DNA of 64,000 nt from positions 1 to 64,000 of the forward strand of contig JANQSF010000125.1 of NCBI GenBank assembly GCA_028284155.1, written 5' to 3'. Source of the DNA: Phycisphaeraceae bacterium. Its GTDB lineage: Bacteria > Planctomycetota > Phycisphaerae > Phycisphaerales > Phycisphaeraceae. Shown here in pieces: positions 1 through 64,000 of this stretch. Each line of letters starts with the position of its first letter. Within the stretch, counting starts at the first letter, position 1. The translations under genes were made by a program, and so were the position numbers. Under the pieces are notes generated by a model. The model was not told the DNA's origin. It searched no databases and saw only the letters and a list, made by a program, of their open reading frames with translations.

Positions 1-3000
1 GCGCCGCGACGAACGCGCCGACCAGCGCAGCCTTGCTGATCAGGCCGCGCACCGACCCGTCAATAATCGCGTCGAACCCGTCGGCCACGTCGCCGAAGCT
101 CAGGTTGCCGGACGAGCCGTTGTTGATCCGCCAGACGCCGTCGGCCGTGCCGCGCACGTTGACATTGCCCAGGACCTGGTCGTCGATGTCGCCCGTGCCG
201 TTGACGGTGACATTCACGCCCGCGTCGCCGGCGACGTCGCGCGAACCGGTCACGTCGAATCGTTTGATGGCGTCGGCAACGACGTTGCCGTCCAGCCAGG
301 TCACGGCCCGCACGGCGTTGATCGCCGCCGCCGCCGCGTTGGCCAAGCCCGTTTCGCCCAGCCGGAGGTTGCGCAACTCGTTCGCGACGGTCAGGGCGAG
401 ATTGTTCACTGCGCCGCGGATATCGACATTGCCGCCGTCGCCTACCACATCGACGGACAGATCGGTCGCGCCGCCCGCGACGCGCAGATTGCCCAGGTCC
501 TGACGCGCGTCGGGATCGCCGTTGACCTGGATCTCAACGTCGTTCAGATTGCCCGCGCCGGCGACGGGGTCGTCCGCCCGGCGGTCGGCCCGCGTCTGCA
601 ACGTCTTGATCGCATTGGCCGTCGCGCCGCCGCCGGTCCACGAGCCGGACGTCGAAAGGTTGTTGATCGTGCGTGCGAAAACAGTCAGGTTGTTCGCGAT
701 GCCCGTTGACAGCTTGTTCAACGGCCCGCCGATGAGCATCTCGACGTCGGTGACCGTGTCCCGGAACGTCAGGTTGCCCGCCGCGCCGCCGCTGAACGTC
801 TGAATGAGCAAACCGCTGGCCGGCCCGGCGACGGTCACGTTTCCGAGCGACGTCCGCGCGTTCGGGTCGGTGTTGTTGACGATGATGTCCGCCTCGAACG
901 GTCCGGCGTTGCCCGTGCTGCGATTGCCCTTGATATTGATTCGGCCGATCGACGGCGCTTCGACCTTGTCCGGCACGGTCTCGTGATTCGTGTCGGTCCA
1001 CGACGTGGCCGTGAGCGTGCGGATCGGGATCAGCGACGTCAGTACGAGGTCGGTGATCTCATTGAAGAACAGCGTCGCCGCGTCGCGCACCCCCGCACCG
1101 ACGTTGCTGATCGTGATGTTGTGATCGTCGGCCACATTGTTCAGGCGGATGGTCTTGGCCGGCCCGGTTTCAAGGTCGCCCAGCAGGTCGACGTTCTTGG
1201 CGTTGATCTGATTGATCGGTCCGTCCACCATAATGTCGCCGACGGTCGTGATATCTCGGCCGCGCAGTTGGACGGTTAGGTTCGACCGCGCGTTGGTCCC
1301 TGTCGCGATGATCGCCAGCGCGTCGGCGTTGATATCGCCGGCCGGCACGCGCACCTCGAGGTTGCCCTCGCCGCGCAGCGACACCGTCACGTCCTTGCCG
1401 TTCGAGTCGGTGTATTCGACGCGCCCGCGCGAGTCGGGCAGCAGCGTGTTGAATTCGTCCTCAGCCGCGATGACAATGTTGTCCACATCGACACTCGCGT
1501 TCACGTCGCCCGTCGTCGCCAGCCGGACTTCGAGCGTCACGGTCTGACCGGCGAACGGCCGCAGGTCGATCGGCCCGCTCGGGATGAACACGTCGCTCTC
1601 AAAGTCCGCGCCATTGAACGTCGCAATCGTCTGGCCGTCGATGTTCACCTGCAACGCGTCGCCATCGCCGCCGAAGCCCGGCGGGAATCGGAAGTCGAAG
1701 TTCAGGTCGGTCACCGTGGCGGGCAGTTCCACGTCCTGCTGGATCGCGCCCTCCGAACCCTCGAACAGTGTCGAGAAGAAGTTCTCGACACTATCGACGA
1801 CCTCGCTGGCGATCGTCACGTTCGGCGCGTCGCCGGCGATCGTGAAACCGCTGAAATCGCCGGGCCCAAACACGCCGCTCAGCACGGCCTTGCCCTTCTT
1901 GACCGACAGGATGTAATCCTCGACCTCGCCGTCGGGCGCCAGGCCCGTCGGGTCGAGGCCGCCGCTACGGCTGTACCGGAATCGGGCGTACGTCTCACCA
2001 GGCAGCGCCGTCGAGGGCACGCTGATGAGCACGGGGATCGTCAACGCACCGGGCCCCGGCACGGTGATCGGGAAACTGTCAGCGATCTGTTCGCCGGGTG
2101 ACCACGTCCCGTCTTGATTCCAATCGACCCATGCGTCAAGGAAACCGCTGGACGCAGCGGTGACGGTGTACGCCGACGTGAAGCCGGGCAGTATTCCCGC
2201 GACGCTCAGATCGACGCCGTCTTCGTCGTCGCCGTCGGTGTCCGTGTCGTCGCCGTCGGCGGGCACGGTCGGTTGGCCGTCCGGCTCGTCATCGACGCCC
2301 GCGCCCAGGAAGACGGGGCTGGCCAGGAAATGCCGCGCGCCGTCGCTGGCGCGCAGCGTTGGGTATGTCGGGTCCGGCGCATCGCCGTAGTCGATCCCCG
2401 CGCCCGGGATCGGTCGGTTCAGGAAGAAGAAGTCGTTGACGGGTTCGCCGCTGGTCACCTGCACGTTCAGATGCCCGTGCAGATTCTGACCGTCAACCTG
2501 TCCCGCGTCTTCGCCGTTAAGCGCTTCCCATCCTTCGGGAACAACTTCCACAAAGTCGTACAAGCCGGGGGCCAGGCCGGTGTGCAGGAAGAGACCGCTC
2601 TCGGTGGCCGGATCGATCACGTCGTCGCCGTTGATGTCGAAACTCTGTGTCACGCCGATGGCGATTTCCTGTCCGGCAAACCGGTTGCCGGCCTCATAGA
2701 TGCGCACTTCAAAGCCGTTGGCCCGTTCGTCCGTCCCATCAAGCCCGTCGCCCAGGATGTCGTGCCACTTGGGAATGTGGATATCGACCGGTTCAATGTA
2801 CGGGTGGAACAAGATGATGACCTCGTTGTTGACCGTGATGTGGGTCTCACGAGGGAGCCGCGCAAGCAGTGGCAGCTTGTCAAGCACCTCTATGTCGTAC
2901 TCGCCCGGCTCCACGTCCTCAAACTCGTATTCGCCGTCGATGTTGGTCACGGCCTGCAACACGGGCCCGCCCCCGTCAGGCGTCAGCGTGACATCGACAC

Positions 3001-6000
3001 CCGCCACAGCGGGCTCGCCCAGGTCGCGCACGCCGTTGCCGTTGAGGTCCTCGAACGCGATGCCCGTAATCGACACGCCGATCTGCACCGGGATAACGGT
3101 CAGATCGACGGGGTCGGAAGTCGTCTGGTTGTCCGACGTGTCGATTGCGACAGCCGTGATAACAAAGGGTTCGCCCGCGTTCGGTGCGGTCAAGTCGGCC
3201 TCGTATGGGAATGTTGAATCTGTCGCGGCGAGCACGCCGTTGACGAGAAAATCAACCTGTCGCACCTGCACGTCGTCGGTCGCATCGACCTGGAACGGAA
3301 CGGTCGAGCCTTCGACGACCTCCGACCCGTTCTGCGGCGTCGTGATCGACGCCGTTGGGGGCGTGACGTCCTGAATCTCCACCTCCGTCGTCGCCTTGCG
3401 CTTCTGGCCGGTCGTATCCGTCACCTCGACTTCGACTCTGCTTTTGCCGACCGTCGGGTTGGGAACGTTGTTCAGGTACTGGATGTTCTTGAGCGCATCT
3501 GAGTACTGCTCAGCCAAGCCGGGTCCGAACACGATCACCCTGACGTGCAGGTCCGAGATTACAACGGGACCACCCAGAATAACCTCCAGGGGTACGGCGA
3601 TTTCAGTAATCAGCGGTTGGTCATCTCTAAAGAACTCGATCTCCATTTGTGAGAGAGTTTCATCCGCTGTGATCAAAATGTCATCCAGGAAGATCGATGC
3701 GGCTTCAGTTTCGTTGGGATCGAGTAACGAACTCCCGCCTGAGAAGCCGTCGATGTCGCCGTTGAGGTCGAGTAGGAGGTCGTCAAACGTGTCGGGTACG
3801 CCGTCGCCGTTTTCGTCGAACAGGCCGCCGTTTGCGTCAAATATGCCGGGCAACGGCGGCGCGAACGGGTCGCCGAAATCGTAGACGACGTCGGCCGAAA
3901 ACGGCTCCGGCTCGAACGCCGCGCCGTGAGTCGAGACACGATTCGCGTCGGAAAGGAGGAAGTGCCACTCCGCGCCCGCCTGGGGCGGAGCGCCGGTACG
4001 GTCAGGCGTCCACAGGCCGATGTCGTCGATGCCATCCTGGTTGATATCAGCGGAAATCGGTCGCTCGCGAACGCCAATGAAGCCGAAGTTGATCGTCGCA
4101 TCGGCCAAGCCGTTGCGGTCCAGGTCGAACATGAACTGGTCATCAGCCCACGCGCCCAGGTCGTCGACACCGTTGCCGTCGAAGTCGCCAACGATGGGGA
4201 ACCCGGTCATGTTCGTCGGTATCACGGAATCAACGATGTAGTCGCCGTTGGTATCCAACAGCCATTCTGAGCCATTGAAGATGCCGACCTCGTCGCCTTC
4301 AGTGGCGGCGCTGAAGTCGCCCGCGACCGGCAGGCCGTTGAGTCTGTCGCCGCTGAACCCCGAAGCGCTTTGGTTGTACCCGCCGTCCGGGCCGTCCGGC
4401 ACGCCGTCGTTGTCGCCGTCGATCAGGAACCGCCACGGGCCCTGAATCGTGCCGCCGACAGAGCCGTACACCCCGAGTTTGTCGAAACCGTCTGCCGTGC
4501 CGCTTTCCACGTTGATGAAATTCCCCGCAAAGAAGTCGTCACTGCCCAGTGCTCGCGAAAAGTTGACGTCCCCGCCCCGAAACGACACCTCGTCGTCTCC
4601 CGATGCGGGGTTCCAGAGATTATCGCCATTGGCATCGATCGCGATGATGCCGTCGAACGTCGTGGCGAGATTCGGCCGACTGTTGACATTGAAGTGCGCG
4701 ACAAAGTCGCCGCCGGGTACGTTGTTGCCGTCGCCGTCGAGTTGATTGCCGTCACTGTCGGTAAGGGTATCGCTGATCGTGAGCGTGAAGCGATCGTCCG
4801 GCAACGGCTCGAAGAAAGAGAAAATGATCTCGCCGGTCGCGACCTCGCCGGCCTGGACGACGTCCGGGTTCCAAGCGACATCGAACGGGATGGGCGTCCC
4901 GTCTTGTTCGAGTTGAATGAAGTTGCTGAATACGGTTGCCGGCGGGAAGACCGGATCACCGGCGTCGGGGTTGAAGAAGTTGCGGATCGGCCAATCCTGA
5001 ACCTGCAGTGCAATCTCGGTCACCGGTTCGTTCACGACGGCGGGCTGTTCATTGAACACATCGTCGATCAGGGGCAGGCCGCCGAAGTAGAGGATGTCGG
5101 TGTCCCCGTCATTGCCGAAGTCGATGTGCGTCACGCCCCATCCGAGCGTGTCGCCCAGCGGGTTGGCAGTTACGCCGCCAAAATCAGTTGCGCCGACGTT
5201 GCCGCGGCTGGTCATCGTCGTGCCTGGTGGGAAGGCCTGTTGATGGAATAACAGGTCGATCGTGCCGCCCTGACCGAAGTTGTAGGCGAACGGCGTGTTG
5301 ACATTGCCAGCGCTCGTGTTGTTGGCGATGTCGAGCTCGATCCGGCCGCCGGCGCCCGCGATGATCCCTATGCCGGAGACACTGAATTGCGTATCCGTGG
5401 GGGCCGCGACATTGTTGCCGACGACCGAAAGCCGATGATTGCCCTGCCCACCCGCGCCCGTGCCAAAGAAGATGCCGCCGAAGACGGAGCTAAGCACAGT
5501 GTTGTTGTGAATCCGCGCGACCGCATCCACGGCGTCGGCGATCACATCGACGCCGTTGAACGCGATGTTCGAGAGCGTGAGATTACTGACATCAACGTTG
5601 ACGGCGTTGCGGGTCAGAATCCCGTTCGCACCCGTCGTGTCAATCATGCCACCGTCGATCACGACACGGCCCTGATGGTCTTCGACGAGAACGGCTTCGC
5701 CGCCGCTCCGCAGCAACTCGATCTGTCGCGCGACCAGTCGGGCCGTAGCGGCCGAAAGCCGATCGCGGACGGATTCGTTGGAAGCGTCATTGACGGACAG
5801 ACGGTCGAACACCATCCAGCCGGTGTTGTTGACCACGTCAACCCCGATCGTGCCGGGCGTGTCGATATTCGCGCTTCGGAGGAGGGCGTCGCCCGGACCG
5901 TCCTTGAACAGGCCGACACCGCTTGGCGTGTTGATGTTCAGCGTGTCGCCACTGACCTCGAACGTCGCGCCGGCGTTGTCCACCAGCGACACGCCCGTCG

Positions 6001-7279
6001 TCCCGCCCGTGATCGTCACCGTGTTCAGCGACACGTCGAGCGACGAATTGGTCATGTTCCAGCCGACGTTGGTCGGGTTGTCGATCGTCACGTCGCCCGT
6101 GACGGTGAGCGTGCCCGACGTGTTGTTGATCGACACGCCGTCGTCGTCGCTGTTGGTCGAGGTGACGTCTTCGAAGACGAGTGACACGTCGACGCCGTCG
6201 AGTTCGATGGCGTTGCGGTTGGTCGTGTTGATGCTGTTGTTGAGCCCGGAGACCTCGACTGTTCCGCCGCCGGTGGCGATGAGGCCGGCCTGGTTAATCG
6301 CGCCGGCGGAAAGCCCGCCGTTGGTGACGCGGAGTGTGGCGTTGTTGTTGTCGCGGGCAAAGATGGCGCGAACGACCTTGCTCCCGCCGCTGAAGACGGC
6401 CGCGGAGTTCGTGTTGTCGTCGAACAGGATGTAGCCGGCCGTGAAGTCGGCCGCGACGTCAATCAGCCCGCCGGTTGTGTTCTGCACGCTCGCGCCGCCG
6501 TTGATTACACCGTCGAGGATGACCAGCGGCGCGCCGCTGTTGACGCCGAACTTTGGCACGCCGGCGACGTTCCCGCCCGCGAACGACACGCCGTCGAAGA
6601 TGAATGTGCCGTTAGCGAATTGCAGGTTGACCGCCTGCCCCTCGGCGTCGAAGCCGTAGTTGGTCACAACGACCTGCGTGTCGGCCGTTGTGCTGTCAGC
6701 CCGGATACCGCTGCCGCCGATCGGGATGTCGGTGACGGCGACGTTGTCGATGACGACGTTGGGCGACTGGTTGACACCGCTGGCCAATCGCATCGCCGCC
6801 TGGGTGAAGTTGCTGAAGGACAGGTCGCTCAGGTCGAGCGACGTGTCCTGCACCGTGAGCCCGCTGGACGTACCCGCGATGGCCGCGCCGTCGAGCGCGA
6901 CGACCGGCGTGTCGACAAAGCCCGGCTGCGAGCCGCCGTTGATCGATAATTCTTCCGTGACATTGGGCAGGTTGCTTTGCAGCGCGATCGTGTGTGGCCC
7001 CGCGCCGGGGATGTCAAACTCGATCACGTCCGCGCCGGCGGCCGCGTTGGCCTGATCGAGCGCGTCGCGCAATGAACCGGCGCCGGCGTCGTTCGTGTTC
7101 GTCACACTGAACGTCGCCAGCAGGATGCGCGGTTCGAGCGCTTCGACCGCCCGGTCCCACACTGGCTTGCGCCCCTCGCGGTGAGCGACTCGTTCCTTCT
7201 TTGTCGCATTTGACTGCGTCGTGACCAAGCGACCCTCGGATCGCCGTCCCCATACCCGACCGGACTGCCCGTACTGCAT
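1..7279 (-). CDS. Giant LEPR-x-LL secreted/surface protein, C-terminus beyond window
   Basis: Reading the minus strand from the ATG at 7279 gives about 2,426 codons with no stop down to base 1, so the gene continues off the left edge. An in-frame TAA lies five codons upstream and AGGGG sits about 9 bases before the ATG, which fixes the start. Residues 48-54 are LEPRILL, the planctomycete LEPR-x-LL motif near the N-terminus of giant exported proteins. It is followed by a CSLREA-like stretch (SLRDALDQAN) and beta-helix-type repeats. Around residue 1030 there are Asp/Gly-rich FG-GAP/EF-hand-like motifs (GDFDGNGVDDLG), near 1306-1400 an Ig-like segment, near 1405 an SdrD-B-like segment (EDLNGNGVRDLGEP), and at about 1630-1790 a GEVED domain (DYGDAPDP to GEVEDYIL). 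The remainder has repeats of about 120 residues with LGNVxVxG motifs. Probably an adhesin or cell-wall protein; this is inferred from architecture only. Confidence 0.9.
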   Translation of the reverse strand, partial: MQYGQSGRVWGRRSEGRLVTTQSNATKKERVAHREGRKPVWDRAVEALEPRILLATFSVTNTNDAGAGSLRDALDQANAAAGADVIEFDIPGAGPHTIALQSNLPNVTEELSINGGSQPGFVDTPVVALDGAAIAGTSSGLTVQDTSLDLSDLSFSNFTQAAMRLASGVNQSPNVVIDNVAVTDIPIGGSGIRADSTTADTQVVVTNYGFDAEGQAVNLQFANGTFIFDGVSFAGGNVAGVPKFGVNSGAPLVILDGVINGGASVQNTTGGLIDVAADFTAGYILFDDNTNSAAVFSGGSKVVRAIFARDNNNATLRVTNGGLSAGAINQAGLIATGGGTVEVSGLNNSINTTNRNAIELDGVDVSLVFEDVTSTNSDDDGVSINNTSGTLTVTGDVTIDNPTNVGWNMTNSSLDVSLNTVTITGGTTGVSLVDNAGATFEVSGDTLNINTPSGVGLFKDGPGDALLRSANIDTPGTIGVDVVNNTGWMVFDRLSVNDASNESVRDRLSAATARLVARQIELLRSGGEAVLVEDHQGRVVIDGGMIDTTGANGILTRNAVNVDVSNLTLSNIAFNGVDVIADAVDAVARIHNNTVLSSVFGGIFFGTGAGGQGNHRLSVVGNNVAAPTDTQFSVSGIGIIAGAGGRIELDIANNTSAGNVNTPFAYNFGQGGTIDLLFHQQAFPPGTTMTSRGNVGATDFGGVTANPLGDTLGWGVTHIDFGNDGDTDILYFGGLPLIDDVFNEQPAVVNEPVTEIALQVQDWPIRNFFNPDAGDPVFPPATVFSNFIQLEQDGTPIPFDVAWNPDVVQAGEVATGEIIFSFFEPLPDDRFTLTISDTLTDSDGNQLDGDGNNVPGGDFVAHFNVNSRPNLATTFDGIIAIDANGDNLWNPASGDDEVSFRGGDVNFSRALGSDDFFAGNFINVESGTADGFDKLGVYGSVGGTIQGPWRFLIDGDNDGVPDGPDGGYNQSASGFSGDRLNGLPVAGDFSAATEGDEVGIFNGSEWLLDTNGDYIVDSVIPTNMTGFPIVGDFDGNGVDDLGAWADDQFMFDLDRNGLADATINFGFIGVRERPISADINQDGIDDIGLWTPDRTGAPPQAGAEWHFLLSDANRVSTHGAAFEPEPFSADVVYDFGDPFAPPLPGIFDANGGLFDENGDGVPDTFDDLLLDLNGDIDGFSGGSSLLDPNETEAASIFLDDILITADETLSQMEIEFFRDDQPLITEIAVPLEVILGGPVVISDLHVRVIVFGPGLAEQYSDALKNIQYLNNVPNPTVGKSRVEVEVTDTTGQKRKATTEVEIQDVTPPTASITTPQNGSEVVEGSTVPFQVDATDDVQVRQVDFLVNGVLAATDSTFPYEADLTAPNAGEPFVITAVAIDTSDNQTTSDPVDLTVIPVQIGVSITGIAFEDLNGNGVRDLGEPAVAGVDVTLTPDGGGPVLQAVTNIDGEYEFEDVEPGEYDIEVLDKLPLLARLPRETHITVNNEVIILFHPYIEPVDIHIPKWHDILGDGLDGTDERANGFEVRIYEAGNRFAGQEIAIGVTQSFDINGDDVIDPATESGLFLHTGLAPGLYDFVEVVPEGWEALNGEDAGQVDGQNLHGHLNVQVTSGEPVNDFFFLNRPIPGAGIDYGDAPDPTYPTLRASDGARHFLASPVFLGAGVDDEPDGQPTVPADGDDTDTDGDDEDGVDLSVAGILPGFTSAYTVTAASSGFLDAWVDWNQDGTWSPGEQIADSFPITVPGPGALTIPVLISVPSTALPGETYARFRYSRSGGLDPTGLAPDGEVEDYILSVKKGKAVLSGVFGPGDFSGFTIAGDAPNVTIASEVVDSVENFFSTLFEGSEGAIQQDVELPATVTDLNFDFRFPPGFGGDGDALQVNIDGQTIATFNGADFESDVFIPSGPIDLRPFAGQTVTLEVRLATTGDVNASVDVDNIVIAAEDEFNTLLPDSRGRVEYTDSNGKDVTVSLRGEGNLEVRVPAGDINADALAIIATGTNARSNLTVQLRGRDITTVGDIMVDGPINQINAKNVDLLGDLETGPAKTIRLNNVADDHNITISNVGAGVRDAATLFFNEITDLVLTSLIPIRTLTATSWTDTNHETVPDKVEAPSIGRINIKGNRSTGNAGPFEADIIVNNTDPNARTSLGNVTVAGPASGLLIQTFSGGAAGNLTFRDTVTDVEMLIGGPLNKLSTGIANNLTVFARTINNLSTSGSWTGGGATANAIKTLQTRADRRADDPVAGAGNLNDVEIQVNGDPDARQDLGNLRVAGGATDLSVDVVGDGGNVDIRGAVNNLALTVANELRNLRLGETGLANAAAAAINAVRAVTWLDGNVVADAIKRFDVTGSRDVAGDAGVNVTVNGTGDIDDQVLGNVNVRGTADGVWRINNGSSGNLSFGDVADGFDAIIDGSVRGLISKAALVGAFVAA

Positions 7280-7475
7280 GATGTGCCCCTGTTAGAAAGG
7301 TGCTTGTTCTCCCACACGGCGAACGCCGCGCGCCAAACCGACGGCCCGCTTGGAACCGATCAGAAATGATAACCGATGCGATATCGCATTGGAACGGGCA
7401 CACCTGGATGAACGTTACGCCGTCCAAGAGCGCGGCAAACGCCTGAACTCAGGCATTTGGACGACTCGACTTGGT

Positions 7476-7901
7476 TCACTGCCGCGTGGCCGAGACGGTA
7501 TTGGCGGGGGACTCGCCCTCGCCGTCGATGACGTACACGCCCGTCAGTGTCTTGAGGTCTTTGGAAAAGGTGATCTGGTACGAGCCGTTGTTCATGTCGT
7601 CTTCGTACCGGGCTTTAAGGGTCAGCGGCTTATCCGTCTCGGCGGCCTTGAGCAACTTGCCTTTGTAGGGCTGCTGGGCAAATGCCTTGTCGTCGATGGT
7701 GTAAGTCGCGACCAGCGCGTCGCCGTCCTTGGCGAACTTGAAGATGATCGGGTCGCTGTTGCCACCGACCACGCCCTTGTAGGTCGCCCCCGCCACGCCG
7801 TCGTACCACTTGGCGTCGGCCGACGGCTTGCCGTCCATCGATTTGCAGCCAGCCAGGACCAGAACGAGGGATCCGAGAACGATCAGTGATTTGACATGCA
7901 T
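7476..7901 (-). CDS. Small lipoprotein of unknown function
   Basis: This 141-aa protein starts at the ATG at 7901, not at an upstream start, because MHVKSLIVLGSLVLVLAGC is a textbook lipoprotein signal peptide with lipobox LAGC and AGGGA lies just upstream. The mature part (KWYDGVAGATYKGVVGG, later YKGKLLKAAETDKPLTLKARYED) looks like one small beta-rich domain in which a measured compound or protein would be bound, but I recognise no family. It is the last chromosomal gene before the integrated element: its start codon lies 84 bp from the distal attachment repeat. It is probably membrane-anchored in the periplasm. Confidence 0.8.
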   Translation of the reverse strand: MHVKSLIVLGSLVLVLAGCKSMDGKPSADAKWYDGVAGATYKGVVGGNSDPIIFKFAKDGDALVATYTIDDKAFAQQPYKGKLLKAAETDKPLTLKARYEDDMNNGSYQITFSKDLKTLTGVYVIDGEGESPANTVSATRQ

Positions 7902-7984
7902 GGCGGTTTCCCTGAGCGAGAGGAGAGGTCGTATGAACCGTTCTTTAACACGACCCTGGCCACGCGTCAAGAGGCAAGGCCGTC

Positions 7985-8007
7985 AATACGCCCGACAGGA
8001 TTCGAAC
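7985..8007 (+). repeat. Distal attachment site (left end of element)
   Basis: Perfect 23-bp copy of the 3' end of the tRNA-Arg(CCT) gene (it contains TACGCCCGACAGGATTCG), in the same orientation as the copy at 18218-18240. No other part of a tRNA is present here, as expected for the end of an integrated element distal to the intact tRNA. Identity ends on both sides: the left copy is flanked by TC and AC, the right copy by GG and CT. Confidence 0.92.
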
Positions 8008-8190
8008 ACACCTAACGAGACAACTGGTAAAGATGCAATCACTGAATCAGGCGCAGCAAAAAGCGCAGCAGACACGGCCGATGGCTCGCTTGCTGAGGCG
8101 CTGGCGATGATCGCTCGACTGCCGTTGACGGACGCTGAAAAGGCCGAGGCTGTGCGGCGGCTGCTCGCATCGGGCGATTCAGCTCGTTAG
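8008..8190 (+). pseudogene. Detached 3' end of the integrase gene (predicted 60-aa tail)
   Basis: Continuing from the left attachment core in the frame used by the integrase at the right core gives 60 codons and a TAG at 8188-8190. The segment is alanine-rich and helical: GSLAEALAMIARLPLTDAEK followed by AEAVRRLLASGDSAR. It has no good start codon of its own; the open frame upstream (from 7810) runs antisense through the neighbouring lipoprotein gene. In an excised circle it would be fused in frame to integrase residue 430. I therefore read it as the displaced C-terminus of the integrase and not as a separate gene. Confidence 0.7.
8049..8071 (+). repeat. Candidate integrase arm site, left copy
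   Basis: Perfect 23-bp repeat of 18074-18096 in the same orientation. Each copy contains two GCGCAGCA octamers separated by AAAA (12-bp period). This copy lies 42 bp inside the left core. It is read in a different frame here (GAAKSAA) from the frame in the integrase (AQQKAQQ), so it is conserved as DNA and not as peptide. Confidence 0.6.
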
Positions 8191-8405
8191 CAATGGCACA
8201 CGAAACGAAGCGAGGGTCGCCCCCGACTTGTCAGCCTGGTCGACGCTTGGCCGACACCCCCAACGGCGGTTAGGGACGGGATCGTGGCGCTGGTTAAGGC
8301 GGCACGGTGACTGGCGGGACGCTGCCCCTACCCCGTTTAGGGGGATTCGTCGCCGCAGACAGGCTTGGTAGGCTCCGGCTAAACCCATCTAACAAGGAGC
8401 GAGCC

Positions 8406-9173
8406 ATGCGCCTATGTCGATTTGCCGTCATCGCAATCGCATTGACACTCTTCGTTGTGGTTCGCCCAGCATCGGCCGAGTCCATCGGAGTCGGACACGA
8501 TCTATTTATGACCGTTCCCGGTCAGACTAATCTCATAGTTGACGCCGGGCCTTTCGGAGGGACTGGATTCGTCGAGTTCCCTTTGGAGGGTATTCCGTTT
8601 GGTCCTGGAAACACGGATACCATTGTTGAGCGGCTGGATGGTCACGACTTCGCAACTCAAGGCAACACAGCGACAATTCAAATCGAATTGGTAGCACTTT
8701 CTCTTCAGAGCGTCGCCCCAGTCAATATCGGCGGGAATCTCTGGGACGTACACATCACGGGTTCCCCCTCAACAACGCCAGGTACACTCATCGTGAATAA
8801 GACGAGTTCGGGAGGCGGTGATTTTCAGGTGGATCTTTTGCCAATCGTCGTTGACATCACTTTTAACCAACTCAACAGCCCTACTGAGATCACACAGACC
8901 GATGAGTTCATCTTCGACGGCGCGGGAGTGTGGTCGTTCAATCCAGGGCCGGCCAATCAAAACAACGCTAACCATCCATCGGGTGGGCTTTACATCGGCG
9001 TCGACCCACTAACCGGCGAAAAGGCTGTCACCATACTGACCGGTGCGGGTGCGAGCGGGACTGCGACCCATGCATTTGTACCGTCGATGCCCACCCCCGC
9101 CGCAGCCGGACTCGGCCTGCCGTTGTTGGGCCTGCTTGGCGTGACGCGCCCACGGCGTCAACGGGCGGCGTGA
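8406..9173 (+). CDS. Secreted protein with PAAAGLGLPLLGLLG sorting tag
   Basis: This 255-aa protein starts at ATG 8406 behind AAGGAG. It has a clear signal peptide (MRLCRFAVIAIALTLFVVV then a cleavage-like ASAES). The middle is beta-rich and acidic with no domain I recognise (VGHDLFMTVPGQTNLIVDAGPF near its start). The C-terminus is PTPAAAGLGLPLLGLLGVTR followed by a basic end (PRRQRAA): a proline motif, a short hydrophobic helix and arginines, as in the PEP-CTERM/exosortase class. It is probably exported and processed at the membrane. Its last ~80 bases and the following terminator are almost identical to those of the gene at 10749. Confidence 0.85.
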   Translation: MRLCRFAVIAIALTLFVVVRPASAESIGVGHDLFMTVPGQTNLIVDAGPFGGTGFVEFPLEGIPFGPGNTDTIVERLDGHDFATQGNTATIQIELVALSLQSVAPVNIGGNLWDVHITGSPSTTPGTLIVNKTSSGGGDFQVDLLPIVVDITFNQLNSPTEITQTDEFIFDGAGVWSFNPGPANQNNANHPSGGLYIGVDPLTGEKAVTILTGAGASGTATHAFVPSMPTPAAAGLGLPLLGLLGVTRPRRQRAA

Positions 9174-9200
9174 CCGACACCACAACTTGGACACCGACAG

Positions 9201-9228
9201 CCCCGGCGAGAGCCGGGGTTGTTTGTTG
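9201..9228 (+). terminator. Rho-independent terminator after the 8406 gene
   Basis: Stem CCCCGGC, loop GAGA, stem GCCGGGG, then TTGTTTGTT. It begins 27 bases after the stop codon and is part of a repeated 3' module shared with 11478-11501. Confidence 0.85.
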
Positions 9229-9742
9229 CTGAGGCCTTTTCGAACAAGGTCGCACCCCATCGAACGCGACCACGGGGTGAGTAGATGAGGGTGGGATGGT
9301 GGCAATAGCGCGGTGGCTGGCGAATCAAACCCCAATACCTCATTCAGGGGGGGATCGACTCAAGACGTCAACACACACTTGTGATTCTGAGGCAAATCCA
9401 TTAATCGCCCGCAAGGCTCACTTCGACTCGGGTAACCAACTGTAAGCACAGGGGCTTATAAGGCTCTATGTGTGGCGCAGGCTCTGGCGCCAAGGACCGC
9501 CCAAACGCCTCGAACGACCTCGACCGTCCCACCTAATCGACGCTTAGCCGCCCCAAGTTCCCTCAGTCAAGGCAGGGACAGTGGCAACAGCTAGGGACGC
9601 CGCAGCCGCCACTTGACTCGTTCAGCGAAAAGACTGTACTGTAGGTGCACTTTGATCCAGGGGCTGGGGCAAATGCTACTTCCACTTCGCTAGCCATTTC
9701 TGTGATTTCACTCGAAGTTCCACTGAAAGGACTGGAGCGATC
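9229..9742. other. Intergenic stretch without a convincing gene
   Basis: About 510 bp between the terminator and the next secreted-protein gene. Short open frames here lack ribosome sites and recognisable sequence. It probably holds the promoter of the 9743 gene; no clear promoter boxes could be assigned. Confidence 0.5.
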
Positions 9743-10696
9743 ATGCCGCACAATCGACTGATCATTTGGGGTTGGATGAGTATTTGTTTCGTTGCCACTG
9801 CGTTCAATATGCCGATCAACGCCGCACCACTCCTGTTGCAGGACTGGTCGGTGAATCCTCATCCGGTCATTGGGCCGGGTACGAACTCTCCGGCCGCCGG
9901 AGTCACAGTCTTGAAGACCGGCGGCCTCTTTCAAGCTTGGCACGACAATGCTGGCGCCGGAATGAACAAGGTCATGCGCACCACTTCAACGGATGGTGTT
10001 ACCTGGAGCGAGTCCCAGGTCGTCTATACACCTATGAACCCAGAAGACTCAAATCCTGAAGTCGTTTTGAAGAACGGAACCTATCACCTTTGGGTTGGCG
10101 CTCGTGGCGGGACCACATCCCTGGCAACGGAGTATGCAACGTCCAGCGACGGAATAACCTGGACGAAACAAGGGCAGATCACAACTGACAATTTCTTCCA
10201 GTTCCGTTCTGTCCTTGCCACTTCGACCGGATTCGAAGCCTGGTATCGGCCTAGAGACTCAGTAGACGGCTATCACTATGCCACGTCGACTGACGGCTTG
10301 AATTGGCTTGACGAAGGTGTCGTCTTGCCGGTCGGCGTCGGCGGAGAGTTTGACGAGAACATCGCCGGACTCGACGTCCTGAAGATCGGCGGCTCTTATC
10401 ACATGTGGTATTCCGCCGGTGTTGGAGGCACGAACAAGCCGGCCTACGCCACATCATCCGATGGTGTGAATTGGACCAAGCACGGAATCCTCGATGGATT
10501 CGGTGCGGTTAGCGGAAACATCTCCTCCATTTCCGTTTTGCACGAGAACAACGAATTGCAGATGTGGTTTCACGAAGACAACACAGCAAGCGTGTTTCAT
10601 GCCACATCCCCCGTTGTTCCCTCCCCCGCCGCCGCAGGCCTCGGCCTGCCTTTGCTTGGCCTTCTCGGTTTGACACGTCCCCGTCGACTACGCTAG
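9743..10696 (+). CDS. Secreted beta-propeller-like protein with sorting tag
   Basis: The 317-aa product has an N-terminal signal peptide ending near NMPINAAP. The body consists of repeated blades with S-x-DG-x-x-W motifs: TSTDGVTWSE, SSDGITWTKQ, TSTDGLNWLD and SSDGVNWTKH. These resemble the Asp-box-like repeats of sialidases and the five-bladed propellers of GH32/GH43-type glycoside hydrolases, so carbohydrate binding or cleavage is plausible. I cannot identify a full catalytic set. The C-terminus is VPSPAAAGLGLPLLGLLGLT then RPRRLR, the same sorting tag as its neighbours. Translation starts at ATG 9743 behind GGAG. The next gene begins 52 bp downstream with no terminator between, so the two may be co-transcribed. 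Confidence 0.85.
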   Translation: MPHNRLIIWGWMSICFVATAFNMPINAAPLLLQDWSVNPHPVIGPGTNSPAAGVTVLKTGGLFQAWHDNAGAGMNKVMRTTSTDGVTWSESQVVYTPMNPEDSNPEVVLKNGTYHLWVGARGGTTSLATEYATSSDGITWTKQGQITTDNFFQFRSVLATSTGFEAWYRPRDSVDGYHYATSTDGLNWLDEGVVLPVGVGGEFDENIAGLDVLKIGGSYHMWYSAGVGGTNKPAYATSSDGVNWTKHGILDGFGAVSGNISSISVLHENNELQMWFHEDNTASVFHATSPVVPSPAAAGLGLPLLGLLGLTRPRRLR

Positions 10697-10748
10697 CACT
10701 CTTAAGAACGACATTCACATTCGAAAGCTTTGAGCAAAGGAGCGCACG

Positions 10749-11450
10749 ATGAACCGACAGAACGCCATAGCAATCGCAATCACGTTTTGCGCGTATGCAA
10801 GTTCAGTCGAGGCGGGCTCTGTTACGTTTCAGCAAGATGTTAGTGGCTACAGCGGCACGCAAGACACACTGCTGCGTGAAAACCTCGCAGACACTTCGCA
10901 CGGAAACAACGTAACGCTGAAAGTTGATGGGAATAGCTCTCCAACGGCTGCGGCTGACCAAAGTTTGATTCTGTTTGACTCGATTTTTGGCAACGGCCCC
11001 AATCAGATCCCCCTCGGCGCACCCATTACAAGTGCAACGTTGACACTGAAAGTGACCAATTCAGGAACGGGCGGAGAATTCCATCGCATGCTGATGCCCT
11101 GGGGCGAAGACGACACCTGGAACGACTGGACGAACGGCTTGGATCAGTTTGGAACGGAGCTGACTACATCACCCGACGTAATCGCTGGTCCCGCAAGCGG
11201 CACGTTTGTGATCGATGTGACTTCCAGCGTTCAGGCTTGGTCGTCAGGTTCGAGCAACTATGGATGGGCGATCCTTTCAAAGGACAACTCGACGGACGGC
11301 TGGATCTATCACTCTTCTGAAACTGCCGATCTGTCCGACCGTCCATTGCTCTCTGTCGTCTACACACCCACCCCCGCCGCGGCAGGCCTCGGCCTGCCGT
11401 TGTTGGGCCTGCTTGGCATCACACGCCCACGGCGTCAACGGGCGGCGTGA
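10749..11450 (+). CDS. DNRLRE-domain secreted protein with sorting tag
   Basis: This 233-aa protein follows AAAGGAG. After a short signal peptide (ending SSVEAGS) it contains QDTLLRENLADTSHGN, characteristic of the DNRLRE domain, a beta-sandwich of extracellular proteins. Further support: ITSATLTLKVTN, a conserved EDDTWNDWTNG region and FVIDVTSSVQAWSSG. DNRLRE domains usually accompany cell-surface or carbohydrate-related proteins; no catalytic role is assigned. The C-terminus PTPAAAGLGLPLLGLLGITR plus PRRQRAA matches the tag of the 8406 gene at DNA level, although the bodies of the two proteins are unrelated. It closes a likely two-gene unit with 9743 and is followed by a terminator. Confidence 0.87.
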   Translation: MNRQNAIAIAITFCAYASSVEAGSVTFQQDVSGYSGTQDTLLRENLADTSHGNNVTLKVDGNSSPTAAADQSLILFDSIFGNGPNQIPLGAPITSATLTLKVTNSGTGGEFHRMLMPWGEDDTWNDWTNGLDQFGTELTTSPDVIAGPASGTFVIDVTSSVQAWSSGSSNYGWAILSKDNSTDGWIYHSSETADLSDRPLLSVVYTPTPAAAGLGLPLLGLLGITRPRRQRAA

Positions 11451-11477
11451 CCGACACCACAATCTAGACACCGACAG

Positions 11478-11501
11478 CCCCGGCAAATGCCGGGGTTGTT
11501 T
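11478..11501 (+). terminator. Rho-independent terminator after the 10749 gene
   Basis: Stem CCCCGGC, loop AAAT, stem GCCGGGG, then TTGTTTT. Same design, same distance from the stop and nearly the same flanks as 9201-9228. Confidence 0.85.
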
Positions 11502-11718
11502 TGCATCTCGATGGATTTGCCGGGCGGAATTGGCCACCTTCACGGTGGTGGGGGTTGCGGGGCCACTCTGCCACCGCCAGGGCCCCGTGACCGGCCCCGA
11601 CCCGTAACGGCCGGCAAACCAGAGTGCTTCCCGTCTGCACCTGACACACGCCGATTGCACCAACGCCTCGATCCGTCGGTATACTGCGCCCATCACGTCG
11701 AACGGCCGGAGAGAAATC

Positions 11719-12555
11719 ATGTGCTTTAGAGTGACTGCAATCGCTGCCGCCCTTGCCTTCACCCTGGCGACCGATGCAGAGGCGGTACTGCTTCAGGAGG
11801 TCGTTCACCTATTTGACGACCCGTCAGGGAATCGAGTTCTCAACAACTCCGATCGTATTAGAGTGCCTCCAGACATGCTACGAGTCGTGCAAGCGAACGT
11901 TGCCGGATTGGGCTATACGGCCACCGGATCAATTGGCACTCTCGGAAACCTGGGCATCAGTTCGAGTCAGTTCACGGCGGGATCGTCGCAGAATGCAGTA
12001 AGAATCGAAGACACATTTGTGAACCTGCTGGGTGTACCCCGAACGGCAGTCGCAAACTTTATCATTAATGGTGGCATGGTCACCATGATCGGCCCAGGCA
12101 CAGCAGAGTTTTCCCTCGCAGTCGAAGCACGGATCTTTGAGAATTCGACCTTTGTTGATTCGGAAATATTCTTATCTCAGTTTGACCTCACCGCAGCTGG
12201 CTTCGGACCGGTTGCCTTCAGTCCGTCGGGTGACGACATCGGTGCTTTCCTGGCCGATCCCAATCGAGTGGAGATCCCACTTTCGTTTCATTCGTTGGAT
12301 CTCGGCGTCATACCCGCCAACGGCAGCGTTGATTTAAGCTACCAAGTAATCTTCAACACTGACTTTCCCAGCGGGTTAGAGGGCGTGTTCTTTGAGTTCA
12401 GTGACCCGTTGAACGTTGACGGCCGTGGTGAGTTCCCCGAGGTGGTGTTTTCCGGCGGTCCTGCGCCGGGCAACAACGCTGTCCCCGAGCCCGCCACCGC
12501 CACGCTCGCATTGCTGGGCATCGCTGGGCTGATGCGACGACGCCGTGCGGCGTGA
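11719..12555 (+). CDS. PEP-CTERM secreted protein, unknown function
   Basis: This 278-aa protein starts at ATG 11719 (upstream GGAGAG). It has a signal peptide ending near TDAEAV and a canonical PEP-CTERM tail: VPEPATATLALLGIAGLMRR then RRAA. The body (residues ~25-245) is beta-rich with no family I recognise. The tail differs from the PAAAGLG variant of its three neighbours, so the cluster combines two tag types, presumably recognised by the same or related sorting enzymes; no exosortase is encoded in the window. A weaker terminator of the same family follows. Confidence 0.85.
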   Translation: MCFRVTAIAAALAFTLATDAEAVLLQEVVHLFDDPSGNRVLNNSDRIRVPPDMLRVVQANVAGLGYTATGSIGTLGNLGISSSQFTAGSSQNAVRIEDTFVNLLGVPRTAVANFIINGGMVTMIGPGTAEFSLAVEARIFENSTFVDSEIFLSQFDLTAAGFGPVAFSPSGDDIGAFLADPNRVEIPLSFHSLDLGVIPANGSVDLSYQVIFNTDFPSGLEGVFFEFSDPLNVDGRGEFPEVVFSGGPAPGNNAVPEPATATLALLGIAGLMRRRRAA

Positions 12556-12583
12556 CTGACAGAACAACTTGAAACCTTCACAG

Positions 12584-12608
12584 CCCCGGCAATCGTTGGG
12601 GTTGTTTG
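12584..12608 (+). terminator. Terminator after the PEP-CTERM gene
   Basis: CCCCGGC, loop, GTTGGGG, then TTGTTTGTT. A degenerate version of the two terminators upstream (two G-U pairs). Confidence 0.6.
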
Positions 12609-12773
12609 TTGCGCGGCATATCCTCTACAGGGGCCTGACCCTTGGGCCAACCTCTGACAGTGCTGATCCGTACTTGTGACAAGACGAACGTCAGCGAAAC
12701 CCAGCAGCAGTCTGAATGTCAGAGTCAAGAAACAACCGTGCCAAGTCACTCTAACAAGCCAGAGGATCGACCG

Positions 12774-13130
12774 ATGGCCGAGCCGTCAGCAAACGGGGAT
12801 AACGGGCGTGACGCACGTGGACGATTCAAGGCCGGCAACGCCGGCGGGCCGGGGAATCCGCATAGTGGGCAGGTGTCGAAACTGCGGGCCGCGATGCTTG
12901 AAGCCGTGACGCCGGAGCGACTGGCCAAAGTGGTCGATGCCCTGGTCCGGCAAGCCGAAGCGGGCAACGTCGCGGCGATCCGTGAACTGCTCGACCGGAC
13001 GATCGGCAAACCGATCCCGATGGAACCTGAGAGGGCACTTGACAACGAGGTACGAGTTTTTCACATCGAGGTTCCACTTCCAGCACGGGTGGACAACGAT
13101 GCACAATCCGCTCGGTCGCACTCCATTTGA
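12774..13130 (+). CDS. DUF5681-like protein
   Basis: A 118-aa protein; ATG 12774 is preferred because GAGG lies upstream and the recognisable domain starts here. Residues ~10-30 read GRDARGRFKAGNAGGPGNPH, typical of the DUF5681 N-terminus (GRFxxGNxGGPGNP). It is followed by a helical region (MLEAVTPERLAKVVDALVRQ) and IRELLDRTIGKP. Such proteins are common on phages and mobile elements of environmental bacteria and are usually placed near DNA-packaging or replication genes, but their function is unknown. It marks the switch from the secreted-protein cargo to the element's own core genes. Confidence 0.75.
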   Translation: MAEPSANGDNGRDARGRFKAGNAGGPGNPHSGQVSKLRAAMLEAVTPERLAKVVDALVRQAEAGNVAAIRELLDRTIGKPIPMEPERALDNEVRVFHIEVPLPARVDNDAQSARSHSI

Positions 13131-13167
13131 TGCTCGCAGGGAATTGGGCGCACTGTGAGTGAAGTCG

Positions 13168-13392
13168 TCACTCTGCACTGTCGTCCGCGGCACCCTCCTC
13201 AAGCATCCACTGTGGCACTTGGCCGTCGGACTCAAAGTGAACTCCACTTATCCAGTGCTCATTGCCGAATTGGTCGGTGAAAGCAAGATCCGCCGTGAAT
13301 GACTCACCCACACTTTTGTTCGCTGGAATAATCCAAAAGTGTGCCGACAACTCCGACGTACTTCCAGGCGCAATCGGATTACGACCCCACAA
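13168..13392 (-). CDS. Unknown soluble domain, possibly the C-terminal part of a split gene
   Basis: A 74-aa frame opening with TTG at 13392. It reads as a beta-rich domain (SAHFWIIPANKSVGESFTAD, later ISGVHFESDGQVP) with an acidic end. It overlaps the end of the membrane-protein frame upstream by 14 bases and stays open a little upstream of the TTG, so a one-base frameshift near the G-rich stretch around 13415-13425 would fuse the two into one membrane-anchored protein. Translational coupling of two genes is the alternative. Convergent to the 12774 gene. Confidence 0.5.
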   Translation of the reverse strand: MWGRNPIAPGSTSELSAHFWIIPANKSVGESFTADLAFTDQFGNEHWISGVHFESDGQVPQWMLEEGAADDSAE

Positions 13393-13630
13393 TGGTCCCG
13401 ACGCATGGGACTTCCCCTTCTATGCCTTGGTCGAGAGCGTCGCCTAGATCACCCCGTTTGTCCTTTGATGGCTTGGGACCGACACCGGGAGGCCAAAGGG
13501 TAATCGAACGCCCTTGCACAAAAGCGACCACGATCAACACTGCAAACACAACTATGACAACCAATAACGCGACGCTGAGTAGCACAGCAATGGTTGAGTC
13601 GTCTCTAAGCCATTGAATTAGGTCAGACAT
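13379..13630 (-). CDS. Small single-pass membrane protein, possibly frameshifted
   Basis: 83 aa. The N-terminus MSDLIQWLRDDSTIAVLLSV runs into one strong transmembrane helix (residues ~15-38, rich in V, A, L and I), followed by a polar proline/lysine segment. The stop at 13379 lies inside the next frame (13168-13392), which continues with a compact soluble domain. No family recognised. These two frames are the only minus-strand genes in the element, so they may be a separately acquired unit. Confidence 0.55.
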   Translation of the reverse strand: MSDLIQWLRDDSTIAVLLSVALLVVIVVFAVLIVVAFVQGRSITLWPPGVGPKPSKDKRGDLGDALDQGIEGEVPCVGTIVGS

Positions 13631-13775
13631 CTCGCTTTACTCTGATCTCCATTGTCAAGTATATTATCGAGTTGGGTAGCCGACCGATCATCGGCCGAGC
13701 GATCTGGGTGAGTAACGGCACTTTGCACCTTCCGCCGTACTCGCCCGGATCGGCCCGCATCACGGAAGGTGCGCC

Positions 13776-14654
13776 ATGTCCGATCCATTGGCGATTCAAG
13801 CATCACAGATTCGTTGCGCAGACGCATTCGATCGAATTGCTCAAGAGCTGCTTCGTGTGCGCCGTGACACTTCAGAAACACAGGCGCTCCGCTTGAACAT
13901 GCTCCGATCTGTAGAACAGGCTGGGGCATTGCTTTGTGAGGCAAAGGAACGCGGCTGCTTTCCTGTTGAGTGGAAGGACAAGAGAGGCGCTCCTGTTTGG
14001 AGACATGCGACATCCGCGTTTGAAGATACTGACATGCCACTAGACCAGATGCGTCGCTCGATATGGCACTTCTGTCTTAGTAGCTGGCTCACCTTGGATT
14101 ACCCCGGCCGCATCAAGCCAGATTGCGGAAAGTATGATTGGGCTTCAAAGGAAGTGCGCGACGGGCAGATAGTCAGTCGTCACGCAAGCTACACAGAATC
14201 CGATCACAGAAACGAATTGAAGGCGCGAATTGAAGATCATGCGCAGGCTTGCGTCTTACTGGCAGAGCTTCTAAGGGAACAGGCAACTGCCGGCGGTCTA
14301 GCTGAAGGGAATGGGGTCTTGACTGTGTTGGACGACTCAATGCCCGCAAAGTTGCGGGGCGAACGACCTTCAAGGGTGAAGGCAAGGGCGGTTTACGACT
14401 GGGCAATCGGGGCGATCCCGAATGCTGAGCATATGACCATCAACGAAATCTATGACCACGCAAGACGGGAACTTGGGCGGCTACGTGATCGGGCGAGTGG
14501 CGAGAAAGCGGAGCAGTATGAAGAACTGCTTGGCGGACTTCCACGAAATGGGGAAACGTTCGGCAGATACCTGCGTGACACCGGGCTGAAACGCTACAAC
14601 ACGGGTACCGCCAGCACCACGGGGGGAAGTGTCCGGTCGGCCGACTCGACCTGA
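13776..14654 (+). CDS. Unknown element-core protein, 292 aa
   Basis: Starts at ATG 13776 behind GGAAGG. The N-terminal ~90 residues are helical (FDRIAQELLRVRRDTSETQA, then RLNMLRSVEQAGALLCEAKE), a style seen in phage or plasmid DNA-binding proteins. Around residues 75-140 is a Trp/Asp-rich segment. The C-terminal ~90 residues (KARAVYDWAIGAIPNAEHMT to GETFGRYLRDTGLKRYNTGT) look like a winged-helix-type domain. I do not recognise the family. Its position ahead of the AlpA-HTH and PrimPol genes suggests a role in replication or control of the element; that is inference from context. Confidence 0.7.
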   Translation: MSDPLAIQASQIRCADAFDRIAQELLRVRRDTSETQALRLNMLRSVEQAGALLCEAKERGCFPVEWKDKRGAPVWRHATSAFEDTDMPLDQMRRSIWHFCLSSWLTLDYPGRIKPDCGKYDWASKEVRDGQIVSRHASYTESDHRNELKARIEDHAQACVLLAELLREQATAGGLAEGNGVLTVLDDSMPAKLRGERPSRVKARAVYDWAIGAIPNAEHMTINEIYDHARRELGRLRDRASGEKAEQYEELLGGLPRNGETFGRYLRDTGLKRYNTGTASTTGGSVRSADST

Positions 14655-14850
14655 ATCGGACCAAACCGGACCGCGGCACTTCTTTTCTGCTGGGGGTGAC
14701 GGGGCCTCACGCTCCGCCAGTGGTGATTGTGCGCAATTCGAGCAGTCTATCGCTGTGGTCCGGTTGTCCGGTCTGTGGTCTATGTCTGGCGTGCATTGAC
14801 GGCGGCAAGTGACCGCTGACACGCTCGACGCATGACCGGAGGCCGTCACG

Positions 14851-15096
14851 ATGACGACCACACCCCCCGCCGCCGGCGAGCGTATCGCCGGGCCTGATCG
14901 AGCACCGGCCGAACTGCTCGACGTTTCCGACGTGGCGAAGCTGCTCAACTGCTCGCCACGGCATGTCTACCGCCTGGCCGACGCCGGCCGAATGCCACGA
15001 CCTGTGAGGCTCGGCGCGCTCGTGCGCTGGCGAGCCGATGAACTGCGCCGATGGATCGCCGATGGCTGCCCGACGGGGGAAGGGGGTGCGCCATGA
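14851..15096 (+). CDS. AlpA/excisionase-type helix-turn-helix protein
   Basis: 81 aa. Residues ~23-72 (LLDVSDVAKLLNCSPRHVYR to ALVRWRADELRRWIADG) form the MerR-like winged HTH of the HTH_17/AlpA/Xis group: the LDVSDVAKLL start, the recognition helix CSPRHVYRLADAG, and the RW wing that contacts DNA. Such proteins act as recombination directionality factors or as transcription regulators of integrative elements. It overlaps the next gene by four bases (ATGA at 15093-15096), so the two are translationally coupled. In this setting it is the best candidate for the factor that directs excision by the 16951 integrase. Confidence 0.85.
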   Translation: MTTTPPAAGERIAGPDRAPAELLDVSDVAKLLNCSPRHVYRLADAGRMPRPVRLGALVRWRADELRRWIADGCPTGEGGAP

Positions 15097-15500
15097 GCCG
15101 CCGGCGAGAGAAACCTACCGAAGGTGAGCGGCGCAAGACCGATGCGCACACGCTGCTCGAAGCAAGGCGGCAAGTCTTTGTGAACCGTGGCCGGCGGGCG
15201 TTGTTGAAGTCGTTGCTGCTGATCGACACCGCCACCGCAGACGACGTTCGGCTCGCTGTCGATCTACCGCCCGACATTGACCCAAAGTGTTTCGGGGCTG
15301 TACCTGGACCGCTGGCGAGGGCGCGCATCATCCGGCGCGTTGGCTACGAAAGGACGGGAAGAGCGACCGGGCACGCTCGGATTCTCACCGTTTGGGAACT
15401 CGCCGACCGAACGGCCGCGATCCACTGGCTCATCGCGCATCCCGACGTGCCCGACCCCGCCGACGATGCGGGGCCGGGCGAAACGCTGTTCGCTGACTGA
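15093..15500 (+). CDS. Unknown basic protein coupled to the HTH gene
   Basis: 135 aa; I chose the ATG at 15093, which overlaps the stop of the HTH gene (ATGA). The N-terminus is very basic (MSRRREKPTEGERRKTDAHT), followed by a helical region and a domain with IIRRVGYERTGRATGHARIL, reminiscent of a small winged-helix DNA-binding fold. The end is acidic. No family assigned. Position between the HTH gene and PrimPol suggests an accessory role in replication of the element. Confidence 0.7.
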   Translation: MSRRREKPTEGERRKTDAHTLLEARRQVFVNRGRRALLKSLLLIDTATADDVRLAVDLPPDIDPKCFGAVPGPLARARIIRRVGYERTGRATGHARILTVWELADRTAAIHWLIAHPDVPDPADDAGPGETLFAD

Positions 15501-15557
15501 CTCTGGACCGCCGGGGCGGCGTACCAGCGCCGCCCCGGCTACTCGATAGGCACTGAC

Positions 15558-16730
15558 ATGTTACGCGATGCACTTGCTTACATCCGGCGAGGCTGGCCGG
15601 TGTTCCCGTGTCGGCCGCGCTCCAAGAAACCCGCGACCCCACAAGGCTTCCATGACGCCACAACCGACGCTGAACGTGTCCAAGAATGGTGGGCCCGTCG
15701 AGCCGTCTACAACGTCGCAATCGCAACAGGGGCCACGTCCGGGCTGGTGGTGATCGACGTGGACCCGCGCCATGGCGGCGACGTGACGCTTGAAGCCCTG
15801 ACGGCGGAACACGGCCCGCTGCCGAAGACGCCAACGGCGCAGACGGGCGGCGGCGGGTTGCACTACCTGTTTCAGCATCCCGGTGGCTACGTCAAGGGCC
15901 GGGCGGGTGCGCTGGGGCCCGGCCTCGACGTGAAGGCTGACGGCGGCTACATCGTCGCACCGCGCAGCAAACATCCGGGGGGCGGCGACTACCGCTGGAT
16001 TGTTTCGCCCGACGACGCACCGCTGGCGGCGCTGCCGACGTGGATGGCGTCGATGCTGACCATTCGGGACGCCGATTCGGAATCAAGCAATGACGACCGT
16101 GATGGCTGTGTTTCTTGTGTCTCTGAGTCTCTGAGTCTCTGCGCCTCTGTGTCTCTGTGTCAGTGGATTGAAAAGGCCATGGCGGCAACGCTGCCGACCG
16201 GACCTGGGCAACGGAATCGCCGCATCTTCACCTTTGCACAATGGCTCAAGACACACCCGGAGTCGAAGGACGCAACGATGGGAACGCTTCGCCCGCACGT
16301 CATGGCTTGGCACAAGGCGGCGGCGGCGAACATCAGCGGCGAACACGGTCCCGATGAAACATGGGCGGACTTCATTCACGCATGGGGAGCGGTCAAGTAT
16401 CCGCTCGGCGCTGGACCGCTGGCTGAGGCGTTGGCGGCGGCGGACGGGACGGACATGCCGGCGTGCGCCGAGCAGTACGCCAACGAAACGACGCGCCGGC
16501 TCATTCGATTGTGCCGGGAGCTACAACGCCGAGCGGGCGACAAACCGTTCTATCTGGCGTGCCGACCGCTCGGGGACGTGCTCGGTATTGACCACGACCG
16601 GGCGAACAAGCTGCTCGGGATGCTCTGCACGGATGGCATTCTGGAGCGCGTCTACAAGGGGCACTCCGGGCGGGCGAGTGAGTTTCGATACATCGGGCTT
16701 GACAACGCTACCGATACAGGTGATAATTAA
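15558..16730 (+). CDS. PrimPol-type primase (bifunctional DNA primase/polymerase)
   Basis: 390 aa. Residues 1-170 match the archaeo-eukaryotic-primase PrimPol domain of mobile elements: RRGWPVFPCRPRSKKPATPQ, the metal-binding VIDVDP with D67 and D69, TGGGGLHYLF with H102, and GLDVKADGGYIVAPRS with D124. The ~20-residue linker near 190 is a low-complexity insertion encoded by a TCTCTG-type repeat. The C-terminal half is helical and ends in a winged-helix-like segment (PLGDVLGIDHDRANKLLGML). Enzymes of this group make primers and extend DNA for replication of plasmids, phages and satellites. No helicase domain is present, so the element would borrow one from the host or a helper. The next gene begins 4 bp later. 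Confidence 0.9.
   Translation: MLRDALAYIRRGWPVFPCRPRSKKPATPQGFHDATTDAERVQEWWARRAVYNVAIATGATSGLVVIDVDPRHGGDVTLEALTAEHGPLPKTPTAQTGGGGLHYLFQHPGGYVKGRAGALGPGLDVKADGGYIVAPRSKHPGGGDYRWIVSPDDAPLAALPTWMASMLTIRDADSESSNDDRDGCVSCVSESLSLCASVSLCQWIEKAMAATLPTGPGQRNRRIFTFAQWLKTHPESKDATMGTLRPHVMAWHKAAAANISGEHGPDETWADFIHAWGAVKYPLGAGPLAEALAAADGTDMPACAEQYANETTRRLIRLCRELQRRAGDKPFYLACRPLGDVLGIDHDRANKLLGMLCTDGILERVYKGHSGRASEFRYIGLDNATDTGDN
16115..16162 (+). repeat. TCTCTG/TCTGTG tandem repeat inside the PrimPol gene
   Basis: About seven degenerate units of GTCTCTGA / CTCTGTGT type. It is in frame and encodes a Ser/Cys/Leu/Val run (VSESLSLCASVSLC) between the primase domain and the C-terminal domain. Confidence 0.85.
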
Positions 16731-16734
16731 CACC

Positions 16735-16947
16735 ATGTCAAAGAGCAAGGCAACCATGACTGAACTGCTGCGGCAAGCGCTGGGCGAAGCCGATTCAATC
16801 CGTGGCGTCGCCAAGGCGACGGGGCTGGATCATTCGTCGCTTGTCCGATTCGTGAACGGCGAGCAGTCGCTTCGTCTGGACCTGGCCGACAAACTGGCCG
16901 CACACTTTGACATTGAATGCCGGCGCACCCGCCGGCGGAAAGGCTGA
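16735..16947 (+). CDS. Small XRE/Cro-type HTH protein
   Basis: 70 aa from ATG 16735; longer versions of this frame run through the PrimPol gene and are rejected. MTELLRQALGEADSIRGVAK, then ATGLDHSSLVRFVNGEQSLR and LDLADKLAAHFDIE, is a compact Cro/C1-type HTH with the recognition helix DHSSLVRFVNG. It sits 4 bp after PrimPol and 3 bp before the integrase, so the three genes form one tight unit. A repressor or regulator of element replication and integration is the natural reading. Confidence 0.85.
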   Translation: MSKSKATMTELLRQALGEADSIRGVAKATGLDHSSLVRFVNGEQSLRLDLADKLAAHFDIECRRTRRRKG

Positions 16948-16950
16948 CCG

Positions 16951-18246
16951 ATGGCTTCATTGGTTACGTATGACGACGGATTGCGACGGATCGACTTCAC
17001 GCTTACGCCGAACGGCCGGCGTCAAACTGTCAGGCTCGGCCGTGTCAGTGCGAAACACGCCAAGACCGTACTGGCGAAGGTCGAAGCGCTGATTGCCGAC
17101 AAACTGACACAACGCCCGCACGACACCGAGCTAAGCCGCTGGCTGGCTTCACTGGACGAAAAGATGCTGGCACGTCTGCGGGCCGTGGGCTTAGCCGATG
17201 GCGTTGGCGTGACACAAACGACGCTCGGCGAGTTTCTCGACCGGGCGTTGGCGACGCTGGCTGTGAAGCCGGGCACGCTCTCGTTTTACGAACAAGTGAA
17301 GCGCAACCTGATCGACTACTTCACCGCATCCCGGCTGTTGCGCGACATCACGCCGGAAGACGCTGACACCTGGCGGACGTGGCTGGTGGACAATCAAGGG
17401 CTTTCGACCGCGACCGTCGGCCGGCGGGTGATCGGGGCGCGCACGCTCTGGCGGCGGGCTGTGCGATGGAAACTGATCGGCGACAATCCGTTCCAAGACG
17501 TGCGGGGCGGCTCACAAGCCAACGAATCCCGCAAGCAATTCGTCCCGACGGCAACGATTGAAGCGATCATTGCCGAAGCGCCCGACGCCGAATGGCGTCT
17601 GCTGATCGGTCTGAGCCGTTACGGCGGGCTCCGCTGTCCATCCGAGCACTTGGCGCTGACATGGCGCGACGTGGACTGGGAACGGGGCACGCTGCGGGTA
17701 CGCTCGTCGAAGACGGCACACCATGAGGGGCACGCTGAGCGAGTCGTCCCGCTCTTTCCCGAATTGCGATCGCTGCTGTTGAGCGCCTACGAAGCCGCGC
17801 CCGACGGGGCCGAGCATGTCATCACCCGCTATCGCGATACGTCGGCCAACCTTCGGACGCAATTCAACCGGATCATCCGACGTGCGGGCTTCACGCCGTG
17901 GCCGCGCCTATTCCACAACCTTCGGGCAAGCCGTGAAACCGAGCTACTGCGCCAATACGACCTGGCGACCGTCTGCCGATGGATCGGCAATTCCCCGGCC
18001 GTTGCGGCGAGGCACTATGCCACGAGTGTTGACCTTGACGCTGACTTCCGACGGGCGGCTGGGCTCGACACCGAGGCGCAGCAAAAAGCGCAGCAGTCAC
18101 CGTCCGTCAGGCGTGAACGGGGAGTGTCAACGCGCACCACGCCGCATACCCGAAACCCCCGTGGCGGTAGCGCAGGCAACGATTGTCACGAATCGACAGT
18201 CGCAGGAAAAGGTGGGGAATACGCCCGACAGGATTCGAACCTGTGA
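16951..18246 (+). CDS. int: Tyrosine recombinase (integrase) that overlaps the tRNA
   Basis: 431 aa in the present configuration. The N-terminal part (residues ~1-190) holds arm- and core-binding domains. The catalytic domain has R228 (YGGLRCPSE), H322 and R325 (LFHNLRAS), N in place of the usual third histidine (WIGNS) and the nucleophile Y356 (ARHYA). After ~residue 375 comes an unstructured tail with AQQKAQQ. The last nine codons (YARQDSNL and stop) lie inside the attachment core and the antisense of the tRNA-Arg gene. The frame is open through the core up to the tRNA sequence beyond it, so the C-terminus depends on what DNA follows the core: here two codons of tRNA DNA, in the excised circle a 60-aa tail. 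It should catalyse integration and excision at the 23-bp core. Catalytic residues are complete, so the protein is probably active. Confidence 0.93.
   Translation: MASLVTYDDGLRRIDFTLTPNGRRQTVRLGRVSAKHAKTVLAKVEALIADKLTQRPHDTELSRWLASLDEKMLARLRAVGLADGVGVTQTTLGEFLDRALATLAVKPGTLSFYEQVKRNLIDYFTASRLLRDITPEDADTWRTWLVDNQGLSTATVGRRVIGARTLWRRAVRWKLIGDNPFQDVRGGSQANESRKQFVPTATIEAIIAEAPDAEWRLLIGLSRYGGLRCPSEHLALTWRDVDWERGTLRVRSSKTAHHEGHAERVVPLFPELRSLLLSAYEAAPDGAEHVITRYRDTSANLRTQFNRIIRRAGFTPWPRLFHNLRASRETELLRQYDLATVCRWIGNSPAVAARHYATSVDLDADFRRAAGLDTEAQQKAQQSPSVRRERGVSTRTTPHTRNPRGGSAGNDCHESTVAGKGGEYARQDSNL
18074..18096 (+). repeat. Candidate integrase arm site, right copy
   Basis: Second perfect 23-bp copy of 8049-8071 (paired GCGCAGCA octamers with an AAAA spacer), 121 bp inside the right core and within the integrase coding sequence. 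Confidence 0.6.
18218..18240 (+). repeat. tRNA-proximal attachment site (right end of element)
   Basis: Perfect 23-bp repeat of 7985-8007; 18220-18240 is the 3' end of the tRNA-Arg gene including the T-arm. Integration restored a complete tRNA. Confidence 0.92.
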
Positions 18247-18293
18247 CCTGCGCATTAGGAATGCGCTGCTCTATCCGACTGAGCTACGGGCGC
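18220..18293 (-). tRNA. tRNA-Arg (anticodon CCT)
   Basis: Reading the minus strand from 18293: acceptor GCGCCCG paired with CGGGCGT (first pair G-U), D-arm GCTC/GAGC, anticodon stem GCGCA/TGCGC around the loop TTCCTAA (anticodon CCT, reads AGG), T-arm ACAGG-TTCGAAT-CCTGT and discriminator A. CCA is not encoded. The gene is intact after integration and lies in the same direction as the M48 gene upstream. Confidence 0.95.
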
Positions 18294-18318
18294 GGCGATG
18301 GGTGTCTGTCACAGTTTA

Positions 18319-18347
18319 GGGCGCGGCAGACCGGGTTTGCCGCGCCC
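18319..18347 (-). terminator. Hairpin after the M48 protease gene
   Basis: Perfect 10-bp arms (GGGCGCGGCA and its complement) five bases beyond the M48 stop codon and before the tRNA. There is no long T-run on the minus strand, so it may be a partial terminator or an RNA-stabilising hairpin. Confidence 0.55.
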
Positions 18348-18351
18348 CAAT

Positions 18352-19893
18352 CTACATGGATGCATTCGTGTAGACGAATCCGCCGACGACCATGCCGATG
18401 GCGACAAGGGCCGTGACGGTCTTGATCCACATGACCTGCGTGTCAATCGACAGGTCGTTGAGCGGTTGACCGACGATCTGGCGGAGGTAGGTCTGCCGCC
18501 AGGCGATCGAGCCGTGCCGCCAACTGCACCGCCTGACGGCGATGTTGTTAAGGACGGCGACCTGTTGGAGGGCGCGGATCATGGCGTTCGCCGCTTCCGG
18601 CTCGACCTTCAACGTGACCGGGATGGTCTTGTCTGCTTGAGGCGACGGTTCATCTTTTTGGGCGGTCGGTTCGGTTGGCGTGGTGGTGTTGTCGTTTATG
18701 GCCGCGCCATCTGGCGTCATGAATGAGGCGCGTGTTAGGTGTTGGACGGCGAACGTGTCAGCCTGCCGTTCGAAGCGGCGTGAAACCCATCCGAACATGA
18801 GCAGCCAAACGACCATGGCGGGCAGCATGGCGGAGACGTCGACAGCACCGGGGCTGCTCAGCGGGCGTTCGAGCCACATGGGCAAGATGCCGGCGTCCAT
18901 CGTTTGGACGACGGCGGTGTGGATAAGGCCTGTCGCCGCGGCCATCGTCGTACCCGCGACGAGCAGCAGCCAGAACATGTGGTGGCGGCGGACGTGCGCC
19001 AACTCGTGAGCCATCACCGCCTCGACCTGTCTTTGCGGAAGTGACTCAAGCAGGGCGTCGGTGAGCAGGATGTAACGCAGGCCGCCGAACACGCCCATCA
19101 CCGCGCCGTTCACCATGCCGCCAAACGTCCGCCAGAGCAACAGCTCGCGCACGGCCACGCGGTGTTGGTTGCACATGGCGATCAGGCGTCGGCGCAGGTC
19201 GCCGTCGGGCAGTGGCTTGGTGTCCCAGACGTAACGCATGACCAGCGGCGTGAACAGGAATACGACACCCGCGCCGGCAACCATGAGCAGCGGTTGCGCG
19301 TCGGCCGGCACCCAACGGTCGACCAAATCGCTGACCATGACGAAGTCGAACCAGGCGAGCATGAACACCATCGGCACGAGCAGCAGCAGGAGTTGGTGAC
19401 GCACCTGCGAGACGATGAACTGTGTGCGCGACCAGATCGGTCGTACGGCCTCGCCGCCTTCCATGCGGCGCATCAGCGAGGCCTCACGCATACGGCGGTC
19501 CAACGGGTAGAACGCCCACCAGCCGAACGTAAGCATCAGCAGCGCAGGGGTGATGACGATCAACTCGTCGAGGAGGATGACGTCGCCGACCCAGCCTTGC
19601 ACGACCGTGGGCACGCCCATCCACAGGTCGAGGAAGAACAGGGCGACGATCGACCAGCGGTAAACCTCCGCGGCGAGGTTGGTCCATCGCATCGCGCTGC
19701 CGCCGCCGGGCACGCCCAGCATTCGGCCGGCCAGCGTGCATAGCAGGGCGTACATGCCGGCGATCGCCAGCTTCGGCGCGAAGAACAGGACCGGTAGCGG
19801 CCAACCCTCGAGCGGCGGCGGCAGTTGGCCCTGGTCGCCGAGCGCTCGGTAGACCATGACCCCCATGAACAGTGCCAGCACAACGACCTGCAT
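18352..19893 (-). CDS. M48-family membrane zinc metalloprotease
   Basis: 513 aa. Several N-terminal transmembrane helices are followed by HELAH at residues 296-300 (VMAHELAHVRRHH), the zinc-binding HExxH of the Ste24/HtpX-like M48 family, and a further hydrophobic segment (FWLLLVAGTTMAAATGLIHT). A second membrane pair surrounds MLPAMVVWLLMFGWVSRRFE and is followed by RQADTFA, the M48 region that supplies the third zinc ligand and usually reads ExxAD; here it reads FERQADTFA, with E present. Expected role: cytoplasmic-membrane protein quality control or processing. The C-terminal tail (TPTEPTAQKDEPSPQ) is a polar linker followed by a last hydrophobic helix. Confidence 0.9.
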   Translation of the reverse strand: MQVVVLALFMGVMVYRALGDQGQLPPPLEGWPLPVLFFAPKLAIAGMYALLCTLAGRMLGVPGGGSAMRWTNLAAEVYRWSIVALFFLDLWMGVPTVVQGWVGDVILLDELIVITPALLMLTFGWWAFYPLDRRMREASLMRRMEGGEAVRPIWSRTQFIVSQVRHQLLLLLVPMVFMLAWFDFVMVSDLVDRWVPADAQPLLMVAGAGVVFLFTPLVMRYVWDTKPLPDGDLRRRLIAMCNQHRVAVRELLLWRTFGGMVNGAVMGVFGGLRYILLTDALLESLPQRQVEAVMAHELAHVRRHHMFWLLLVAGTTMAAATGLIHTAVVQTMDAGILPMWLERPLSSPGAVDVSAMLPAMVVWLLMFGWVSRRFERQADTFAVQHLTRASFMTPDGAAINDNTTTPTEPTAQKDEPSPQADKTIPVTLKVEPEAANAMIRALQQVAVLNNIAVRRCSWRHGSIAWRQTYLRQIVGQPLNDLSIDTQVMWIKTVTALVAIGMVVGGFVYTNASM

Positions 19894-19969
19894 GGAGTGA
19901 TTATCGTCGGATCAGGGGTAGTGGATGTGCGTTCGTCAGCCTCGGGCAAGTCCAGGACACATTCCGGCG

Positions 19970-20893
19970 TCAGAAAATGATCTTGTCCAGATCGTCTTCG
20001 GTGAATCGCTTCACGGCCTTGGCCGCGGCGGACAGTTGCTTCTCGTTTGAGTTGCTGTACTGCTCGGCCAAGTTCTCGATCTTGCGCAGGTTGCCGCCGT
20101 GACCGGGGTTGTGCTTGAAGCGGCACAGTTGCAGCAACGCCTCAGCCCGCCAGGACATGTCCTCGTCGTTGTCGATGATGTTGAACACGTCACCGAGCAC
20201 CTTCGGCTTCTGATTGGTAATGATCTTCCACTTGTGATCCCAATTCTTCTTGACCATGTTGATCGGGTCCACCCAGGGGTCGAACTGAGCTGCGAGTTGC
20301 TCGTCCTTGCCGCCCCAGTTGTACAGGTGGATCCCGACGCCCTCCATGAGCTTCAGCCCGTAATAGCGCGTCCACATCCGGTCGCAGTGATTGACGCAAT
20401 TCAGGCCGAGCGTGAAGATCGCGCGGACGAGTAGGATGGCGCGTTCGGCCTCGCCGGCGTCGCGGAGACGGTCCGCTTCCTGCTGCATCGACGTGCCGAC
20501 GTCGAACAGAAAGTCGCCGAGCTGATGGCCCTTGCCCAGCGTTTGACCAACGTACTTGTCCAAGAACGGCCGACGCGGAGCGCCAGCCTGCATCGCCTGG
20601 ATCAGCAAGTCGGTCATCGGCTGGGCTTTGTCGAGTGGAGGGGCGCTGTTTGGGCGAAAATCGGAAGGCCGCGACTTGTAAAGGTCGATCGCCTGCTTGT
20701 ACAGGGCGTCGGCATCGCCCGCTTCGCCGAGGACGGCGACCTGCGGGAGGTTCGATGGGAAGCTGACCTTCTTGAGGACCTTCGGGTCGGCCGTCTCGCG
20801 CGACGGTTTGTCGGGGTATTCAAGCGAGCCCACGATAATGAACGCGGCGAACACGAGCATCAGGGCACAGGAAATCGCGATGCCAATCTTCAT
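19970..20893 (-). CDS. Membrane-anchored protein of unknown function
   Basis: 307 aa from ATG 20893, chosen because MKIGIAISCALMLVFAAFII is a clear membrane anchor at that point and longer starts add a proline-rich antisense-like extension. The rest is helical (DADALYKQAIDLYKSR, DAGEAERAILLVRAIFTLGL), suggesting a TPR-like helical fold, with conserved-looking Trp/Asn segments (LYNWGGKDEQL). Family not recognised. It lies 76 bp downstream of the M48 gene start in the same direction, so it is likely transcribed ahead of the protease. Confidence 0.75.
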   Translation of the reverse strand: MKIGIAISCALMLVFAAFIIVGSLEYPDKPSRETADPKVLKKVSFPSNLPQVAVLGEAGDADALYKQAIDLYKSRPSDFRPNSAPPLDKAQPMTDLLIQAMQAGAPRRPFLDKYVGQTLGKGHQLGDFLFDVGTSMQQEADRLRDAGEAERAILLVRAIFTLGLNCVNHCDRMWTRYYGLKLMEGVGIHLYNWGGKDEQLAAQFDPWVDPINMVKKNWDHKWKIITNQKPKVLGDVFNIIDNDEDMSWRAEALLQLCRFKHNPGHGGNLRKIENLAEQYSNSNEKQLSAAAKAVKRFTEDDLDKIIF

Positions 20894-21243
20894 CGAAGGG
20901 GGCTCCGGCTGAGGCGGTCGGGGTGAGTGGGGCGACCCGGCGGTGGGTAGCCGCGCAGTTCGGATGATAGCACGCGGGCCATGCCAAAGGCGGGCCGTGC
21001 CTTGCATGCGATGTCAACAGGGCCGAACGAGCCGCCGCTCAGCCACGTACGGGCTGTCGGGCTGACGCCCGATGCTCAAAGCCGGGCACGCGTTCCGTCG
21101 ATGTTGACACGGGTGAGCCCTTCGCCACGCCAACCCGATATTGTGTTGCCGCCGACGGGGCCCGGCGAATGCCAGGCCCATCGCGCCGTTCCGCGGACGC
21201 CGCTGATTCACAAGACACTCCCTTAAGAACGAGGTCAAACATC
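20894..21243. other. Divergent promoter region
   Basis: 350 bp between two divergent genes (the 20893 anchor protein and sppA). The short open frames on both strands are GC-rich shadows. AAGAACGAGGTCAAACATC precedes the sppA start. Promoter boxes could not be assigned with confidence. Confidence 0.5.
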
Positions 21244-22326
21244 ATGTCGAACGATCAGGGTAATCCGTCCGGTCCCACCGCCGGGCCGTCGATGACCACG
21301 CCCGGCGCGCCGCCACCACCACCGGGGCAAGTCGTTTATGCGGCCGCGCCCGCGCCGGCGCGGGGCGGGGGGATCGGGTCGCGCATCATCGTGGGCCTGA
21401 TCGGCACGCTGCTGCTGCTTTCGATCACAGCCAACTTCTATCTAGGCAGTATGGTCGCCGTGCTGACCAGCTCGACGCACGAAGCGACGTGGGAAGCCGG
21501 CGACGCCAACCAGCGCATCGTCATCATCCCCGTCAGCGGTGTGATCAACGACAGCACGGCCGGCTTCGTTCGGCAGTCGCTCTCGTCCATCGAAGAGAAT
21601 CCGCCCGCGGCGATCGTGCTGCGGGTCGATTCGCCCGGCGGGACGGTGGGCGCTTCGGACCGCATCTGGCACATGCTCAAGCAGTTCAAGGATGAGCACA
21701 ACACCACGATCGTCGCCAGCTTCGGCGGCGTCGCGGCCAGCGGCGGCTACTACGTCTCGATGCAGTGCGACCACATCATGGCCGAGCCGACGTCCCTGAC
21801 CGGCAGCATCGGCGTCGTCGCCAGCGGATTCACCGTGGACAAACTGCTCGACAAGGTTGGGGTGACGCCCGAGTTGATCGCGTCGTCGAAATCGGACAAG
21901 AAGACGCAGGGCAGCCCGTTCGAGGCGTGGACGCCGGACGACCGCGCGGCGTTGCGGCAGCGGCTTGATGTCATCCACAACCGATTCATCGAGATCGTTG
22001 AGGAAGGTCGAGAGGGCAAACTGACGAACGGTGTCGAAGTCTGGGCGACAGGCGAGGTCTTCACGGCTGACAACGCCAAGACCGAAGGCCTGGTCGACAG
22101 TGTGGGCTACCTCGAAGACGCGATCGAACAGGCCAAGACGTTGGCGTCAATCTCGGGCGACCCGTTGGTCACGATCATCCGCCCGCCCCGGCCGTTGATT
22201 GCGATCCCGGGCATCAACTCGAAAGCCAATATCGAACTCGACCCGCAGTTCGGCGAGCAGCTTCGGGAACAGGCGATCCAGGCGACGCAGCCCCGCCTTG
22301 AGTACCGTTGGGCTCCGGGGATGTGA
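21244..22326 (+). CDS. sppA: Signal peptide peptidase SppA (short form)
   Basis: 360 aa from ATG 21244 (upstream starts are in non-coding DNA). A Pro/Ala-rich cytoplasmic head is followed by one transmembrane helix (residues ~45-70). The S49 protease domain contains IVLRVDSPGGTV, the nucleophile S166 in GGVAASGGYYVS, LTGSIGV and, about 54 residues later, the lysine region K219-K220 (SDKKTQGSPFE) that forms the Ser/Lys dyad. Short SppA enzymes form a dome on the outer face of the membrane and degrade cleaved signal peptides. The many secreted proteins and lipoproteins nearby fit this role. Confidence 0.92.
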   Translation: MSNDQGNPSGPTAGPSMTTPGAPPPPPGQVVYAAAPAPARGGGIGSRIIVGLIGTLLLLSITANFYLGSMVAVLTSSTHEATWEAGDANQRIVIIPVSGVINDSTAGFVRQSLSSIEENPPAAIVLRVDSPGGTVGASDRIWHMLKQFKDEHNTTIVASFGGVAASGGYYVSMQCDHIMAEPTSLTGSIGVVASGFTVDKLLDKVGVTPELIASSKSDKKTQGSPFEAWTPDDRAALRQRLDVIHNRFIEIVEEGREGKLTNGVEVWATGEVFTADNAKTEGLVDSVGYLEDAIEQAKTLASISGDPLVTIIRPPRPLIAIPGINSKANIELDPQFGEQLREQAIQATQPRLEYRWAPGM

Positions 22327-22544
22327 TTCGATGGGGCGCATCGAGGTGCGGCGCTCGAGAACTCAACGAATCTGTGTTCTACTCGACGCCCAGCCATTCC
22401 AATGGTTGGTTGTCCTTTTGTTCAGGCACGGCCGTCCATTGGGCTTTCCTTCACCCAATCCACGTCATTGTCGCGGCCGAAGCGGTCTGCTAAAGTGTTG
22501 GTTCCGCCGGGTGGCCCCGACTTCCCACGCCCAGGACCGACGCC

Positions 22545-23189
22545 ATGGCCAGTATCCGTGACACGATCAATAACAACTCCGCCGTTGTGACCGTCGGCGC
22601 CGTCCTGTTGCTGATTGTGGGTCTGTTGCTGCTGATGAACCAGTGTTCGGAGGGCGGGCCCGGCCAGGTCAACAAGTATCAGTACTTCTACGACCTGAAT
22701 ACCGGCGAACTGTTCGTGGCCGACGCGTTGGACATCGCTCCTATCGAGGCTCCATCGGGCAAGCCTTACAAACTGCCCAACGGCCAGGAGATCCCGGCCG
22801 GCGTGCGGGCGTTTGTCTACGCCTGCGGCGAGTGCGGGCCGGATTCGAAGAAGATCGGCTACCTCGAGATGTACACGCCCGAGGCGCAGAAGATCCTGCA
22901 GGACGCCCGCAAGCAGCAGGAAGCCGCCGCCAAGGGCGAGTCGACCAACATGGATATGGGCATGGTCTATGAAGAGGGCTACACCCGCGGCCGACTCATC
23001 GCAGCGCCGCCGGAGCCGGGCAAGCCCGTTCAATTCTTCCCGACCGACGGCGAAGGCAGCGAGCAGGGCGTGGCCATCATGACCGCCCTCAATGAGAAAT
23101 GCCCCAAGTCGCAACCCGGTCAGGCCAAGAACAACCCCAACCGCCTGCGGCCTTGCTACCCGACTGAGAACGAAGCACCGGACGAGTGA
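22545..23189 (+). CDS. CGEC-family membrane protein, copy 1
   Basis: 214 aa with an N-terminal membrane helix (VVTVGAVLLLIVGLLLLMNQ). The extracytoplasmic domain has the motif FYDLNTGELFVADALDIAPI, then EAPSGKPYKLPNGQEIPAGV, VRAFVYACGECGPDSKKIGY with a CxxC pair, LEMYTPEA, FFPTDGEGSE and RLRPCYP. The same order recurs at 23313 and 56604. Four to five conserved cysteines suggest metal or disulfide chemistry, but I know of no assigned function. It lies just upstream of copy 2. Confidence 0.8.
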   Translation: MASIRDTINNNSAVVTVGAVLLLIVGLLLLMNQCSEGGPGQVNKYQYFYDLNTGELFVADALDIAPIEAPSGKPYKLPNGQEIPAGVRAFVYACGECGPDSKKIGYLEMYTPEAQKILQDARKQQEAAAKGESTNMDMGMVYEEGYTRGRLIAAPPEPGKPVQFFPTDGEGSEQGVAIMTALNEKCPKSQPGQAKNNPNRLRPCYPTENEAPDE

Positions 23190-23312
23190 GCAATGTCTTT
23201 TCGGTCGCGTGCGCTTGCACGCATGATCTGACCGGATCGCTTATATCAAATGGGTGATGGCGCGCTCGTCGACCGAGACGCATGAGGCTGACGAAGGATC
23301 GGGAGTCTCGTC

Positions 23313-24056
23313 ATGGCGATGCGTGCTCTGAATCCGATTCGACTCGATTCCGCTTGCGGCGTCATCGCGTTGTTGTTGTGTTCAACGTCAATCGCGCTTT
23401 TGAACGGCTGCGATGAGAGCGGCGAGCCCGGTCGCGATCAATCCAATCGGAAAGACAACCCAGCGCAAGACGGCAACGACGAGTCAGTCACGTCGAGGCG
23501 TGGTGGCGGCAAGGCCGGGCCGCCCCCAAAACCGAAGAGAGAGGGGCCGGGTGACGTCGGCCGGTATCACTTTTTTTACGACCTGAACACGGGCAAGTTG
23601 TTCGTGGCTGACGCGCTGGAAATCGCGCCGATCGAAGCTCCGTCGGGCAAGCCTTTTGCTCTGCCGGACGGGACGGAGATACCCGCGGGCGTTCGTGCGT
23701 TCGTTTACGCCTGTGGCGAATGCGACCCGAAGACGCGCAAGATCGGCTACCTTGAGATGTACACACAGGAAGCCAAGAACCTGTTGCTCAAGGCGCGCAA
23801 ACAAGAGGAGGCGGTCGCCCGGGGAGAGAAGACGGCAATCGACCTGGGCATGGATTTCGAAGAGGCCTTTACGCGCGGCCGACTCATCGCCGAACGGCCC
23901 GAAGAGGGTAAGCCGGTCAGGTTCTTTCCGACCGATGGCGAGGGGGCGGAGAAATCCGTCAAGATCATGGCGGCACTTGTGGGCGGTTGTCCCAAAGGCA
24001 AGTCGACGCGATTGCGGCCTTGTTACCCCACCTCGGACGAAAGGCCCCGGCGATGA
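23313..24056 (+). CDS. CGEC-family lipoprotein, copy 2
   Basis: 247 aa with a lipoprotein-like signal (LLLCSTSIALLNGC). The mature domain is very close to copy 1: FFYDLNTGKLFVADALEIAP, VRAFVYACGECDPKTRKIGY, LEMYTQEAKNLLLKARKQEE, FFPTDGEGAEKSV and RLRPCYP. A Lys/Pro-rich spacer (DESVTSRRGGGKAGPPPKP) separates the anchor from the domain. Tandem duplication is obvious. The stop overlaps the ATG of the next gene (ATGA at 24053-24056), so copy 2 and the 473-aa lipoprotein are translationally coupled. Confidence 0.82.
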   Translation: MAMRALNPIRLDSACGVIALLLCSTSIALLNGCDESGEPGRDQSNRKDNPAQDGNDESVTSRRGGGKAGPPPKPKREGPGDVGRYHFFYDLNTGKLFVADALEIAPIEAPSGKPFALPDGTEIPAGVRAFVYACGECDPKTRKIGYLEMYTQEAKNLLLKARKQEEAVARGEKTAIDLGMDFEEAFTRGRLIAERPEEGKPVRFFPTDGEGAEKSVKIMAALVGGCPKGKSTRLRPCYPTSDERPRR

Positions 24057-25474
24057 TTCTACAGCGACCCAACATGCTGGCCGTTGTCCTTGGCGTGTTG
24101 CCGTTGTGCCTCACCGCCTGCGACTCGACGCCGCCGGTCTACGACAACCCGCTTGCCGTCATGCTCGACCGTGAGAAGATTGCGACGAACCGCATCGCCG
24201 CGGCTGAGCAGGCCCGCGCCGCGTCGCCCGACGACCCGCAGCGGATCCGTAACCTGAACAAACTGGTCTGGGACCGCGGCCACCCGTTCGCCCTGCGCAA
24301 GGTCGCGATCGACCACTTGATCGAACACGACGAAGCTGAGTTCCGCACGAACCTGGCCCGCCGCATCGTCCTGATCAACAACTGGGAGACGCTGGAATAC
24401 CTGCTCGGACTCGGCGTCGAACGCCGTTGGCCGAACTTCGACGCGGTTGCGGTGCGCAGCTACGCCCGGCTGTCGCGCACCATGCCCGACGCCGAACGCC
24501 CCGAACGCGCGGCGCTGCTCAAACTCCACCCGGACCGGGAACTTCAAGACATCGTGTTCGACGTGTTCGCCCGGCAGGACGAGGCGATCGACGTCCGCCA
24601 GCAGGTCGCGGCCTGGGAATTGCTCAACCGGATCAGCGACAGCGAAACCCTGATCGCCCACCTCAATGCCGCGCCGGACACGAACCCAATGGTGGTCGAC
24701 CTGAAAGCGGCCGCCCGCGACCTGCACGCGTTGCCGCGTACACGGGAAGGCGTGTTGCGTTTGAGCTACATCCGCGACCCACGCCGAGCGGACTTCTGGG
24801 CCAAAGCCAAGGCACGCGTTGCACAGTTGGGCGACGCGCAGAAGGTCGGCCTGGAACTACGACACATGCCCGCGTTGATCGCGCTCGGCGACGACGTGCT
24901 TGCGATGAGCCGCGCCGCGCTGGTCAGCGATCTGCACGTACGGTTAAGCGCCGCTGAACACCACCTCAAGGGTCCCAGCTACGACGGCGGCGCCAGTGAC
25001 CACCCGCAGTTGCTCCGCCTGTCGTTGGACCGTCTGGTCTGGGCCGACCTGGCCACCGTCCACCTGCTGACCGGCCTGCTTAACGACCGCGACGCCGTGG
25101 CCGCCCTGTTCCAGCATGCCGATCAGGACCACGAAGACCGCACGACGGAGTTCGGCGGCGTGCTCGGCTACGACACGGACCGCCGCAAGTTCACCGTCAC
25201 GCCGTACACCCCGCTGATGCGCCGCCACGACCTGACGTTCATCCCGTCGCAACAGATGATCGAGCACGTCTACACATCGGTCGCGCACTACCACTTCCAC
25301 GCCCGCGAATACAAGCACAGCGAGTGGGCCGGCCCCGGCCAAGGCGACCTGCGCATGGCCGACCGCATCGAGGTCACCGCCATCGTCCTCACCTTCATCG
25401 ACCGCGACCGACTCAACCTCGACTACTACCAACCGGGCAAGGTCGTGGTGGATGTCGGGACGATGCGGCGGTAG
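24053..25474 (+). CDS. Lipoprotein of unknown function, 473 aa
   Basis: ATG 24053 overlaps the stop of the upstream gene; MILQRPNMLAVVLGVLPLCL then TAC is a lipoprotein signal (LTAC). The mature protein is helical and Asp/Arg-rich, with PDDPQRIRNLNKLVWDRGHP, VAIDHLIEHDEAEFRTNLAR and repeated helices reminiscent of HEAT-like repeats. The C-terminal third has FGGVLGYDTDRRKFTVTPYT, YHFHAREYKHSEWAGPGQGD and a DRDRLNLDYYQPGKVVVDVG end that looks like a small beta domain. I do not recognise a family. Co-translation with the CGEC lipoprotein suggests they act together at the envelope. Confidence 0.8.
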   Translation: MILQRPNMLAVVLGVLPLCLTACDSTPPVYDNPLAVMLDREKIATNRIAAAEQARAASPDDPQRIRNLNKLVWDRGHPFALRKVAIDHLIEHDEAEFRTNLARRIVLINNWETLEYLLGLGVERRWPNFDAVAVRSYARLSRTMPDAERPERAALLKLHPDRELQDIVFDVFARQDEAIDVRQQVAAWELLNRISDSETLIAHLNAAPDTNPMVVDLKAAARDLHALPRTREGVLRLSYIRDPRRADFWAKAKARVAQLGDAQKVGLELRHMPALIALGDDVLAMSRAALVSDLHVRLSAAEHHLKGPSYDGGASDHPQLLRLSLDRLVWADLATVHLLTGLLNDRDAVAALFQHADQDHEDRTTEFGGVLGYDTDRRKFTVTPYTPLMRRHDLTFIPSQQMIEHVYTSVAHYHFHAREYKHSEWAGPGQGDLRMADRIEVTAIVLTFIDRDRLNLDYYQPGKVVVDVGTMRR

Positions 25475-25503
25475 GTCAATAGCCTCGCCCTCCCGAATGA
25501 AAG

Positions 25504-26361
25504 TCAATTCGACACGACGAACTCGCAAACCGTCTCAATGAACTGCTGTGTTAGTGTCGCCGGCTCTTCATCGAGCGGCAACGGGTTGCGTCCGTTGAAC
25601 ACATGATTGACCTCGGACATGACGACTTTGGTCACCTGGCCCGGCCCACGTTCGGTCGCGGCCGCGAGTGTGTGGGCCGATTCGACCGGCACGGTCGCGT
25701 CGGCCGTACCGTGGACGATCAGGATCGGGCACGCGATCGACGACACGGCACGCATGGGGTCGAACGCGTCCGGGTCGGCCTCGACCTCTTCAAGCCACGC
25801 GCGACCGACACGCAACGCCTGCCCCGTTCGGCCGGACGGCGATTCGAGGTGGCCCTGTTCACGCATGAGTTGTCTCGTCGCGTCGTCCATGTTGACCGTG
25901 TAGTGCGGCGCGGCCGCCGACACGACGCGCGAAGGACGCACCGCGCCGTCGTCCGCGAACGCCCGGCCGGCCGTCAGCAAAGTCGTCACACCGCCACGGC
26001 TGTGCCCGAACCATGTCTGCGGCAGGTCGCCGCCGGTCAACTCGCCAATGCGCACGGCCGACGCCACGCGTTGCAGGTCGTACACCTGCTTGCCCCACGT
26101 GTCGGCCTCGAACAGGTCGGGCCGTTCAAATGTCTCGATGTTGTTCGTCATCCCGCTGTGGCTGAAATTGAAACGGTGCGCGATCAGCCCATGCCGCGCG
26201 GCGGCCTCGGCCAGGTGTGGGAAGAAGCCGTAGTCTTTGTAGCCCTTGAAACCGTGGGCGAGCAGAATGACGCCTGCCGCGTCGCCGTCAGGCGTGTGCG
26301 TGTCGCCAAGGATGGGCTGATCGTCGGAGCCGCGGATGGACCAGGAAGCGTGTGTGGGCAT
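25504..26361 (-). CDS. Alpha/beta hydrolase
   Basis: 285 aa from ATG 26361; a longer frame upstream reads through a repeat and is rejected. The fold is that of the dienelactone-hydrolase/X-Pro-dipeptidase-like group: AGVILLAHGFKGYKDYGFFP (oxyanion loop), WFGHSRGGVTTLL (nucleophile elbow, Ser at ~121), CPILIVHGTADATVPVESAH (acid Asp) and SEVNHVFNGR (His). All three catalytic residues are visible. Substrate unknown; probably a cytoplasmic esterase or amidase. Convergent with the 24053 gene. Confidence 0.88.
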   Translation of the reverse strand: MPTHASWSIRGSDDQPILGDTHTPDGDAAGVILLAHGFKGYKDYGFFPHLAEAAARHGLIAHRFNFSHSGMTNNIETFERPDLFEADTWGKQVYDLQRVASAVRIGELTGGDLPQTWFGHSRGGVTTLLTAGRAFADDGAVRPSRVVSAAAPHYTVNMDDATRQLMREQGHLESPSGRTGQALRVGRAWLEEVEADPDAFDPMRAVSSIACPILIVHGTADATVPVESAHTLAAATERGPGQVTKVVMSEVNHVFNGRNPLPLDEEPATLTQQFIETVCEFVVSN

Positions 26362-26408
26362 GGTGATTGGTCGGTAGAAGGAAGGGCGGCGTTGCCAAGT
26401 AAGCTGCT

Positions 26409-26520
26409 GGATTGACGATTGATGAGTGATGATTGGCGATTGATAATGTCGGAGTTGGCGTCCGATGGCTTGTTCCGACTTCGTCAATCAACAATCGCTA
26501 TTCATCATTCGTCAATTCCT
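26409..26520. repeat. Imperfect palindrome, GATTGACGATTGATGA family
   Basis: Left arm ~26409-26447 and right arm ~26481-26520 are imperfect reverse complements built from GATTGACGATTGAT-like units. It separates the hydrolase start from the ispE end. Confidence 0.75.
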
Positions 26521-26530
26521 GCTGTCTGAC

Positions 26531-27445
26531 TCACACGGTCCGCGTCGCCACCGATGGCAGCCCCGTCGTCGCGGTCACCTTGCGGGCCAGCACGCCCGCG
26601 GTCAGCGCCGACGGCGCGATCAGGAACAGGGTCGAGCCGGAGCCGGTTACGTGCACGGGCACGCCCATCGCGTCACGCACGTCGTCAAGCGTCTGCCGCA
26701 AACGCGGCTCGGCTGCGCACGCGGCGTCGGTCAGGTCGTTGAACGGTGCGTCCTGCGCGACGTGCGATTGCTGAGCGAGCTTCCGGACACGTGTGAGGTC
26801 GGGTTCGGCCGGCGCGTTGGGGTGCAGCCGATCAAACGCGCCGTACACCGGCCCAGTCGGGCAACCAAACGGTGGGAATGCGAGGACCAGGTGCAGCACG
26901 CCGTTACGCGGCGCGGGTTCAATCGACTCACCCAGGCCGTGCACGACGGCCGAGGACGTGCCGCGCTGTGCCGCGATGAAGAACGCGATGTCGCTGCCGA
27001 GTTGGGTCGCCATTTCGATCAACACGTCGTCGCCCAGTTGCAGGTCGAACAGTTGGTTCAGGCCGACGAACATGCCCGCGGCGTCGCTCGACCCCCCGCC
27101 GAGTCCGCCGCCGGTCGGCGTGCGTTTCAGCAGATCGACCGACACGGGCAGCGGACGACCGACATGCTCTTCGGCGAGTTGGTGAGCACGAAACGCCAGA
27201 TCGTTTTCGATCGGCCAATCCACGGAAGCGTCAGTTGGAAGGACGTCAGATTCGGTGTCGAAACGGATGTCGAACGTTGATTTGTCGTCGCCTTCCAGTG
27301 CCGTGAGGGTCAGCCGATCACCGAGTGTCAGGGCGACCATCCAGCTAGCAATCGGGTGCATCCCGTCGTCGCGCGCTTTCGCAACGGACAGCGCGAGGTT
27401 GACCTTGGCGGGGCAGGTGATGGTGAATGTCTTGTCGCTCGGCAT
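26531..27445 (-). CDS. ispE: 4-diphosphocytidyl-2-C-methyl-D-erythritol kinase
   Basis: 304 aa. CPAKVNLALSV at the N-terminus and the GHMP-kinase glycine-rich loop TPTGGGLGGGSSDAAGMFVG near residues 108-125 identify IspE. It phosphorylates CDP-methylerythritol in the non-mevalonate isoprenoid pathway. Further family marks are GSDIAFF and VTGSGSTLFLI in the C-terminal half. Length is normal for IspE (280-310 aa). No other MEP-pathway gene is in the window, so it stands alone. Confidence 0.93.
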   Translation of the reverse strand: MPSDKTFTITCPAKVNLALSVAKARDDGMHPIASWMVALTLGDRLTLTALEGDDKSTFDIRFDTESDVLPTDASVDWPIENDLAFRAHQLAEEHVGRPLPVSVDLLKRTPTGGGLGGGSSDAAGMFVGLNQLFDLQLGDDVLIEMATQLGSDIAFFIAAQRGTSSAVVHGLGESIEPAPRNGVLHLVLAFPPFGCPTGPVYGAFDRLHPNAPAEPDLTRVRKLAQQSHVAQDAPFNDLTDAACAAEPRLRQTLDDVRDAMGVPVHVTGSGSTLFLIAPSALTAGVLARKVTATTGLPSVATRTV

Positions 27446-27519
27446 GGCGTTCGGCCATCCTATACTTTGCAGGCCAGTATGGCATTGAAACCCGGCACTG
27501 ATTCAGACTGTGTGAGCGC

Positions 27520-27858
27520 GTGTCGTCAACGACTTTTGAGAAATGGCGTGGTGAGATCAACGCGCGTCTGATGCGTGGCGATTTTTCGCCATTGTGCGAT
27601 TCGCTGTGGGCTGTCATGGCTGTGCTCGTCCAGCAAGGCGCGGACGTGCAGTGGGTTGAACTGAAGGGCGATCTCAAGGCGGGGAAGGACCAGTATCAGG
27701 TGGTGGTTTATCTTGACCACGGCCCGATCGAGTTACCCGAGGGAGTCGTTGGGCCAACGCTTCAGATCCACCGACCGTACAAACGATGGACTGGTGCGGT
27801 GATCGACCGTGTCACAGGTCATACGATTGTGTGGGAACGAGATTCACCGACTGTGTGA
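27520..27858 (+). CDS. Small protein of unknown function
   Basis: 112 aa from a GTG at 27520. It reads as a compact alpha/beta domain (MRGDFSPLCDSLWAVMAVLV, WVELKGDLKAGKDQYQVVVY). No family recognised. It is divergent from ispE by 74 bp and lies 54 bp upstream of the metallophosphoesterase, so it may share transcription with that gene. Confidence 0.6.
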   Translation: MSSTTFEKWRGEINARLMRGDFSPLCDSLWAVMAVLVQQGADVQWVELKGDLKAGKDQYQVVVYLDHGPIELPEGVVGPTLQIHRPYKRWTGAVIDRVTGHTIVWERDSPTV

Positions 27859-27912
27859 GAACACATCTGACCAAAACTCATCGGTTGCCATCCGAGCCCC
27901 TAAACTCGTCGC

Positions 27913-28902
27913 ATGAGTGACGCGCCGTTGAATCTGTCGGACGGGGAATCGTTTAGCCTCATCGCGATGGGAGATATCCACGTCTACCGCCCGACGCGGG
28001 CGCCGTGGCGGCTGTTCAATAAGCGCATCGCGGCGCAGGTCAATGCGTGGCGGAACCCCGGTCGGCGGTTTGACGACACGTTGCTTGAGCCGACGTTGGC
28101 ACGTGTTGTCGAATTAGCGCCGCAGTTGCTCGTCCTGACTGGCGACCTGACGGTCTCAGCGCTCGATGAGGAGTTCGCAGTGGTCGCTGACGCGCTGCAA
28201 CCGGTTCGCCGACCGGAGGGCCCGTTGCGCACGATTGGCCTGCCGGGGAATCACGACCGTTACACCTTCGGGTCGCAGCGGGCGCGGGTGATGGAGCGCA
28301 ATCTGCCCGGGCTGTTGCCCGACGCGTTCCCGCACATGATCAAACTGACCGACCGTTGGCGGTTGCTCGCGCTCGACTCGGCTCGGCCGACGACTTTTCA
28401 TTCGCGTGGTCGGCTTGGGGCGGAACAGTTGGCCGTGGCGGGGCAGTATGTCGGTCAGTTGTCCGCCGACGACGGATTGGTCGTGGCGTGTCACTACCCG
28501 TGGGGCGCGCCGCCGGGCGAGGCGATGAAGTGGGGGCACTTGTTGGCTGACGCGGATGGCCTGCGCAACCTGCTGCGTGTGTGTCCTTGTCCGGTGTTGT
28601 TCATGCACGGCCATGTCCATCGGCCTTGGCTGTTTCGCGGCGAAGGTGACCTGAGTCATGTGATCGACCTGAACGTGGGGACACCGACACGGCGGAGTGA
28701 ACAGTTTGGGTTTGGGCAGGGGTTTTGGGAGGTCGGGTTGCCGGGATATCCCGGTAGGGTGGGAGCGATGCCGGGTGGGGAGTCGGAGGAGATCGTGGGG
28801 AGCGCTAAGCCGCAAGCGGCTGCGGGCAGGGGCGGTTTGGTACATCATTACCGGTCGGGGGAAGACGTTTGGGTCAGTGAAGCGGTTGATTGGCCGGCCT
28901 GA
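27913..28902 (+). CDS. Calcineurin-like metallophosphoesterase with a repeat in frame
   Basis: 329 aa with all metallophosphoesterase motifs: MGDIHVYRP (DxH), LVLTGDLTVS (GDxx), GLPGNHDRYTF (GNHD), VACHYPWGAP and FMHGHVHRPW (GHxH). A bimetal phosphodiesterase or phosphatase is expected; substrate unknown. Near the C-terminus the peptide [13 protein letters not shown] is encoded by a copy of the dispersed palindrome AAGCCGCAAGCGGC (28801-28824), which is in frame and about 28 codons before the stop. The catalytic core is upstream, so the protein is probably functional. Confidence 0.88.
   Translation: MSDAPLNLSDGESFSLIAMGDIHVYRPTRAPWRLFNKRIAAQVNAWRNPGRRFDDTLLEPTLARVVELAPQLLVLTGDLTVSALDEEFAVVADALQPVRRPEGPLRTIGLPGNHDRYTFGSQRARVMERNLPGLLPDAFPHMIKLTDRWRLLALDSARPTTFHSRGRLGAEQLAVAGQYVGQLSADDGLVVACHYPWGAPPGEAMKWGHLLADADGLRNLLRVCPCPVLFMHGHVHRPWLFRGEGDLSHVIDLNVGTPTRRSEQFGFGQGFWEVGLPGYPGRVGAMPGGESEEIVGSAKPQAAAGRGGLVHHYRSGEDVWVSEAVDWPA
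28801..28824 (+). repeat. REP-like element (AAGCCGCAAGCGGC family), in frame
   Basis: Sequence starts AGCGCTAAGCCGCAAGCGGC; it has AGCCGC/GCGGCT arms around AA. Inside the metallophosphoesterase gene, encoding SAKPQAAAG. Confidence 0.85.
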
Positions 28903-28958
28903 TCAGACAGGTTGGTGATCGGGCCGATGAATGAAGGGGAGTGGGCTGCGCTTGATAT

Positions 28959-28992
28959 CCCACGGATGGCCTCCGAGCAGGCCATCCGTGGG
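28959..28992. repeat. Perfect 14-bp hairpin, CCCACGGATGGCCT family
   Basis: Arms CCCACGGATGGCCT (28959-28972) and its exact complement (28979-28992) around CCGAGC, followed by CTTTAA. A close relative with the same loop is at 44886-44919. It lies between the metallophosphoesterase and glmS and could also end transcription. Confidence 0.85.
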
Positions 28993-29034
28993 CTTTAACG
29001 TCAGTAGGGCTGGGATGAAACGAAAGGTGGACGC

Positions 29035-31055
29035 ATGTGTGGCATCGTGGCGTATGTTGGGAACAAGCGGGTCGAGCCGTTGCTGATCGAGGGGCTCAAG
29101 CGGTTGGAGTACCGCGGTTACGACTCGGCCGGGTTGGCGGTGGTGACGTCGCCAACTTCCGGGGCGGGGGTGATGTGTTTGGGGAGGGTCGCGCTAAGCC
29201 GCAAGCGGCGGCGGGCGGGGGGGATGATGCGCGTGGGCGTCTGCGCGTTTCGCGATCGGTGGGTCGCGTGAGTGTGTTGGAGTCGCTGGTCGAGGAATCG
29301 TTGGCCGACGGGCCGGTTGCGCACCTGGGCATTGCGCACACGCGCTGGGCGACGCACGGCGGGGCGACCGAGCCGAACGCCCACCCGCACACGGGGACGA
29401 CGCGCGACGGTCACACGATCGCCGTCGTCCACAACGGCATCATCGAAAACTACGCGACGCTCAAGAAATACCTGCAGGACAAGGGACACACGTTTACGAG
29501 TGAAACTGACACCGAGGTGTTGGCCAAACTGATCGCGCAGTTGTACGACCACCGGGAGGGTGAGCGTGGCGTGAGTTCCGGGGCGGGTTCCGGCGGCGCA
29601 TTGGAGCGGGCGGTGCAGACTGCGTTGCGCGAGGTGAACGGGGCATACGCGATCGCCGTGATCTGCGACGCCGAGCCGCACACCCTTGTCTGCGCGCGGA
29701 AAGGCTCGCCGTTGATTGTCGGCGTGGCCGACCGCAGCTACGTCGTCGCGTCCGACGCGTCGGCCATCGTGTCGCACACGACACAGGTCGTGGCGTTGGA
29801 CGACTATCAGGTGGTTAGGCTGTGTGCCGGGCCGGTCGATCGGCTCGATACTTCCGGGGGAGGTGGCCCCTGGGCGGTGGACTTCCGCACGACGACGATC
29901 GACAACGAGACGGTCAGCGCCGAGGTGCGCGAGATCGATTTCGACCTGGAGCAGATCGAGCTCGGCGGCTTCGAGCACTTCATGCTCAAGGAGATCCACG
30001 AGCAGCCGGAGTCGATCCGCAACTGTTTGCGCGGGCGCATCGACAAACGGGAGGGCAGGGTCGTGCTGGGCGGCATCCGCGAGCGCACACGCGACCTGGT
30101 CCACGCCAAGCGGGTTCTGTTGACTGGTCAGGGGACGGCGTTTCACGCGGGTCTGATCGGCGAGTACCTGTTCGAAGACCTGGCCAAGGTGCCCGCGCGG
30201 GCCGAATACGCCAGCGAGTTCCGTTACCGTAACCCGATCATCGAGGAGGGCGCGGTCTGCATCGCGATCAGTCAATCGGGCGAGACGGCGGACACGTTGG
30301 CCGCGCTGCGCGAGGCGCGCGAGCGCGGGGCGCTGGCGCTGGGCGTCGTCAACACCGTCGGTTCGACGATCGCGCGCGAGACCGACGCGGGGGTCTATCT
30401 GCACGTCGGCCCGGAGATCGGCGTCGCCTCGACCAAGGCGTTTGTCGGGCAAGTGCTGGTGCTCACACTGTTGTCGCTCTACACCGGCCGACGCAAGTTT
30501 CTGTCCGACCACGAAGTCCGTGGCTACCTCAGTGAACTCGAACGCCTGCCGGACATCGTCGGCCAAGTGCTCGAACAAAGTGACCACATCCGCGCTTGCG
30601 TCGAGCGGCATGTCGATCGCGACAACTGGTTGTTCCTCGGCCGAGGCTACAACTACCCTGTCGCGCTCGAGGGCGCGTTGAAGCTGAAAGAGATCAGCTA
30701 CATCCACGCGGAGGGCATGCCCGCGGCCGAGATGAAGCACGGCCCGATCGCGCTGATCGACGACGGCATGCCCGTGGTGTTTGTCGCGACGCAGGGCAGC
30801 CAGTACGACAAGGTCATCTCGAACATCGAGGAGGTCCGTGCACGCGGCGGGCGAATCCTGGCCGTCGCGACGGAGGGAGACACCGAGATCGACCGCTACG
30901 CCGACGCCGTTTTCCGCGTTCCGCCGATCAGCGAGGCATTGCAGCCGCTGGTCACCGTCATCCCGCTTCAACTGCTGGCCTACCACGCTGCCGTGCTGCG
31001 CGGGCAGGACGTGGACAAGCCGCGGAACCTGGCCAAGAGTGTGACGGTGGAGTAG
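29035..31055 (+). CDS. glmS: GlmS, glucosamine-6-phosphate synthase, frameshifted in this sequence
   Basis: The first frame starts [20 protein letters not shown] with the nucleophile Cys2 and runs through [17 protein letters not shown], but stops at 29271. The rest of GlmS is in the next frame (…[58 protein letters not shown], then two SIS domains with [20 protein letters not shown]) and ends AKSVTVE at 31055. One extra G in the 7-G run near 29217-29223 joins them perfectly. A REP-like repeat (29191-29216) lies immediately before the run. GlmS makes glucosamine-6-phosphate from fructose-6-phosphate and glutamine and is normally essential for amino-sugar synthesis, so an assembly indel is the likeliest explanation. 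A real frameshift would remove the glutaminase start. Confidence 0.88.
29191..29216 (+). repeat. REP-like element inside glmS
   Basis: GCGCTAAGCCGCAAGCGGCG followed by GCGGGC; same family as 28801, 33662, 59764 and 60511. It is located in the variable loop between AGLAVV and GRVSVLES of the glutaminase domain. Confidence 0.85.
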
Positions 31056-31064
31056 GGGGAGCGA

Positions 31065-31172
31065 CCAAGGGACCGAGCCACCAAGCCATCGAGGGGTCGA
31101 GTCACCCAGCCGCCAGGGGTTAACAAGGCGTCACGCTTGGTGGCTCGGTGGCTTGATCCCTCGGTCCCTTCC
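31065..31172. repeat. Imperfect palindrome, GGGACCGAGCCACCAAGC family
   Basis: Left arm from 31067 (AAGGGACCGAGCCACCAAGC) and right arm ending near 31170 (reverse complement with gaps). It lies between glmS and the next lipoprotein. Confidence 0.75.
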
Positions 31173-31218
31173 CGCACGCTACAATCTCAAACTTCGCGCC
31201 TCCCACGGACCCTTCGAC

Positions 31219-31722
31219 ATGCGCAACGGACTGCTCATCGTTCCCGTTCTCGCCCTGCTGACCGGCTGCACGACGTACATCAACATCCCGCCCCAGCCGG
31301 GCGACCTGGCGGTGCATAATCCCAATAACGGGACGGTGCGCGAGGTCGAGTCGACCGGGTTGGCGGCGGTGTTGGCTGGTCGGTCGGCCGGCCAGCGACT
31401 CGGTGTGAAGCTGCCCGAGGGGACAGACGCCGAGACATACAAGCGGATTATCACGCCGCTGGGCGACAAGGTCTATCAGGATGAGGCCGTTCAGCCGAAG
31501 GCCTTCGCCGAGGTGCGCCGCGTCGCGGTGCGCGGCCGATACGCCGAGGTCGATATCGTCATGCCCGAGCCGACGTCGCAGGTCCCGCAACTCTACACCG
31601 CCTACCTCGCGTGGGAGCCCGGCCGAGGCTGGTACAGCCAGCGCGTCAAGCACTGGCGCATCCCCGTCGGCGACGCGCTGGAGGCGAGCGCCGACAGCAC
31701 GCCGGAGACGGACGGGGGGTAA
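31219..31722 (+). CDS. Lipoprotein of unknown function, 167 aa
   Basis: ATG 31219 gives MRNGLLIVPVLALLTGCTTY, a lipoprotein signal with lipobox LTGC. The mature protein contains IITPLGDKVYQDEAVQPKAF and EVRRVAVRGRYAEVDIVMPE, then YLAWEPGRGWYSQRVKHWRI, suggesting one beta-rich domain with a conserved-looking tail. The acidic end (ASADSTPETDGG) is probably disordered. Family not recognised. Confidence 0.75.
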   Translation: MRNGLLIVPVLALLTGCTTYINIPPQPGDLAVHNPNNGTVREVESTGLAAVLAGRSAGQRLGVKLPEGTDAETYKRIITPLGDKVYQDEAVQPKAFAEVRRVAVRGRYAEVDIVMPEPTSQVPQLYTAYLAWEPGRGWYSQRVKHWRIPVGDALEASADSTPETDGG

Positions 31723-31723
31723 A

Positions 31724-31950
31724 TGTCGAAAGTCAAAAGTCGAAAGTCGAAGGAGAATCGAATCGCAGATTGCAGATTTCTAGTCTCAAATCTGAAATCT
31801 CAAATCTGACATCCCGGCTTTCTGTATCGTTCTGTTTGACCCGATGGGGGCTGCCATGCTTCGTCATTCTCCCGACCTTTGACCTTCGACTTTTGACCTT
31901 CGACATTAACCCATCCGCGATGTCCGCAACATCCGCGGTTAATCCCTCTC
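31724..31950. repeat. Nested repeat block (GTCGAAAGTC and CGCGGTTAA-type units)
   Basis: Contains direct GTCGAAAGTC repeats (31724-31752), AATCTGAAATCTCAAATCTG units (31788-31808), the inverse ACCTTCGACTTTTGACCTTC (31880-31900), and a palindromic ATCCGCGATGTCCG/ATCCGCGGTTAA part (31914-31943). A composite of dispersed repeats, no gene. Confidence 0.75.
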
Positions 31951-31976
31951 GACTCGTGAACCAAGGAATCTTTGAC

Positions 31977-32843
31977 ATGATGTGGACCCTTTCCGGCTTC
32001 GCCGACGAGGCCGACGAGAACAGCGACGGCCAGGTGGCCGCCACGCAGCGGGCTGAGTTCAAGCACATCGACCTGCGCAATGTGGACGGCCACAATATCA
32101 GCGAGTTGCCGCTCGACAAGGCGGAAGCGATCCGCAAGAAGCTCGACGCGGCCGGCCTGTCGTGCACGATGTTCGGCTCGCCGATCGGCAAGATCGACAT
32201 CACTGAAGACTTCGCGATTGATGAGCAGAAACTGCGTCACCTGGCTGAACTGCGGAAGATCTTCGACTGTGACAAGGTGCGCGTCTTTAGCTACTTCAAC
32301 AAGGAAGAGAAGCCGATGGCCGAGTGGGAGGCGGAGGCGATGCGCCGTTTGCGTGCCCTGCGCGACCTGGCCGGCGAACTCGACCTGTTCCTTTACAGCG
32401 AGAACGAGCGCGAGATCTTCGGCGACCGGATCGAGCAGGTCTGCACCATCGCCGAATTGCGCGACGGGATCGGCCCGTTCCGCATGATCTTCGACTTCGA
32501 CAACTTCAACCAGAGCGACGAGGACGTGTGGGAGGCGTGGGAGAAGCTGCGCAACGCGACCGACGGCTTTCACCTCAAGGACTCGAAGCGCGACAAGACG
32601 CACGTGCCGATGGGTACTGGCGACACGCACGCCAAACGCATCCTCGAAGACGCCGTGGCGAACCAGTGGGCCGGCCACGTCGCGATGGAGCCGCACCTGA
32701 TGCACTCGGCCGCCGTCATGGCGACCGGCCCGGGCGGCAAGGCCAATGAAGCCTTCGCCGACATGAGCGGCGAGGATATGTACGTCGCCGCCGCCGGCTA
32801 TGTGAAAGACCTGCTGACCGGTGTCGGCGCGAGTTGGAACTGA
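31977..32843 (+). CDS. Sugar phosphate isomerase/epimerase family protein
   Basis: 288 aa from ATG 31977 with AAGGAA upstream; the longer frame through the repeat block is rejected. It has a TIM-barrel feel (xylose-isomerase-like, AP-endonuclease-2 fold): TLSGFADEADENSDGQVAAT, FKHIDLRNVDGHNISELPLD, VRVFSYFNKEEKP, LFLYSENEREIFGDRIEQVC, MIFDFDNFNQSDEDVW, FHLKDSKRDK and HVAMEPHL, with acidic and His residues at strand ends as in metal-binding members. Function is likely isomerisation or epimerisation of a sugar or sugar acid; substrate unknown. Confidence 0.87.
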   Translation: MMWTLSGFADEADENSDGQVAATQRAEFKHIDLRNVDGHNISELPLDKAEAIRKKLDAAGLSCTMFGSPIGKIDITEDFAIDEQKLRHLAELRKIFDCDKVRVFSYFNKEEKPMAEWEAEAMRRLRALRDLAGELDLFLYSENEREIFGDRIEQVCTIAELRDGIGPFRMIFDFDNFNQSDEDVWEAWEKLRNATDGFHLKDSKRDKTHVPMGTGDTHAKRILEDAVANQWAGHVAMEPHLMHSAAVMATGPGGKANEAFADMSGEDMYVAAAGYVKDLLTGVGASWN

Positions 32844-33070
32844 TGAGCAGGCCAAACCATCGCCGACCGCAATTGACCACGGACAACGCGGATCGTCACG
32901 GATCGAGCATTTAGCCGCGTCGCTTGCGACGCGCGCACCAGACGCCAGACGCGGCCGTCGCCGCCTCGCGCCTCCCGATTCCGTTCAAGCGTTTTCGTGT
33001 ATTCTGCCGACGCGCAGTGAAGCGACTGAATAACGACGCCGACCCCCATCCCCCTGATCAGGCACACGTC

Positions 33071-33658
33071 ATGCACAAGCCCCAGCTCGTCTTCGCCCTC
33101 ACCATCGCCTCACTCCTCATCGCCGCCGGATTGCATGCGCAGGACGGCGCGACTGACGCCACCGCCCCCAAATCCGATGACAAGCCCGCCGCGGACAAAG
33201 CCGGCTCGGCCGACGATGTCGCGAACGACCTGCTCAAGGAACGCCGCAAGCCGCCGACCACCGCGCCAACGACCCGCCCGTCCGACGGCCGACCGCCCGC
33301 GACCCAGCCGCAGCAGGTCGATCCGCGCATCGTCGGCACCGCACCGGACGGCCCGCCGCCGGTCTTGCGTCGCGAGGGCGAATTCATCGTCGCCCGGACC
33401 GGCCGACTCGTCCGCACGGCCGGCGGCGCAGGCGTGGGGCAGTCGATGTTCGTGTTCGACGCCGACGCCAAGTCGGCCGCCGAGTCACCCGTCTACGTCA
33501 TGCCCTGCCAGATGCTCCAGAGCATGGAGACGCTCGTGCAGGAACGCGGTGACAGCGTCAAGTTCCTCATCAGCGGCCAGGTGTTCACCTACCGCGGTGC
33601 GAACTACATGCTCCCAACCATGATGAAACTCGCTGTCGACCGCGGCAACCTTCAGTAA
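33071..33658 (+). CDS. Secreted protein of unknown function, 195 aa
   Basis: ATG 33071 gives a signal peptide (PQLVFALTIASLLIAAGLHA). A Pro/Thr-rich low-complexity linker (PTTAPTTRPSDGRPPATQPQ) is followed by a small domain (EFIVARTGRLVRTAGGAGVG, then YVMPCQMLQSMETLVQERGD and KFLISGQVFTYRGANYMLPT). It is probably periplasmic or envelope-attached. A REP-like element directly follows the stop. Confidence 0.75.
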   Translation: MHKPQLVFALTIASLLIAAGLHAQDGATDATAPKSDDKPAADKAGSADDVANDLLKERRKPPTTAPTTRPSDGRPPATQPQQVDPRIVGTAPDGPPPVLRREGEFIVARTGRLVRTAGGAGVGQSMFVFDADAKSAAESPVYVMPCQMLQSMETLVQERGDSVKFLISGQVFTYRGANYMLPTMMKLAVDRGNLQ

Positions 33659-33661
33659 GAC

Positions 33662-33684
33662 CGCAGCCGCTTGCGGCTTGGCGC
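33662..33684 (-). repeat. REP-like element (AAGCCGCAAGCGGC family)
   Basis: Inverted copy (CCGCAGCCGCTTGCGGCTTG begins at 33661) between the 33071 and 33704 genes. Confidence 0.85.
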
Positions 33685-33703
33685 AACCCCATACAATGAA
33701 TGG

Positions 33704-35188
33704 ATGCGGTTTCCCGCGTTCATCCTCGCGGCGCTAGTCGGCGTGTCCTTCCAGGCCGCCGGCCAATCCATCGCCGCGCCCCCCAACACGCTCGACGCCA
33801 AGTCGTCCGACGACCTCGAATCCAAGCTCGACGCATTCTTCGCCGAGCCGCAATCGTTCAATCGCAAGTCGATCTACGAGGAACAGCTCAAGGACGCGCC
33901 GGTCGGCCTGTCGTTCGAAGAACTCGAGGCGATGCACGAAGCCAAGCCGCCCAGCGGCGAGATGCGCTTCAACATGGCCTACCGCGTCAAGGACGCAGTC
34001 CGCGACGACCCGCGTGGCTACTTCAACATCGCGTTGCCAGAAGGCTACACGCCCAAGCGAGCTTGGCCGCTCGTCGTCGCGCTGCACGGGCGCGGCGGTA
34101 ATGCCGACCACCTTGTCGTGGTCACCGCGCCGGTGCTGGCCAAGGCCGGTTACTTCGTCGTCTATCCGACCACGGCCGACGTGAAGCTCAACTGGAGTTC
34201 AGCCGACGAGTCGGCCAACCTTTACCGCGCCATCGATTTCGTCGCTCGGCGTTACCGAATCGACTTCCGCAAGATGTTCATCACCGGCGGGTCGATGGGA
34301 GGGATGGGCACCTGGTCGCACGTGCAGGGCTTCCCGGAGGTCTGGGCGGGCGGCGCGCCGATCGCCGGCCACCCCGGCATCGCGCCCGGCCCCTGGATGG
34401 CGCGACTGCGCGGCATCGGGCTTTACATCGTGCACGGCGAGAAAGACACCGTCGTGCCCGTTCAGCCGACCCGCGTGATGGTCCAGGCGTTGAAAAAGGG
34501 CAAATACAAGCACACGTATGTCGAACTGCCCGGCGTCAACCACGGCGTGCCGCGCGACGCGTGGCGGGACATGTGCGTCTGGATCTCAAAACAACCCGCC
34601 AAGGATTACTCATCCAGGCCGATGTTCCTGCCCACGGAACGCGGTCGGCCGTTGTGGCAGGGCGTGCTGGACCCGGTCGGACTCGAGGATGAGAAAGACC
34701 CGATCGTCGAACTCTTGCGCGCCGGCGACTACAACGCCGCCGCGCTGGAGATTCGCAAACAAATGATTAGACGTCGTGGCGACGCGAGGTTGTACGTCCT
34801 GCGCGCCATCGCCGCCGTCCCACCGTTGCTCGACCCAACGCCCGAGGCGTTCGATGTCGCCGCCATGCGCGACCGGCCCGGCGGGTGGGGCGAGCGAGCC
34901 GAGACATCGGCGTTGGGCAGTCTGCGGCTCGCGTTGAACAGCAAGGTCGGCAAGGGGCCGGCCACACGGCGATTTGATGCCGAGGTGACGCACCTGATCG
35001 CCCGAATCTGGGCCAAGCGATTCGCGGTAAGCGTTGACGACGGCAAGGGCCGAGCATGGGTGACACGTTACAACAGCTTCGCGCGCTACGCGGGCCAGAC
35101 GCAGCAACTGCAACCGGGACATTCCGGGACAAACCGTTTGATCCAGGCGGCCAACGCGCTGCTGCCCGGCGCGGGTAAGCAGCGCTAG
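33704..35188 (+). CDS. Secreted esterase/depolymerase-like alpha/beta hydrolase
   Basis: 494 aa from ATG 33704; the upstream part of the frame is repeat DNA. It starts with a signal peptide (MRFPAFILAALVGVSFQAAG). The hydrolase domain shows WPLVVALHGRGGNADHLVVV, the nucleophile motif ITGGSMGGMGTW, GLYIVHGEKDTVVPVQPTRV (acid Asp) and VELPGVNHGVPRDAW (His), the arrangement of PHB-depolymerase or prolyl-oligopeptidase-like esterases. A ~150-residue C-terminal extension (RRRGDARLYVLRAIAAVPPL onward) is helical and unassigned. It probably acts outside the cytoplasm on an ester substrate. Confidence 0.85.
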   Translation: MRFPAFILAALVGVSFQAAGQSIAAPPNTLDAKSSDDLESKLDAFFAEPQSFNRKSIYEEQLKDAPVGLSFEELEAMHEAKPPSGEMRFNMAYRVKDAVRDDPRGYFNIALPEGYTPKRAWPLVVALHGRGGNADHLVVVTAPVLAKAGYFVVYPTTADVKLNWSSADESANLYRAIDFVARRYRIDFRKMFITGGSMGGMGTWSHVQGFPEVWAGGAPIAGHPGIAPGPWMARLRGIGLYIVHGEKDTVVPVQPTRVMVQALKKGKYKHTYVELPGVNHGVPRDAWRDMCVWISKQPAKDYSSRPMFLPTERGRPLWQGVLDPVGLEDEKDPIVELLRAGDYNAAALEIRKQMIRRRGDARLYVLRAIAAVPPLLDPTPEAFDVAAMRDRPGGWGERAETSALGSLRLALNSKVGKGPATRRFDAEVTHLIARIWAKRFAVSVDDGKGRAWVTRYNSFARYAGQTQQLQPGHSGTNRLIQAANALLPGAGKQR

Positions 35189-35192
35189 CGCG

Positions 35193-35272
35193 CGGGTGGC
35201 TGTGAATAAGCGAAGCGTTTCACGGATATGGGCGTGCAGTTCTGTGAAACGCATGGCTTATTCACAGCCACC
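35193..35272. repeat. Long palindrome with 30-bp arms
   Basis: Arms 35193-35222 and 35243-35272 are reverse complements with two mismatches (GGGTGGCTGTGAATAAGC at the start). Between the esterase and moaC genes. Confidence 0.9.
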
Positions 35273-35316
35273 CACCGATCCCGACGGACGAACAGAGCTC
35301 AAGCTAAACTCCCCCC

Positions 35317-35775
35317 ATGTCCGACCTCACCCACATCGACGAGCAAGGCCAGGCACGCATGGTCGACGTCGGCCGAAAGCCGATCGTTGCCCGCCGCGCA
35401 ACGGCGTCTGGTGAATTCGTCGCCGCCAAGGCGACGCTCGACCGACTCATGGCCGGCGACCTGCCCAAGGGCGAAGCGCTGGCCGTCGCCCGTGTGGCCG
35501 GCATCGCCGCCGCCAAGCGGACGGACGGCCTGATCCCCCTGTGTCACAGCCTGCCGCTGAATCACGTGTCCGTCGACTTTGAACGCGTGGCTGACGATCG
35601 CCTGCGTGTGACTGCGTCGGCATCGCTTGAAGCCCGCACGGGCGTCGAAATGGAGGCGTTGGTCGCCGTAAGCGTCACCTGTCTGACGCTTTATGACATG
35701 ACAAAGGCGATCGACAACGACCTGCGGATCGAGGCGATCCATCTCGTGGAAAAGGTCAAGGGCGACCCGGCCTGA
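35317..35775 (+). CDS. moaC: Cyclic pyranopterin monophosphate synthase MoaC
   Basis: 152 aa, normal length. MVDVGRKPIVARRATASG, GDLPKGEALAVARVAGIAAA, the conserved LIPLCHSLPLNHV, GVEMEALVAVSVTCLTLYDM and DMTKAIDNDLRIEAIHLVEK are MoaC signatures, the last carrying the catalytic lysine/aspartate region. MoaC converts 3',8-cyclo-GTP to cyclic pyranopterin monophosphate in molybdenum-cofactor synthesis. MoaA is not in the window. Confidence 0.95.
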   Translation: MSDLTHIDEQGQARMVDVGRKPIVARRATASGEFVAAKATLDRLMAGDLPKGEALAVARVAGIAAAKRTDGLIPLCHSLPLNHVSVDFERVADDRLRVTASASLEARTGVEMEALVAVSVTCLTLYDMTKAIDNDLRIEAIHLVEKVKGDPA

Positions 35776-35881
35776 CCACCGATTCTGAATGTAATCACTG
35801 CAAGGCGTGCCGGGGTTGAACCACTTCCATTGGGAGGCGTACTATATGGGTACGTATTAAATGGTGTCCAGGAGACCTCCC

Positions 35882-36130
35882 ATGAAGCGAACCGTTCTGA
35901 TCGCCACGCTCGCCGTCGGCGCGATGGCCATGGTCGGCTGCCGGTATCACGGCGGCGGGTATTACGGCTACCACGACTACCACAGCGACTACAGCGTCGA
36001 AGTGAGTTACGGCTATGGCGGCCATCGTGGTCACCATGGGCGCCACGGGCATGGCGGCCATTACGACCGACATTGTGGTCACCGCGGTGGTCACTACGGC
36101 CACCACGGTCATCGTCGCGGCCGGCATTGA
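35882..36130 (+). CDS. Histidine/glycine-rich small lipoprotein
   Basis: 82 aa from ATG 35882. MKRTVLIATLAVGAMAMVGC is a lipoprotein signal (lipobox MVGC). The remainder is mainly G, H, Y and R (HGGGYYGYHDYHSDYSVEVS then histidine-rich to the end), suggesting a flexible metal-binding or mineral-binding surface tag. Low complexity, so annotation as a real gene rests mainly on its signal peptide. Confidence 0.7.
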   Translation: MKRTVLIATLAVGAMAMVGCRYHGGGYYGYHDYHSDYSVEVSYGYGGHRGHHGRHGHGGHYDRHCGHRGGHYGHHGHRRGRH

Positions 36131-36201
36131 TGTCAACCGACCGTCACGTCTGCTGAAACCCAGAGAAAGCGTGACCTGTCCGCGCATTGACGGATGTTCT
36201 A

Positions 36202-36867
36202 CTACGCCAAGTCGTCCAAATCAGGCTCCGGCGTCAGCGATGTCAACACTTCCTCGACCGTGTCGCTATCGAAGCCGCGGCGATTCAGCAGGCTCGCCAG
36301 TCGTCGTCGTTTCGTAGCCAGCGACTGACTCGACCAGCCCTTCAAACGTTCCTTAGCCAACCGCATCGCACTGTCGATCTCGCTTACCTGGTCGTTCACC
36401 GACTCGGTGATCAACGACTCGACAAGTTCTTCTTCCAACAGAGCGCGACGCAGTTTGTCGCGAAGCAAACTCGGTCCGGCTGCGCCGCGACCCAGTATCT
36501 CCTGGATCAATTGTCGGCCCAACCGCTCGTCGTTGACGGTGTCCAACTCGATCAGCCGATCAATTGCCGCTTTGCAGCTCAGCTCGTCGTGCCCGGACTC
36601 GATCAGCTTCGTCAGCAACTTCCGCCGACTCATCGGTCGTCTGCTCAACCGCCGCAGGCCCTCTGCGACGGCCGTGTCGATGCGGGATGCGTTCAGCACA
36701 GCCGCCGCCGTGGCCTCGTCCCACGCCTGACCGACTTCCAGCCCAAGCGCCGTGACCGAGCGTTGTGACAATGCGGCCACCGACCGACCGTCGACCTTGA
36801 CGGTCAATCGGTTTGGATCGCGTTTGGAGGACTCGATTGACGCGATATGGGGCATCACGCGGATCAT
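36202..36867 (-). CDS. recX: RecX-family regulatory protein
   Basis: 221 aa. After an N-terminal ~60 residues of unclear role, the RecX three-helix repeats are visible: RLSRRPMSRRKLLTKLIESG, LIELDTVNDERLGRQLIQEI and LRDKLRRALLEEELVESLIT, with the C-terminal VEEVLTSL end. RecX binds RecA filaments and limits recombination. The start could also be the ATG at 36855. No recA gene in the window. It is divergent from the protease-ankyrin gene by about 100 bp. Confidence 0.85.
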   Translation of the reverse strand: MIRVMPHIASIESSKRDPNRLTVKVDGRSVAALSQRSVTALGLEVGQAWDEATAAAVLNASRIDTAVAEGLRRLSRRPMSRRKLLTKLIESGHDELSCKAAIDRLIELDTVNDERLGRQLIQEILGRGAAGPSLLRDKLRRALLEEELVESLITESVNDQVSEIDSAMRLAKERLKGWSSQSLATKRRRLASLLNRRGFDSDTVEEVLTSLTPEPDLDDLA

Positions 36868-36965
36868 ACGGCTCGCTCCGTGGTATCATGCCCTTCCGGG
36901 CTGAATCGCGCCGAGCGATCAGCCGATCCAATCGACAACCGCCTTTGCGGGCAGGAGTTGAAGCC

Positions 36966-39923
36966 ATGCGATCTCACAAGACCGGCCAAATACACACGCT
37001 CACCGCCGCTGCATTGGCTGCCTTGTTGCTGGTCGTCGGTCAGGTCGCCGCGCAACCCAATGTGGTCAATCCCGGCGATAGGCGCGACCCGACCGCGCCG
37101 GCAGGCGGCGAGGCCGGGCCGGCCATGCACAGCATCCGTGGCGTGGCCCTGCCCCGCGGCCGAGTAAGTGTCGACGTGCCGTTCCAGCGCGGCGGGCACC
37201 TCATGCTGATCGAAGCGCGCGTGAACAACCATGACGAAGGCCTGTTCCTGCTCGACACCGGTTACGCGCACACCGTGATCGACAAACGGGCGGCATCGAT
37301 CATGCGGCTGCCGGTCGTCTCTGTCGCCGTGATGCGTTCGGCCACGGGCCGCAACGTCGCGCAACTGCGCCGATTCCGTGTCGACCAGATGAGCATCGGC
37401 GACGTGCAGATCCTGCCCGATGCCATCTTCGAGTCCGACCTGACCGCGTTGAGCCAACGGCTGGGCAAGCGTGTTACGGGCGTGCTGGGTTCCGACATTC
37501 TCGCCGACATGCCGGTCACGCTCGACTATGAGAACCAGCGGTTGGTATTCCACGCCCCCGGCGCTTTCAGCCCGCCACCGGATGCTCGAGCCGTCAACAT
37601 CGACACCCGCAGCGAACTCTTCTACGTCGAAGCGCAGGTCGCCGGCAAGCACGACGCACTGCTGCTGGTTGACACCGGCCTCGACAAGCCGGTTGCGCTG
37701 ACCGAGTCGTTTGTCAAGACGCGCCGTGACATCATGGACGGCCGTGTCATCGCGCCGGCGCGCGGTATCAACGCCACCGATGAGAAGGGCGTGCCGCGCC
37801 AGTCGCGGCTGATCGACATGAAGGTGTTCGAGCATTCGTTCAACGGCGTTGAAGCGATCCTGGGTCGACCTGATCTGAACAAGACCGACAGCGATCGTGA
37901 GCCGGCCGGCATTCTCGGTGCCCAGATTCTCAAGAACTACGTACTCACGCTCGACGCGAAAAACCAGCGGCTGTATTACAAGCCACGCCCGAAGCTCGAG
38001 GCCGGCGGGCAGGTCGTCATCGAGGGCAACCCGAACGCCCGCGACGCACGCGGCATCAGCCGACTCCTCCAGGCCATCCTCGACCTGGATGAAAAGACGG
38101 CGCTCGCGCTGCTCGGCGGCGGGGCCAAGCCGGATACGTCGGACAACCTCGGCCGACTCCCGCTGGTCGCGGCCGCGGAAACCGGCCAGATTGACGTCGT
38201 GCAACTGCTGATCGACGCCGGCGCGAAGGTGAACGACCCGGCCGCGGCGGGTGTTCGGCCGCTGCTCGCCGCGACGGTCAACGGCCACACGGAGATCGTG
38301 AAGCTGCTGATCGAAAAGGGCGCGCGGGTCGACGCGGCGAACAACATCGGCGAGACGCCTCTGGCCGCCGCCTGCCTTTTCGGATATACCGAGATCGTGC
38401 AACTCCTGCTCGAGAAGAAGGCCGATCCACGCAAGTACGACCGCGCCAAGGAAACGCCCGCGTACATGGCCTGCCTCGGCGGCCACGCCGACGCGCTCAA
38501 GTTCCTCATCGGCGCCGACGCCGACCTGAAAACACGCACGTCGCGCGGGTTCGACCCGTTGGCCGCCGCGGCGGAGAACGGCCACACCGATTGCATCGAG
38601 CTGCTCGTGCTCGGCGGCGCCGATGTCAACGCCACCGGCCCGCGCGGCATCACCGCCCTGATGCTCGCCGCACGACAAGGCCGAACCGAAGCGGTCAAGA
38701 CCTTGCTCAAGCACAAGGCCAAGCTCGACGCGCGGACGATCGACCAGTTCACCGCGCTCATGCTCGCCGCGCGGTTTGGCCATACCGACGTCATCAAGCT
38801 ACTCGCCGTCGCCGGCGCCGACATCCACGCCAAGTCCGACACCGACGCTACCGCGCTGCTGTACGCGGCCGTAACCACCCAAAACGAAGCCGCCCGATGG
38901 CTGCTCGAAAACGGCGCCAGCGCCAAAGCCCGTGACACCAACGGCCTGTCCGCGCTCATGGCCGCCGCCAGCGCGCTCGAAACGGACATCGTCCAGGCCA
39001 TCGTCGACAAGGGCGGCAGCGTCACCGCCAAGGACAACCTCGGCCGAACGCCCTTGTTCTTCGCCGCGCAGATGGGCAAGGACAAGAACATCCCCATCTT
39101 GACCAAGGCCGGCGCGCCGCTCGACGAACTGACCAAAGACCGGTACACGGCGCTCATGGCCGCGTCGGCCCGCGGGCGTGAGGCCGCCGCACTCGCCCTG
39201 CTCCAGGCCGGCGCCAAGCCCGACATCGTCGGCGGCAAGGGCTTCACCGCCCTGCACCTGGCGGCCGCATCCGGGCTCACCGATGTCGTCACCGTCATGA
39301 TCGACAAGGGCGCCCGCGTCAACCTGCAAGCCGAGGACGGCCAGTCGCCGCTCTCGCTCGCCGCTCGCAACGGCCACGCCAAAACCGTTGACGTCCTGCT
39401 GGCCAAGGGCGCCGACCCGCGGCAGGCCGACAAGAACCAGCAAACGCCGCTCTTCGCCGCGATCGCCAGCCGCAAGCTGCCCATCGTCGAGGCGATGCTC
39501 AAAGCCGGCGCCAAAGCAAAGTCCGCGTCGAAGACCGGCCACACCCCGCTCATGCTCGCCGCCCAGACCGGCGACCGATCCATCGTCGAACGCCTGATCG
39601 CCGCCGCCGCCGACGCCGACGCCGCCAACCACCAGGGCGAGACAGCCCTCATGTTCGCCGCCGGGTTCGGCCACACGCAGGTCATCGACGCCCTGCTCAA
39701 GGCCGGCGCCGACCCCAACGCCGCCAACGCCGCCAACGTCACCCCGCTGATGATCGCCGTCCGCGGTTGGCACGCCGCCGCCGCCGCCCGCCTCATCCAG
39801 GCCCAGGCCGACGTCAACGCCAAGACCGCCCGCGGCCAAACCCCGCTCCAACTCGCCATGGCCAACAAAGACCGATACATGATCGAACTGCTGACCCAGG
39901 CCGGTGCCAAACAGGGCGGCTGA
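36966..39923 (+). CDS. Tandem retropepsin-like domains fused to 18 ankyrin repeats
   Basis: 985 aa from ATG 36966 with a signal peptide (TLTAAALAALLLVVGQVAAQ), so it is exported. Two aspartyl-protease-like domains follow, each with a DTG: LLDTGYAHTVI at D97 and LLVDTGLDKPVAL at D236, and each ending in a G-(V/I)-LG-(S/A)-(D/Q)-IL motif. From about residue 390 there are 18 ankyrin-type repeats of ~33 residues (TPLxxAxxxG…LLxxGA). Membrane-outside aspartyl protease modules fused to long ankyrin arrays are unusual; partner binding through the repeats is inferred. Both domains could be a single pepsin-like double lobe. Confidence 0.9.
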   Translation: MRSHKTGQIHTLTAAALAALLLVVGQVAAQPNVVNPGDRRDPTAPAGGEAGPAMHSIRGVALPRGRVSVDVPFQRGGHLMLIEARVNNHDEGLFLLDTGYAHTVIDKRAASIMRLPVVSVAVMRSATGRNVAQLRRFRVDQMSIGDVQILPDAIFESDLTALSQRLGKRVTGVLGSDILADMPVTLDYENQRLVFHAPGAFSPPPDARAVNIDTRSELFYVEAQVAGKHDALLLVDTGLDKPVALTESFVKTRRDIMDGRVIAPARGINATDEKGVPRQSRLIDMKVFEHSFNGVEAILGRPDLNKTDSDREPAGILGAQILKNYVLTLDAKNQRLYYKPRPKLEAGGQVVIEGNPNARDARGISRLLQAILDLDEKTALALLGGGAKPDTSDNLGRLPLVAAAETGQIDVVQLLIDAGAKVNDPAAAGVRPLLAATVNGHTEIVKLLIEKGARVDAANNIGETPLAAACLFGYTEIVQLLLEKKADPRKYDRAKETPAYMACLGGHADALKFLIGADADLKTRTSRGFDPLAAAAENGHTDCIELLVLGGADVNATGPRGITALMLAARQGRTEAVKTLLKHKAKLDARTIDQFTALMLAARFGHTDVIKLLAVAGADIHAKSDTDATALLYAAVTTQNEAARWLLENGASAKARDTNGLSALMAAASALETDIVQAIVDKGGSVTAKDNLGRTPLFFAAQMGKDKNIPILTKAGAPLDELTKDRYTALMAASARGREAAALALLQAGAKPDIVGGKGFTALHLAAASGLTDVVTVMIDKGARVNLQAEDGQSPLSLAARNGHAKTVDVLLAKGADPRQADKNQQTPLFAAIASRKLPIVEAMLKAGAKAKSASKTGHTPLMLAAQTGDRSIVERLIAAAADADAANHQGETALMFAAGFGHTQVIDALLKAGADPNAANAANVTPLMIAVRGWHAAAAARLIQAQADVNAKTARGQTPLQLAMANKDRYMIELLTQAGAKQGG

Positions 39924-40610
39924 CCCGTCACCCCGCCACCCCGACACCGTCCGCCTCCCCCCGTCAGCCAAAACCAGCCCTAACCTCATGGCCGGCATGC
40001 GTTTGCAATCGCAGCCGCGCATGTCACCCCGACAAACGCCGCCAACCCCGCCCGCCGGGCGCAATCGTCGGCTTGGATTCGCTTTACACATCATGTCTCG
40101 ACGAATCTCCATGTCAGGCCCGGACACGACCCGCCACCACCCTGACACCACGTCGTGTCAGGCCAATGGCGACACCACGGACGATCCGCAGACAGACGAC
40201 ACCCACCGCGCACCGCCGAAACGGATGCCCGTTCAGCTTCGGATCGATCACCCATCTCATGCGCACGCCGGTGAGGGCAGACACGCTTCACAACGTCGGA
40301 TCACGGATCAAGTCACGCCGGGGGCGCGGATCGACGTCACCCCTTTGTGCGCGGTTGGCACACCGTGCCGGCCGGGTGGCTGGGGCGAAGGCTTGGCGTG
40401 CCTCAGTCTGTTTATCTGGTGCGTCGGTTGTGAGTGCAACGATCATGAATTGCGGCAATAACATCAACGCGCTTGATTATGACGTTGTGAAGTAACGGCC
40501 TGTGGCACGCAAAGCCTTTGCCGCAGGCACTCAGCGCACAAGCTACAGGGCGGGAGCTGTTGCCGCCCGTCCTGTACCATTGCGGACGGACAACTCATCG
40601 AGGAGTGTGC
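39924..40610. other. Intergenic region without a supported gene
   Basis: 687 bp. The open frames here have odd compositions (Pro/Thr/Ser-rich) and no ribosome sites, so none is called. A hairpin with ACAGG/CCTGT outer arms and GCGGG/CCCGC inner arms lies near 40544-40576, just upstream of the next gene. Confidence 0.5.
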
Positions 40611-40949
40611 ATGATGTCAACCGAGGCCGAATCAGACGCGCTGCCCGCGGTGTACGCGTTGATCTGGAAAGCCAGCGACTGCGGCGACGCGGCGGACGAG
40701 GCTTTTGCGGACCGCATTCCCAGGATCATGGCGTGGTTGAGAACGCTGAAGGCCGGTGGGCACCTCGTTGCGTGTGGCGGGGGCGCGTTCGAGGAGCCGG
40801 CTGGGGGCATCACACTCATACGGGCTGACAGCCCGGAGCACGCCTTGGAACTGGACCAGAACCCGTTGAACGAGATCGGGCAAACCGAGTTGTTCGTGTG
40901 GGACGTTTATCACGCGGACCTTCAGACGAATCTGTCTGCGTTTGAGTGA
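40611..40949 (+). CDS. YCII-related small protein
   Basis: 112 aa from ATG 40611, six bases after AGGAG. It follows the ferredoxin-like YCII pattern: VYALIWKASDC, RIPRIMAWLRTLKAGGHLVA, CGGGAFEEPAGGITLIRADS and LFVWDVYHADLQ. Function of the family is generally unknown. Confidence 0.75.
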   Translation: MMSTEAESDALPAVYALIWKASDCGDAADEAFADRIPRIMAWLRTLKAGGHLVACGGGAFEEPAGGITLIRADSPEHALELDQNPLNEIGQTELFVWDVYHADLQTNLSAFE

Positions 40950-41035
40950 GCGCGGCGGCGTACGCTGTCCATGCGACGGGTACCAGGTTTCGTTCCCGAC
41001 ATATACATTGATTCGACATGATCACGATTCAAGCA

Positions 41036-41103
41036 AGTAGGGTGGGCATTGCCCACCGCGGTCATGCTAGGTGTTCCGGTTGGTGGGCGGTGCCCACCCT
41101 GCT
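41036..41103. repeat. GTAGGGTGGGCA palindrome, copy A
   Basis: AGTAGGGTGGGCATTGCCCACC at one end and TGGTGGGCGGTGCCCACCCT at the other; two nested inverted repeats around a variable centre. Confidence 0.9.
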
Positions 41104-41130
41104 GACTGACCCACGCTAAAGGACGACAGC

Positions 41131-41454
41131 ATGTCAGAATCCATCGATGACCTGGCCGCGGCGGTGAATGACCTGGTTGGCGTTGACGTCCATGCGAATG
41201 ATGACAAGGTGCCTGCCGGCCAACGACCCTGTCCGATCTGCGGCCGACACATGCGTGTCGAGGCGCACCGTTCCGTGAGTCTGGATGTCTGTGTCGAACA
41301 CGGCGTTTGGCTTGACAACGGTGAGTTGAATGCGATCCTGTCACAGGCGAGCAGGCGACGGACGGCCGCCGTTCAAAGCCAGATCAAAGAAGCCAAGCGG
41401 AGCGGCAAGGTGAGCGGGGCGTTGTTTGGCGTCTGGTCGCTTCTGTTTGATTGA
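41131..41454 (+). CDS. TFIIB-type zinc-ribbon protein
   Basis: 107 aa after AAAGGA. CPICGRHMRVEA, then SLDVCVEHGVWLDNGELNAI, is the zf-TFIIB pattern (CxxC…CxxxHGVWLDxGEL). A lysine/serine-rich tail follows. Probably a small zinc protein in a quality-control or regulatory role; function not known. Confidence 0.88.
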   Translation: MSESIDDLAAAVNDLVGVDVHANDDKVPAGQRPCPICGRHMRVEAHRSVSLDVCVEHGVWLDNGELNAILSQASRRRTAAVQSQIKEAKRSGKVSGALFGVWSLLFD

Positions 41455-41485
41455 ATACGTTTGCCGTAGAACCCAGGCCACAGCA

Positions 41486-41553
41486 AGTAGGGTGGGCACT
41501 GCCCACCACAGTCGTGCTTGGTCTTAAGGTTGGTGGGCGGTGCCCACCCTACT
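41486..41553. repeat. GTAGGGTGGGCA palindrome, copy B
   Basis: Same arrangement as copy A, AGTAGGGTGGGCACTGCCCA to GGTGGGCGGTGCCCACCCTA. Its far end lies 8 bp before the 41562 gene. Confidence 0.9.
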
Positions 41554-41561
41554 GGCTCGAT

Positions 41562-42080
41562 ATGCTCACGATTCAAGAAGCAACCCGGATTGCATACGCG
41601 GCTGCCGAGGATCTCTCCCGGTGGGAGTCGATCGTCATCAACAAGCGCAGGCCACATACCTACCGTGCGTTTACTCAACACGACGACGCGCGGATTTGTC
41701 TGCATCGATTTGAGGCCTGCGATCCTGAAGACTCATTTGCGCATCCGCATCCGTGGCCAAGTTCGATGCTGATTCTGTCCGGCCAGTATGACATGACTGT
41801 GGCTCGCGCATCGGACTTGTCGTCCAGTGAACCGGACTCGGTCATCGATCTCACGCTGAGCAGGGGATCGGTCTATCACATGCATGATCTCCACACCTGG
41901 CATCAGGTGATCCCGCGAACTCGATGTTACAGCCTAATGGTCAACGGCCCACGCTGGGAAAACGCACATCGCCGCGCGCCATCGACGAGCGGCAAGGGAC
42001 TCGAGCCGATGTCGGATCGTGAACTCGCTGAGCACTTGGCCAAGTGTCGCGAACTCATCGGCGAGTACTTGCAAATCTAG
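41562..42080 (+). CDS. Unknown protein, cupin-like character
   Basis: 172 aa; the start is the ATG at 41562, after the palindrome. The stretch EDSFAHPHPWPSSMLILSGQ then YDMTVARASD, and GSVYHMHDLHTWHQVIPRTR with several His residues, resembles a cupin-like barrel with a possible metal site. Family not assigned. The C-terminus (MSDRELAEHLAKCRELIGEY) is helical. Confidence 0.65.
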   Translation: MLTIQEATRIAYAAAEDLSRWESIVINKRRPHTYRAFTQHDDARICLHRFEACDPEDSFAHPHPWPSSMLILSGQYDMTVARASDLSSSEPDSVIDLTLSRGSVYHMHDLHTWHQVIPRTRCYSLMVNGPRWENAHRRAPSTSGKGLEPMSDRELAEHLAKCRELIGEYLQI

Positions 42081-42177
42081 TTGACAAGTCAGCGTGCAGT
42101 GTGCCGCCGCGCGTCAAGGCGCGACGTGCGTACGATGCCCATCGATCGGGTCGTCACTTTTTACAAGGCATCTCTAA

Positions 42178-43068
42178 ATGGCGAAGAAGAAAAGCCGCTC
42201 CAAGACAACGAAGAAGAAAAAGACATCGGCGTCGTCGGTGCGTCGCAAGTCGGCTGGCGGGTCGTCGTCGGAAACGGCGTGGTCGTTGCACATCGTGTCG
42301 GACGCGACGGGGAATCTGGCGGGGCACATGGTTCGGCCGATCCTGACGCAGTTTGACGGCGTGCGGTTCGAGCAGACGCTGCACGCGTTTCAGGACACGC
42401 CGCAGAAGGTCAAAGCGACGTTGAAGAAGATCCGCGGCGGACACACCGTGGTGCTGCACGCGTTGATTGACCCGATGGCGAAGCACGCGGTGCGTGAGGT
42501 GTGCGAGGCCAAGCAAGTCCCGCACTACGACCTGACCGGCCCGTTGGCGCAGTTCCTGGCCGATCAGGTCGGCGTGCCGCCGGCGAATGAGTTGTCGAGT
42601 TTGCATCAGGCTGACGCGGAGTACTTCGCGCGGATCGATGCGATGGAGTACACGGCGACGCACGACGACAGCGCCGGGCTGGACACGCTCGCGGAAGCGG
42701 ACATCGTCATCGTCGGGCCAAGCCGGGTGGGCAAGACGCCGACGTCAACGTTTCTCGCTTCGCAGGGTTACAAAGTCGCCAATGTGTCGATCTCGGTTCT
42801 GACCGGCTTCCCGCCGCAGTTGTCGGCTGTGCGGAAGAAGGTCGTCGCGTTTACGCTTCGGCCGAGGGAGTTGCAACGCATCCGCGAGGCGCGATTGCCG
42901 GAAGTCGAGTCGACGCCATACCACAACATGCGCGACGTGATCCAGGAGGTCATGTTCGTTGAGGAAGAGTACCGCAAGCGTCGGTACCCGGTGATCGACA
43001 CGACGGGGCAGACCATCGAGCACAACGCGGCCAAAGTCATCGAGTTGATTTCGAAGAAGCGGAAGTGA
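42178..43068 (+). CDS. ppsR: PEP synthase/PPDK regulatory kinase-phosphorylase (PpsR family)
   Basis: 296 aa. After a lysine-rich head, the DUF299 family begins with HIVSDATGNLAGHMVRPILT. The nucleotide-binding loop VGPSRVGKTPTSTFLASQGY (near residues 180-200) and LPEVESTPYHNMRDVIQEVM / RYPVIDTTGQTIEHNAAKVI are typical. Members both phosphorylate and dephosphorylate PEP synthase or pyruvate phosphate dikinase, using ADP and phosphate, thus controlling flux between pyruvate and PEP. Which enzyme it controls here cannot be seen from the window. Confidence 0.92.
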   Translation: MAKKKSRSKTTKKKKTSASSVRRKSAGGSSSETAWSLHIVSDATGNLAGHMVRPILTQFDGVRFEQTLHAFQDTPQKVKATLKKIRGGHTVVLHALIDPMAKHAVREVCEAKQVPHYDLTGPLAQFLADQVGVPPANELSSLHQADAEYFARIDAMEYTATHDDSAGLDTLAEADIVIVGPSRVGKTPTSTFLASQGYKVANVSISVLTGFPPQLSAVRKKVVAFTLRPRELQRIREARLPEVESTPYHNMRDVIQEVMFVEEEYRKRRYPVIDTTGQTIEHNAAKVIELISKKRK

Positions 43069-43088
43069 GGCTGGGGTTTGCCAAACAA

Positions 43089-43126
43089 AAACCCGCGTCC
43101 GGCTGTCGCCGCACGCGGGTTTCTTT
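43089..43126. terminator. Bidirectional terminator between ppsR and rpsI
   Basis: AAACCCGCGT and ACGCGGGTTT arms; A-run before the left arm and TCTTTT after the right arm. It serves the two convergent genes. Confidence 0.85.
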
Positions 43127-43160
43127 TGCTTCCGTCGTGGACCGTTCCCGTGCTGGATGA

Positions 43161-43676
43161 TCAGCGTTTCGAGAACTGGAATCGCTTGCGAGCGCCGGGT
43201 TGGCCCGGCTTCTTCCGTTCGACCTTGCGGGGGTCTCGGCTCAAGAAATCGTGGTCGCGGAGGATCGGCTCCAGCGACGGGTCGTAGTCCTTGATGGCGC
43301 GGGCGAGGCCGAGCTTGATGGCGCCGGCCTGTCCCATGAAGCCGCCGCCGTGCGTGTTGACGTAGACGTCGACGCCGCCTTCGAGCTTCGTTTCCACCAG
43401 CGGGGCGCGGACGTCGTTGCGGTCGCGCATCTCGGTGAAGTAGACATCGACCTCTTTGCCGTTGACCAGGTACTTGCCGTCGCCGGCCTTGATGCGGACG
43501 CGGGCGACGGCGGCCTTGCGTCGGCCGGTGCCCCACCAGTAGCCGTACTTCGGCTCAGCCGGCTCGCGCGTGGGCGCGGGCTGCTCGGCGGGCGGCGCGA
43601 CGGCGGTGGCGGTATCCGCTTCGGTGATGCCGGTGTCGAGTGTGGGGGCGTCTTGGGTGGCGGTGTCTTCAGCCAT
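43161..43676 (-). CDS. rpsI: 30S ribosomal protein S9 with acidic N-terminal extension
   Basis: 171 aa; the S9 core starts near residue 45: YGYWWGTGRRKAAVARVRIK, YVNTHGGGFMGQAGAIKLGL and the basic C-terminus KKPGQPGARKRFQFSKR. The tail that contacts the P-site tRNA is intact. The first ~43 residues are Thr/Asp/Ala/Pro-rich and not part of most bacterial S9 proteins. It follows rplM after 21 bp, the usual L13-S9 operon. Confidence 0.95.
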   Translation of the reverse strand: MAEDTATQDAPTLDTGITEADTATAVAPPAEQPAPTREPAEPKYGYWWGTGRRKAAVARVRIKAGDGKYLVNGKEVDVYFTEMRDRNDVRAPLVETKLEGGVDVYVNTHGGGFMGQAGAIKLGLARAIKDYDPSLEPILRDHDFLSRDPRKVERKKPGQPGARKRFQFSKR

Positions 43677-43697
43677 GATTCAGGTCGTCCTGTTTGA

Positions 43698-44138
43698 TTA
43701 CAGCTCGAGCGTCTGCGGTTGCTGGGCCTGGTGCGGGTGGTCGGCGCCGACGTAGATTTTCAGCTTCGACAGTTGCTGACGGGCCAGCTTGTTCTTGGGG
43801 AGCATGCGGCGCACGGCCTCGCGGATCAACTCCTCCGGCTTGTTCTCAAGCACTTGGCCCCACGATTCGAGCTTTCGGCCGCTGGGGTGGCCGGTGAACC
43901 GTTCGTGGTGTTTCTGTTCGAGCTTTTGGCCGGTGACGCGGACCTTCTCGCAGTTGACGACGACAACGAAGTCGCCGGCGTCGTGGTGCGGGGTGTATTC
44001 CGGCTTGGTCTTGCCCATGAGGATGCGGGCGATCTTGACGCTCAGTCGGCCGAGGATCTGGTCGGTCGCATCGACGACCCACCAGTCGCGCGGGACCTCG
44101 TTCTTTTTATAGTTGGCAAGGGTCGTCTGACGGTTCAT
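43698..44138 (-). CDS. rplM: 50S ribosomal protein L13
   Basis: 146 aa from ATG 44138. WWVVDATDQILGRLSVKIAR, GDFVVVVNCEKVRVTGQKLE, HERFTGHPSGRKLESWGQVL and EAVRRMLPKNKLARQQLSKL are L13 signatures, including the KTKPEYTPHHDAGD loop. The longer upstream frame is not translated protein. First gene of the rplM-rpsI operon. Confidence 0.96.
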   Translation of the reverse strand: MNRQTTLANYKKNEVPRDWWVVDATDQILGRLSVKIARILMGKTKPEYTPHHDAGDFVVVVNCEKVRVTGQKLEQKHHERFTGHPSGRKLESWGQVLENKPEELIREAVRRMLPKNKLARQQLSKLKIYVGADHPHQAQQPQTLEL

Positions 44139-44293
44139 CGCGTCACACTCACAAGGTTGCGCCGCCGCCGCGGGCCGGGTCTCGGTCGGGCCGAGCGGCG
44201 GTAACTCGCGGTCAGGGCTTCGGTTGTCCCACTTCAGCGGGTGGCCGGGCGGGGAAATCTGAGCCGCATAGTCTATCGGGCTGGGCGGGGGTG

Positions 44294-44848
44294 TCAAGGA
44301 TTGGGGGTGGGATTTGAGGTCTTGACGCCGCATCGCGTGCCGGGGGCGTCTGCCCCGCACTCCGGGCATGGGCCGTGCCCGCTCCGCAGGTCGTATCCGC
44401 AACGGGGACATTGCCCTTTCAGGCGTCTGCGGATTCGACGACACACACCAACAAGCCACATCAGGGGTAGCGCCGCAAACACGGCTGCCACGAGGGCGTG
44501 CGGCAGGACGAGCATGCGAAATCCGCTGGGCTGCTCGTTGGTGAACCAACCATACTTGCTGACTGATGCTCCGCCGGTGGACACGGAGTTAAGTTCATTC
44601 ACCCTGTCCCTTACATACTCAGCTTCCTGCCCCTCGACGCTCCAGCCTGTAGGGTGTTTCTGCGGACTTGTTCGCTTCTCGAAAGACCATATGACCATGT
44701 TGTCTGCTGACACAATTGAATGAGTCGCGTCGTGTTGCCTCCGTTGAGCAATGAATCCGTAATCAAGCGTCAGAGCCCACAAAGCACATTCCGCGAGGAA
44801 CAGCAATACGGAGAGCGCGACCGCGATATTGAACGCCCAACGTCGCAT
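44294..44848 (-). CDS. Membrane protein with zinc-ribbon tail
   Basis: 184 aa. An N-terminal helix (FNIAVALSVLLFLAECALWA), a lumenal loop of ~80 residues, a second helix (LVLPHALVAAVFAALPLMWL) and then a cytoplasmic zinc ribbon CPRCGYDLRSGHGPCPECG (two CxxC pairs). This two-helix plus ribbon layout is frequent in planctomycetes, with unknown function. Confidence 0.82.
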   Translation of the reverse strand: MRRWAFNIAVALSVLLFLAECALWALTLDYGFIAQRRQHDATHSIVSADNMVIWSFEKRTSPQKHPTGWSVEGQEAEYVRDRVNELNSVSTGGASVSKYGWFTNEQPSGFRMLVLPHALVAAVFAALPLMWLVGVCRRIRRRLKGQCPRCGYDLRSGHGPCPECGADAPGTRCGVKTSNPTPNP

Positions 44849-44885
44849 AGCGAAGTCTATCCCGGATTGGTGGTTGCATTGGTAT

Positions 44886-44919
44886 CCCGCGGAAGGCCTC
44901 CGAGCAGGCCATCCGCGGG
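44886..44919. repeat. Hairpin of the CCCACGGATGGCCT family, copy 2
   Basis: Arms CCCGCGGAAGGCCT and AGGCCATCCGCGGG around CCGAGC, then TTTTAGCTTTTT. One A-A mismatch; same loop as 28959-28992. Confidence 0.82.
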
Positions 44920-44957
44920 TTTTAGCTTTTTGGAGTACCGGAGAGCAATCCCGGGGG

Positions 44958-45443
44958 TCAAAACTTCAACACGTCGTACGCGCGCTCGGCGTGCAGTTTC
45001 ATCAGGGCGGTGTGGAGCGACTCGAGGCCGGGGCAGTCGTTGTCGACGGATTGGAACGACCGCGACCAGCCGTCGCCCTCGATGGTGACGTTGTATAGAT
45101 ACGCCTTCGGTTTCACGAACGCGCGGTCGGGGGCGGTGGTGACGCCTTGCGAGCGGACGATGTCCCACAACTGTTGACGTTGCTCGTCTTTGAGTCGCCC
45201 GACGCGGCGGTCGGTTCGGCCCACGGCCGCTCGGCCGCCAGCGAACGACAGGTCACCGTTGGGTTTGAGGACGAAATAGGTGTGCTGCTGATTTGGCCCG
45301 CGGCGGTACATCTCGAGGGCGAATGACTGTGGCATGGGCGACGAAGCGTCGACGCCGGGTTTGGCGCAGCCGAGTGGGGCAAGCAGGAGCAGTGATGCCG
45401 CGATGCAGGTTGAAGCGTTGACGTGTATCCGGGGGCGGGTCAT
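44958..45443 (-). CDS. Lipoprotein, paired paralogue A
   Basis: 161 aa with a lipoprotein signal (STCIAASLLLLAPLGC). The mature domain (FALEMYRRGPNQQHTYFVLK, then LKDEQRQQLWDIVRSQGVTT) shares its layout with the 45557 product: a beta-strand pair, a helical segment with an arginine/glutamine stretch, and a C-terminal helix. No family known to me. Confidence 0.78.
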   Translation of the reverse strand: MTRPRIHVNASTCIAASLLLLAPLGCAKPGVDASSPMPQSFALEMYRRGPNQQHTYFVLKPNGDLSFAGGRAAVGRTDRRVGRLKDEQRQQLWDIVRSQGVTTAPDRAFVKPKAYLYNVTIEGDGWSRSFQSVDNDCPGLESLHTALMKLHAERAYDVLKF

Positions 45444-45460
45444 GTGGGGTCCTTATGACG

Positions 45461-45534
45461 AGTAGGGTGGGCACTGCCCGCCACGGTTTGTTGCTGCGTT
45501 GCCGTGGTTTGTGGTGGGCGGTGCCCACCCTACG
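45461..45534. repeat. GTAGGGTGGGCA palindrome, copy C
   Basis: AGTAGGGTGGGCACTGCCCG to GGTGGGCGGTGCCCACCCTA, between the two paralogous lipoprotein genes. Confidence 0.9.
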
Positions 45535-45556
45535 TCGGACTCTCGCTCGTGGTCTC

Positions 45557-46048
45557 TTACTCGGGTTCGTCGATCGGTTGCAACTCAATGTGGCCGACCT
45601 CAGCCAGCAGATTCATCAGCCCGCGGAGCTTGCCGCTGCGTGAGTCGACCTCGTGGCGGACGGTTCGGCCGTTCGCGGTGATGGCGATCTTGTAGTTCAC
45701 GTCGTTGAGCGACAGGGGGACGGGCGGTTTCGTCAGGTCGTGTTCATCGACGTAGGCGTACACGCGTTGGAACTCGGCAGGCGACAGGCGGCGGCGGACG
45801 GCTGGGAACGTGTCGAACGTGACCTGCTCGCCTCGGCCGAACCCCGTTCGGAGCGTGCGGTCGGGTTGGAGGACGAAGATCGCCCGCTGCCAGCCGGCCT
45901 GCTCGGCGTCGACGAACAGGTGCAGGGCGAAGTCGGGCGGGGCGGCGTTGCTGTTGCTCGTGTCGGGCCAGGGGTTGCCGCAGCCGGTGAGGGTCGGCAG
46001 CGCCAGTGCGCAGGCGGTGCATATCAGCGGTAGGATGGCCGAACGCAT
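45557..46048 (-). CDS. Lipoprotein, paired paralogue B
   Basis: 163 aa; lipoprotein signal CTACALALPTLTGC. FALHLFVDAEQAGWQRAIFV and RRRLSPAEFQRVYAYVDEHD align in order with paralogue A (FALEMYRR…YFVLK / LKDEQRQQLWDIV). A divergent promoter region of ~120 bp separates it from the alpha-2-macroglobulin gene. Confidence 0.78.
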   Translation of the reverse strand: MRSAILPLICTACALALPTLTGCGNPWPDTSNSNAAPPDFALHLFVDAEQAGWQRAIFVLQPDRTLRTGFGRGEQVTFDTFPAVRRRLSPAEFQRVYAYVDEHDLTKPPVPLSLNDVNYKIAITANGRTVRHEVDSRSGKLRGLMNLLAEVGHIELQPIDEPE

Positions 46049-46171
46049 GTGGGCAATATATCAGCGTGGCTCCGGTCGGTTTCCACGCGAACTCGCGTCG
46101 GAACCACGCCGCCCCGTCGCGCGTCCAACCCGTGTAACACCCTTGTCACACCGATCCTCTGGAGATCGACC

Positions 46172-49100
46172 ATGCATCGCAAGCGAGCCGTCGTTGCTCT
46201 GACCCTGATCCTGACCCTGGCCGGCGCCGTGGCGTTGGAAGTGTCGCAGACGCGAGGCCAGGCCGACAAGCCCGACGCCGACGCCAAGCCCAAGGGCGTG
46301 GTCGGGCTGGCTGACGAAGAGTTCGACAAGAAGGACTACGCCGACGCCGCGAAGCTGTACGGCCAACGGATCGACAACGAGCCGCACGATGACCAGTGGC
46401 GGCACGCGGTGAAGCGGCAGATCGCGTGTTACTTGCGGCTTCAGCGTTTCGACGACGCGATCGCCGCGGCCGAGCGTCACATCAAGGACACCAGCGGCAC
46501 GCCCTACGAAGCGCGGGCTGAGCGGATGACGGGCAACCTGTACCTGACCGTGCCGCACTGGGGCACGCGGTCGGGCGGCAAGTTCCACCGGGCGCAGTGG
46601 AAGCAGGGCATCCACGTGCGGTCGTACACGCACGACAAGAAGCGGGCGATCGCGCACCTCGAACGCGCGCGGATGCTTTACAAGCAGTGGCACGGCCAGA
46701 TCGGCGACACGGCCGAGCCCGGCGCGCCGGCGACGCCCGACAAGGCCAAGGGTCTGAGCGATGACGAGTTGGCCAACTGGCGGAACGAGCGGATCGAGTG
46801 CACGTTCGACCTGGCCGGCGCGGCCGCGCGGTTCGGCATCTTCGAAAACAACCAGCAGTTCTGGTGGTCCTACTGGGGCGAGCGCGACGACGAGCGTTCG
46901 GAGACGGCCGGCGAGAACGATTTCGACGAGTACTACAACCGCGGGCAGTGGTACCGCCAGCGGCCGATCGGCTTGAAGCTCGACGCCAAGGGCAACCCGA
47001 TCTTCCCGTTCAAGCCGAAGGAATACAAGCCGACACTTCAGGACGATCAGAAGATCCTCTACCTGTTGGACGAAGCACGGCAACTGGACATCACGGACGA
47101 CAAGCGTTACACGGCGCTCAGTTTTTACCGCCAGGGCATGCTCGCCCGCGCGCGGTGGGGGATGGATCGGCTGAACATGTACGCCAGCTCGTACTGGTAC
47201 AACGGCCAGTACCCGCTGAAGCAGGACCTGCAAGCGATCAACCCGTGGGAGATGAAGGACAGCGAGGCGATCGTGCTCGCCGGCGGGCAAGTCCGCAAGG
47301 TCAAGATGCCTGCCCAGTGGGATGCGTTCAGCCTGCTGCGTACGGTTGTTGACGACTACAAGCAGGCGGGGTTGGCCGGGCAGGCGCAGTATGCCGTTGG
47401 GTTGAACTACCAGAGCCGCCAGCAGTACAAGTCGGCGTTGGCGGAGTACGACAAGCTGATCAGCGGGCAGATCAAGGACCCGACGTGGGCGAACAACGCG
47501 GGCACGCAGGTGCAGCGGATCAAGGCGTCGCAGGTGCGCATCAGCCAGGCGGGCGTGCAACTGCCCGCGAACGCCGGATCGGCCGACCCCGCCAAGGTGC
47601 AGATCAGCTACCGCAACACCGACCAGGTCTGGTTCGTCGCTCGCGAGATCGACCACGTCGGCTTCATGCGCGACCTGCGCGCTCGGCCGGTGCATCCCGA
47701 AAAGGGCTACCCCTACTTCTGGCCGTTGCAGAACTGGCACCAGCACTTCGTCCACCCGCACTACAACCACGAGATCCGTAACATCGCGGCTAAGTATGTC
47801 GGCAAGGAAGTGGCGCGCTGGAGCGACAAGGTCGAGAACGACGGCACGCACCGATACAAGACCGCCACATTGCAAACGCCGCTTGACATGCGCGGCGCGT
47901 ACCTGGTCTATGCCTACCTCAAAGAGCCGCCCGGCGGTGACGCCGCCAAGACCGGCAAGCATGCGATCAACCTGGGCAACAGCCGGGCCGTGCTGGTCAT
48001 GACCGACCTGGCGATCGTGGACAAGCCGGTCAAGGACGGCAAACTCTATTACATCTCCGACGCGCGCAGCGGCGCACCCGTCGCCAACTCCAACGTCAAA
48101 GCCCTGGAGGTCTGGAGCGAGAGCAAGAAGGACGGCAAGCGTTGGAAGACCATCTACCACAAGGTCATGCACACGCTCAAGACCGACGACCAGGGCATGG
48201 CGTTGCTCAAGCGTCCGACCGGTCGGCGGTACGGCCAGCTGCACCTGCTCGTCGATGCGCAGGGTGATGCCGAGGGCGACAAGGACGAGCCCGCGCTGCG
48301 CACCGCGTGGTCGGGCATGTCGTACTGGAATCACTATCGCCCGTCGCGCATGCGCAACGGCCTGTTCGCATACTGCATCACCGATCGACCTGTCTATCGG
48401 CCGAACCAGAACGTGCAGTTCAAGGTCTGGTTGCGTCAGATGAACAACGGCCTGCTGCAGAACAGGCCGAACCAGTCGGTCACGGTCACCATCTACGACC
48501 CGCGCGGGAACAAGGTCAAGTCGTTCAGCAAGCAGGCCGACCAGTGGGGCGGCATCGACGGCACATATGAACTGCCCGACGAGCCGCCGCTGGGCATGTA
48601 CCGCATCTACATCCACGGTCGAAGCTACGCGGGCGGCCAGAACTTCCGCGTCGAGGAATACAAGAAGCCGGAGTTCGAGGTCACCGTCGAGCCGGGCAAG
48701 GATCACGCCAAGCTCGGCGAGATGCTCACCGCCAAGGTGAAGGCGACGTACTTCTTCGGTGGGGCGGTCACCGACGCGACGATCAAGTACAAGGTCTTCC
48801 GCGAGGAATACCGCCACTCGTACTACTTCCCGAGCCGGTGGGATTGGCTGTACGGCCCGGGCTACGGTTACGCGTGGTACGACTACGACTGGTACCCCTG
48901 GTGGGGCCACGTGCGCTGCTGCCGCGTCGCGCCGGGCTGGTGGTGGGGTTACTCGGGCATCCAGCGCGCTAACCCCGTGCGCGAACTCGTTCAGCAGGGC
49001 GAGGGTCGGATCAACCCCGACGGCACGCTCGACATCGAGATCGATACAGCCGACGCCGCGCGCAACCACGGCGACGTCGATCACCAGTACGTCATCGAGG

Positions 49101-52100
49101 CCGAGGTCCGCGACTCGTCACGCCGCACGATCACCGGCCAGGGCACGGTGAAGGTCACGCGGCAGGCGTACTACAACGTCATGCAACCCGGTCGCGGCTA
49201 CTACAAGCCGGGCGAGGAGATGTTCATCAAGGTCCGCTCGCTGACGCCGGCCAATCAGCCGGTCAAGACCGAGGGCGTCGTGACCGTCAGCGAGGTCGTG
49301 TTCGGCGGGCCGAACAACGCGCACATCAAGGAAACCCAGCTCAAGACCTGGCGGGCCGAGACGAACGACCTGGGCGAGTTGACCATCCAGTTGCGGCACG
49401 AGCGCAGCGGTCAGCTCAAGATCAAGTTCGAGTCGCCGGACGAGTGGGGCGGCAAGGTCGAGGGGTACGCGCTGATCTGGGTCGTCGGCGACGACTTCGA
49501 CGGCAAGCTGCACCGGTTCAACAACCTCGAATTGATCACCGACAAGCGCGAGTACAAGCCGGGCGACGTCGCGCACGTCATGATCAACACGAAGCACGCG
49601 GGCAGCTACGTGCTGTATTCCGGCGACGTCGATAACAACACGCTGATCGACTACAAGCTGCTGCACCTGCCGGGCCGCAGCACGGTCGTCGACGTGCCGA
49701 TCACCAAGAACTCAGCCCCGAACTTCTTCATCGAGGCGACCACGGTGGCCGATACGCGCGTGCACCAGCAGACGCGGCGCATCGTCGTGCCGCCCGAAAA
49801 GGGCGTGTTGCAGGTCAGTGTCGCCAGCGACAAGGCCGAGTACAAGCCCGGCGAACGCGCGAACGTCGAGGTGACGGCCCGCACGCTCGATGGCAAGCCG
49901 GCCGAGGCGCAGGTCACGCTGTCGGCCTTCGACAAGAGTGTGCTCTACATCCAGGGCGAAACGACGCCGCCGATCGCCAAGTTCTTCCACGGCAACCTGC
50001 GCAGCCACAGCCTGCAAATGCGGACGAACCTGTACGAGCAGTTTTCCGCATGGGGCTACATGCACCGCCCGTTCGAGCAGCTTTACCCGCTGCCGGCCAG
50101 TTGGAACGGCGTGTGGGGGCCGGTCGTTGCGGACTGGCGGTCGGTCAGCGGCGAGGACGTCGGTTTTCTGGGCGGCCTGCGCGAGGAGACGCGGCGCGAC
50201 GGCGTGAACAAGAACGAGTCGTACTTCTTGGGCGCGAAGCTTGATCGCGCGCGACAGCAATCCACCGGGCAGGCCGCGTTCGCGTCGGACGCCGCCACGC
50301 CCTCGCCTGCCGCGAACGCCGCGCCAGGCCGGGCGAGCAACGCTCTGTTTGCCGAAACCGCCTCGCGCAAGTCATTGGGTAAATCCAAGAGCGGCGCAGC
50401 CGACAAGGAATCCTCCGACGACTCCGGCGCCGACCCTCTCATCGAGGCCGAGGTCCGAACCAAGTTCGCCGACACGGCCGTCTGGCTCACGACGCTCACG
50501 ACCGACAGCGACGGCCGAGCCACCGCGTCGTTCGACATGCCCGAAAACCTGACGACCTGGAAGATCAACGCCTGGGCGATGACCAAGGGCACGAAGGTCG
50601 GGCAGGCCGACGCGCAGGCGATCACGACCAAGAACCTGCTCGTCCGGTTGCAGGCCCCGCGCTTCTTTATGGAGTACGACGAGGTCGTCATCAGCGCCAA
50701 CGTGCACAACTACCTCGCCTCGCCCAAGCGGGCGCAGGTCTCGATCGGCGTGCCCGACAAGTACCTCAAGCTCATGAAGGGCGTCAAGAAGACGGTTGAG
50801 GTCAACGTGCCGGCCAACGGCGAGGTCCGCGTCGATTGGCGGGTCAAGGTCCACGGCGAAGGCGTCGCCAAGGTGCTCGTCAAGGCATTGACCAACGAAG
50901 AGTCGGACGCGATGGCGATGACCTTCCCCGTCCTCGTCCACGGCATGCACAAGCAGGTCGCCACCACCGGGTCGATGCGGCCGAAGCAGGACAACCACTC
51001 GATGACGGTCGAGTTCGAAGTCCCCGACAAGCGTCGCCCCGAGCTCACGCAACTCGAGGTGCAGTTCGCGCCGTCGCTCGTCGGCGCGATGATGGACGCG
51101 CTGCCGTACTGCCTCGACTACCCGTACGGCTGCACTGAGCAGACGATGAGCCGATTCCTCCCGGCCGTGCTCACGCTCAAGACGTTGCAGGAAATGGGCA
51201 TCAAGCTGGAAGACGTGCGCAAGATCCGCGGCCGGTTGGCTGAGATCCGCCGTATCGAGAAGGGCGAGAACATCTCGATCTACGGCACGTACGCCGACTC
51301 GCCCATCTTCGACTCCGACGAGTTGAGCAAGATCATCCAGGGCAGCCTGACGCGCATCCGCGGGATGCAGAACGGCGACGGCGGCTGGGGCTGGTGGAAG
51401 AACAACGCGTCCAGCCCGTACCTGACCGCTTACGTGCTCTATTCACTTGTGATGGCGCAGCGGGCCGACGTGCAGGTCGATCAGAACATGATCAACCGCG
51501 GGATGAACTGGCTGCAGAACTACGAGCAGCAGTGGATGCGCGACCCGCACTGGAGCCCGCACGCCGGCCGATGCTTCGCCGCGTACGTCCTGTCGCTTGG
51601 CAATAAGGAAGCGACGATCAAGCCGGCCAAGGGCGACGAGCGCCAACCGACGCTCACCGGCCGACTCTACCGCCGCCGCGACAAGCTCAACAACTACGGC
51701 CGAGCGCTACTGGGCCTCTGCTTCGTCGAGCAGGACAAGCTCGAAGCCGCACGCACGATGCGCAGCAACATCAAGCAGTACCTCAAGGCCAACTTCGAAA
51801 CCGAGACGGCCTACGTCGAGTCGCCCAAGACCGGCTGGTGGTACTGGTACAACAACGACATCGAAACCAACGCGTGGTACCTGCGGCTGGTCAGCGCGCT
51901 CGAGCCGGACGGCGGCGAGGGCGCGATGCTCGTCAAGTGGCTGCTGAACAACCGCCGCAACGGTTACTACTGGCGGTCCACCCGCGACACGACGCTCGTC
52001 ATCAACGCCATGAGCGACTGGGTCATCGCCTCCGGCGAGGCCCACGCCAACTACACCCTCACCTTCGACTTCGACAACGGCAAGGTCGTCAAAAAGGTCA

Positions 52101-52747
52101 AGATCAACAAGGACACGTTCTTCACCTACGACAACCGCTTCCTGCTCGAAGGCGTGGCGCTCGGCTCCGGCAAGCACACGCTCAAGATCAGCAAGTCAGG
52201 CCGCGGCGCGCTCTACTTCAATACGTACTTGCGCTACTTCACCAAGGAAGAGCACATTACCGCGTCAGGCCACGAGCTGAAGGTCGACCGCAAGTACTAC
52301 AAACTCCAGCAGATCCCGTACGAGGTCGAGGTCGAAGGCGCGGACGGCCATAAGCTGATCGAGAAACGGCTGCGTTACCAGCGCATCCCGGTCAACAACG
52401 GCGACGCGGTCAAGAGCGGCGACGTGATCCAGGTCGAGTTGAAGATCAGCTCGGACAACGACTACACCTATCTGGCCATCGAAGACATGAAGCCCGCCGG
52501 CTGCGAGCCGACGCAGGTGCGCTCCGGCGGCAAGGGCCAGGAAGGCTTCTATTCGTACATGGAGATGCGCGACGAAAAGACCGTCTTCTTCGTCGCCGGA
52601 GTTCAGCAGGGCGAACACCTGCTCCGCTACCGCCTGCGGGCCGAGACGCCCGGCGTCTTCCACGCGCTGCCGACCAAGTACTACGCCATGTACGTCCCTG
52701 AACTGCGCGCCAACAGCGACGAGAACGTGATCCGGATCGTCGATTGA
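46172..52747 (+). CDS. Bacterial alpha-2-macroglobulin, 2,191 aa
   Basis: ATG 46172 follows GGAG and starts a signal peptide (HRKRAVVALTLILTLAGAVA). It carries TPR-like helices near the N-terminus (FDDAIAAAERHIKDTS), an MG2-type domain around residue 740 (TDRPVYRPNQNVQFKVWLRQ), further macroglobulin domains, the A2M domain (AVWLTTLTTDSDGRATASFD and MPENLTTWKINAWAMTKGTK), and the thioester motif GCTEQ with C1654 and Q1657. Bacterial macroglobulins trap proteases in the periplasm. A ~47-residue Trp/Tyr-rich insertion (residues ~884-930, YYFPSRWDWLYGPGYGYAWY and following) sits in the middle of a macroglobulin domain. No PbpC-like gene is adjacent. Confidence 0.93.
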   Translation: MHRKRAVVALTLILTLAGAVALEVSQTRGQADKPDADAKPKGVVGLADEEFDKKDYADAAKLYGQRIDNEPHDDQWRHAVKRQIACYLRLQRFDDAIAAAERHIKDTSGTPYEARAERMTGNLYLTVPHWGTRSGGKFHRAQWKQGIHVRSYTHDKKRAIAHLERARMLYKQWHGQIGDTAEPGAPATPDKAKGLSDDELANWRNERIECTFDLAGAAARFGIFENNQQFWWSYWGERDDERSETAGENDFDEYYNRGQWYRQRPIGLKLDAKGNPIFPFKPKEYKPTLQDDQKILYLLDEARQLDITDDKRYTALSFYRQGMLARARWGMDRLNMYASSYWYNGQYPLKQDLQAINPWEMKDSEAIVLAGGQVRKVKMPAQWDAFSLLRTVVDDYKQAGLAGQAQYAVGLNYQSRQQYKSALAEYDKLISGQIKDPTWANNAGTQVQRIKASQVRISQAGVQLPANAGSADPAKVQISYRNTDQVWFVAREIDHVGFMRDLRARPVHPEKGYPYFWPLQNWHQHFVHPHYNHEIRNIAAKYVGKEVARWSDKVENDGTHRYKTATLQTPLDMRGAYLVYAYLKEPPGGDAAKTGKHAINLGNSRAVLVMTDLAIVDKPVKDGKLYYISDARSGAPVANSNVKALEVWSESKKDGKRWKTIYHKVMHTLKTDDQGMALLKRPTGRRYGQLHLLVDAQGDAEGDKDEPALRTAWSGMSYWNHYRPSRMRNGLFAYCITDRPVYRPNQNVQFKVWLRQMNNGLLQNRPNQSVTVTIYDPRGNKVKSFSKQADQWGGIDGTYELPDEPPLGMYRIYIHGRSYAGGQNFRVEEYKKPEFEVTVEPGKDHAKLGEMLTAKVKATYFFGGAVTDATIKYKVFREEYRHSYYFPSRWDWLYGPGYGYAWYDYDWYPWWGHVRCCRVAPGWWWGYSGIQRANPVRELVQQGEGRINPDGTLDIEIDTADAARNHGDVDHQYVIEAEVRDSSRRTITGQGTVKVTRQAYYNVMQPGRGYYKPGEEMFIKVRSLTPANQPVKTEGVVTVSEVVFGGPNNAHIKETQLKTWRAETNDLGELTIQLRHERSGQLKIKFESPDEWGGKVEGYALIWVVGDDFDGKLHRFNNLELITDKREYKPGDVAHVMINTKHAGSYVLYSGDVDNNTLIDYKLLHLPGRSTVVDVPITKNSAPNFFIEATTVADTRVHQQTRRIVVPPEKGVLQVSVASDKAEYKPGERANVEVTARTLDGKPAEAQVTLSAFDKSVLYIQGETTPPIAKFFHGNLRSHSLQMRTNLYEQFSAWGYMHRPFEQLYPLPASWNGVWGPVVADWRSVSGEDVGFLGGLREETRRDGVNKNESYFLGAKLDRARQQSTGQAAFASDAATPSPAANAAPGRASNALFAETASRKSLGKSKSGAADKESSDDSGADPLIEAEVRTKFADTAVWLTTLTTDSDGRATASFDMPENLTTWKINAWAMTKGTKVGQADAQAITTKNLLVRLQAPRFFMEYDEVVISANVHNYLASPKRAQVSIGVPDKYLKLMKGVKKTVEVNVPANGEVRVDWRVKVHGEGVAKVLVKALTNEESDAMAMTFPVLVHGMHKQVATTGSMRPKQDNHSMTVEFEVPDKRRPELTQLEVQFAPSLVGAMMDALPYCLDYPYGCTEQTMSRFLPAVLTLKTLQEMGIKLEDVRKIRGRLAEIRRIEKGENISIYGTYADSPIFDSDELSKIIQGSLTRIRGMQNGDGGWGWWKNNASSPYLTAYVLYSLVMAQRADVQVDQNMINRGMNWLQNYEQQWMRDPHWSPHAGRCFAAYVLSLGNKEATIKPAKGDERQPTLTGRLYRRRDKLNNYGRALLGLCFVEQDKLEAARTMRSNIKQYLKANFETETAYVESPKTGWWYWYNNDIETNAWYLRLVSALEPDGGEGAMLVKWLLNNRRNGYYWRSTRDTTLVINAMSDWVIASGEAHANYTLTFDFDNGKVVKKVKINKDTFFTYDNRFLLEGVALGSGKHTLKISKSGRGALYFNTYLRYFTKEEHITASGHELKVDRKYYKLQQIPYEVEVEGADGHKLIEKRLRYQRIPVNNGDAVKSGDVIQVELKISSDNDYTYLAIEDMKPAGCEPTQVRSGGKGQEGFYSYMEMRDEKTVFFVAGVQQGEHLLRYRLRAETPGVFHALPTKYYAMYVPELRANSDENVIRIVD

Positions 52748-52773
52748 CACGGACGGTCAACCCAAATCCCACC

Positions 52774-52800
52774 AGGGCCGACCCGTGTCGGCCCTGTTTT
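52774..52800 (+). terminator. Rho-independent terminator after the macroglobulin gene
   Basis: Perfect stem AGGGCCGAC / GTCGGCCCT around CCGT, followed by GTTTT. It begins 26 bases past the stop codon. Confidence 0.93.
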
Positions 52801-52860
52801 CATTGTGTTACGATGCCACCGCAGACTGGTGCTCGGCCGCTTCCGGCAGGGAGTCTAACC

Positions 52861-53745
52861 ATGCGAGTCGCTCGGCTCTTGACATCGATGTGTATTCCGC
52901 TTGCCTTGTTCTCAGTGGTGATGGCCGAACCACATGAGATCAAGCTTGACCGCCCTGTCAAGGTCGGTGACCAGTTCGACCTCCACGCACACGGAAGCTG
53001 GCGTCGTGACGAGCGAGGTACGATGGCGGGTCGCAATGTCGGCCAGATCATCGTTCACTTGGAAGGGAACATCGCCGGTCGTGTATCCGTCCTGGCCGTT
53101 GAGAGTGGCAAACCGTCGAAGGTCAAGGTCGCTGTCAAGACGCTGTCCATCAAGAAGAACGGGATAGCGATCGAGGCCCCGCCCGCGGGAACAGTCATTA
53201 TCCATTCTGTGACGAAGGACGGAAAGCACGCCCTACGGGCAGAAGACATTGACTTGTCCAGCGACGTGCACAAGGTCTTGAACGTCCTGCTCGTACTCAC
53301 CGATGAGTTGCCCTTTTGCGACTGCCGAGTCGTCGATGTCAAGGGCGCCAAAGCCGTCGGTGACAGTTGGCCTATTGACAAAGACTATCTGTTGAAGCAG
53401 TTGAGTACGCCTGAAGCCAAAGTCGATCGGAAAGACTTGAGCGGTGTCACAGCGTTTGAGGCGATTGAGTCGGTCGGCGATACACGGTGCGCTCGCTTAA
53501 CGACCAAGCTCGAAGTGCGAGTGCCCAAGGGCCAGTTGCCCAAGGGTTTTCAGCACAAGCGAGGAGAACTCAACATGAAAATGACGAGGTGGTCGCCATT
53601 GAATCACGAGTCTAAGCTCGACCGTGTGACAGTGAATCTCGGTTCGATCGCTGAAGCGTTTATCGAAGCGCCGGGTAAACCACGCCTTACCGTTGTGTTC
53701 AAGTTTGATCAAGCCGTACGACGCACGATGACACCGATCAAGTAA
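52861..53745 (+). CDS. Secreted protein, 294-aa paralogue 1
   Basis: ATG 52861 follows GGGAG and starts a signal peptide (MCIPLALFSVVMA). The mature part has HEIKLDRPVKVGDQFDLHAH, VSVLAVESGKPSKVKVAVKT, LLVLTDELP, KGAKAVGDSWPIDKD and the ending GKPRLTVVFKFDQAVRRTMT. It is the same length and order as the 53801 product, with which it is clearly paralogous. Function unknown; no known family found. Confidence 0.82.
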   Translation: MRVARLLTSMCIPLALFSVVMAEPHEIKLDRPVKVGDQFDLHAHGSWRRDERGTMAGRNVGQIIVHLEGNIAGRVSVLAVESGKPSKVKVAVKTLSIKKNGIAIEAPPAGTVIIHSVTKDGKHALRAEDIDLSSDVHKVLNVLLVLTDELPFCDCRVVDVKGAKAVGDSWPIDKDYLLKQLSTPEAKVDRKDLSGVTAFEAIESVGDTRCARLTTKLEVRVPKGQLPKGFQHKRGELNMKMTRWSPLNHESKLDRVTVNLGSIAEAFIEAPGKPRLTVVFKFDQAVRRTMTPIK

Positions 53746-53800
53746 CGATTCGACAAGCCTCGCGTCATAACCGTCTTATTCTATTAGCCGAAAGCAAATC

Positions 53801-54685
53801 ATGAATCGCATACTCCCGCCCGTCGTCGTCCTCGTCTTGCTCTTCGCGACGTCGGCCATCGCCGCCGACTCGTACGAAATCCACATCGACCGCCCCAGTA
53901 AGGTCGGCGACAAGATCGACGTCAAGTCGTCCGGCACGGAGAAGCGGCAGACCGTTGTCACCGTGTCAGGCCGAAAGGTCAACCAGGAGACACAGACGCT
54001 CGAAGGCACACTCGACGCGCGCTTGACCGTGTTGGTCGTGATCAACGGCCAACCGTCGAAGGTACGCGTCGAGGTGCGCTCGATGACGGTCAAGAAGGAC
54101 GGCAAGGAGGTCGCCGCGCCGCCCAGGGGCGCGGTCGTCATCGGCTCGCGAGACGACCGCGGGCAGGAGCTATATGAGATCGAGGAGGGCGACCTGTCCG
54201 AACCGGCGCACGACGCGTTCAAGCTGCTGGTCGCGCTGGCCGACGGCAACGACGTCAATGACGGCGACATTATCGACGCGAAGGGTAAGAAGCAGGTCGG
54301 TGACACCTGGCCAATCAATTCGCAGGCCGCGGCCAAGGACGTCAGCGAGGGCGTCCTGAGTATCGACCCGAAAACCGTAAAGGGCAAAACGACGTTCGTC
54401 GCCGTAGAGACGGTCGACGGCGTCAAGTGCGCGCAGCTCAGCTCGAAGATGTCTGGCAAGGTCGGCAGTGGCAAACTGCCCAACGGCGCGCGACTCCAGG
54501 CCGCGCAGTTCGATGGCACGTTGAAACTCTGGGTCCCGACCGACCGCGCCCTGCCCATCCGCAAGGGCAACATGGCGTTTCAAATGCGGATGAAGTTGTT
54601 CGTCGAACAGCCCGGCCGACCACGGCTCAACATCGACGTCACCGGCGGCGGCACGATTGCGCGGACGATCATGCCCGTCAAGTAA
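53801..54685 (+). CDS. Secreted protein, 294-aa paralogue 2
   Basis: Signal peptide PPVVVLVLLFATSAIAADS. Same layout as paralogue 1: YEIHIDRPSKVGDKIDVKSS, LTVLVVINGQPSKVRVEVRS, LLVALADGN, KGKKQVGDTWPIN, FVAVETVDGVKCAQLSSKMS and GRPRLNIDVTGGGTIARTIM. It lies 55 bp behind paralogue 1, so a tandem duplication is probable. Both could be ligand-binding envelope proteins; not known. Confidence 0.82.
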   Translation: MNRILPPVVVLVLLFATSAIAADSYEIHIDRPSKVGDKIDVKSSGTEKRQTVVTVSGRKVNQETQTLEGTLDARLTVLVVINGQPSKVRVEVRSMTVKKDGKEVAAPPRGAVVIGSRDDRGQELYEIEEGDLSEPAHDAFKLLVALADGNDVNDGDIIDAKGKKQVGDTWPINSQAAAKDVSEGVLSIDPKTVKGKTTFVAVETVDGVKCAQLSSKMSGKVGSGKLPNGARLQAAQFDGTLKLWVPTDRALPIRKGNMAFQMRMKLFVEQPGRPRLNIDVTGGGTIARTIMPVK

Positions 54686-54755
54686 CACCGCCAAAGAGTC
54701 GCGCTGCCGCGTGCGCTGTTGTACTCACCTGTAAGCGTCCCTAGCACCCGCGAAA

Positions 54756-55787
54756 TCACCACACCACATCCCCCGCCTCAAACACCGGCCCGTCGGTACA
54801 CGCGAACCGATACCGCCACGGCCGACCGGATTCCGTCTCACCGTGCACGACGTCCGACCCCGTCGCGTCGATCTTGACGACGCACGACTGGCAGGTCGCC
54901 ATGCCGCAGGCCATCGCCTGTTCGAGACACACCTGGCAGTCGACGCCGCGCTTGGCCGCGAGGTCGGCCGTTGCGTGCATCATCGGCTCGGGGCCGCAGG
55001 TGAAGACGACCGCCCGCGCCGCATCGGCGTCGCTCAAGGCGTCGAGCACGCGTGTCAGGCCGGCCGTGATGCGGCCTTTCATACCCAGTGACCCGTTGTC
55101 GGTCGTGATGACCGTTGAATAGCCGTGCGTCGCGAACTCGCGCGTACTCATGGCCGGCTCGCCGCTTGAGTTTGGGCTAGTTGATTCATCGAACGTCACC
55201 GCCAACAGGTCGGCTGTCATCGCGCCGACGAACGCGACGGCGTCCCACCCCGCGGCCCGCAACGCCTCAGCCAGGTAAAACATTGGCGGCAACCCGACCC
55301 CGCCGCCGACCAGCAGGCCAAGCGACTTGCCCTCCGGCAGGGCGAACTGGTTGCCCAGCGGGCCGATCAGGTCGACGGCGTCGCCCGGCACTAACTCCGC
55401 AAGCCATTGCGTCCCGACGCCGACGACCCGGTGGATCACGTCGAGCGTCGTGCCCGTGTCGTCGTCGGCCCGCCCGGCGAGGCTGAACGGCCGACGCAGC
55501 ATGGCCAATGGGTGACACAACTCCGGCTGCGTCGGGCGGGGCGGCCGATCGGGCGACCATTCCAACTCGCCGCCGGCCAATTCGTTCATGTCGATCGCGC
55601 TGTCGGGCGTTCGGCAGCCCAGTTGAATGAACTGGCCGGGCCGCGTCGCGGGGAACGGGTTCGGCTCGCGCGGCACATGGACGCGCAGCAGAAAATGCTC
55701 GCGGCACAGCACGCGGTTCGACACCACCGTCGCGTCGAACCGGGCGCGACGTCCGACGGCGTCCACGATCGCTTGGCCAATCAGCAT
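54756..55787 (-). CDS. pyrK: Dihydroorotate dehydrogenase electron-transfer subunit (PyrK-like)
   Basis: 343 aa from ATG 55787; the ATGs at 55811 and 55835 are alternatives and would overlap the divergent comF start. It has the FAD-binding stretch RPFSLAGRADDDTGTTLDVI, the NAD-binding motif LGLLVGGGVGLPPMFYLAEA, VVFTCGPEPMMHATADLAAK and a 2Fe-2S cluster site CLEQAMACGMATCQSC with a last Cys near the C-terminus (FACTDGPVFEAGDV). This is the iron-sulfur flavoprotein that passes electrons from dihydroorotate dehydrogenase (class 1B) to NAD. PyrD is not in the window. Confidence 0.9.
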   Translation of the reverse strand: MLIGQAIVDAVGRRARFDATVVSNRVLCREHFLLRVHVPREPNPFPATRPGQFIQLGCRTPDSAIDMNELAGGELEWSPDRPPRPTQPELCHPLAMLRRPFSLAGRADDDTGTTLDVIHRVVGVGTQWLAELVPGDAVDLIGPLGNQFALPEGKSLGLLVGGGVGLPPMFYLAEALRAAGWDAVAFVGAMTADLLAVTFDESTSPNSSGEPAMSTREFATHGYSTVITTDNGSLGMKGRITAGLTRVLDALSDADAARAVVFTCGPEPMMHATADLAAKRGVDCQVCLEQAMACGMATCQSCVVKIDATGSDVVHGETESGRPWRYRFACTDGPVFEAGDVVW

Positions 55788-55809
55788 CGGGCGAAGTATA
55801 ACCACGGGC

Positions 55810-56595
55810 ATGGCCGCCGACTCATCAACTCCCATGTCGCCCGATCAGGTCGCCCATGCGCCGCGCGGCAGGTCGATGTCGAGCGCGCTGGTCGGCTTGA
55901 TCGACGACCTGTTCCCGCGGGCGCGCGACACGGCGTTGAATGCGGATTCAGCCCGCGACTGGAAGCCGGATCGGCCGAACGTCTATTGCCGCCGCTGCGG
56001 CGCGTCGGCCGGCCGTGGCTCGACGACCGACAAGGGCTGCGCCCGGTGCATCGATTCGCGACCCGCCTGGTCCGACGTGACGCGGTTGAGTCAGTACGGC
56101 TCGCCGATCTCGACGTGGATCGTCGCGATGAAGTTTCAGCGTCAATGGACGTGGGGCACGTGGTTCGGCCAGCAACTGGCGCAGGTCGTGCGCGACGGCG
56201 GTGGCGGCGGCGATACGGGCGACACGGTCGTCTGCCCCGTGCCGATGCACTGGCGACGCCGTTGGCTGCGCGGGTACAACCAGGCCGACCTGATCGCACG
56301 CGCGTTCGCCAAATCGCTGGACCTGCCCTGCACGTCGTTGTTGCGTCGGCCGAAAGCCACACCGCCGCAGACGCAGGTCGTCATCGCCGACCGCGAGGCG
56401 AACCTGCGCGGCGCGATCGCGGCTCGACCGATCGACCTGAAGGGCTGTGACGTCTGGCTGGTGGATGACGTCAAAACGACCGGTTCGACGCTGAACCGTT
56501 GTGCGCGAGCATTGAAGCAGGCCGGCGCGCGGAGGATACGTGTTGCCGTTGCGGCCGTGGCCGACCCGAAGAACGCGGACTTCAAGATACTGTGA
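55810..56595 (+). CDS. comF: ComF-family phosphoribosyltransferase-like protein
   Basis: 261 aa from ATG 55810 (55834 or 55876 are also possible). The N-terminal zinc ribbon has YCRRCG and CARC; then YGSPISTWIVAMKFQRQWTW, CPVPMHWRRRWLRGYNQADL and the PRTase loop VWLVDDVKTTGSTLNRCARA. ComF proteins are linked to DNA uptake and to DNA repair. Its stop overlaps a possible GTG start of the next gene (GTGA at 56592-56595), indicating coupling with the third CGEC protein. Confidence 0.9.
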   Translation: MAADSSTPMSPDQVAHAPRGRSMSSALVGLIDDLFPRARDTALNADSARDWKPDRPNVYCRRCGASAGRGSTTDKGCARCIDSRPAWSDVTRLSQYGSPISTWIVAMKFQRQWTWGTWFGQQLAQVVRDGGGGGDTGDTVVCPVPMHWRRRWLRGYNQADLIARAFAKSLDLPCTSLLRRPKATPPQTQVVIADREANLRGAIAARPIDLKGCDVWLVDDVKTTGSTLNRCARALKQAGARRIRVAVAAVADPKNADFKIL

Positions 56596-56603
56596 AAGAC
56601 TTC

Positions 56604-57329
56604 ATGCGCCATCGTCGATTGTGTGGGAGGCCGATTGTCCTCATGGCCGTGTGTCTGCTGTGCGGTGTGGGTTGTCAGTCCGGGCCGAATGACGCGACGG
56701 GGACAATAAGCGATGAACACGCGGCGCTCGAACGCGAGCGGCAGCGTGTGATGGCTGAGTTGGCCGTGTTGGAACGCGAGTTACGCGTCGGCGAGAACGC
56801 GCCGTTTTCAGACGACCAGCCGCCGACGGTCACGATCGTGCGCGACAAGCCGCCGGCCCCCGCGCGTCGCGTGCGGACGGCGTGGTTTTACGACCTGAAT
56901 ACAGGCGAGTTGTTTACCGCTTCGGCCGACGCGATCCCGCCAATCGACGCGCCGTCGGGGCCGCTGCGCGTCGGCGGCGGGCCGGCCGGCGTGCGGGCTT
57001 ATGTGTTCACGTGCGGCGAGTGTGACGACGCGTCTCGTTTTGTCGGTTACATCGAGACGTACTCGCCCGCCGCGTCCCGCCAGATGCGCGCCGCGCGTCA
57101 ACGGGCGAACAGCGAACGCCGTTCGATCGACTTCCTGCTGCTGGACCGCGAAGCCCGCAAGGGCAGACTGGTCAAACGGGTCAACGACACGCAATGGGTC
57201 CCCGCGTACGGCGAATTGGGGGCGCGCATTGTGACATCGGTCGTCAGGCGGTGTGCGCAGGGACAACAGGTCAAACCCTGTTTGCCGCCGGCGTCTAGTG
57301 AAACCGGCGTCGGAAAGCCGACCGAATGA
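56604..57329 (+). CDS. CGEC-family lipoprotein, copy 3
   Basis: 241 aa from ATG 56604 (GTG 56592 is an alternative). Signal IVLMAVCLLCGVGCQSG. It contains HAALERERQRVMAELAVLER (a coiled-coil-like helix) and then the family motifs WFYDLNTGELFTASADAIPP, VRAYVFTCGECDDASRFVGY and IETYSPAA. The end differs from copies 1 and 2 (VKPCLPPASSE instead of RLRPCYP). It keeps the CGEC pair and the GELF motif, so the core is conserved while other parts diverged. It is 30 kb away from the other two copies. Confidence 0.82.
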   Translation: MRHRRLCGRPIVLMAVCLLCGVGCQSGPNDATGTISDEHAALERERQRVMAELAVLERELRVGENAPFSDDQPPTVTIVRDKPPAPARRVRTAWFYDLNTGELFTASADAIPPIDAPSGPLRVGGGPAGVRAYVFTCGECDDASRFVGYIETYSPAASRQMRAARQRANSERRSIDFLLLDREARKGRLVKRVNDTQWVPAYGELGARIVTSVVRRCAQGQQVKPCLPPASSETGVGKPTE

Positions 57330-57338
57330 AAACTGGTG

Positions 57339-57515
57339 GGAAGCCGGGTCTTTCCGAAGCCCCGGATCGAATACAACCCTATTAAGACAACCGCGGATTA
57401 CGCGGATCGCGCGGATCAGATTCAGATCAAGACATTTCTCTTCCCGTCCGTGTCATCCGCGCAATCTGCGGTTGAATTGGTTTCATCCGGGTCTGCGGAA
57501 AGACCCGGCTTAAAG
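57339..57515. repeat. Nested palindrome (GCCGGGTCTTTCCG outside, CCGCGGATTACGCGG inside)
   Basis: Outer arms near 57345-57365 and 57487-57511 (AAGCCGGGTCTTTCCG and its complement); inner arms near 57388-57418 and 57451-57474 (ACCGCGGATTACGCGGATCG and complement). It occupies almost the whole gap between two genes. Confidence 0.85.
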
Positions 57516-57535
57516 TCCCCCGTCCTCCAATTTGC

Positions 57536-59581
57536 TCACGTCCGCAACTCCGCATTGACATCGCGTCGCAACCGCTCGACCACGGCCGCGACCTGCGGGT
57601 CGACCTGGTCGTGTCGCAATGTCTTTTCGGGGTCGCGGAACGTCATGCGGAAGCTGACGCTCTTACGCCCCGCGGGGATCGGCTTGCCGCGGTAGGTCGT
57701 GAGGAAGTCGAGCTGCTCCATCATCTCCGGGTCGACGGCGCGCACGGTCTGCTCAATGGTCGACCAGCGCACGTCGTCGTCGACGACGATGGACAGGTCG
57801 CGTTCGATGCCGGGGAAGCGCGGCAGGGCGCCGACCTGTCGATCAGGCGGGTAGTCGCCGATCAGCGTGGGCAGGTCGAGATCGGCCGTGGCCACGCCGG
57901 TCTGCAATTCGAACAGGTCGCGGGTCACGTCGTCGACGAGGCCGAGCGTGCCGATCGGTTGGTCGTTGAGCAGCAGTCGGCCGGCCGCCGTGAGGTTGGG
58001 CACGTCGACGGGTTCGACGGTCAGTCGACCTTCGGCCGTCAACGTTTCGACCAGTTCTGCGATCGCGCCGCGCAGGGCGCGCAGCGTCGTTGCCGGATCG
58101 TTGCCGACATCGGCCAGCAGTGTGAGCCGTTGGCTCTCCACGATCTGCCCGTCTTTACGTGACCACGTGTGAGCCGTTTCGAACAAACAGACGTCGTGAT
58201 TGCCGACGTCCTGGTTGAGCTTTCGGCTGGCCAGCAGGTTCGGCAGGATGATCGGCCGGAGCGCCGTCTCACGCTTGCGGATACCCTGCTGGAGTTCGAC
58301 GAAGTCGTGGCCGGCCGGCACGAACCGCTTGGCCCGCTTGGGCGTCAGGAAGCTCATCGTCATCGCTTCGTGGAAGCCGTGCGCTACAAGCACCTGCCGC
58401 ACGAGCCGGCGGGCGGCGACGTCCTGCTGCACCGGCCGGGCGACGATGTGGATCTTGTCGCTGACCGGCAGGTGCTCCAGTCCGTGCATCCGCGCGATCT
58501 CTTCAATCAGGTCGGCCTCGCGCGACAGGTCGAGGCGGAACGTCGGGATCGTGCAGTCGATGGCCGTCTGGTCGGCGTTGAGTTTCGGTTGCAGGCCGAG
58601 CCGGTTGAAGTAGCCGACCATAGCCTCGACCGGCACGTCGATGCCGAGCAGCGCATTACATCGGGCGACACGCATGGCGACGTGCTTCGGCTCCGGCTCG
58701 TCCGCGCCAACACGGACGCCGCCTTCGCAGATCGTGCCGCCGCACAACTCGACAATGAGTCGCGCCGCGCGCTTGCTCGCGACCTCGACCGCGCACGGGT
58801 CGATGCCGCGCTCGAAGCGGTAGCTCGACTCGGTGCCGGGCTTGTTCTTCACCTCGACCTTCAGGGCGCGCACCGTGTTGCGGACCGACTCGATGTCGAA
58901 GCCGGCCGCTTCAAGCAGCACGTCGGTCGTGTCTTCGGTGACCTTGCTGTGCTCGCCGCCCATGACGCCGGCGATGGCGACGGGCACGTCGGCGTCGGCG
59001 ATGACCAGCGAGTCGGGGCGTAGCTCGTACGACTCGGCGTTGAGCGCGTCGATCTTCTCGCCGGGCTTGGCCATGCGCACGACGATCTTCGGCCCGGCCA
59101 ACTTGTTCAGGTCGAACGCGTGCAGCGGTTGGCCGAGTTCCATCAGCACGTAGTTGGTGATGTCGGCGACGTTGTTGATCGAGTCCTGCCCGATCGCGTG
59201 CAGCCGTTCGACCAGCCAATCGGGGCTGGGGCCGACCTTCACGCCGCGGATGATGCGGGCTGTGTAGACGGGGCAGAGTTCGGGCTCGTTGTTCTCGACG
59301 GTGACGAGTGACGTGGCCGACTCGTCCGAGACGTTGGGCAGATCGGTGTCGGGGTACTTGAGCGACCGCCCAGACGTCGCGGCGATGTCGCGGGCCTGGC
59401 CGACATGGCTGAGGCAGTCGCCGCGGTTGCTCGTGATTTCGACCTCGAGCGCGGTGTCGCCGCTCTCGGCCTCACGCCGGAAGTCGATCGGGAACCCCAG
59501 GTCGGTCAGCAGGCGGTCGGCCTCGTCGGCATCGACGGGGCGGTCGAGGTAGTCGTTGAGCCAGGCGATGCTCGTGAGCAT
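57536..59581 (-). CDS. pheT: Phenylalanyl-tRNA synthetase beta subunit, without the usual tRNA-binding domain
   Basis: 681 aa from ATG 59581. It begins MLTSIAWLNDYLDRPVDADE and goes directly to DTALEVEITSNRGDCLSHVG, so the OB-fold tRNA-binding domain usually present in this N-terminal region (E. coli PheT residues ~40-150) is absent. The B3/B4 editing module follows (DITNYVLMELGQPLHAFDLN), then the B5 region (FNRLGLQPKLN onward) and the C-terminal FDX-ACB anticodon-binding domain (ERDLSIVVDDDVRWSTIEQT to RDVNAELRT). Typical PheT is ~800 aa; the loss accounts for the difference. It charges tRNA-Phe together with PheS, which is outside the window. Confidence 0.93.
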   Translation of the reverse strand: MLTSIAWLNDYLDRPVDADEADRLLTDLGFPIDFRREAESGDTALEVEITSNRGDCLSHVGQARDIAATSGRSLKYPDTDLPNVSDESATSLVTVENNEPELCPVYTARIIRGVKVGPSPDWLVERLHAIGQDSINNVADITNYVLMELGQPLHAFDLNKLAGPKIVVRMAKPGEKIDALNAESYELRPDSLVIADADVPVAIAGVMGGEHSKVTEDTTDVLLEAAGFDIESVRNTVRALKVEVKNKPGTESSYRFERGIDPCAVEVASKRAARLIVELCGGTICEGGVRVGADEPEPKHVAMRVARCNALLGIDVPVEAMVGYFNRLGLQPKLNADQTAIDCTIPTFRLDLSREADLIEEIARMHGLEHLPVSDKIHIVARPVQQDVAARRLVRQVLVAHGFHEAMTMSFLTPKRAKRFVPAGHDFVELQQGIRKRETALRPIILPNLLASRKLNQDVGNHDVCLFETAHTWSRKDGQIVESQRLTLLADVGNDPATTLRALRGAIAELVETLTAEGRLTVEPVDVPNLTAAGRLLLNDQPIGTLGLVDDVTRDLFELQTGVATADLDLPTLIGDYPPDRQVGALPRFPGIERDLSIVVDDDVRWSTIEQTVRAVDPEMMEQLDFLTTYRGKPIPAGRKSVSFRMTFRDPEKTLRHDQVDPQVAAVVERLRRDVNAELRT

Positions 59582-59664
59582 GGGTCGAATCACTCGGTCG
59601 GTGTGGACGTGGGCAACGATAGGGCGGGCGGTGGGGGGAGCGCTGGTTCTGAGTTGGGCGTCTG

Positions 59665-59735
59665 TCTCGTGCCACGGCGTGTCGGCCGTGAGGTTCATCA
59701 ATGGTGTTTCGCACGGCCGACACGGCCGTGGCACG
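59665..59735. repeat. GTGCCACGGCCGTGTCGG-type palindrome
   Basis: Arms 59665-59688 (TCGTGCCACGGCGTGTCGGC…) and 59711-59735 (CACGGCCGACACGGCCGTGG…) upstream of pheT. Confidence 0.88.
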
Positions 59736-59763
59736 AATCTGGACGCCAAGGTGAACCAGTACC

Positions 59764-59786
59764 GAGCGCTAAGCCGCAAGCGGCGG
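59764..59786 (+). repeat. REP-like element (AAGCCGCAAGCGGC family)
   Basis: GAGCGCTAAGCCGCAAGCGG plus CGG in the gap between pheT and the CHRD gene. Confidence 0.85.
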
Positions 59787-59846
59787 GGCTATCATTTGAG
59801 TAGCTGTTGGAGATAGTCAGAACGACCTGACGGATGGGAGATCGCA

Positions 59847-60494
59847 ATGTGTGGATTCGCGCGGTTTGGAGCGGTGGGTTTGATCGTTGCGCTGTCGGCT
59901 GCGCAGGCGGAGGCGGTGTTGATGTTTTACGCCGACCTCGACGGCAGCCAGGTCCTGGTTCCCACGACCTCGCCGGCGTTGGGTCGGATGGAATTCGTAC
60001 TCAACGATGCGAAGGACGCGCTCAGCTACGACCTGCTGGTGACGGGGCTGGATTTTGGCAACGTCCTGACGCCGGGTGACGGTGACGACGAGATCGTCGG
60101 TATCCATATCCACGACGCACCGCCGGGGGCGGTCGGGCCGTTGCTGTTCGGCATCATCGGGCCGGAGCACGACGCGGACGACTTCGGATTTGCGTATGAA
60201 GACGCCGTCGGCGGGCCGGAACTCGATTCGATCCGCTTCACGGGCGTGTGGGACGCGGCCGATATCCCGATCCTGGCTGAGCCGTTGCCGGATCATCTGG
60301 ACGCGCTATTCAGCAACGCCCTGTATGTGCAGGTGCACACCGTGCGCGAAGCGCCGGGCGAGATCCGCGGCGTGATTGTCAATCCGTTGCTGAGCGTCCC
60401 GGAGCCGGCGACGGGGTTGTGTCTGTGGGGCGCGGTCGTCGTCGTGTGCGGTTGGCGGCGTCGGGCATCGGGCGGGTACTCCGGTGTGAACTGA
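59847..60494 (+). CDS. CHRD-domain PEP-CTERM protein
   Basis: 215 aa with a signal peptide (GAVGLIVALSAAQAEAVLMF). CHRD-domain features: LDGSQVLVPTTSPALGRMEF, DEIVGIHIHDAPPGAVGPLL and VQVHTVREAPGEIRGVIVNP. The tail SVPEPATGLCLWGAVVVVCG with RRR is a PEP-CTERM sorting signal. Chromosomal counterpart, in tag type, of the island cargo; extracellular, function unknown. Confidence 0.9.
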   Translation: MCGFARFGAVGLIVALSAAQAEAVLMFYADLDGSQVLVPTTSPALGRMEFVLNDAKDALSYDLLVTGLDFGNVLTPGDGDDEIVGIHIHDAPPGAVGPLLFGIIGPEHDADDFGFAYEDAVGGPELDSIRFTGVWDAADIPILAEPLPDHLDALFSNALYVQVHTVREAPGEIRGVIVNPLLSVPEPATGLCLWGAVVVVCGWRRRASGGYSGVN

Positions 60495-60510
60495 TTTCTG
60501 CCTGAAGGAA

Positions 60511-60529
60511 CGCGCTAAGCCGCAAGCGA
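60511..60529 (+). repeat. REP-like element (AAGCCGCAAGCGGC family), truncated
   Basis: CGCGCTAAGCCGCAAGCGA, directly downstream of the CHRD gene and five bases from the end of fliM. Confidence 0.8.
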
Positions 60530-60534
60530 CCTTG

Positions 60535-61560
60535 TCAGAGCCGATCTTTGGCGGCGATGGGGCGGAGCACTTTGAACGCGCGGTTGCCGCGGTATTGGCC
60601 GAGATGGCCGATGAACTTCGGCCGATCTTCGATCGCCAGCGCCAACGGCGCACCGGACGGCTTCGTCGTGGTGATCACGTCGCCGACTTGCAGGTTCATC
60701 AGGTCGGTCAGCCGGATGTCCGTCTCGGCCAGCGTGGCCTTGACGGTGAGCCGGGCTGAGTCGAGTCGGCCGGCCACGCGCTGGCGCAGGTGCGTCGCCT
60801 TTCGGCCGCGGTTGTATGCGGCCCATGTCTGATTGCTCAGCTTCTCGACGACCGGCTCGATCACGTTGTATGGGATGCACAGGCTTGCCGTGCCGGCTCG
60901 GCCGTTCATCTTCAACTCGAATCCGACGACCACGACGACCTCGTTCGGTGGGACGATCTGGACAAGTTGCGGGTTGCTCTCGGTCTCGGTCTGTTTGAAC
61001 GTCAGGTCCATGACGTTCTCCCACGCCTCGGCCAGGCTGCGTTCGGCTCGGCCGAGGATCTTGCCGACCAGCCGCTGCTCAATGGCCGTCAGCGGGCGTT
61101 GCGGGATGAACAGGTCGGCGTTCGACCCGCCCAGCAGGCGGTCGATGATCGGATAGATGATCAGCGGGCTGAGCTCGAGGCAGATGTTGCCTTCAAGCGG
61201 CTCGGCCTTGAGCAGGTTGAAACTCGTCGGGTTGGGCAGCGAGTGGGTGAACTCGCTAAAGGTCATCTGCTCGATGTGGGCGACCTTGACCTCGACGATG
61301 GTCCGCATGAAGCCGGACAGGGCCGCGCCGAAATTTCGGGCGAACCCGTCGTGCAGGTTTTCCAGCGCCCGCATCTGGTCCTTGCTGACGCGCTCGGGTC
61401 GCTTGAAGTCGTAGGGGCGGATTTCGACCGTCGCGGCGTCGCGGGTGCCGTGCCGGGAGAAGATCGCCGACTCGCGTGGAACCTCGTCTTCCTCGATCTC
61501 GCCGCTGCTGACGGCGGCCATGAGGGCGTCAATATCGTTCTGGTCGAGATTGTCCATCAT
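60535..61560 (-). CDS. fliM: Flagellar motor switch protein FliM
   Basis: 341 aa. The N-terminal LDQNDIDALMAAV is the CheY-binding motif of FliM. Then YDFKRPERVSKDQMRALENL, HDGFARNFGAALSGFMRTIV, SPLIIYPIIDRLLGG and the SpoA domain at the C-terminus (LAETDIRLTDLMNLQVGDVI). Part of the flagellar switch complex and controls rotation direction. fliN or other flagellar genes are not adjacent, an isolated placement. Confidence 0.95.
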   Translation of the reverse strand: MMDNLDQNDIDALMAAVSSGEIEEDEVPRESAIFSRHGTRDAATVEIRPYDFKRPERVSKDQMRALENLHDGFARNFGAALSGFMRTIVEVKVAHIEQMTFSEFTHSLPNPTSFNLLKAEPLEGNICLELSPLIIYPIIDRLLGGSNADLFIPQRPLTAIEQRLVGKILGRAERSLAEAWENVMDLTFKQTETESNPQLVQIVPPNEVVVVVGFELKMNGRAGTASLCIPYNVIEPVVEKLSNQTWAAYNRGRKATHLRQRVAGRLDSARLTVKATLAETDIRLTDLMNLQVGDVITTTKPSGAPLALAIEDRPKFIGHLGQYRGNRAFKVLRPIAAKDRL

Positions 61561-61680
61561 GGCGAGGTCGAATAAGCCGGGGCCGACGCGGGTTGAAGGC
61601 TATGGTGTTTAGGGTCTTATCGGGTTGCGGCGGCGGATCGCTGTAGCCACGGAACGCCCCCAGCGGGCAGGACGCGACCG

Positions 61681-63801
61681 ATGGATCAATCGAAGACGAC
61701 AAACAGGCGATGGGTGGTCTGCACAGCCTTGCTGTGCGTGCTCGGTCGGGTGACGATCGCCGGTGCGCAGTTCGACGATGCGCTGCCCGGGCCGGACCAG
61801 GTATTTCCGTCGGACAAGCAGCCGGCCGATGGCGGATTCGACATACCCGGCCTGTTTCCAAACCAGAAACCCAACACATCGGAGGCCGCGGTCGAGGTTT
61901 CGGTCGTCCCGGCCAGCCGGCGGGTCGCGCAGGGCGCGGACCTGATGGTCGCGATCGTCCTCGACCATGCGCCGGGGTTTCACGTCCACCCGAATAAGAT
62001 CGTGCTGCCCGACGGGGCCGACGCCCAAGGCCTGATCGCGACAGAGATTGCTGTTGTCGGTGGTGACGAGACCGTACTGACCCCATATGTCAATCTCATC
62101 AAGTGGCCGGAAACGCACGACATTATGGTCGAGTTTTTCGCGACGCCGGAACCAGTTCCATACGGGGTCTATAAGGGCAAGGCTGTCGCCTACCTTCCGG
62201 TGACCGTCGCGGCCGACGCACCGCTTGGCGAGGCGACGCTGACGCTCTTGATTAAGTTGCAGGCTTGCAACGACACGGAATGTCTGTTCCCTGCCGAGAT
62301 CAAACGTGAGTTGACTGTCACGGTCATGACCGTGGCCGAACTCGCCAAGACGCGCGGCGACGACAAGGTCGACGAGGAACTGTTCGAGGGCTTCCCATCC
62401 GACGTTTGGCCGCGCATCCGCGCGGGAGACACGGGGCCTGACCTCGTCGAGTTCGAGTTGTTCGGTTGGGATTTCGAGATCGACGCCAGCGGCTGGGGCA
62501 TGGCGTTGCTGCTCATCGTTGCGGCGGTGGGCGGCTTCCTGCTCAACCTCACGCCGTGTGTGTTGCCCGTCATCCCGATCAAGATCATGGGGCTGAGTCA
62601 GTCGGCTGGCAACCGGGCACGCTGCCTGTTGCTCGGCGCTGTGATGTTCAGCGGCGTCGTGGCGTTCTGGCTTGCGCTGGGCGGCGTGATTGCCGGGTCG
62701 GTCCATGCGGCGGCGCAGGCGGTCGCGAGCAACGAGTCGGCCACGGGCGGCATCACCTCGACGAACCAACTGTTCCAGTACCCCGCGTTCACCATCGGCG
62801 TCGGCGTGATCATCGCCGTCATGGCCGTGGGCATGTGCGGCCTGTTCGCCGTGCGTTTGCCGCAGTTTGTCTACAAGCTCAACCCGAAGCATGACAGCGT
62901 GGTCGGGTCGTTCGGGTTCGGCATCATGACGGCCGTGCTGTCCACGCCGTGCACCGCCCCGTTCATGGGCGCCGCGGCGGCCTGGGCGGCCGGGCAGCAT
63001 TGGTTCACGACGCTGGTGGTCTTCGCCGCGATCGGTTTTGGCATGGCGTTGCCGTACCTCGTCCTCGCGGCGTTCCCGGCGTTAGTTGAACGTATGCCGC
63101 GCACCGGGCCGGCCAGCGAGTTGATCAAGCAGGTCATGGGCGTGCTGATGCTCGCGGCCGCGGCCTACTTCATCGGCTCGGGTGTCAGCGGCCTGCTCCA
63201 GACACCGCCAGACCCGCCGAGCAAGCTGTTCTGGTGGGTCGTCATGGGCTTGGCCGTCGCGGCCGGCGGTTGGCTGGCGATCCGAACGTTCGCGCTGACT
63301 CACTCGATTGGCAAGCGCGTCGTGTTTGGCTCGCTCGGCCTGCTCATGGCGTTCGCCGGGGCGAGCGCCGGGATCAGCCTCACCTCGCCCGGCCCGATCG
63401 AGTGGACTTATTACACGCCGCAACGTTTCGACCAGGCGGTCAAGGACGGCAACATCATCGTCATGGATTTCACGGCTGAATGGTGCGCCAACTGCAAGAC
63501 GCTGGAGCACACCGTGCTTTACACGGACAAGGTCGTCGAACTCACCCGTCAGCCCGGCGTCATCCCGATGAAGGTCGACCTGACCGGCAACAACGTCGAA
63601 GGCAACGCCCGCCTCAACGCGCTCGGCCGACGTGCCATCCCGTTGCTGGCCGTCTTCGACGCCAACGGCAAGGTCGTCTGGCAAAACGATTTCTACACCG
63701 TCAACGACGTCCTCTCGGCCGTGGCCGAGGCGCAAGGCAACACGGCAACGGCGCGGAACGACGGCGTTGGCGAGGTTTCCGGTTCGGGCACGGGCGGTTA
63801 A
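61681..63801 (+). CDS. dsbD: Thiol:disulfide interchange protein DsbD
   Basis: 706 aa. A signal peptide is followed by an N-terminal DsbD-alpha-like domain with the pair in LQACNDTECLFPAEIKRELT. The transmembrane domain (residues ~275-560) has GGFLLNLTPCVLPVIPIKIM and VLSTPCTAPFMGAAAAWAAG, whose cysteines carry electrons across the membrane. The C-terminal thioredoxin-like domain has FTAEWCANCKTLEH with C602 and C605. It brings reducing power from cytoplasmic thioredoxin to the periplasm. All three cysteine pairs are intact. Confidence 0.95.
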   Translation: MDQSKTTNRRWVVCTALLCVLGRVTIAGAQFDDALPGPDQVFPSDKQPADGGFDIPGLFPNQKPNTSEAAVEVSVVPASRRVAQGADLMVAIVLDHAPGFHVHPNKIVLPDGADAQGLIATEIAVVGGDETVLTPYVNLIKWPETHDIMVEFFATPEPVPYGVYKGKAVAYLPVTVAADAPLGEATLTLLIKLQACNDTECLFPAEIKRELTVTVMTVAELAKTRGDDKVDEELFEGFPSDVWPRIRAGDTGPDLVEFELFGWDFEIDASGWGMALLLIVAAVGGFLLNLTPCVLPVIPIKIMGLSQSAGNRARCLLLGAVMFSGVVAFWLALGGVIAGSVHAAAQAVASNESATGGITSTNQLFQYPAFTIGVGVIIAVMAVGMCGLFAVRLPQFVYKLNPKHDSVVGSFGFGIMTAVLSTPCTAPFMGAAAAWAAGQHWFTTLVVFAAIGFGMALPYLVLAAFPALVERMPRTGPASELIKQVMGVLMLAAAAYFIGSGVSGLLQTPPDPPSKLFWWVVMGLAVAAGGWLAIRTFALTHSIGKRVVFGSLGLLMAFAGASAGISLTSPGPIEWTYYTPQRFDQAVKDGNIIVMDFTAEWCANCKTLEHTVLYTDKVVELTRQPGVIPMKVDLTGNNVEGNARLNALGRRAIPLLAVFDANGKVVWQNDFYTVNDVLSAVAEAQGNTATARNDGVGEVSGSGTGG

Positions 63802-63810
63802 ACTCCGCCC

Positions 63811-64000
63811 ATGGACATCCACGCCAAACTCAACGACATGGGATTGAAGCTTCCGCCTGCGCCGAAACCGGGCGCGGTTTATGTGCCGGCGGTGCAGGCG
63901 GGCGACCTGGTCATCGTGGCTGGGCAGGTGCCGTTTGTGGAGGGCAAGGTCGTGCAGACCGGGCCGGTGCCGTCGGCCACGTCGATTGCCGAGGCGCAGG
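63811..64000 (+). CDS. RidA-family protein, partial at window edge
   Basis: First 63 codons from ATG 63811: GLKLPPAPKPGAVYVPAVQA, then GDLVIVAGQVPFVEGKVVQT and the start of SATSIAEAQ. This matches the YjgF/RidA family, which destroys reactive enamine/imine intermediates. It starts 9 bp behind dsbD, probably the same transcript. The C-terminal part is outside the window. Confidence 0.9.
   Translation, partial: MDIHAKLNDMGLKLPPAPKPGAVYVPAVQAGDLVIVAGQVPFVEGKVVQTGPVPSATSIAEAQ

Follow-up and report, generated by a model that had tools for sequence, protein, structure and literature searches.

The attachment site of a 10.23-kb element integrated in a planctomycete tRNA gene very probably lies within the element's own integrase gene (int), such that integration exchanges the tail of int and excision restores its long form. 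The element is found in a 64,000-nucleotide stretch of DNA from a Phycisphaeraceae bacterium (hereafter the window; contig JANQSF010000125.1). It occupies tRNA-Arg(CCT) and is bounded by perfect 23-bp repeats at 7985-8007 and 18218-18240 (AATACGCCCGACAGGATTCGAAC), the right copy of which covers the 3' end of the intact tRNA that ARAGORN places at 18220-18293 on the minus strand. A search with the attR stretch found no further copies of this 23-mer in the same genome. The int ORF (16951-18246) crosses the right repeat and stops one codon beyond it, inside the antisense strand of the tRNA. The left repeat sits in an ORF of the same frame as int, which runs on (...YARQDSNTPNETTGKDAITESGAAKSAADTADGSLAEALAMIARLPLTDAEKAEAVRRLLASGDSAR, then a stop) to 8190. 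Joining the two ORFs at the core, which is how they would lie in an excised circle, gives an int of 490 codons, versus 431 in the integrated form.

The features of the element are collected in Table 1. An initial annotation had described an element of ~10.2 kb with perfect 23-bp repeats in an intact tRNA-Arg(CCT), and both the repeat search and ARAGORN bear this out; its identification of AlpA-type HTH, PrimPol, XRE and integrase genes agrees with matches to Pfam, TIGR and PHROGs models. It was also right that virion and conjugation genes are absent, as no terminase, capsid, relaxase or FtsK-type gene exceeds the Pfam or PHROGs threshold in the window element. Columns of the tyrosine recombinase signature, R...K...HxxR...(H/W)...Y, are invariant or nearly so across relatives, and the AlpA-type HTH protein is the probable recombination directionality factor. 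A second tail module that follows the tail's stop codon may be a relic or a read-through product. The annotation's suggestion of envelope proteins as cargo is plausible: the cargo consists of four probably exported proteins of PEP-CTERM, BNR-like and CBM96 types, two of them recognized by family models and the BNR-like one below cut-off. The annotation did not mention an attachment site inside the integrase gene.

Table 1. Positions of the features of the integrated element within the window
Feature	Position	Strand	Evidence
attL, left 23-bp att core copy	7985..8007	+	identical to 18218-18240
Integrase C-terminal tail, parted from int by integration; 60 codons then TAG, int frame	8008..8190	+	frame, sequence; homologous tails in L053, L054, L195, L196
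Putative P' arm-type Int site, 41 bp from core	8049..8075	+	26/27 bp identical to 18074-18100
Second tail module, same frame, directly after TAG stop (RPRLVSLVDAWPTPPTAVRDGIVALVKAAR)	8191..8310	+	tail HMM E 1.4e-10
Cargo: exported protein, PEP-CTERM-like C-terminus	8406..9173	+	no Pfam match; C-terminal signal recurs in other cargo
Cargo: BNR-like protein, same C-terminal signal as 8406..9173 product	9743..10696	+	PF13088 1e-05, below cut-off
Cargo: CBM96/DNRLRE-domain protein, same C-terminal signal as 8406..9173 product	10749..11450	+	PF24517 1e-09, NF033679 1.5e-17
Cargo: PEP-CTERM protein	11719..12555	+	PF07589 2e-05, above cut-off
DUF5681-like ORF	12642..13130	+	PF18932 0.026, sub-threshold; tblastn 62% identity over 80 aa to L196 ORF
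292-aa protein	13776..14654	+	no family match
AlpA/excisionase-type HTH	14851..15096	+	PF12728 8e-12, PF05930 above cut-off, TIGR01764, phrog_66
135-aa protein	15093..15500	+	weak relative in L195
Prim-Pol replication protein	15558..16730	+	PF09250 4e-51
Cro/C1-type HTH (XRE) regulator	16735..16947	+	PF01381 4.5e-05
Tyrosine integrase, integrated form, 431 aa, ends in tRNA antisense (...GGEYARQDSNL, stop)	16951..18246	+	PF00589 5e-09, phrog_1 2e-31
Putative P arm-type Int site inside int, 144 bp upstream of core	18074..18100	+	repeat of 8049..8075
attR, right att core copy, within both int and tRNA	18218..18240	+	identical to 7985-8007
tRNA-Arg(CCT), target gene, restored by element	18220..18293	-	ARAGORN

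PICI- and P4-type satellites and AICEs are small, tRNA-integrated elements with an Xis-Int-replication core, and the window element resembles them in all these respects. Unlike phage satellites, it has no packaging or capsid-hijack genes by Pfam and PHROGs, although such genes are present on two of the family members considered below, L133 and L196, the latter a more distant relative that carries a small terminase. Unlike AICEs, it has no FtsK/TraB-type transfer gene. The earlier designation as a satellite or integrative plasmid stands in part: the data support a separate element that has integrated in a tRNA gene and combines a PrimPol-Xis-Int core with cargo that can be replaced; the window, having no packaging gene, decides for neither label. 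The same core with other cargo, which the annotation had proposed to look for, does occur: the closest mapped relative (L053, in tRNA-Val) combines AlpA, PrimPol and Int with a type III restriction-modification pair and a Fic protein.

As read from a survey of relatives, the attP-in-int arrangement is common to dozens of related elements across the phylum. We searched 201 genomes of the order, 98 of which contained a relative at E 1e-20, and screened a set of 219 loci, 141 genomic (window included) and 78 viral. These loci came from 60 stretches of the order's genomes (most with ~17 kb upstream), 80 GTDB genome contigs and 78 IMG/VR contigs, several of the viral contigs being fragments. The int ORF overlaps a tRNA or tmRNA gene at 126 of the 219 loci, every time in antisense, and 120 of these 126 are genomic. 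For 117 of the 126, the int stop codon itself lies within the RNA gene. The RNA genes concerned cover 13 amino-acid identities as well as tmRNA. No integrase relatives at E 1e-15 were found among PLSDB plasmids or INPHARED phages.

A profile HMM of the tail, built from 17 attL ends, located a tail far upstream of int, together with a repeat, in 35 unique elements. The core is in the int frame in 33 of these, and in 32 of the 33 the frame is open from core to tail; at 1/3 per core, the chance of 32/33 in frame is ~1e-14. The 33 include L132, a free circle opened at its ends, which leaves 32 integrated copies. A stop separates core and tail in L069/L210. Two apparent out-of-frame cores, in L054 and L080, were rejected as matches to arm repeats rather than cores; the true core of L054 is in frame, and L080 seems decayed and has no tRNA. 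On a tree of 116 integrases the tail trait is clustered yet widely spread, with 24 changes versus 38.5 after shuffling, a count in which tail losses are overestimated because some of the apparently short integrases are cut by contig ends. Short C-termini do occur among homologous integrases, so some enzymes of this kind manage without the tail.

An attP inside int requires that int and tail form one ORF in unintegrated copies. Consistent with this, the HMM found int and tail to be contiguous in 7 viral contigs (L116, L118, L127, L128, L133, L134 and L138), with one integrase shared by L116 and L118 and another by L127 and L128; further cases were seen by eye in L125/L191 and L182. None of the 141 genomic copies is contiguous, and a contiguous tail and a tRNA never occur at the same locus (Fisher p 0.002). 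Two of the contigs, L132 (7437 bp) and L133 (7355 bp), are probably circles of about 7.3 kb, since their ends repeat each other over 123 and 69 bp, respectively. Both contain a 505-aa int-tail ORF, read across the joined ends in L132 and directly in L133, which also codes for a small terminase, a prohead protease and a DnaB-type helicase. Comparison of L116, which is free, with L117, which resides in tRNA-Ser, shows the attP and attR versions parting at the core: the two integrases are 82% identical and align well up to the core, beyond which L116 reads on into the tail and L117 into the tRNA. Terminal repeats that would indicate circularity are missing from L116 and L118, free-form contigs of 35.7 kb. 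Among ten L118 ORFs there were no PHROGs matches, and the Pfam results were limited to a MORN repeat and a Mu portal match below threshold.

Evidence for the unoccupied target comes from a family member. For L060, a sister genome (G155) has both flanks joined by a single 18-bp core. The initial annotation had proposed a search for such an empty site at the window's own locus; there, the M48-type gene of the right flank has no adjoining tRNA in 19 relatives by synteny, so that no empty site was found for this locus, and a test of the flanks in L053's genus yielded no clean one either. A search of the draft genome that holds the window, in 161 contigs, found only attL and attR and no attP junction.

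The DNA around the core carries further signs of an attachment site. Of 32 elements, 28 have near-identical repeats of ~20 bp on either side of the core, the upstream copy about 110-175 bp and the downstream copy 31-58 bp away from it. Their median score is 21, versus 9 in a control stretch of int, where 0/32 controls score at least 14. The repeat sequence varies between elements and matches within each. In about half of the elements the two copies are in different reading frames, and selection thus acts on the DNA. We read these repeats as putative Int arm sites. Because they lie on both sides of the core, as arm sites would, the whole attP is placed within the int gene; on this reading the full attP, comprising P arm, core and P' arm, is int coding sequence. 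The enzyme resembles lambda-type integrases in having N-terminal arm-binding, core-binding and catalytic domains, and the repeats on both core sides fit arm sites. In lambda, however, attP lies outside int, whereas in the planctomycete element both arms and the core are coding.

The part of the protein that integration moves amounts to about 60-80 C-terminal residues; the N-terminal and catalytic domains stay on the main fragment. The tail has no counterpart in Pfam. In a predicted structure of the full-length L116 integrase, the body is confidently modelled as lambda-Int-like, N-terminal arm-binding domain included, and lambda Int is the top PDB match. Residues 377-460, which are attP-encoded, are disordered in the model and are followed by a C-terminal helical hairpin of modest confidence (pLDDT 58-67). 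The tail is thus predicted to be a conserved helical module.

Sequence and comparison establish the change to the coding sequence that integration must bring about. In the circle, the 490-codon int would encode arm-binding, core-binding and catalytic domains, then the attP-encoded stretch and the C-terminal module. On recombination with the tRNA-Arg(CCT) 3' end, the final 60 codons would come to lie 10.2 kb away, at the element's other end; the catalytic part would stay whole, its frame finished by a single codon and a stop supplied by the tRNA antisense strand, and excision would rebuild the long form. On the most economical reading, the long form would be the integration-competent enzyme, and the short form, aided by the AlpA-type protein, would carry out or permit excision only, or be unable to integrate again. 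Tail exchange would in this way tie directionality to the physical state of the DNA. That it sets the direction of integration and excision we regard as plausible and a little short of probable. We propose, tentatively, a bacterial class of state-sensing integrases in which the long form only integrates, the short form only excises, and DNA topology sets the direction.

The long, tail-bearing integrase could conversely be unstable or inactive, the tail acting as a degron or inhibitor from which integration frees a stable short form. Precedent exists in mycobacteriophage BPs and its relatives, where integration through an attP inside the repressor gene removes an ssrA-like-tagged C-terminus of 33 residues (PMC4557955). 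The geometry of this integration-dependent immunity is the same, as a gene loses its C-terminus by integration through an internal attP. In BPs, however, a repressor loses a degradation tag; the planctomycete core falls in int and not in a repressor, the XRE gene (16735-16947) lying intact upstream of it, and what the integrase loses is a conserved helical module. A search for an ssrA-like tag on the tails found variable ends and none in LAA, the conserved part being the hairpin that precedes these ends. A circle unable to keep its integrase would, moreover, integrate poorly. We consider a destabilizing or inhibitory tail unlikely.

An attP within int, with the gene split by integration, is also a feature of archaeal suicidal integrases of the SSV1, pTN3 and pT26-2 type, a class described as exclusively archaeal in a 2021 review (PMC8371274). 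If the planctomycete enzymes behaved likewise, integration would inactivate Int, and excision would need an incoming complete copy. The archaeal split, however, parts the N-terminal from the catalytic portion (PMC8371274), whereas the planctomycete split exchanges the C-terminal module only. The main fragment retains the N-terminal arm-binding domain and all catalytic regions, most integrated copies keep its ORF open, and the Xis-like gene is still present. We therefore doubt that integration is suicidal here. An integrase that survives integration and sheds a conserved module would instead be a bacterial, and different, counterpart to the archaeal split enzymes. We found no earlier report of attP within int for bacterial integrases in open-licence PMC papers, where searches for it led only to the archaeal review, and small overlaps of attP with the int 3' end may be described in subscription papers.

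Selection on the tail bears on whether the overlap of frames has any function. Of the reading frames, the coding one has the lowest tail pN/pS, both in the window's tail type (0.40 versus 0.83 and 2.13) and in the other (0.68 versus 0.96 and 1.5). Tail pN/pS is above that of the int body, and the tail diverges more quickly than the catalytic part of the enzyme. This high divergence, together with the existence of short-tailed homologues, is what might be expected if attP merely chanced upon the end of the int ORF and the tail were neutral read-through; such an incidental overlap is nonetheless very unlikely, given a frame kept and open in 32/33 mapped elements, a tail motif conserved across the phylum and the constraint in the coding frame.

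Of 27 tails, 24 lack an in-frame ATG between core and tail motif, and translation as the end of Int is therefore the simplest account of how the tail is made. That it is instead a separate small gene beside attL, translated apart from Int, is highly improbable: its distance from int, at the other end of the integrated copy, and the in-frame ATG, GTG or TTG before the motif in 13/27 tails would allow this, but so few have an ATG there, and the free forms are single uninterrupted ORFs.

An attachment site within int explains why planctomycete integrase ORFs so often finish in unusual peptides that derive from tRNA sequence (...RQDSNL, ...GLEPVTSAM), and since the tail marks attL, the ends of such elements can be mapped. 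The family is widespread in planctomycetes and suggests a built-in way for an element to know whether it is integrated. If the state-sensing reading is true, tails would be exchangeable between co-resident elements, since integration leaves the tail at the end of the element away from int. In some pairs, such as L070/L079, the tails are more alike than the bodies, which is compatible with tail exchange between elements.

The cargo half of the window element (8000-14000) has a GC content of 54-59%, whereas most of the core half and the flanks lie at 61-68%. Because of this lower GC content, the cargo half was probably gained separately. The close relative L053 (element at 7897-17768, oriented coordinates) carries as cargo a type III restriction-modification pair and a Fic protein. 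In two of its genus-mates (loci L381 in genome G031 and L382 in G109), a short-tailed integrase of the same family adjoins the tRNA-Val(GAC) site that L053 uses.

Within the window's cargo, the part of the genes comprising the C-terminal sorting signal and the terminator is duplicated over 135 nt at 91%, with a further copy nearby and related copies at four more places in the host genome. This repeat may act as a recombination handle for swapping cargo. We also observed a perfect 19-nt inverted repeat with its arms 2.6 kb apart.

Repeats and second tail module in the window
Feature	Position	Sequence	Remark
Second tail module, other common tail type	8191-8310	RPRLVSLVDAWPTPPTAVRDGIVALVKAAR*	Integrase-tail frame, immediately 3' of the tail's TAG stop
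Sorting-signal/terminator repeat	9090-9224 / 11367-11501
Further copy of this repeat	10619-10692
Inverted repeat	11747-11765 / 14373-14391

The tail, the C-terminal integrase module cut from its gene upon integration, may be exchanged between elements: the related integrases of L070 and L079 share 71% identity in their tails versus 54% in their bodies. The second tail module found after the tail's stop in the window, and in 0 of 31 other elements compared, would be either a double-tail relic or an amber read-through product.

Two related 7.3-kb contigs, L132 and L133, both have terminal repeats, and in L133 the tailed integrase adjoins genes for a small terminase, a prohead protease and a DnaB-type helicase. 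Judged by sequence, these contigs are a very small phage satellite, with planctomycetes as its probable host.

Follow-up and report, generated by a model that had tools for sequence, protein, structure and literature searches.

The integrase gene of a 10.2 kb element in a Phycisphaeraceae genome ends inside the tRNA gene that the element has entered, which raises the question of what becomes of the enzyme when the element integrates and when it leaves. Within the window, by which is meant the whole 64,000-nucleotide stretch that was analysed, the gene occupies 16951-18246 on the plus strand and encodes, in the integrated state, a tyrosine integrase of 431 aa matched by Pfam families PF00589 (E 4.8e-9) and PF13102. 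It meets the tyrosine recombinase criterion of catalytic R, K, R, and Y; R228, K254, R325, and Y356 are invariant among its relatives (alignment A1), and position 322 is H or Q. The frame crosses a 23-bp attR core (18218-18240), which overlaps the 3′ end of the target gene, a tRNA-Arg(CCT) restored by the element (18220-18293, minus strand, ARAGORN), and ends at 18246 within the antisense of this tRNA, two codons past the core. The identical core, AATACGCCCGACAGGATTCGAAC, is found at attL (7985-8007), where the frame from 8008 is open for 60 codons up to a TAG at 8188-8190 (plus strand). Joining the integrase to 8008-8190 in silico yields a single open frame of 490 aa, in which the core codons specify residues 423-430 and R228, K254, H322, R325, and Y356 all lie upstream of them. 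In the integrated form, the 60 tail residues are exchanged for one residue and a stop. The predicted circle junction, which, given identical cores at the two ends, does not depend on the exact crossover point, joins CGACAGGATTCGAAC to ACACCTAACGAG, or residues QDSN to TPNE. By sequence, integration must swap the tail, a helical hairpin according to the model described below, for an end read from the tRNA, leaving a catalytically complete integrase of 431 aa, and excision must restore the 490 aa; there are no expression or recombination data, and no circle junction of the window element is available.

Relatives of this integrase are present in 38 of 51 genomes of the same family, and 80 loci were recovered by scanning named species genomes, all carrying the label Planctomycetota apart from one bin assigned to Aquabacterium and two records whose title says merely “bacterium”. 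The integrase frame overlaps an antisense tRNA or tmRNA gene in 66 of these 80 loci, with Val, Glu, Leu, Ala, Met, Ile, Tyr, Lys, Phe, Asn, and Arg genes among the targets. Five more loci (L084, L089, L116, L125, and L149) were recognized by eye as entering tRNA 3′-end sequence, and in three (L086, L108, and L144) the frame closes 5-22 nt before reaching the tRNA. As the 66 overlapping frames show, integrases of this group as a rule end in the tRNA that they target, L086, L108, and L144 being among the exceptions. As the gene reads into its target, many planctomycete integrases end in tRNA-like peptides such as GLEP or DSNL. The C-terminus of the integrated form varies with each tRNA and is not itself conserved, and a tail attached to the integrase was found in none of the 80 chromosomal loci. 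Most of the sequences compared come from metagenome assemblies.

The missing ends were sought at attL, identified at each locus as the place upstream of the integrase gene where the tRNA-end sequence recurs exactly over at least 14 nt, and chosen without regard to reading frame. This resolved 28 distinct elements. Carried across the core copy, the integrase frame stays open for 51-112 codons in 27 of them, in many different tRNA and tmRNA genes; the sole exception is L108, whose tail is out of frame. Most tails share a pattern, namely a G-A-K/E-S-x-A stretch followed by a helix with W-P-x-L or L-P-L and then a second helix. A tail profile trained solely on six uninterrupted viral integrases matched the attL reading at E < 0.01 in frame in 17/28 elements, versus 1/28 and 0/28 in the other two frames, the single off-frame match being that of L108, and 1 of 560 control stretches was matched. 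Different elements read the tRNA T-loop in different phases, all three being used (by 16, 9, and 3 elements), and a single conserved tRNA frame therefore cannot account for the in-frame tail. In alignment A2, seven tail fragments were misplaced onto the catalytic part, and the tail in the A2 model rests on about six sequences.

The window tail is itself recognized by the profile (domain i-E 4.3e-5), part of the whole-sequence score stemming from a second tail discussed below, and it has no matching family in Pfam, NCBIfam, or PHROG. Homologous tails were identified in, among others, four elements of the window clade, L071 (tRNA-Val), L073 (Ile), L074 (Ala), and L076 (Leu), with 53-54% identity to the window tail for the three of these four that were aligned. 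Pairs with the window tail gave dN of 0.11-0.42 and dS of 1.29-2.03 over 28 aligned codons, a dN/dS well below 1, and differences fell 95/54/160 on codon positions 1, 2, and 3. The window-clade tail is under purifying selection as a protein. This selection must act in the non-integrated state, since only then does the tail adjoin the integrase.

Two further tail sequences were observed in the same genome. Behind the TAG at 8188-8190, the same frame encodes a second, canonical integrase tail (8191-8310, plus strand, HMM i-E 1.2e-7), with the sequence QWHTKRSEGRPRLVSLVDAWPTPPTAVRDGIVALVKAAR, which is absent behind the tails of L071, L073, L074, and L076; it could have been left over from an exchange of integrase ends, or could extend the protein by read-through. 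On another contig (C153, near 33072), a detached tail, L200, reads LAALINAWAELPEPVRLGILAMAEAARG and lies about 120 nt behind a weak match to a tRNA-Gln 3′ end (17/24) that reads PPGLE. It is likely to be the attL of a second element, given with the reservation that the preceding match is weak; beside this tail, no second integrase relative was found in the genome.

No close relative of the window integrase was present in the plasmid and phage collections searched, and natural full-length forms were therefore taken from IMG/VR. Integrases with the tail attached occur there on the viral contigs L156/L195, L160/L161, L164, L165, L169/L170, and L172. L156, L164, and L165 carry a tRNA 3′-end fragment of 21-25 nt in mid-gene, directly before the tail; the corresponding match in L169 is weaker, and for L160/L161 and L172, which bear the tail, no tRNA-derived core could be assigned. 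The natural junction of L156/L195 joins RDSN to TPQN, compared with QDSN to TPNE in the predicted window circle. Relatives without the tail, mostly more distant, are also found on viral contigs (L155, L157-L159, L167, and others); the hairpin is therefore dispensable in at least part of the wider family. Two viral contigs, each about 7.3 kb long and encoding a related integrase, are circular, namely L163 (7,437 nt, terminal direct repeat of 123 nt), whose integrase is one 531-residue frame running across the contig ends, and L165 (7,355 nt, repeat of 69 nt). L163 also encodes a prohead protease and a DnaB-type helicase and is unusually small for a tailed phage; it is perhaps a satellite.

The full-length protein was modelled with AlphaFold on the natural relative L164 and not on the 490-aa window fusion. 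In the model, the N-terminal, core-binding, and catalytic domains are predicted with confidence and are followed by a disordered linker (383-457), which holds the arm and core codons, and then by a confident hairpin with helices at 456-474 and 477-493 (pLDDT 83-94). The window tail modelled alone likewise has helices at 21-37 and 42-57 (pLDDT about 94). The tail is thus predicted to be a two-helix hairpin, although the model does not show where it docks. By fold, the nearest solved structures are those of Tn1549 Int, XerA, and lambda Int. The first-pass annotation had claimed that the integrase frame runs through the 23-bp core and stops two codons later in the tRNA, and that the same core at 7985-8007 continues for 60 sense codons to 8190; both statements held at the sequence level, the second confirmed by the joined frame of 490 aa, and the helical nature that it gave to the tail agrees with the prediction. 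Its main proposal, a C-terminal trim from 490 to 431 aa on integration with the catalytic residues intact, draws support from the sequence, from the homologous tails at attL, from the selection acting on the tail, and from full-length homologues found in nature; such homologues ending in the tail had been its proposed test, and the viral contigs provide them.

The DNA around the core carries a further signal. In all elements examined, the core lies between two copies of a 22-27 nt direct repeat, one about 105-167 nt upstream within the integrase gene and the other 36-55 nt downstream within the tail (typically about -145/+41). In the window, the 27-nt copies are 96% identical and comprise a probable P-arm Int-binding site at 18074-18100, encoding AQQKAQQ, and a probable P′-arm site at 8049-8075, encoding GAAKSAA; similar peptides are read from the two copies elsewhere, in different frames. 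Each copy is usually a double motif, such as GCGCAGCA-AAA-GCGCAGCA, whose halves are spaced by roughly one helical turn. The motif varies among elements and agrees within each, the match being 20.0/22 within an element versus 15.2/22 between elements (0/20,000 permutations). Synonymous change is also lacking in the codons of the P′-arm copy: among four window-clade members, whose pairs are not independent, 33/33 shared-residue codons were identical, versus 39/98 in the helix part. These repeats are likely to be arm-type integrase sites, with binding inferred in the absence of binding data. As covarying repeats flank the core within both gene and tail, a complete attP with probable arm-type sites would be embedded in coding sequence.

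The explanation that we consider likely as a whole is an element with attP inside its integrase gene, two forms of the enzyme (490 and 431 aa), and a hairpin that aids integration; its functional part is inferred, without expression or recombination data. In this mechanism, attP (P arm, core, and P′ arm) would lie wholly within the 3′ part of the element's own tyrosine integrase gene. The circle would encode the 490-aa enzyme, with an N-terminal domain (probably arm-binding), core-binding and catalytic domains, a disordered linker, and the C-terminal hairpin; in the linker, low-complexity codons would double as the arm and core DNA sequences. Recombination with the tRNA-Arg gene would cut the integrase gene within the linker, so that the hairpin would remain at attL without an integrase domain and the gene, now ending in the tRNA two codons past the core, would encode a 431-aa enzyme whose catalysis is intact. 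The hairpin may support the integrative complex through subunit contacts or arm delivery; an incoming circle would then make an integration-competent enzyme, the tail favouring integration, and the trimmed enzyme of the integrated copy would not efficiently reverse the reaction on its own. Excision probably needs the AlpA-type HTH protein (14851-15096, plus strand; Pfam HTH_17 and Phage_AlpA, PHROG excisionase), a candidate excisionase and likely directionality factor. A bolder reading, which we hold more tentatively and would not yet favour, is that of a phylum-wide bacterial integrase group with a complete attP, including both arm-type sites, in its own coding sequence, where loss and regain of the hairpin would act as a sensor of integration state that sets the direction of recombination with the promoter unchanged.

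Other readings of the same anatomy must be weighed. The overlap could be a compact module without any switch, which saves space and keeps the integrase gene and attP together on exchange; the hairpin would be needed once, on arrival, and the trimmed form would be a by-product without regulatory meaning. The complete attP within the gene, the non-conserved integrated C-terminus that differs with every tRNA, and a similar argument made for suicidal integrases in a review of archaeal elements (PMC8371274) all speak for it. However, an open frame is all that this reading would by itself require past the P′ arm, and it leaves unexplained the folded hairpin under selection that is found there; it falls short of being the more probable account but remains open. 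Alternatively, the tail could mark the circle form for proteolysis and integration give a stable form, as in the repressor of mycobacteriophage BPs. There is a bacterial precedent, as in BPs attP lies inside the repressor gene and integration shortens the product at its C-terminus, the lost piece being a degradation tag (PMC4557955). Such a stability switch is unlikely here, since the tail is a conserved (predicted) two-helix hairpin under selection along its length and not a short terminal degron, and its final residues vary between elements (SGDSAR, AGQG, and GKGAE). The 60 codons past the attL core could also be an accidental open frame, as long accidental frames are common in GC-rich DNA. 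This possibility is all but excluded and was rejected on the basis of homologous tails, purifying selection, natural fusions, and the control in the two other frames.

Compared with known systems, the closest precedent for the preferred reading, attP within the integrase gene, is myxophage Mx8, in which integration creates a new 3′ end and changes the specificity of the enzyme without inactivating it (PMC6070905). Mx8 and SSV are named by the authors of Islander as integrases known to extend across attP (PMC4383910). The C-terminal region of the Mx8 integrase was reportedly found in 1996 to be needed for integration. The window shares with Mx8 (AF396866, L197; IntP to IntR) the att core within the coding sequence and the replacement of the C-terminal region by a short host-encoded end, and the 533-aa Mx8 Int contains a tRNA-like antisense reading, STGLEPV. 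However, the Mx8 integrase is only distantly related (family profile full-sequence E 7e-5, no significant BLAST match) and was rejected as a close homologue. No homologous C-terminal region was found, the best tail-profile domain (E 0.36) lying outside the C-terminal region of Mx8 Int, and no comparable direct repeats surround the Mx8 core (best 14/20). The first-pass annotation had proposed a bacterial analogue of the archaeal SSV-type elements in which only the C-terminus is trimmed; an arrangement of this sort already has a bacterial precedent in Mx8, and SSV-type splitting is the wrong analogy. The “suicidal” archaeal integrases of this type also have the att site in the integrase gene and a tRNA target (PMC8371274), whereas their integration separates the N-terminal from the catalytic part as two inactive pieces. 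SSV-type disruption was rejected for the window, where the catalytic residues (228-356) precede those encoded by the core (423-430) and stay together, intact, in one protein; the SSV-type family Phage_integr_3 (PF16795) was not matched in the Pfam search, which returned only PF00589 and PF13102. With BPs, the window shares an attP in a gene whose product is shortened at the C-terminus, but there the gene is a repressor, so the BPs-type criterion is not met. ICEKp1, ICEclc, and ICEEc1 show state-dependent switching of the int promoter (PMC13023037), and their Int production depends on integration state; the promoter changes in these elements since int starts beside the tRNA, while the window gene ends at the tRNA and it is the protein that changes, its promoter side being the same upstream DNA in both states. 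Of the two effects that the first-pass annotation had suggested for the switch, a bias in expression is argued against by this anatomy as far as the promoter is concerned, and a bias in reaction direction remains an inference without recombination data.

The principle is already known from Mx8, and what appears new, within the literature searched, is the clade-wide occurrence, the tail domain, and the coding arm sites; no report of these or of planctomycete elements of this kind was found, with subscription journals mostly outside the search. What seemed a private curiosity of one myxophage thus appears to be a rule for a whole group of planctomycete elements. It qualifies the archaeal review's statement that only archaea have recombinases that disrupt their own gene (PMC8371274), as far as alteration of the gene on integration is concerned. 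It also means that integrases annotated from chromosomes lack their natural C-terminus, and genome tools could use it as a simple rule for locating attL and attP and for deriving the full-length enzyme from sequence. Whether directionality is controlled by a removable domain can now be tested directly.

Among the remaining genes of the element, a Prim-Pol primase was identified at 15558-16730 (plus strand; PF09250, 4.2e-51). Four cargo ORFs with C-terminal anchor-like motifs lie at 8307-12555; three of them have a nearly identical 3′ end (AAAGLGLPLLGLLG.TRPRR), and a terminator-like hairpin is common to three to four of the cargo 3′ regions (9090-9229, 10619-10692, 11367-11506, and 12535-12612), so that they resemble a set of duplicated cassettes with PEP-CTERM-like ends. 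In L071, the nearest relative found in named genomes, inserted in tRNA-Val, this cargo is replaced at 1625-7348 by a restriction-like set consisting of a Fic protein, a ResIII/DEAD helicase, and an N6/N4 DNA methylase.
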